Part shown: in pieces, positions 1 to 28,833 of the stretch | How the letters are laid out: the number at the start of each line of letters is the position of its first letter | How positions within the stretch are numbered: position 1 is the stretch's first letter | NCBI GenBank assembly: GCA_024220525.1 | Contig: JAMYWO010000056.1 | Location: forward strand, 16,509 to 45,341 | DNA from: Cochliopodium minus | Lineage: Eukaryota > Discosea > Himatismenida > Cochliopodiidae | Reading direction: 5' to 3' | DNA: 28,833 nucleotides | Notes under the pieces: model-generated | The model's database searches: none | Seen by the model: the letters and a program-made list of their open reading frames with translations, nothing else | What the model was told of the DNA's origin: nothing | Position numbers and translations under genes: made by a program

Positions 1-208
1 ATGCAAAGATTTAGAAAAAACTGAGTTTCTTAAAATTTGGATTAACAAACAATTAAACCAAATTTAATAATATTTCTTTTTTTTGTCAGTTTATTTATTT
101 TGAATTACTAAAAAAAAAACCTAAAATGAAACAAAAAGAATTACAAGTAAGTTTATTTTTATTTAAAGAAAAAAGATTTAATCAGGTAAAATTTTGAAAG
201 AATGAACT
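1..208. other. AT-rich flank, no gene seen
   Basis: This stretch lies downstream of the stop codon of the first minus-strand gene. It is A/T-rich with poly-A and poly-T runs. No open exon with credible splice sites was found on either strand. It is probably 3' untranslated or intergenic sequence. Confidence 0.5.
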
Positions 209-1881
209 TTAAATATGTCCCAAAATGATGTATTGTATTGGTTTAGGGAAGATTTTTTTATTGTTTTTTCCCCACTTCATGCAGCAAAGAAAGGTAGTAG
301 CAAGGATTTTAGCTTCTTTTGTGAGAACAAGACAGTGATACCTGAGATCTTTTGATTCAATAGAAATGAGATCATAATACTTTCCCTTTTCAGTGAGAGT
401 AAATTGATTTCTATCAATAAGATTAGGAGGACAAACACGGATGGTGGTTGAAGCGACATTTTTTTTGAAACAGATTGAAAGTAACAACCCACGAGGAAAT
501 CGAATACAATCAAAGACATTTATCCCATCTCTGAAACATCTAAAGTGTAAAGCGATATAGGTTTTTCCTTCAAGCTCAAGAGTCAAAAGGGCTGCTATTT
601 CAGGAAGGATCATAAATTCTTCCGGTTCAAGAGGGTATTCTTTGATGCGATTGTTTGCTTTTTTAGGATCGATTTCAAGATTAAGTTCCTTCGCTACTTT
701 GGAAAGGAAATCTGCTAAGCGAGCATCCCCATTCAACTTGATCTTTACTGTTCCTTTATCCGTGAAAACTACAATACATGAATCATCTCTTTTGGTAAAT
801 CCTTTCCAACCAATTCTTTGTGCAGACTCCAGACTTCCATAAAGGATTCTTGATTTTTCTTTTTTCTTTTTTTCTGAAAGCTTTACTTATTCATCATCAC
901 TTTGTGATGAGGCATACAAATCAAATTCTTCTTCTTCTAACCTAAAAAAAATATAAAAATATTAGTAAAACTATTTTGTTAAAACATTCAATATTTATTT
1001 CTTTTTCATTTTTTTATTATTTTATTATATTTTTTGAAATTTCTTGATTTTTATTTTTTTATACATTAAAATTGATAAAGAAATTTATTTTACCAGTGAA
1101 TTTAGGATACTGAATTGGATCACATGAATTCAATACCTCAATCGCTCTTTCCATTTCTTTTATTTCTTCTTCTTTTTTTTTTTGTAATTGTTCTTCGTAT
1201 AATCTATCCTCTTCTTCCCATCTTCTCTTTTTGCTTTGTATCACCTTCTCCATCTCTTCGTCTTCCCTTTCTCTTTCTCTTTTTCTTTTCTCGTCTTCTT
1301 CTCTTCTCTTCTCGTCTTCTTCTCTTCTCGTCTTCTTCTCTTCTTTTTCTTTGTATCTCTCTTTCCAACTTTCTGATCTCTTCAGCTTCTCTTTCTCTTT
1401 CTCTCGACATCATCCCTTCTTTTTTTAAAGCTTGTTTGTGTATATTATCACTAATTGGTTTTCTTTTCACTTTTTTTTATTTTTTATTTTTTTTTTTTAT
1501 GTTTAAATTTTTTCCAAAAAGTTTTTAGAGAATAGGAAATTTTACTTCTCGTCTTCAACATAAATTTATTTCTAATGGTTGTTATCATCTCAATTCGAGA
1601 ATTATTTATCATGTTCTCTTTTTCCATCACTTCATCATTTCTATATTTAAAATTAATGTTCAAAAATATTGGAAATTTTAAATGATCTTTACCTTTTATT
1701 TTTATATCCAGAAAACTTATTTTTGATTAAGAACCATTAAATAAAGTTTTGATCAAAAAAAAAAAGATAATAATACCTTTTTATTTTCAATTATATTTTT
1801 ATTTGGATTTAGGAGAGGATCATTTTGGTCATTATTCTTTATAATCTTTTTTATAATTGGATTTGGTGAATTAAAAAGCAT
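209..1881 (-). CDS. Unrecognised charged coiled-coil protein, six exons
   Basis: Spliced model on the minus strand: 1881-1777, 1715-1693 (23 nt), 1640-1546, 1469-1094, 936-901, 873-209, giving about 432 aa. The start is the ATG at 1881 (MLFNSPNP). All junctions are GT-AG and keep phase. Exon 4 encodes a long Arg/Lys/Glu-rich helix and needs a one-base frame change inside a purine repeat (about 1260-1350), because the open frame before it (MMSRERERE) differs from the frame after it (MEKVIQSKKRRWEEED). The 27-nt interval 874-900 contains an in-frame TAA and is best read as a mini-intron. The last exon (222 codons) encodes a compact globular-looking domain starting near SRILYGSLESAQRIGW, with alternating hydrophobic strands and few charges. 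I do not recognise its family. Coding status is well supported by splice phase and codon texture; the function is unknown. Confidence 0.65.
874..900 (-). other. Putative 27-nt mini-intron
   Basis: On the minus strand the interval begins GTGATGATG and ends TTTCAG. It carries a TAA in the reading frame of the flanking exons. Removing it joins YASSQ to a lysine-rich stretch and leaves frame intact. The alternative is an in-frame stop or a read-through codon. Confidence 0.55.
1264..1352 (-). repeat. Imperfect purine-strand tandem repeat within an exon
   Basis: On the minus strand the tract is built from GAAGAAGACGAGAAGA-like units of about 16-21 nt and encodes Arg/Glu/Lys runs. The downstream frame is offset by one base from the upstream frame, so a unit-length change or consensus error lies in the tract. 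Confidence 0.7.
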
Positions 1882-2202
1882 TTTCCTATTTCTATTCTGA
1901 TTTTTATTATCAATTTTTTTTTATTTTTTTTTATTTTTTTTCAACAATTATGAATTATATATCTTCACAAAGGGAATGAGAAAGTAATTAACAAAAATTT
2001 TAAGAGTGTAGTCAAGTTTTTTTTTTAATCAACATCAGAAAATTTATTTTTAATGGGACATTATGGATCGAATTTTAATCCAACACTTTGAAGGTATTTA
2101 ATTTTTATTGTTTGACATATAAACTTTAACCACATTCATTTTTCCATATAAAATTTCAATAAAAATGTTTTATTACAATAGATGTTTATGTTTTTTTGAT
2201 CA
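1882..2202. other. Intergenic, T-rich
   Basis: This lies between the start of the coiled-coil gene and the stop of the next minus-strand gene. It is mostly T-rich homopolymer sequence. One short plus-strand open stretch (MDRILIQHFE, near 2063) is followed by a GT but has no partner exon, so I do not call it a gene. It presumably includes the promoter of the gene starting at 1881. Confidence 0.5.
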
Positions 2203-2487
2203 TCATTTTGATTCAACCTCATTATTCAAACTGAACCTCTTATTTCTTTTATTTGAGAAAAAATATTGCATCAAAATGGGAGATGAAGAGATTTTGAGAA
2301 GCGTATTGTAATTTTCGTTTGTCATTTTGCATCCTAGATCCAACAGAATCTCAAAGGAATCCAATTTCTCTTCAATATTATCCAATCTCCTTTCCATACT
2401 TTTAATATCATTGATTGGTTGTATTAATTGAGAAGAATCATCTGATATTTCATTATCTGTATTCTCTTCCAAAGTATTTTCATTCAT
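2203..2487 (-). CDS. Small hypothetical protein, 94 aa
   Basis: Single-exon frame starting at ATG 2487 (MNENTLEENTDNEISDD). The N-terminus is acidic and Asn/Asp/Ser-rich. Residues about 28-50 (NDIKSMERRLDNIEEKLDSF) have a heptad pattern and should form a short coiled coil. The C-terminal part is basic (FFSNKRNKRF). It starts about 60 nt after the stop of the next gene upstream on the same strand. No family is recognised. It could be a small subunit of a complex, but nothing in the sequence says which. Confidence 0.55.
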   Translation of the reverse strand: MNENTLEENTDNEISDDSSQLIQPINDIKSMERRLDNIEEKLDSFEILLDLGCKMTNENYNTLLKISSSPILMQYFFSNKRNKRFSLNNEVESK

Positions 2488-2546
2488 TTTTTTTTTGTTT
2501 CAAAATAAAAATTGAAATATGAAAAAAGGAATTTCCCCTTTAATTA

Positions 2547-3261
2547 TTATTTTTCCAATTTTTTTTTCCAAATTTCATATACTGTTTTGAATTCAGATTG
2601 CAATCTGACAAATCTGCCAATGGTAAGACCACTTACAGGAACAATGTGGAGTTGTTTTTCTTCTGGAGTATTTTCAAGTCTTTTCATTTCAATCAAATAT
2701 TCCAAATCATCAAACAATCTCACCATCTTTTTTTTTTTTTTTTTGAATACGATTAAAAAAAATATTAAATTGGATTATTTTATTGAATAAAAACTTGTAC
2801 CTTTTGTTGAGTTTCATTGGGGATGGAAGACTTGTTGTTGTTGAAATATTCCTTTACTTGGGGCAATTCTCTAGACTTGTTGAATTTGATTTTGTAGCAT
2901 AAAACATCAATGGATAATTCAACGAAATCGTCAATTCTTTCATAAACTTCTTTTTTGAGATTTTCAACAAGATCTCTTATTCCATACTTGTAGGTGGATT
3001 TTTCTTTGGATTCACTTTTTTGGGCGAATTTGGGGATGGGATTAGAAGACTTTTTGTTGTTGGAGTTTGTTAATTGAAATTCTAAAAGAATATCCGTAAC
3101 CACTTTTAAATTTGAAATAACTCCTTCCCAATTGTACGGTTGTTCTCTTGTGTAATCATGGGGTGTCACATTTGGAATCAATCCATTTTTTAGTAAAAAT
3201 GCATCTGTTTCTTTTTGAATCAAATTATGCCACCATCTCAACAACTCTTTCTTCAAAGCTC
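2547..3261 (-). CDS. Unrecognised protein, 5' exons missing
   Basis: Two minus-strand exons are clear: 3261-2801 and 2726-2547, joined in phase over a GTACAAG...AAAAAG intron, together 213 codons ending at TAA. The upstream exon starts right after a TGTAG acceptor in phase 1 (LKKELLRWWHNLIQKETDAF). It has no ATG, so at least one earlier exon must exist. The sequence where it should be is AT tandem repeat with the ambiguous base at 3402. The protein is mostly helical and charged, with two Trp near the N-side and a C-terminal segment IVPVSGLTIGRFVRLQSEFK. I recognise no domain. Confidence 0.6.
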
Positions 3262-3327
3262 CTACATTTTAAAAAAAAACAATATTAAATTTTTTTCAGC
3301 TTTATAAAGAAATTCATTTTAAACATT

Positions 3328-3478
3328 TAATTTATTTAATTTATTTTATTTATTTTAATTTATTTAATTTATTTAATTTATTTAATTTATTTAATTTATT
3401 TNTAATTTTAATTTTAATTTTAATTTTAATTTTAATTTTAATTTTAATTTTAATTTTAATTTTAATTTTAATTTTAAT
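3328..3478. repeat. Tandem AT repeats with ambiguous base (probable assembly join)
   Basis: From about 3328 to 3401 the sequence is a 9-nt repeat (AATTTATTT). After the n at 3402 it changes abruptly to a 6-nt repeat (AATTTT) up to about 3478. A gene on each side loses its 5' exons here. Confidence 0.85.
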
Positions 3479-3533
3479 TGCAATTTTTTATTTTTATTTT
3501 TTATTTGTATTGATTGTTTTTTCAAAAAAAAAG

Positions 3534-5977
3534 GTTGTATCGTCTATTGTGGCACGTAGCAATAGACGGCTACCCATCAGTGGGACCAATCATCCAAAAC
3601 AACAAACTCTCTTCTCCCAATTTTTATTTCTCCGAGTTTTTCATCTACATTTTCTTGGGTATTCTTTATGGAGTTTTGGGTTCACTGCACACCACCTTTA
3701 TCACTTTTTGTGTTCGTAACATTAAAAAGAGGTATTTCTTCATCATATCTTCTTTAGTGTATTTAAAAAAAATAAAAAATAAGAAAATTTTTTTTTAAAA
3801 AAAAATTAAAAGTAATTATTCAAAAAAATCAAAAAAATAATAAAATAAAAAATTCTAATTAATAAAATTTTAATGAAATAAAAAAATTATAATTAAATAA
3901 TAAATTTAATTTTGATTTTTTTTTATTAAAATTTATTTCATATCATTCTTTACAAATTGTAAAATGTGTTAATAAAAAATGATATAATAAAAATTAATTA
4001 AATTTTTTTTTTTTTAGAATAAACAGGTGGGTGTGGGTGTTGGTTGTTTGCATTTGTACTGGTGTCCTCACCTTTCCCGGTTGGTGGGGGGATTGGTTTA
4101 TGAAACTTCCTCTTCGTGGTTTGCGTGAACTTTTGTCTGATGAGTAAGAAAATAAAAATAAAAATAAAACCAAAATTTAAATTTTAAAAAATTGATAGAA
4201 AAAATAAATTAAAAAAGATTAAAATTTTTCAATTTAAAAAAGATTATCAAAAAAAAAGATAAATTTAATTAAAAAAAAGATTTTTTAATTTTTTTTTTGA
4301 AAATTTTTTATTAATTTTTTAAAAATTTTTAAACTTTTTAAAGACCTTTGACATGGACAGTCAACGGATCGGTGATAGGAGCATTGTCCATTTTCGTGGT
4401 ATCCAGATTTTTGCTTTCATTAGTTGCGATGTGTGCAATGGTTCCTGCAGGAGGATATTTGGCTTGCATCGTCATTGGTGCTGCCAGTGGTCGTTTGATT
4501 GGTGAGATTTTGTCAAGAATGAGGTGGTTCACCCATCTTCACCCCGGTTTGTTTGCCATTGTAAAAAAAAAATATTTTCAAAAAAAAAAAAACCTCTCTT
4601 CTTGTTCAATTTAGAAATCAATTTTTACAAAAAAAAAAATTATTTTTAAAACAAATTAAAAAAGAAAAAAAAAATTAATAAAAATTTTTTTATTATTTTT
4701 AATAAAAACTCTCCTTATTCCAAAAATAAAAATTATATCAAAAAATTAAAGAAAAAAAGATAGTTTATAAAACAAAGAAATTTCAATTATTTTTAATTAT
4801 TTTTATCATAAAAATTTAAAAATAAAAATACATATTTTTATAAAATTATCAAGGTTGGAGCATCTGGGTTTGGAACGGGGGTTTATCATATAGCAAGTTT
4901 GATTGTGGTCATGTTGGAGTGGAGTGGGGACACTCAGCATGTAATCCCTGCTCTTCTTGTTTGCTTCATCTCGCTTTCTGTTTCTAAAAAGCTTCAGTTG
5001 TCTTTCTGGGACAAAATGATGTAAAAAAATAAAATCAAATAAAAAATAAAAATAATAATTTTGAAAAATGGAAAAAATAGATGAAATAAAATAAATAAAT
5101 AAATATATTATAATAAAATAGAAATAGATATAAAAAATAAAAAAAAAACAAAAAACATAAAAATCAAATAAATTTATGTACATCATAAAATAATGTGTAA
5201 AATAAAAAACTTTTAATTCTTAGATACGATACAAAACTTCCTTACCTCCCAGAGCTCAAAAGTGACGAGTACACAGCAAAGGATTTGGCAGAAAAGAAAT
5301 CATATTACGTAACTCCTGACTCCTCTTTGGACGAATTTGCAGATATTTTGCAAAATTCCGCCTACAATTTTTATCCTGTCGTGAATAACCATGGTAAAAA
5401 AAAAAAAAAAAAAAAAAAATTTTTTTTTATTTCTTTTTTCTTTCTAGATAATAAATCACTGATTGGAAAAATAGGGTGGGTCGAACTCCAATCATTTTTC
5501 CTCAAAAAATACAACTACACATTCCAAGAAAACAAAGACAGCATCTCTGACGAAGTTCATCTCACAGCTATCTCGATGGACAAAAATCACACAATAGATC
5601 TTAACGACAAATTTATGTTCGACAAAACTTTAGAAACGAACAAATCCAAAATTGAAGACAGAAAAAATTATGTGCCTCATGTCACTTACTCCGAACCTGA
5701 ATTTATAAGTGAGCCAATTCCTTGGATAAGAGTAATTTAAAATTAATTTTATTATTTGTCAATATTTGTTTATTTTTTTTTTTTTTTCTCCTTTTAGGTA
5801 TCATCAGAAACACCACTTGAAGATATTCACACCCTATTTATTAGTTTATACCTCAGAACCTTGTTTGTGATAGATACCCAAGGAAGTCTGACCGGCGTAA
5901 TAATCAGGGAGAGTCTGGCCAAATTTGAGCGTGAAAGGTTGACCACCATTTGCATCCCAAAATATAAAGATACTTAA
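3534..5977 (+). CDS. CLC chloride channel/transporter, C-terminal half
   Basis: Seven exons join in phase: 3534-3731, 4018-4143, 4344-4560, 4854-5020, 5224-5393, 5448-5731, 5798-5977. They encode the second half of a CLC membrane domain followed by two CBS domains. Diagnostic stretches are VPAGGYLACIVIGAASGRLIGE (family pattern around helix N, normally GxFxP followed by GAxxGRLxGE), then PGLFAIVGASGFGTGVYH and SLIVVMLEWSGD in the helix O-P region. Exons 5-7 hold the CBS pair (KSYYVTPDSSLDEFADILQ; SSETPLEDIHTLF and FVIDTQGSLTGVIIRESL). The expected N-terminal half, with the selectivity motifs GSGIP and GREGP, is absent; the gene runs upstream into AT repeats and the base n at 3402. CLC proteins move chloride, often in exchange for protons, across plasma or organelle membranes. 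The subfamily cannot be assigned. Confidence 0.85.
3541..3568. repeat. Perfect 9-bp inverted repeat
   Basis: CGTCTATTG and CAATAGACG flank a 10-nt loop just inside the first visible CLC exon. It could fold as a hairpin in the transcript, or be chance. Confidence 0.6.
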
Positions 5978-6155
5978 GGAAAAAAACCAAAAAAAAAAAT
6001 TTCAATTAAATTACAAAAAAAAAAAGTTCAAATTAAGAAAAAAAAAAAAAAATTATGAGAGAATTGGGAGGAAAAATTTTTTTTTTGTTTTTGAGTTTTA
6101 TTATCCATCAAGGTTTTTCTTTGCAATAAATAGATTTTTTTTAAAAAAAAAAATA

Positions 6156-7543
6156 TCAAAATTTGTTCAAAAATTTTTGTATGAGAAAATGAGAAAGTGA
6201 AAAAGGCATTGGAACGATGTAACCAAGAGGGTGTTTGTTTTCTAACATGGAAATCACTTCTTCTCTGCCAAAAAACTTTGCTTCAGTAAGCTCTTCATTG
6301 TCTACATTAATAATGGGTGTTTCTTCAACACTATCCGCAACACAACCAATCATCAATGAATTAGGAAACGGCCTAAAAATTACTATTTGATTAAATCTTT
6401 TTATCGCTCTAAATTTGTTTTATTTTACCATGGCTATGAAATTTTAAACAATTTTACAAAAATTTTTAAAGAAAGAAAAATTACTTGGGAAAAAACATAT
6501 CTTTGTTGGAAATAAATTGTTAGCATCAAAATAAATAAAAAATAAAGAAAAAAATTACTGAATATTTTCCACTTTAACTTTAACTTCTTCGTAAACTTCT
6601 CTATAAACAGTTTCTTCTATTGTTTCCAATTGCATATAACTTTGTAGTTCAACAAAATAAATTTTTAAATAAAAAATAAAGTTTGAAATAAATGAAAAAA
6701 TTTTTTAACCCAGCCAAACAAGTGAAAAGTTTAGATTGGTTAGAACGATGATGATTAGCAAGTAAAATTTTGTTGCCACACTTTGATTTGACAAGACAGA
6801 TGATGCAAGGATCAATGCGAGGATAGATGTCGTTTTTACATTCTTCGTTGCTGCACCTTTTTGTCAGTCCTCCCTCCTTCGTTACTGTTTTGGACCCGCA
6901 ACATCCACAAAATTGGGTGTTGTGATTATAATGCATCAAACTTTTTGCATATCCTACATTCATAATTAAAAACAGAATAATAACAAAAAAATTTAAAAAA
7001 TGCAAAAACAAAATAAAGATAACTCTAAAAAATGAAAACTTTTAGTTTGTCAATAATAAAAACTTGCATATTTAAATTTTATGCTTTATCAAAGAAAAAT
7101 TTAAATAATTCGAATTAAGGAAAATAAAAAAAAAAAAAATTATAGATACCAAGAATAGAGGATTCAACAGCATTGAGAGATGGCAATACTTTTCTCACAT
7201 TCTCAAACTTTTGATCTCCTTCAAAAGCTTCCCTCTCTTCGATCACAGTGGAGAATAAAGGGATATCATTGTAATTGCCTAAAAATACGGCTTTATCTTC
7301 CAACAGATTGAGATCAGAGAGATTTTTGAAGTTTAATTGATTTCCATTCATCAAGATATCATAATTGAGAGTGGCAGATGTTTTGGAGGGATTATTCTTG
7401 GAGAATAGGATGCATTTGGAATCTTTTCTTTGAAAGTATTTCTTGAGTATCTCTTCATTCCTCCTTTCCATATGCAGGGTGTCCAATCCAAGATTGGTGA
7501 AGGCAAGATTTTTGAAATGATGGTTTTTTATATGAGAATGCAT
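6156..7543 (-). CDS. NADH pyrophosphatase-like Nudix hydrolase (NudC/NUDT12 type)
   Basis: Model: 7543-7150, 6953-6710, 6639-6559, 6372-6156, in frame, 311 aa, start ATG 7543. Residues about 133-170 hold the zinc ribbon typical of NudC (CGCCGSKT...CSNEEC) and a following IYPRIDPCIICLV strand. The Nudix helix follows as ETIEETVYREVYEEVKV, and the C-terminus has the family PFPNSLMIGCVA. The enzyme class hydrolyses NAD(H) to NMN(H) and AMP, or removes NAD caps from RNA. The Nudix box looks odd: between LAG and the first Glu there are four residues where the usual GFVEPGE has five, and the usual REVxEExG ends in Lys. The donor feeding this exon is GTTAAA, so the splice here may be misplaced. A 16-nt candidate microexon at 6485-6500 (YVFSQ, like YVTSQ of NudC) would break frame if used and is left out. 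Confidence 0.8.
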
Positions 7544-7672
7544 TTTCTTTTCTCAAAGTAATATTAAGTGATTTTTGGAATATAAAAAATGGGGAAAGAT
7601 TAAAAAAATTTTTTTTCACAGTTTTTTTTATTTTATAAATATTTTTCAAACATCATTAATTTTGGATCAATT

Positions 7673-8211
7673 TCAATTGAAATTATTCTCTTCATAGGCA
7701 GAAGTGTTCTTATCGAATACAAAGCTAATATGATCGCAGATCCCTTTGAGGATCTCTGCTGATTCAATCATCGCTTGGGTGGCGGTGATTTTATTAGATT
7801 GCACCCTGATCTTCATCTTGTTCTCCAATGGATGAGGAACACTATATCCTGCAAAATCAACATTTTTGCTTCATAAATAAAAAATTAATATCCGAAGAGA
7901 TAAAGATTGATAATGATCGAAAATTGATGATTATCTATCAAGGATATCATATAAAAGTTCTTATATGTTTCTATTTTTATTTGAGGAAAATTATGAGATT
8001 TTGTTACTTTTTGACCAATACATAATGCATTGCATTTCCCAATGTATGATCCTCATCTTCAAAGGTAAAAGTCATATTTTTGTTATTTGTTCCTGTTTTC
8101 TTTGAAAAAATTTATGAATAGGTTAAATAAGCTTATTCTATTGATACAAACATAATCAACAATGATTTTTTTCTTTTGTTCTTCTTCAGATCCACTATCT
8201 TCCATACTCAT
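7673..8211 (-). CDS. RPAC2: RNA polymerase I/III subunit RPAC2 (AC19)
   Basis: Three exons (8211-8152, 8099-8008, 7868-7673) give 115 aa with perfect phase; start ATG 8211 (MSMEDSGSEEEQ). The family core is unmistakable: MTFTFEDEDHTLGNAMHYVL, then NVDFAGYSVPHPLENKMKIR, matching the Rpb11/RpoA-like dimerisation fold in which DHTLGN and GYxxPHP are conserved. RPAC2 pairs with RPAC1 (AC40) to nucleate assembly of RNA polymerases I and III. The N-terminal acidic tail is short, as usual. The gene sits about 130 nt from its neighbours on both sides in a same-strand cluster. Splice sites are GT-AG. The acceptor of exon 3 was chosen because a nearer CAG would delete the conserved NVDFA segment. Confidence 0.93.
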
Positions 8212-8343
8212 CTTTGTTTTTTCTCAATTTTATTTTATTTTTTTTTCTTCAGATTTTTGAAATAAATTGAAATAAAAAAAAAATGCAAATTAACATTACA
8301 CAAAAAAAAAATTTTTTAATTGAGTTGTTTCTCATTTCTAAAT

Positions 8344-10108
8344 TTATAATCCATTGAGCATATTATGAACCTAGAAAAAAGAAATTTCAAAGCTAAAATC
8401 AAAAAAAAAAAAACATACAGCAGCAATTTGGGAACCAAGTTTTGTTGCGAATCCAGTTCCGGTATAACCCCACCAATCCCAACATCCCTTTTTGAAAAAA
8501 AAAGTTGCATAACCAACATCTAAAAATAAGTAAATTAAAATTACGTTTGGATTGACAGTTGTCTTTTCGATTTGTGGGAATAGAATTACAATGTTATTGC
8601 TTTATTGAAAATTTAATTTAATCAGCTAAAAAATAAGGGAGAAATAAAAAAGATTTACGTCTCTGCCCAGTAGTTATAACCTGTTCTCTCATCATATGCA
8701 TTTGGGTCAGAAGCTTGGCTCATTTCACAACCGTGGAAAAAGATCAATAATCTACATTGGTTAGTGTAGCAAGACTTTGGGACATATAAATAACCTTTAA
8801 AAGAAATGATCAAAAAAAAAAAAATTAAAATAAATATTAAAAGATTATTTTGTACCACTTTTTCCCATACTAATTCCGATTGGAGCTACAACTGTATAAT
8901 AAGATTGATCGAAAGTAACAATGTTATCTACAGGGTTGATGCTGGTATTTCTTGGATTCAAGTTTCCAAATACCCATTTCAAGGAGTCTCCTGCTGCATC
9001 AAATCCACAATTATTGATGTAGGGTTGTCCCAAGTAAGAGCTAAAAGAATGGAAGTAATGTTGAATTTAACTATTGTATGAATAAAAATTATTTACCAGT
9101 TTTTTCCCCATGTATCAGTTACCCATGCATGTTCCGCACTCAAAACAACAGACTTTATATTTTCAGTTTTTACGTAATGATGGTAGAATTCGATCTATTT
9201 TCAAAATATCTCATATTAATTTGTTTAAAACAGTTAAATTTAATTACGTTTTTGTCCATTACTCCTGGATAAACAACAGAATCTAAAAAAAAAAAATAAG
9301 AGAAATCAAAAGCTTTATAACTTTGTTGAGTTTGACAAACCTTGATTTGCCTTTAAAAACCACACCTTTGATTTTCCCAAGTTGGATGGACTATCTATGG
9401 ATAATGTTGTGTATGCATAGGTCACTGCTCCATAAAGAGTAGATAAGCTGATAAGACTTGGTGATTTCTAAACAAAGATAAATCTTCAGAAATTTAATTT
9501 TTAAAATTATTTACCATGCAAGATGTTGTGGCGATTGCAACATTTGCTTGAGAACACCTTTTTGATATTTAAAATTGATGAAATACAATTATAATTTATT
9601 ACCAATATGGAGGACCACCTATTATTGCAACTATTACAAGAATTAGACAATAAATATATTAATTGCAATAATTTTACCTCTTTCATAGAATTAAATTTGC
9701 AGTTTATTTGATAAATCAAATATTGTTACCCTATTTATAATATAATGTCAAAAGAAAGTTTAAAAATCAAATTTGAAATGCATACCCTTCACTATAGATG
9801 AATAACTCATTTGAAATTGATTTGCCATTGCTTTTGATTTGAGTTTAATATATATATTCTTAATAAAAATTGTTCTTAAATTTTACCAGCTCCACTCGAA
9901 ATACCTTCATTTCAGGATAATTCATTAATTGTTAGAATTATAGGAATTGAATTTAGTTACCAGCCACCTAAAATAAATTTCAAATTTACAAGCGTCTAAA
10001 AATATGAATATTTTTTACCATTATATTTTTTTTGTCAAGATTCAACTTTGGTAATCTTTGACCACAAATAAAGGTGATGATGATAAAAAGGAAAAAGATT
10101 GATCTCAT
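8344..10108 (-). CDS. Secreted PHB-depolymerase-like esterase, 14 exons
   Basis: Exons (high to low): 10108-10019, 9967-9961 (7 nt), 9904-9887 (18 nt), 9830-9786, 9630-9603, 9557-9515, 9467-9341, 9282-9248, 9194-9097, 9040-8856, 8794-8659, 8599-8545, 8487-8419, 8370-8344. All phases agree; 320 aa. Residues 1-16 are a signal peptide (MRSIFFLFIIITFICG). The fold is the circularly permuted hydrolase of type-2 PHB depolymerases such as the Penicillium funiculosum enzyme. The nucleophile Ser35 is in GISSG, the acid is Asp120 (DSVVYPGVMD), the base is His153 (SAEHAWVTD), and the oxyanion region lies late (FFHGC), followed by GYNYWAET, NIVILFPQ and GCWDWWGYTG. All catalytic residues are present, so it should be active on polyhydroxybutyrate or related short-chain esters outside the cell or in food vacuoles. 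Such genes are mainly bacterial and fungal. The dense introns show long residence here if it was acquired. Confidence 0.93.
9887..9904 (-). other. 18-nt microexon carrying the catalytic serine
   Basis: Bounded by an AAG acceptor and a GTAAAA donor, it encodes ISSGA inside the GISSGA nucleophile elbow. Its length is a multiple of three, so skipping it would keep the frame but delete the nucleophile. Confidence 0.8.
9961..9967 (-). other. 7-nt microexon
   Basis: GTGGCTG lies between a TTTTAG acceptor and a GTAACT donor. It supplies VA and the first base of the Gly codon of GISSG. Without it the frame fails and the residues before the nucleophile elbow are lost. Confidence 0.75.
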
Positions 10109-10188
10109 ATTTTTTATTTATTTTTAATTTAAAAATATATTTTATGTTTTCAAAAGAGATGTCAATTTATAATTGTCAAGTGGCATAC

Positions 10189-12560
10189 TTATTTTTGGTT
10201 TTGGATACTTTTTTGACGTTCCATCTTCAACTCATCTTCAAGAGAGGTGACCTTGATGTTCATAAATTTCTTGATGACCTTGATTTCATCTTGATATCTC
10301 AAAACCTCATTCTCCAAATCATTGATTCTTCTGAGCAATTCAGGATCAGTTTTCTTGGAATCCAAAAGATTTCTAATTTTCTGGTTGGCCTCTTTCAATT
10401 GTCCTTGGAGTTCTCGGATGGTTTGTTCATTTCTTTCGTTCAATCTCATCAACTCTTCGATTTGTTGCTTCAATTTCAAGATATCATTGTTGAGGGTGTT
10501 TTTCTCGTTGAGCAATTTGTTGATGGTTTGCTTTTGCTCCTCTACAAGCTTGTCAATCTCCTCTCTTTCAGATTTCATTTGTTGGATGGTGTTATCTTTG
10601 TTCTTGAGATTTCCAAGAAGATTGTTGATCTTTTGTTGCAATTGCAATTTTTCTTTTTTGAATTGATCTTGCAAATCAGACAATTGCTTTTTGAGACTTT
10701 CATTCTCATCTCTGAGCTCATTGATGATCTTTTGATTCTCTTGGTTCTTTCTTCTTTCTTCTTCGAGAGATTGCTCAAAGTTTGAAAGGTTCTTACGATT
10801 TCTTTCGTTCTCTTCGTTGATCTTCTTGTTTAGGTTGGTGAGTTGCTCGATATCCAAGTTTGCCTTTTTGTTCAATTCAAAGGAATCGTTGAGCTTGTTC
10901 TTGAGATCTTGATTCTCTTTTTGCAATTTGGAGATGGTTTGGTTGGCTTCTTGATTCTTCTTTCTTTCTTCTTCCAATAATCTGTTGAGATTTGAAATTT
11001 CAATTTTGAGATTTTTATTTTCTTCGAGCAATTGATTATATTTGTTGGTGAGATCAAGGATTTGTTGATCCTTCTTCTTTCCATCTTCAATGGAATCATT
11101 AAGTCTATGTTGAAGATCGGTCACTTGCAAATTCAAGTTATTGATTTGTTTGTTGGCCTCATCCAATGCCTTATTCATCTTTTGCTTGGTCTTTTCATGT
11201 TCCTCTCTTTCCTTGTTGTATTTATTGGTCAAATCTTGAATCTCCATTTGGTAATTTCTGTTTTGATCTTTTTCTTGGTTGAGTTGATTGTTCAAATCAT
11301 CGATAAGGAGTTGCTGTTGTTGCAAAAGTTGTTTCTTAGCACCTCCCTCTTGAATTTCCTTCAAGAGTTGTTCTTGTTTGAGAAGGAGCTCATCTATATC
11401 TGCCTCCAATTTCACTATTCTCTCTTTCAATTCAATATTCTCCTTTTCAAAGACAAAAGCACCCTTACGTACATTCTCATAACCATCTTCCATATCGAGT
11501 AATTGTTTTTCCAATCTGGATTTTGATTGAGACAATTCATTATGCTCTTTTCTCATTTGGTTGACCTCACTTTTCATACTTCTTTCATTTCTTTCGAAAT
11601 TCATGATCTTTAAGGAAGTGGTATTCAATTCTCCTGCTAATTTTCTTTCTTCTCCCTTCAAATACTTGATTTCATTATCTTTGATCGTGCTGGATTCTTG
11701 GAGAAATTTAATTTGTTGTGATGCTTGTTCACTGACAGAATTACTTGATTGCAATTGTTCTATTCTCTTATCCAAGAATTTTACTTTGCTATCGAGTGAT
11801 TTATTGGTCTGTTGAAGTTTATTATATTCAGCTATAATTTTTTTTTTTATATTGATCGGGGGAATTAATATTTTATATATTTTTTATATTCTATAATTTT
11901 TTTTTTTTACCTTCAGATCTTTTTACTTCGAGGCACGAATCATCATATTTGATCGTAAGCTCATTATTTGCCTTTCTCTGCATTTCAATTTCCTTATTCA
12001 AATTTTCGATGGTTTGTCTAAGTTCTTCTACGGCTTGTCTCTCAATTTTTGCCTTCAATTTCTCACTTTCGGTTTCACTCACAATCTTTTGTAATTCCAC
12101 AATTTTCTTTTTCTCTTCTGATAATTCCTTGGAGTGGTTGATTCTCATTTCATTAAAATCAATTCTTTCTTGTTGGGCCAAAAGAGAATAGCCTATTTTA
12201 GATGGTTTGGCGATGAATGATCCAGAATTTGATGATGTGGATCCTCCTTTCATTGATCTGACCACATTTTCATCAGATAATAATTGTACATCCGATTTAC
12301 TCAATAATTTCATAATTGCTTTTTGTCCTTTTTCAGGAACGATATATCCTTTATAACTATCTCCTTTTTCGGCTCTAATCAATATAATCTCACCCTTTTC
12401 AAAATTCAATTTCTTTGGGTCTTTGCATGCATAAGTTGCTGATTCAATCAAAAAATTTATATTTAAATTTTTTTTTAAATTCAAATCAAATATCAATATT
12501 CTTTTAATTACCTTGTGCAAAGTATTGTACTTTATTCCATCCATCATTTGGATTATTCAT
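10189..12560 (-). CDS. SH3-like domain plus long coiled-coil protein, 739 aa
   Basis: Three exons (12560-12512, 12438-11911, 11831-10189) join in phase. The start is ATG 12560 (MNNPNDGWNKVQYFAQ); an ATG nearer the splice site in another frame (MMDGIKYN) was rejected because the 73-nt intron would break its frame. Residues about 10-60 (VQYFAQATYACKDPKKLNF, then EKGEIILIRAEKGDSYKGYI) resemble an SH3 fold (ALYDY..., LSF..GD.I.V). From about residue 110 to the end the protein is an almost continuous Glu/Lys/Gln/Asn-rich coiled coil with clear heptads and no proline breaks, the architecture of tethers, golgins or cytoskeletal rods. Homology to a named protein cannot be claimed from composition alone. 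It ends 80 nt before the esterase start and diverges from CDC48 across an 0.8-kb intergenic region. Confidence 0.85.
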
Positions 12561-13363
12561 TTATTTCGAATACAAAAATTTAAATTTTTTTTTAATTAAT
12601 TTATATAAAAAACAATCTTTTAAATCTGATTCTCCACAAATTTTGATTTTTCTTTTCTTTTAATCAATATATTTCATATTTTTAAAAATGTTTTATTTTT
12701 CTTAACATTGATTTTATAAAGGTTGGGAATTCTGCATGATTAATCATCTTTTTTTTTTCATTAATATGAATGGAAATATAAAAATATTCTAAATATTGGA
12801 ATTTAGTTTATGAATCTTTTTTTCCAAATTTACAAGAATATACGTGGTATAATTTATGAATAGAGTTTATATTTTCTCCTTTTTTTTTTTAATTTGAAAA
12901 AAAAATTTTGCTGTCGCAATATATATGAAGAAGTTTTGTTTGTTTATAATTTTAAAACACTTATATCTGTTATACTGTTTGAAGAAGGAAAAGTTTTGTT
13001 TTATTTTTTAAGATGAAAAAATTTAACTCACAATTTTTCTTTCAAAATAAAAAAATAATTTAAAAAATAAATTAAAAAAAAAAAATCAAAACCATTTAAA
13101 TCAAAAATAAGGTAAACAAAACACTTTTTTTTTTTTTTAATATTCACTCATTAAAATTCTAATTTTAAGTAAAAAAAAAAACTATAAATTCCCTCAGAAA
13201 ATTTAAAAATCATTTTTAAAATATAAATAGGGTTATCCATCTTTTTCTAATATTGATGAGTTTATCAATTATTCTTTTTTAAAACACAAAAAATTTATAA
13301 TAAAATAAATATTGACAACAAAATTTAACATTATATTTTTCTAAACAAAAATTACTTTCATAG
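12561..13363. promoter_or_regulatory. Divergent intergenic region upstream of CDC48
   Basis: This 0.8-kb region separates the coiled-coil gene (minus) from CDC48 (plus) and must hold both promoters. It is AT-rich with poly-A and poly-T runs and no open exon. Its CDC48-proximal part, about 12925-13345, recurs at 17650-17970. No defined promoter motif is asserted. Confidence 0.6.
12925..13345 (+). repeat. Dispersed block, copy A (upstream of CDC48)
   Basis: It shares ordered blocks with 17650-17970: TGTTTGAAGAAG with AAAAGTTTTG after it, then ATCAAAACCATTTAA, ATCAAAAATAAGGT, ATTCACTCA, AATAGGGTTAT, and finally ACAAAATTTAACATT just before the CDC48 start codon. Spacing differs by indels in A/T runs. 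Confidence 0.8.
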
Positions 13364-15895
<2,532 letters not shown>

Positions 15896-16044
15896 TCCGA
15901 TTTGAATATAAATATTAAAATTTTAAAATATATTTAATTTTACCTTAATTTTAACAACTGTACAGCGTTCTTAATTGAAATGTGATTTACAAAATTTTTT
16001 TCGTATCATAGATATATTATTATAATTATTTTTTTTAATTTGTT
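15896..16044. terminator. Convergent 3' intergenic region
   Basis: This 149-nt AT-rich spacer lies between the stop codons of CDC48 (plus) and the LRR gene (minus). It must contain 3' end signals of both transcripts; no particular motif is claimed. Confidence 0.4.
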
Positions 16045-17047
16045 CTAGATTTTTGGCATTTCTTCGTAACAAAAATCTAAAAAACTTAACATATATTTCA
16101 ATAACAACCTTGGAACTCTGGATACAATATTGTCTCCCCTTTTTCTTAAAATGAGCATCATAACTTTGTTCAACTTTATGTTGAGGTTGTATCTTATTTT
16201 GCTGGATATTTTGTTTGTGATCTCGGGATTGTGTTGGTTATTAATAAAATTCAAATCAAGGTGATTGATCACATTGTTTTTCCACAATGATTTGTAAATT
16301 AAAACTAATCCCTCGGTAACCATTTTGGTACCACTCAAAATCAAAGAAGAGATAGTGTTATTGTTTTGAATCAAACCCCCCACATGCCCCACGGTATCTA
16401 TATTTTCAAAATTATTGAAAGAAAGGTTCAAGTAATTGATGCAATTGTTCTTCTCAAGGGATTTGGTAAGATATTCAATCTCTTCACCGATTTGATTCGA
16501 TGAAAAATCCAATCTCTGAATTTTCTTGTTGAGTTTCAATGTCTTGCCAATCATTTTAATGTGTTCTCCTTTAAAATTGTTATTGTTCAAATACAACTCT
16601 TCAATTGATTCGTTTCTTTGGATAAAATCACAAATATATTCCACACTTTCATTGTCTAAGAAAGAGTTGTAGCTTATATTTAAAATGATTAAATTGGGCA
16701 TTTTTTCTTCTTTGAAAAGTTCCCTTGCTGCTTCTCCTTTGAATATTGAGTTGTTTATTTTTAACACCACCAAATCAACAGGCTTGTATAATTCTTTCGC
16801 TTCTTTTACCTCCAGAAAACAAATAAACGAAACAACTATTTTAAAAAAATTTTTACTTGTAATTCATGCATCAAATAATTTAATTCTAGTTTGTTTTCAT
16901 TGCACTATCAATTTAAAAAAAATGATTATTTATCTTTAAAAACTTAAAGTGGAAGAATCGAATATTTTTTTGAAATCCAAAAAAAATTGTTTGTACCTTA
17001 ATGGATATTATTGTATTAGTGGAAAAAGAAATCAAGTCAGAATGCAT
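16045..17047 (-). CDS. Leucine-rich-repeat protein, 287 aa
   Basis: Exons 17047-16997, 16904-16857 and 16809-16045 join in phase; start ATG 17047 (MHSDLISFSTNTIISIK). From residue about 50 there are ribonuclease-inhibitor-like LRRs: LIILNISYNSFLDNESVEYI, IEELYLNNNNFKGEHI, IQRLDFSSNQIGEEIEYL, INYLNLSFNNFENIDTV, ISSLILSGTKMVTEGLV, INHLDLNFINN. Repeat length is about 28 residues with the LxxLxLxxN core. The C-terminal 40 residues are basic (MMLILRKRGDNIVSRVPRLL) and end in a hydrophobic helix. There is no signal peptide or membrane span, so it is probably cytosolic and acts in protein-protein binding. A specific partner cannot be inferred. It is convergent with CDC48 and divergent from the carboxypeptidase gene, 162 nt away. 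Confidence 0.85.
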
Positions 17048-17649
17048 TATTTAAGTTAAAAGTGAATCAATTTTTATTTATTTTTGATCATAAACATGCA
17101 ATTTTTCAAAATATCTCTTACTATTCAAAAAAAAAAAAATGAATGAGAATAAAGTAAACGATTTGATATCCTAATATATTAATATATATCAAAATTACAA
17201 TTTATATAAATGCAGGGTCTCATAACCAACAATGAAAGGCCAAGGAGAAGAAGGAAGATGATATTATTCATCGCAATATTGTCGATAATAGTGATAATAG
17301 GAGCAGTGGTGATAATTGTGGCAATAACCACAGATCTAGAAGGCAATATAAAATAATATATATTTTTTTTTTCAGTGAAACTAATCATCAAAAAAAAAAA
17401 ATACAGAAATAGTAACTGATCAAGTGAAATCGCTCCCCAAAATAGGAAAGTTGAAGCAGAGAACATACAGTGGGTTTGTGAGGGTCAATGAAACCTATAA
17501 CTCTCATCTCTTTTATTATTTCATGGAATCCAAAGTGCCTTCAAACAAAACCATATTATGGTAAAAGAAATAGAATATTTTTTTTTATTTCTTTAAAGAA
17601 GATTTAATGTAATTTTGGAGAATCCTCAAAAATATTCTATTAAATAAAA

Positions 17650-17970
17650 TCACATGAAGATGTTTGTTTTGCTAAAATATCAAAACACTTATCTCTTATA
17701 CTTGTTTGAAGAAGAAAAAGTTTTGTTTTTTTTTATTAAAATGAAAGATTTTAACTCTCTTCTTTTAAAATAAAAAAATTTTTTTAAAAAAAAATCAAAA
17801 CCATTTAATCAAAAATAAGGTTAAAATTTATTTACTATAAAAACTTGTTTTAAAATTTAAATTCACTCACAAAAATAATAAAAAAAAAGCAATAGGGTTA
17901 TTCATATTTTTATTATTATCATTTATTCTTTGAGAATAAAACACAACAAAATTTAACATTTATTTTCCGA
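17650..17970 (+). repeat. Dispersed block, copy B (inside carboxypeptidase intron 2)
   Basis: It matches copy A at 12925-13345 in the same order and orientation. It fills most of the 498-nt intron 17561-18058, eight to ten times the usual intron length here. Copy A ends at the CDC48 start; copy B contains no coding part of CDC48. Confidence 0.8.
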
Positions 17971-19502
17971 TCTAAATTTATTTCTTTTTAAAACCAACAT
18001 TAAAATTTTTTTTACCCATTTTTTTTTTTTTACATTTTTATTTGTAATTTTTTTATAGGCTCAACGGAGGACCTGGAGCTGCGAGCATCGTTGAAGCATT
18101 CGAGCAAAATGGACCATATAATATACAACCGGACGAATCTTTTCAGCCCAACCCTTATTCATGGAACAATCACTACAACTTGTTGTAAATAACAATACAT
18201 TGAAAAAATTGAAAACAAACAAAAAAATTGAAAAATAACAAATTTAAAATAAAATTTTAAAAAATCTAAAAAATTTCAAAAAAGATATATAGACAGCTCT
18301 TTTGGAGCAGGTATTACTTTACGGACTCAGAGGAGGATATGCTACTAGTTCGGACAAATAGGCGAGTATCTATATATGGGGTTGTCTATTTTCTGAAATC
18401 AAACATCCTGAGTATAAAGATCATGGTACAAATAAAAAAAAAATTAAACTTTTTTTTAAAATTTTTTTATAAGAGCTGATTGTTGCTGGTATAAGTTATG
18501 GTGGAAAAGTAAATAAAATTCCCATCTATTTTAATTACATTATTTTTTATTTTTCCAAGTATATTCCTTGGCTTTGTTATACCATTTTGAACCAAGAAAC
18601 TCCTTCACACTCACAAAAGCAATCATAGCAAATGGGTTTTCATAATGAAAAATAGTTTCAAAATAATTTTCAATTAATTAATTTTTATATAAGATGGTAA
18701 AAATCACATTAAAATAATTTTTAGTTTCAAATTATTTAAACTTAAAAATTTTTAAATTTTAAATTTTTTTGTTAGGACGAATCCAAAGCATCAAGAGAAT
18801 CTACCTGATTTTTGAACATGAACAACAGAATGTATCCTCATTACAACTACACCCACATCAACTATTTATATGATAACTCATACATTACATGAACACCTCC
18901 CAATACCTCAGCATTATAAATTTGAAATGAATTGACAGGTTATTTAGGTAGAAAATTTTTAAATTTTTTCTTTAAATAAAGTAAAATATTCAATTTAAAA
19001 AAAAATTTAAATTAAAAAAAATTTAAAACTAGGTGATTTGCCTAGTGTTAAAAATATCTATAACATTGACTATTTTGATCAAAAATTGGGAGATTTGGAT
19101 GATTATTTCCAGAGAAAGGATGTGACCAAAGCAGTACACGCAGAGGGAATTATATTTGATGAATTTAATTTCACTACTCTCGCAAAATTAGACGAAGACG
19201 AAGAACAAGGTAAACTCTTTTAATTTTTTTTATTTCTTATTTTTTAATTTTAACAGATGCAGGCTTTTTAATACCTTTCATTTTGTCAAAGATTCCAATC
19301 TTGTTTTACAATGGAGACAAGGACTTCATCTGTAATTACATAGGCACCATTTCTTTCTTGGAGAGATTGAACTGGACTTATTCTCAGCAGTTTGTGGAAG
19401 CCCTAAACTACACTTGGCAACTCGAGACTCCCTCCAAGTCTGTGTTTGGGGGTCTTTACAAGAAAAAACAAAACTTGATGTATGCAACCATTTTCTATGC
19501 AG

Positions 19503-19660
19503 GTTTTTTATTTTTTATTTTTTTATCTTTTATTTTTGTTCATTTTTCATTTTTTATTTTTTTATTTTAATTTCTTTATTTTTATTTTTTATTTTTTATT
19601 TTTTATTTTTTATTTTTTATTTTTTATTTTTTATTGTTTTCAAAAACAATTTTTTATTAG
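19503..19660 (+). repeat. (TTTTTATTTT)-type low-complexity intron
   Basis: This carboxypeptidase intron is mostly TTTTTTA units. It is open in several frames, which produces spurious Phe/Tyr/Ile-rich reading frames. Confidence 0.7.
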
Positions 19661-19869
19661 GCCACTTCGCAGCCATTGATAAAAGAAATGAAACTCTCCA
19701 TTTGATCACAAATTTCATTGAAGATAGATTTAATGATACATATATTGACCCGAGGGAAAATCAACAAAAGGTTTCTTTAACACAAAGTTTTTCAAGAATT
19801 AAGAAAAGAAGAAATTTCAAATTAAATTCAAACTTTAATTAAAAAATTAAAAAATTTATAAATATTATT

Positions 19870-21515
19870 TCATCTCCTTTGTTTCAAAATAAAATTGAAT
19901 ATTTCGAATAAAATACACTTGGGAATCTTCCCGCAAGTGTGTTTCAAGCTGTTAAACCACTTTTGGAACATCATCATGAAAAACACTTCAATCTGGACTT
20001 GTTTGGGGTAAAATAAGTGGCTCTTCTTGTCCCAAGATAATAAAAATTGGAGTGACTCCGGAAGATCACTGTATTTAAATAAATTTAAATTTTGAAATGT
20101 TTAAATAAAATTTTTTTTTACTAGGGTAATTCATAATCATTTGGCAAAAATGTAAACCCACCTGAATTTCCTACGAATCCGCATAAATCACCTTCTAGAC
20201 AGATCCATCTTTTGTTTTTATTTATTTTATTATTTTTTTTTATTTTATTTTTCATTTTTATTTTACGTATTCCCCTTTTCAACACTGATTTGTTTCATAT
20301 TATTTTTTACACCGTGATAGTAATAGATGTTCATTTTTTCAAAGTCTATCAAACAACCTACCCGTTTCAAAGTGTCCTTATTTTCTTTCATCTAACAAAA
20401 TTTTTAATTGTAGAAATAAAAATAAATAATTAAAAAAAAAAATTAAAATTAAAATTAAAATTAAAATTAAAATAAAAATAAAAATAAAATTTTGTTAATT
20501 ATTTAAAGACTACATAGTTGTGCACAGAAGGAAGGTCTTTTTTAATAATTTTTTTTAAATCACTATTGTTGAAGTGAGCATTAAAGGAGACCTGTTGGTG
20601 TTCTTCCGCATGAGTGACAATGTCTCTTCTCGAAACTCCTCTCGACCATAAAAAATTCTTATATTCCAATTTTATTAAATTTTTAAAATTTAATTTAATT
20701 TTTTTGAATAATTTTTTTAAATTTTTATTTAATTTTATGTAAAGTATATATTTAATTATTTTTATTTTTAGAAATTTGCCATTTTATATTTTTACTAATT
20801 TTTTTAAAATAATTCAATTTTATTTTTTTATTTTTTTATTTTTTATTTTTTAAAAAAATTTATTTACACCAGTCACAACACAATGTGATCTAATACAATA
20901 AATGATTCTGTTTAAATTATTCATTAAAACTTTTTTTTACGAACTCTTGAACCAAATGTAACCTCCAGAATCATTGTCCGAATACTTTTCTTCTATCACC
21001 CCCAAACTACAGTACCCTTTGAAAAGGGAAAAAAAAAAAATTTTGTTTTAAGTGGGAAAGAAGAATTTAAAATCAAAAGATGATAAATTTGACAATTTCT
21101 TTGTATTCAAGAATTATAAAATTAAAAATTATAAAATAAAAATTAAAAAAATATTTTTAAAATAAAAAATCAATAAATTATGTCTCATTTAATGAATTAT
21201 GAAAATTATCTTCTTATAATTTACCTCCTGAAATCAGAATTGCCTCAAAGTATTGATATCCACTCATATTCAATTTTGGATAGAATTTCACTTCCTGATT
21301 CGAAGAAAATTCTCCATTCAGAACATTTTTGTCGTTTAGAATCTCCAATTTTTTGATGTGTATCATTTCTTCCAATTGAACCCAATTTTTTTTTTATTAA
21401 GTGATTTTACAAAATGCAACTTTGAAACAGAAAACATTTCGAAATGTTACAGCATAAATTATATCAATGCATCAAAAATTTGTTGGACTATAGACATATC
21501 AATTTGATCAAACAT
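19870..21515 (-). CDS. F-box/SPRY-like protein, reading frame interrupted
   Basis: Well-supported 3' exons: 20657-20514, 20391-20267, 20208-20122, 20068-19870 (stop TGA). Upstream exons are 21387-21225 and 21016-20941. The SPRY signature runs YFEAILISGGYCSLGVIEEK, SDNDSGGYIWFKSS, VGCLIDFEKMNIYYYHGVKN, then a strand with GDLCGFVGNSGGFTFLP. Upstream, MFDQIDMSIVQQIFDALI and DIIYAVTFRNVFCFKVAF, followed by NWVQLEEM, look like an F-box (IxxxIFxxL...W). F-box plus SPRY is the architecture of FBXO45-type ubiquitin ligase adaptors. The F-box part changes frame after DALI and has two consecutive in-frame TAA codons near 21399. The 21016-20941/20657 junction is out of phase unless a 29-nt mini-intron (20557-20585) or a frame change is used. 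It may be a failing gene or a consensus with errors. Confidence 0.6.
21433..21448. repeat. 16-bp perfect palindrome
   Basis: AACATTTCGAAATGTT is self-complementary. It lies in the F-box-like segment and could be chance in AT-rich DNA. Confidence 0.5.
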
Positions 21516-21600
21516 TTATTGGCCAAAATTCTTGATATTTTCTCCATTGTTTTTCTTCTTTCAAATTTTAATTTCATTTTAAAAAAAATTGATAAATTGC

Positions 21601-23824
21601 ATGAATTATAAGAGCCTCAATATAGCATTGGTTGCAAATCCATTAACTGGCTATGAGAATATAGTTTATAAATTTTTGATGAAGGAAAATCTGCTTCCAA
21701 AAAATCATTATTTGGAAAGAGATATAATAAAGAACCTTGTATTTACCCATAAAGATGTAATTTCAATTTCTCATTTCGATTAAAAATTATAAGTGTTTAT
21801 TCTTGGATATCATTCTTTTATTTGATCAAATAAAATTATAAATTAATTTATAATTTATTCAAAATAAAATAAAAATAAAAAAATAAATAAATAAAAAATA
21901 AAAAAAAAAAACAAATTTTTGAATAAATAAAATGAAATTTCATTCAATTAAATGATTATTTTATTAAAATTTATTTTATTTATAAAAGGAAAGAGAAAAG
22001 GAAATAATAGAAGACATATCAGTAAGAAAGATGGACATAGGATATGTTAGCGGAACATTAACAATACTACCAGGGATACCGAAATTCATCCAACAAACCC
22101 ACAAAGGATCCTTCGCAAGTGACGTGTTCATCATTCCCCTTTTAGAAGACGCTTCTTTTCAAATAGAACAACCCCTTTTTCAGTTTTACTTAGTTGCTTT
22201 TTCCCATGGAATCAAACATGTCATTGTCGCTTTACAAATTAAAGGTAAAAAAAGATCTTTCAACTTTATTTATTAAAATTTTTATTGTATTTTTAAATCT
22301 TAATTTTCCATTTTCATTTTTTATTTTTATTTTTTATTTTTTATTTCCATTTTCTTTTTTATTTATTTTTATTTTTATTTTTATTTGTTTTTATTTATTT
22401 TTATTTATTTTTATTTGTTTTTATTTATTTTTATTTATTTTTATTTTGATTTTTGAATTTGTTTTCCATTTTCTTTTTTATTTTTTTATTTTTCAATTTT
22501 AAATATCCTAAGATGTGAACACAAGTGCAGGGTTTGATAAATTCAATGAAACACTTCAAAGCAAAAAAGATTTTAAAGGGAGTACTACCATCGTTCCAAT
22601 CTACCAAAAGGACAATATCCTTGAAAACACTTCTATCAAATGGTGGAAAGGTCCAACACTTTTACAATGTAAATAATTTGATTAAAAAATTAAATAAAAT
22701 TAAAATTAAAATTAAAATAATTAAAAAAATTAATTAATTAATAAAAAAAAATAAAATTAATTAAAAAAAAATTAAATTAATTAATAAAAAAATTAAATTA
22801 ATCAAAAAAATTTAATCAATTAAAATTAAATTAATTTTTTTAATTAAATGTTTTTAATTAATTTAAAAAAAAAATTAAACAATTTGATTAAAAAAAATAA
22901 TTAATTTGATTAAAAAATTTAATCAAAAAAAATAATTAAATTGATCAAAAAAATTATAACATTGAATTAAATCATAAAATTGAAAAAGGTTTGGAACAAT
23001 GCAATCGTAATCCTGATGTAAAACAAGATGCCAGATTTTTGTTTGCGGTGAGGTAGCAATCATTTTTTCATTTTCATTTTCATTTTTTTTTTTATTGTTA
23101 TTTTTTCTTTTTCTAATCAAGGAAAGTTTGGAAAGTATCAGTGAAGAACAAAACTATTGTATCTGGTATTGTGGCCCAAGGATCAATTAACAAGGTATTA
23201 AATTATTAAAAAATTAAAACAAAAATTAAAAAAAAATTAAAAATAATTTTAAAAATAATTTAATATTTAAAATAATTCAAAATGTAAAAAATAAATTTTT
23301 TTTTTTTTAAAACTTGAGGGAGAATATGTCATTGTTTGCCCCCCTTTTCTCCAATCTAAAATCTACAGAATTAATCAATTTGAAAATTCGGTGGACAGTG
23401 CAGTTGCGGGAGATATTGTGTCATTCGAACTTCATAGTAAAAAGAATTTGAAAATAAAATTTTATGAATAAAAAATATTTAAAAATAAAAAATATTTAAA
23501 AATAAAAAATATTTAAAAATAAAAATATCTAAAAATAAAAAATATTTAAATTTAAAAAAATGTAAATTAAATTTTGGTAAAGGTGACTTGAAAAAATATC
23601 AAAAGAGGTACTATTTTGCAATCTGCTAGAGCTCCTTTCATTCCTTCTTGCCCAAAAATGGTGAAGGCTAATATCAAAATGCTTTGTAAAAGATTCTCTT
23701 TCAATATATTTATTTTTTCATTTTATTTTTTAATTTTATTCATTTTTTTTTGTCATTAATTACACTTTATTTTTTTTCATTTTTTATTTTCATTTTTTAT
23801 TTTTTATTTTTTTTTCATTTTTTA

Positions 23825-23856
<32 letters not shown>

Positions 23857-24487
23857 TCAATTTGATAAACAGCCTTTTTCGCTTATGCTTTGAAAAACAA
23901 ATTCAATTTCTTAACTTTGATACACACTGCTAACCAAAGGTTCAAGTGTAGTGAGTTCCTTGAGATTATCCAAACCAACAAAAACAAAATTGATATTTCA
24001 AATAGATTGTCCATCCGAAATGAAGAAAAAGGTTTTTATTTTTTTACACAAAATTTTTAAATTTTTTTTTAATAAATTGTTGGAATTATTAGGAGTTATT
24101 CTTGTAAAAATGACACAAGAAACACCATTTGTAAAATTTTTATATTTTTCTTTAAGAAAAGTTTTTTTTTTATTTTTTTTTTTTTGTAAGCTTTGTCTTC
24201 CTTGTAGAGAGAACAAATTTTTGGGGAGATTTTTATTCTTTGACAACAATCGTGTGATTGGCCTGGGCTCAATAACAGAATGTGAATTCGATACACCAAA
24301 GTATTGGTCCAAAACTACTCACAAAATGTTTCCCGCTCTCTTTAAAAAGAGCATTTTCACATTTTTCTTGGTGGTTAAACGATGGAGCACGGAATGGAAA
24401 AATAAAAAAAGATCTATAGCTTTTGCTTTGCCTCGTGTCATTACAATTCTTATTCTTGAAAAAATACAGATTAATAAATATATTTAA
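21601..24487 (+). CDS. eEF1A-related pseudo-GTPase
   Basis: Ten exons: 21601-21756, 21989-22244, 22513-22668, 22989-23052, 23122-23194, 23319-23436, 23583-23685, 23873-24031, 24093-24130, 24191-24487; about 473 aa, start ATG 21601. Alignment by eye to eEF1A runs the full length: NIALVANPLTGYENIVYK ([22 protein letters not shown]), EREKEIIEDISVRK (ERERGITIDISLWK), HGIKHVIVALQIKD (LGVKQLIVGVNKMD), WWKGPTLLQC (WYKGPTLLEAL), KKIKRGTIL (VKDIRRGNV), IHTANQRFKCSEF (CHTAHIACKF), LGRFLFFDNNRVIGLG (LGRFAVRDMRQTVAVG). G1 has lost GKS/T (residues 12-20), G3 DAPGH is LPGIP (79-83), and G4 NKMD is QIKD (135-138). It cannot bind GTP in the normal way. One extra base in exon 7 (AAAAAAT, 23592-23598) must be skipped to stay in frame. 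A 60-residue basic tail is added. Role unknown; possibly scaffold or regulatory. Confidence 0.8.
22300..22500 (+). repeat. TTTTTA/TTTATTT tandem low-complexity intron
   Basis: Intron 22245-22512 of the eEF1A-like gene is largely (TTTTTATTTA)-type repeats with a few G and C interruptions. It explains the Phe-rich open frames here. Confidence 0.7.
22678..22950 (+). repeat. (TTAATTAAAA)-type low-complexity intron
   Basis: Intron 22669-22988 is built almost wholly of TTAAT and AAAAA units. It contains no open exon. Confidence 0.7.
23470..23560 (+). repeat. 17-nt tandem repeat in an intron
   Basis: About five imperfect copies of AAATATTTAAAAATAAA occur in intron 23437-23582 of the eEF1A-like gene. 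Confidence 0.7.
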
Positions 24488-24697
24488 AGAGGACAGAAAT
24501 ATTTTAATAAAGTTGTTTTTCTATCGTCAGATTCAAAACAATTCAAACAATTCCTTTGTTTTTGTATCTTCTCATCGTATTAAAGAACCTCCAATTGTAA
24601 AGATTATATTTTACAATATAAAAATTTATAATACTAGTATTAAAAAAATGGGGATTGAATATTTTAATATTTTTCTTTTAAAAATTTAATTGAAATT
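24488..24697. other. 3' intergenic region, possible extra exon
   Basis: After the TAA at 24487 there is an open stretch 24531-24689 preceded by CGTCAG (IQNNSNNSFVFVSSHRIKEP). It could be an alternative last exon of the eEF1A-like gene, but no donor fits cleanly. Otherwise this is the convergent 3' region shared with the ligase gene. Confidence 0.35.
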
Positions 24698-26115
24698 TTA
24701 TTTGTTATCATTCAACAAACTTTGGAGAATCTTTTTAGCCCTGGATAAATCTCTTTCTTTGCCCACATAAAATTCAACATTGCGGTCCCAAATGTCAACA
24801 AAAGCATTCAATAAAAGAAAGATGTTATGCTTGGTTTCATATTTCAGAAAATTCAAAATCCTATCTTTTTTAGAAGTATTGCTTGTATCTGGGTTAGCAT
24901 ATTTATCATCATAAATGTCTAATTTGGTGAATTCTAAAACAGCTTTGGATAATTTTTCATTGCTCGAGAAGGTCATGAATGCGAATCCTGAATTGGGAAC
25001 TTTTTCAAAAATATCTCGAAAGAAATAGATATCAACTGATGATAAGGAGCCTTTAAAAAACTTTTTTAATTTATCTGTAATCATTTATCATCAAAATGTT
25101 ACCTGAGCATTCTTGAACTTTCCTCTTTTTAGTTTCTTTGTTTTCGTTATTCTCATTGTTATTGTTTTCATTTTTATCTCTCTCTTTAATAGCAATTATC
25201 CCTGAGCAAAAAAAGTCTTTGATAATGCTTCACTAAATGTTTTGTGGTTCAAATTTTTGTTGAGAGTTTGTAAATTCATCACTGGTGATCTGACACTTGG
25301 AGTTGCTTTTATAAAAAAATATAAATAATTATTTATATTAATAAATTGACATTTTAAAATTAGTTAATTTAAAAATGATCATTTTGTGAACCTTTGGTCT
25401 CCAAATTTTTATTGGTGGGTGCCAGATATCTCCTCAAAGCTTCCAAATTAGCATTTATCAACAAAGTTCCATGATGAAGTGCATTATTGCTATTATACTT
25501 GAAAGCACAACCTGAAACCTTTATTTTATTATTAAAATTTTACTGAATTAAATATTTAAAAAAAAGTTTTTTTTTTACTTTATTTCCATTGACAAAGATG
25601 TCACTTCTCCCAGATATCTTTGCATCAATTTCAAAATGAGATTTTAAAGTTTTGCAAACCAATTGTGTATTTTTAGTTTTGTCATGTTCCTTGAGCAACG
25701 AAAGAAATGAGAAACATGAGTTACCTCTTAAATTTAAAAAAAAAAATTTTGAATTATTATTTTCTTCTTATCATGTTGAGATTTATTCTTTAAAAGTATT
25801 AGAATTCAATCAACTCTAGATATAGATATATTGAATTACAAATCCTGATATACTGTTCCGCCTCCCGAATCTCTTCTCACCAAAGCAACCCCATCTCTTT
25901 CCATCTGTTGCACTTGGCACTCTATCGACGGGATTTGGTTCCTCCCTATCACTATGTTGGATGAATTCCTCCATAAGAACAAAATGGGATTCGATAAATC
26001 GAATTGTCTGAACTTATAATTTTTCAGCTGCCAGATTGAAATATGGATCCGTACAATGTGAGATGAACACTTTCACTTTTCTCTTCTTCTCCAAAATAAC
26101 ATTTGAGAATTTCAT
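24698..26115 (-). CDS. Lipoate-protein ligase A-like protein with C-terminal extension
   Basis: Exons: 26115-25840, 25726-25579, 25518-25392, 25305-25103, 25074-24698; start ATG 26115. LplA landmarks: DPYFNLAAE, DLSNPILFLWRN, NIVIGRNQIPSIECQV, VRRDSGGGTVYQDLGNSCFSF, AKISGRSDIFVNGNKVSGCAFK (catalytic Lys in SGxAxK), NALHHGTLLINANLEAL, TPSVRSPVMNLQ. The enzyme activates lipoate or octanoate with ATP and attaches it to lysines of 2-oxoacid dehydrogenases and glycine-cleavage H protein, usually in mitochondria. Two frame changes are required: one at TTATAAG (about 26019) between LAAEKL and FRQFDLSNP, and one at CAGGGATAA (about 25200) after TFFAQG. An Asn/Glu-rich linker follows, then a 28-nt mini-intron (25075-25102) and about 125 residues not recognised as LplA. 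Either a working gene with consensus errors, or recently damaged. Confidence 0.8.
25075..25102 (-). other. Putative 28-nt mini-intron
   Basis: It begins GTAACATTTTG and ends GATTACAG. Removal joins KVQECS to DKLKKFFKGS in frame. Reading through instead meets TAA almost at once. Confidence 0.6.
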
Positions 26116-26222
26116 TTTAGAAATCAAAAACAATGATTTGGTGAATGAAGCTTGACCTTGCAATAATTAGTTTTTATTAGATTCATTTTTTTATTTTATC
26201 AACATATAGAATAATAAAAAAA

Positions 26223-26608
26223 ATGGAGAACAATTTTTCCAATATCATCGATTTTGTTGAACCCACTTGTAATCATATTTTAAAGATATAGATATCATCT
26301 TTTAATGATATTATTTAAAGTCGATTTCAATCTCAATCAGAGAAAACAGCAATCAGAAGATATATTCTATGAAAATTTGAAGAATGAAAAAGAAGGGCTT
26401 GTGGATATGAAAGATAAAATCGACAATCAATTGAAATTGCTCATGGTAAAACCTTGAATTTGATTGTTTTTCTTTTTATTAAAATCAACATTAGAAGGAG
26501 GAATCCTGCCTGAAAGGAAAATTGGAAAATCTCCAAAGTTTATTGAGACAAAGGGATAGAGAAAGAAAAGAGCAGAGAGAGAATAATGAAGAGAATAACG
26601 TGTATTAA
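26223..26608 (+). CDS. Small coiled-coil protein, 94 aa
   Basis: Three exons, 26223-26268, 26321-26445 and 26495-26608, with 52- and 49-nt GT-AG introns and perfect phase; start ATG 26223 (MENNFSNIIDFVEPTFDFN). From residue about 25 to 85 it is a charged helix with heptads (NLKNEKEGLVDMKDKIDNQL, KEESCLKGKLENLQSLLRQR), followed by an Asn/Glu tail. Size and layout resemble small coiled-coil subunits of Mediator, kinetochore or BLOC-type complexes, but I see no motif that picks one. It starts 107 nt from the divergent ligase gene. Confidence 0.75.
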
Positions 26609-26926
26609 TAAAGTGAATGTATAAATTAAACTATTTAAATCTATTTTCTGTTAAAGTTTATCGAGAATATATGTCTTATTTTTTTAATTAGAATTATGGA
26701 TGAAAAAGAAAAAGGTATATTCAAATTAGGTGAATTTATTCACACTTTATATAGTCCTATTTATCTTCAAAAAATTGATAGTTTTCAATTTTTACTTAAT
26801 TTTAAAATAATATTAAAAAATCAAAGACCTCTCCACCATTCTATCCTTTCTTTATACTGAATATAAAAAGAGCACGACTCGATTAATTATCATTAAAACA
26901 GATCACATAATCTCAAAAGAGTAAAA
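26609..26926. promoter_or_regulatory. Intergenic region upstream of CD39-like gene
   Basis: This AT-rich region of about 320 nt has no supported gene. A small open piece (MDEKEK, ATG at 26697) ends at a GTATAT donor-like site but has no partner. The last 70 nt before the next ATG contain a TATA-like stretch (GAATATAAAAAGAGC), which may be promoter sequence. Confidence 0.4.
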
Positions 26927-28833
26927 ATGGAGAAAGAGGGAAAATTGATTATTTTATTTTCTTTTATCCTATTGGCATTTCTTATATTGTTTGGTTTTAC
27001 TCAATTCTTTGAAGGTATTTAAACTAAATTTTTTGAAATTTGGCAAAATTAAAATATCACAATCTATTTATATGATAAGGATATCATTCTTTGTATAATA
27101 CCTTTTTTAAATAGGTCATCCAATAAGGCAATTTTGTGTTGTCATTACAACAGATTCTATGGGTACAAAATCTACACTATACACATGGGTAAAAAAAAAA
27201 ATATATTCAGTCTGTTTTTATCTATAATTGAGATATAATCTTCAAATAACGCATTTGAGAAAATCAAATAATTAATATTTTTCATATATCAAGCGACGAA
27301 TTATATTCGTTATTATTGCATGAAATAATGACGTATTTAGAATTTAATATTTTTTCATAGTTAATAATTTCTTTATTATTTAATATTATCATCTAATTTT
27401 GACTTTCAAAACTTTTTACCAAAAAAAAAACCATCCTTTTAGCACAGATTCAACAAAACGAGGGACGACATGCCAATAGAAATCTACGAAGTGATTGAAC
27501 TCGATCAGAATAACTCTGGATACGATGTCCTTCTTGCCGCGACTGAAGATCAGTTGGATTCCTACTTCAAAACGATCCTCAAATCAGCTTCTTCAGAGAT
27601 ACAAATGGGAATAAAGTCATTCACTCCCATCTACTTCAATTTCTTGCTTGGTACTTTTTTTTAATGCTTTTTTTTATTAAATTTAATAAAAAATAAAAAT
27701 AAATGAATCAAAATTTAATTAAATTAAATTTATTTTTTTGATTAATTTTTTTTTTGATGGAATTTTTGATTAATTCATGCTTTTTATAGTAAAAGTAATC
27801 AAAAACTTTAAGTTTTATTTTTTCTTTATATTTAAAATCATTTATTCTTGTTCCAAGAATCTTTTTTTTTTTTTTAAATTAATTAATTTTAAGATTATTA
27901 TTTTTTTCCAATATTAAACATCAACGAATTACTTTTTAATTTCTTCATTTTATTTAATTTTTTACTCTTTCTCTTATTTATTTTTTTTTTCGAAGAAAAC
28001 GGAGAAAACAAGGAAACATTCAGCGTTCTCACCAACAAAATAAACATCAAACTAAAAAACTCGGGCTTCTTCTTCGACAACACCCACACCAATTTCATCG
28101 ATGAGAAGCAGAAAGCCTCTTACTTGTGGCTCATCACCAATTATCTTCTCCGATTCTACTATATCGACTTTTATTACCTCAACAACACTGTCGCTGTCCA
28201 CCACATTTCCAATGACTCTGTCACCATTGCCTATGCAACCAACGACACGTAAATTATTATTTTTTATTTTATAATTTCAAAATTATTTTGACCTTTTTTA
28301 AAAAAAAATTTATAAATTTTTTTTATTAAATATATAAATTTTTTTAAAAAAATTGTCATTTTTTATTTTATAATTTCAAAATTATTTTGACCTTATTTTT
28401 TGTAGATATTTTTTAAACTTTTTTTTAAATTTTTTGTATATATTTTTTAAATTGTTTTTATTTTTAAACTTTAAATCAAAATTTTCTTTGAATTTTTAAT
28501 TTTTTCAAACAATTTCAATTAAATTTTGTTATTTTTTTTGTTAATTTTTTTTTTCAGAAGAAACAAGGATAGTTTGGTCGAAACAGAGATATTTGGGCAG
28601 AACTACACTCTTTACGCTGAATCCTTCGACAAGCTGGGTTTCCTCGTCAGTTTTGACAATATGTTGAACAACATCAGCACCCAAAACAAGTATACTGGGT
28701 GTCTCCCTCTCAACTACAAAGTCGAAACCGTAAAAAATTTCTTTCAAATTTTTTATTTTTTATTTATTATTTTTAATTTTTAATTTTTAATTTTTAATTT
28801 TTAATTTTTAATTTTTAATTTTTAATTTTTAAT
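26927..28833 (+). CDS. GDA1/CD39 (apyrase-like) nucleotidase homologue, incomplete at window edge
   Basis: Exons 26927-27014, 27115-27188, 27443-27650, 27996-28248 and 28558-28729 join in phase; start ATG 26927. Residues 7-28 form a signal anchor (LIILFSFILLAFLILFGF). The family layout follows: FCVVITTDSMGTKSTLYTW corresponds to ACR1 (IDAGSTGxRxxxYxW), GIKSFTPIYF to the next helix, QKASYLWLITNYLL to ACR3 (EEGxYGWxxxNYL), and IFGQNYTLYAESFDKLG to the VxLFGxxYxVYxxSFLxxG segment. Normal members cleave NTPs and NDPs in the Golgi/ER lumen or outside the cell. Here the ACR1 core, the ACR3 catalytic Glu (a Lys or Ala at that place) and the GGAS of ACR4 (HHIS) all differ, so activity is doubtful. 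The window ends in the sixth intron-like repeat, so the C-terminus is missing. Confidence 0.7.
28261..28394 (+). repeat. Duplicated 35-nt segment within an intron
   Basis: An identical 35-nt piece, with the core ATAATTTCAAAATTATTTTG, occurs at 28261-28295 and again at 28360-28394, 99 nt apart, in intron 28249-28557 of the CD39-like gene. Confidence 0.85.
28767..28833 (+). repeat. (TTTTTAA) tandem repeat at window edge
   Basis: The 7-nt unit TTTTTAA repeats with little variation to the last base. It lies in the presumed sixth intron of the CD39-like gene. Confidence 0.85.

Follow-up and report, generated by a model that had tools for sequence, protein, structure and literature searches.

The window, that is, the whole stretch of 28,833 nucleotides that was analysed, corresponds to C56:16509-45341 in the genome assembly of Cochliopodium minus (44.65 Mb in 598 contigs, 26.7% G+C); coordinates given without a contig refer to the window. 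On its plus strand lies a gene that extends from an ATG at 21601 to the end of a stop codon at 24487. The ten exons and nine introns that an earlier note on this DNA had proposed were recovered in the same model, and all nine introns, which are between 60 and 320 bases long, have GT..AG borders. The introns have a G+C content of 8.4%, as compared to 34% in the exons (with exon 7 taken from 23583). As judged by eye, the locus is flanked by a lipoate-protein-ligase-like gene (24700-27000, minus strand) and a serine-carboxypeptidase-like gene (17200-19840, plus strand). Elsewhere in the genome, there is one place of the Fe-hydrogenase type.

The exons, all on the plus strand, follow the domain order of an elongation factor: Exon 1 (21601..21756) contains the start codon and a degenerate P-loop, ANPLTGYEN, where GHVDSGKST is expected, exon 2 (21989..22244) the switch region, the G3 motif (LPGIP, within TILPGIPKF) and the first part of G4 (QIK|D), and exon 3 (22513..22668) the last part of G4, the G5 region and the sequence WWKGPTL. 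Domain 2 starts in exon 4 (22989..23052) and continues in exon 5 (23122..23194) and exon 6 (23319..23436), the latter preceded by a GAG acceptor that ends at 23318. Exon 7, which in the open-frame model covers 23608..23685, is likewise preceded by a GAG acceptor. Domain 3 is encoded by exon 8 (23873..24031), exon 9 (24093..24130) and the beginning of exon 10 (24191..24487), where it ends with LGRF; exon 10 also holds the C-terminal tail (24278..24484, residues from about 401 on), a member of a recurrent module, and the stop codon. Joining exons 9 and 10 at 24130/24191 restores, by eye, the eEF1A spacing up to LGRF. An alternative start of exon 10 after TTGTAGAGAG was dropped, as by eye it places three extra residues before LGRF.

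The alignment to eEF1A, eRF3 and HBS1 that had been suggested as a check revealed homology beyond chance. In phmmer searches, the predicted protein matched archaeal EF1A at 1.2e-13 in an end-to-end alignment of residues 50-397, followed by eRF3 (2.4e-10), mammalian Hbs1L (2.3e-6) and yeast eEF1A (9.6e-6), and the match to the genome's own eEF1A reached 4.9e-14 with 27% identity. Identity to the 13 compared rows ranges from 16.4 to 22.7%, and of the columns in which at least 90% of twelve reference rows agree, 14 of 52 are kept in the G domain and 5 of 11 each in D2 and D3. Pfam reported GTP-eEF1A_C above the cut-off (5.5e-7) and D2 below it (8.6e-5); the GTPase domain PF00009 was not reported in the predicted protein at E values up to 1, and none of the 48 places found with the PF00009 profile in the genome is located on C56. 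A genome search with PF22594 gave eight places, and the candidate gene was not listed because this domain is split over its exons. Thus, the previously claimed three-domain layout of the EF1A type is borne out to the extent that all three regions (G, D2 and D3) can be recognised, but the profile searches lack the G domain and leave D2 below the cut-off. Taken together, the comparisons confirm the predicted product as a protein of the EF1A superfamily with G, D2 and D3 regions. In the viral contigs that were searched, we found no confirmed relative of the whole protein, nor of the tail subset A2.

None of the GTP-binding motifs G1 to G5, which are intact in members of the eEF1A family, is intact in the predicted protein according to both translation and alignment. 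The replacements read from the sequence before are all present: NPLTGYEN in exon 1, LPGIP instead of DAPGH in exon 2, and QIKD instead of NKMD at the junction of exons 2 and 3. The replaced residues comprise the lysine and the Ser/Thr of the P-loop, T72 of switch I (replaced by isoleucine), D91, H95, N153 and K154. By eye, the serine-glycine of G5 is gone from the alignment, and relative to eEF1A and archaeal EF1A the switch I region is shorter by about 17 residues. It is conceivable that a nucleotide is still bound via a site that is hidden by the alignment, as in Ski7 despite its altered residues: an alignment may mislead at such a distance, and the P-loop comparison to eEF1A is an ungapped pairing made by eye, with which MAFFT disagrees by placing gaps there. 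However, an intact P-loop, which the earlier note had named as an observation that would overturn its reading, does not occur in the gene model, since GxxxxGK[ST] is absent from exon 1 and this exon is a single open frame from the ATG; moreover, D91, H95, N153 and K154 are replaced as well. We therefore regard a hidden site as very improbable. With all nucleotide motifs gone, the sequence makes it unlikely that the protein acts as a GTP switch, and we infer that the predicted protein would neither bind nor hydrolyse GTP.

The designation of the gene as an eEF1A paralogue is more specific than our tests allow. In our tree, which contained one EFL-type row, named from its motifs, and no Ski7 row, the end branch of the candidate protein is very long (4.46 changes per column), and no tested sister placement was rejected at 0.05: the AU test gave p values of 0.154 for eEF1A, 0.225 for HBS1, 0.219 for eRF3, 0.412 for the EFL-type row, 0.215 for archaeal EF1A, and 0.074 for the genome's own eEF1A. 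In contrast, the statement that the protein is not obviously HBS1 was correct. The candidate can be ruled out as the HBS1 or eRF3 of this genome because separate genes exist for both, one with 380.8 bits to Hbs1L (next best eEF1A, 325.1) and one with 391.7 bits for eRF3. The HBS1_N domain was not reported by Pfam, and the predicted protein begins at the G domain, with further upstream exons being possible.

The genome contains several other elongation-factor genes. Two divergent eEF1A genes with intact P-loops are located at C42:178787 and C231:59203-60500. Judging from their motifs, the gene at C10:234836-236260 is probably EFL and that from C34:75178 onwards a second EFL-like gene. Two tandem EFL-like genes are present at C533:1500-9500; they have kept GKST but have DVPGN and NKMS, and one of them joins the EFL-type row at 99/99 in the tree. 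The presence of eEF1A copies beside EFL-like genes makes this a possible dual-EF organism, and the candidate gene thus bears on the fate of surplus elongation factors.

The reading frame deserves a closer look. Over its 464 codons, the chosen frame is free of internal stops, as compared to 29 and 38 stops in the two alternative forward frames, and the chance of such a stop-free frame from base composition alone is 2e-16. This result depends on exon 7. From the usual-looking acceptor, exon 7 starts at 23583 and gains 25 nt (23583..23607) that contain a run of A where the frame breaks; it then reads DLKKYQKRYYFAIC followed by a stop, and the stretch that continues the homology match, KRGTILQSARAPF, is in a different frame from DLKKYQKRYYFAIC. 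The frame stays open only with the GAG acceptor, when exon 7 starts at 23608 and the 25 nt are dropped. The claim that the frames remain open over nine introns is therefore true for the 23608 splice choice and fails at the A run for 23583, and the argument for retention that had been built upon it is overstated unless the former acceptor is used. This raises the possibility that the gene died recently: a divergent EF1A-type protein with its tail would have worked until a small change in the A run of exon 7 caused a frameshift that affected domain 3 and the tail. Such a death would account for the break after DLKKYQ with a homologous continuation in another frame, and it is in line with the complete lack of GAG acceptors in 12 introns of other genes, read by eye in the genome's HBS1 (8), eRF3 (2) and eEF1A (2) genes, with the very long branch, and with a weak codon-position signal: the composition is 0.39, 0.31 and 0.32 in the candidate gene versus 0.54, 0.35 and 0.30 in the CDC48 gene of the window, and exons 10 and 8 show either no such signal or its reverse. 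However, a GAG acceptor is needed a second time within the candidate gene itself, at the one ending at 23318, and runs of A are also prone to assembly errors. Moreover, apart from the A run nothing interrupts the frame in domain 3 or in the tail, so any death of the gene must have been very recent. We hold this explanation to be a real possibility that falls short of an even chance. Thus, the A run may be misassembled, the unusual acceptor may be used, or the gene may have been broken recently.

The C-terminal tail had already been described as basic, and it is indeed present, basic and hydrophobic; what had been missed is that it belongs to a family. A search of the genome with the tail gave 126 further places with E values of 1.2 or less, and for 33 of these E does not exceed 0.01. 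With a profile built from 21 tails excluding its own, the candidate tail scores 61.2 bits, as compared to 13.8 bits for the best of 2000 shuffled frames, and the isolated tail piece scores 65.2 bits versus at most 9.7 bits for 1000 of its own shuffles. The consensus reads W....H..FP..F...I..F.L.LK, then PKPI...II, and the candidate protein carries both motifs that mark the module, W..H..FP..FK..I and PKP, at its C-terminus. Many matches lie on the minus strand, and they were suspected to be antisense or due to chance; this was rejected since the carriers have the same orientation as their tails, and most of them terminate shortly beyond the module. In the window, a second copy of the module (19873..20100, minus strand, 25.3 bits) is found at the end of the upstream neighbour gene, and a minus-strand reading frame at 212..886 (22.3 bits for the frame) has an end that matches the second half of the module. 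The neighbour gene (19873-21400, minus strand) is arranged head-to-head with the candidate and contains by eye a SPRY-like piece in addition to the tail module at its end.

Which proteins carry the module? The regions upstream of 29 of the 126 tail places, some of them overlapping, were surveyed by eye: ten have ankyrin-type repeats, nine RCC1-type repeats and three SPRY-like pieces, one is a Ras-like end, one a Cys-rich coiled-coil protein, and five were left unassigned. Among ten carrier pieces submitted to Pfam, seven match RCC1, ankyrin, SPRY or Ras families, four of these below the curated cut-off (SPRY twice, Ras, and one RCC1), and three have no match at 0.01. At C29:177258, the tail module comes after the end of a Ras-like gene, and the C-terminus reads CITF. 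Both EFL-like genes on C533 end in the second half of the module (16.7 and 17.2 bits), and shuffles of the first of these tails reached at most 11.3 bits (999 scored); as whole frames, the two genes score 14.2 bits, which is no better than the best shuffled frame, and 6.2 bits, which is lower, against 13.8 bits for that frame.

The module has a helix-LPxP-helix look that may resemble SOCS or F-box adaptors, and the domains of the carriers presumably resemble those of known adaptor-box proteins. At the level of profiles, SOCS, F-box and PRANC found no match in any of 22 tails in Pfam (nine families are listed at E values up to 1). The SOCS_box profile had no match in the genome and F-box-like domains are very numerous, with at least 150 places above the cut-off (150 scored of 469 candidates); thus, simple copying of one of these boxes would not explain the tail. 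As for the machinery that such boxes could serve, cullin matches were found on eight contigs, one of them below the cut-off, and Skp1_POZ matches, Skp1-like by eye, on four contigs, with no clear case of elongin C by eye among these four. In an AlphaFold model, exon 10 forms a hairpin and three helices, two of them long and the third short; this model is poor, with a mean pLDDT of 65.1 and a pTM of 0.25, and carries little weight. With 126 further places and no good Pfam match, the module may be an unrecognised recruitment box, and it is possibly the more interesting part of the candidate gene.

How might such a protein work? We suggest that a relative of the translational GTPases may have been rebuilt as a nucleotide-free scaffold, with the tail serving to recruit a shared partner, possibly a cullin ligase, and we consider the chances of this proposal to be evenly balanced. 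With the nucleotide site lost, GTP switching would be gone. In EF1A relatives, the barrels form a surface for tRNA or tRNA-like partners; here, the barrel domains would provide a static surface, and what binds there could be something that interacts with EF1A/EFL or with the ribosome. The tail would dock all its carriers on one common partner, a weaker step of the proposal, and in the simplest mechanism the scaffold would bring the barrel-bound partner to the tail-bound partner. That this common partner might be a cullin-RING ligase is a guess, prompted by the helix-LPxP-helix look and by the kinds of protein among the carriers (ankyrin, RCC1, SPRY-like, Ras-like). Expression and in-frame splicing of exon 7 are predictions of the gene model. 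With the last step alone a different explanation is in conflict: the tail could direct no more than localisation or oligomerisation, with no link to ubiquitin, on a body that is still a pseudo-GTPase scaffold. The lack of profile matches between the tails and known adaptor boxes fits this idea, as do the basic and hydrophobic character of the tail and the carrier at C29:177258, which by eye ends like a prenylated Ras protein; the presumed likeness of the carriers' domains to those of known adaptor-box proteins argues against it. We regard a mere signal as tenable but not as the probable function. Returning to the scaffold, its boldest form is that an elongation-factor fold became a GTP-independent substrate receptor when its nucleotide site was lost and an adaptor box particular to this lineage was added. 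Such a box would be a separately evolved equivalent of the SOCS box, placed on ankyrin, RCC1, SPRY-like and Ras-like proteins and, possibly on more than one occasion, on elongation factors; in this full extent, the idea seems unlikely to us. Few proteins are as conserved as the translational GTPases. A member that has lost every nucleotide motif but has recognisable barrels would show the EF1A fold in use as a plain scaffold, beyond what Ski7 shows.

Several known systems invite comparison. SOCS-box, F-box and PRANC proteins would resemble carriers of the module in that a short box with an LPxP-type motif stands at the C-terminus, after ankyrin, SPRY-like or Ras-like domains; the tail module differs in that none of 22 tails matches these family profiles. 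With eEF1A and archaeal EF1A, the candidate shares the three-region layout, the spacing and the best sequence matches, but it is without G1 to G5 and has an added C-terminal module. In the open-licence papers on pseudoGTPase translation factors we found no equivalent, and the available sections of a survey of translational GTPase families describe no such pseudo-GTPase case (PMC4342817). The dual-EF species described by Kamikawa et al. (2013) have a divergent EF-1alpha that, in the sections at hand, is thought to keep part of its functions only (PMC3699394); similarly, the candidate is a divergent EF1A-type gene in a genome that seemingly has EFL, too. Here, however, the eEF1A copies on C42 and C231 would play the part of the divergent EF-1alpha, and the candidate is far more divergent and has a tail. 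Like Ski7 and HBS1, the candidate is a relative of the translational GTPases, and like Ski7 it has drifted from catalysis, as far as the consulted portion of the Ski7 report goes (PMC4509514). According to the same portion, Ski7C binds GTP (PMC4509514), and an excerpt of another study reports Ski7 to be without the GRFTLRD motif in D3 (PMC2613156). The candidate, in contrast, keeps LGRF of GRFTLRD and has no GTP motif. Among the systems compared, Ski7 was the closest precedent in which a translational GTPase has moved away from catalysis.
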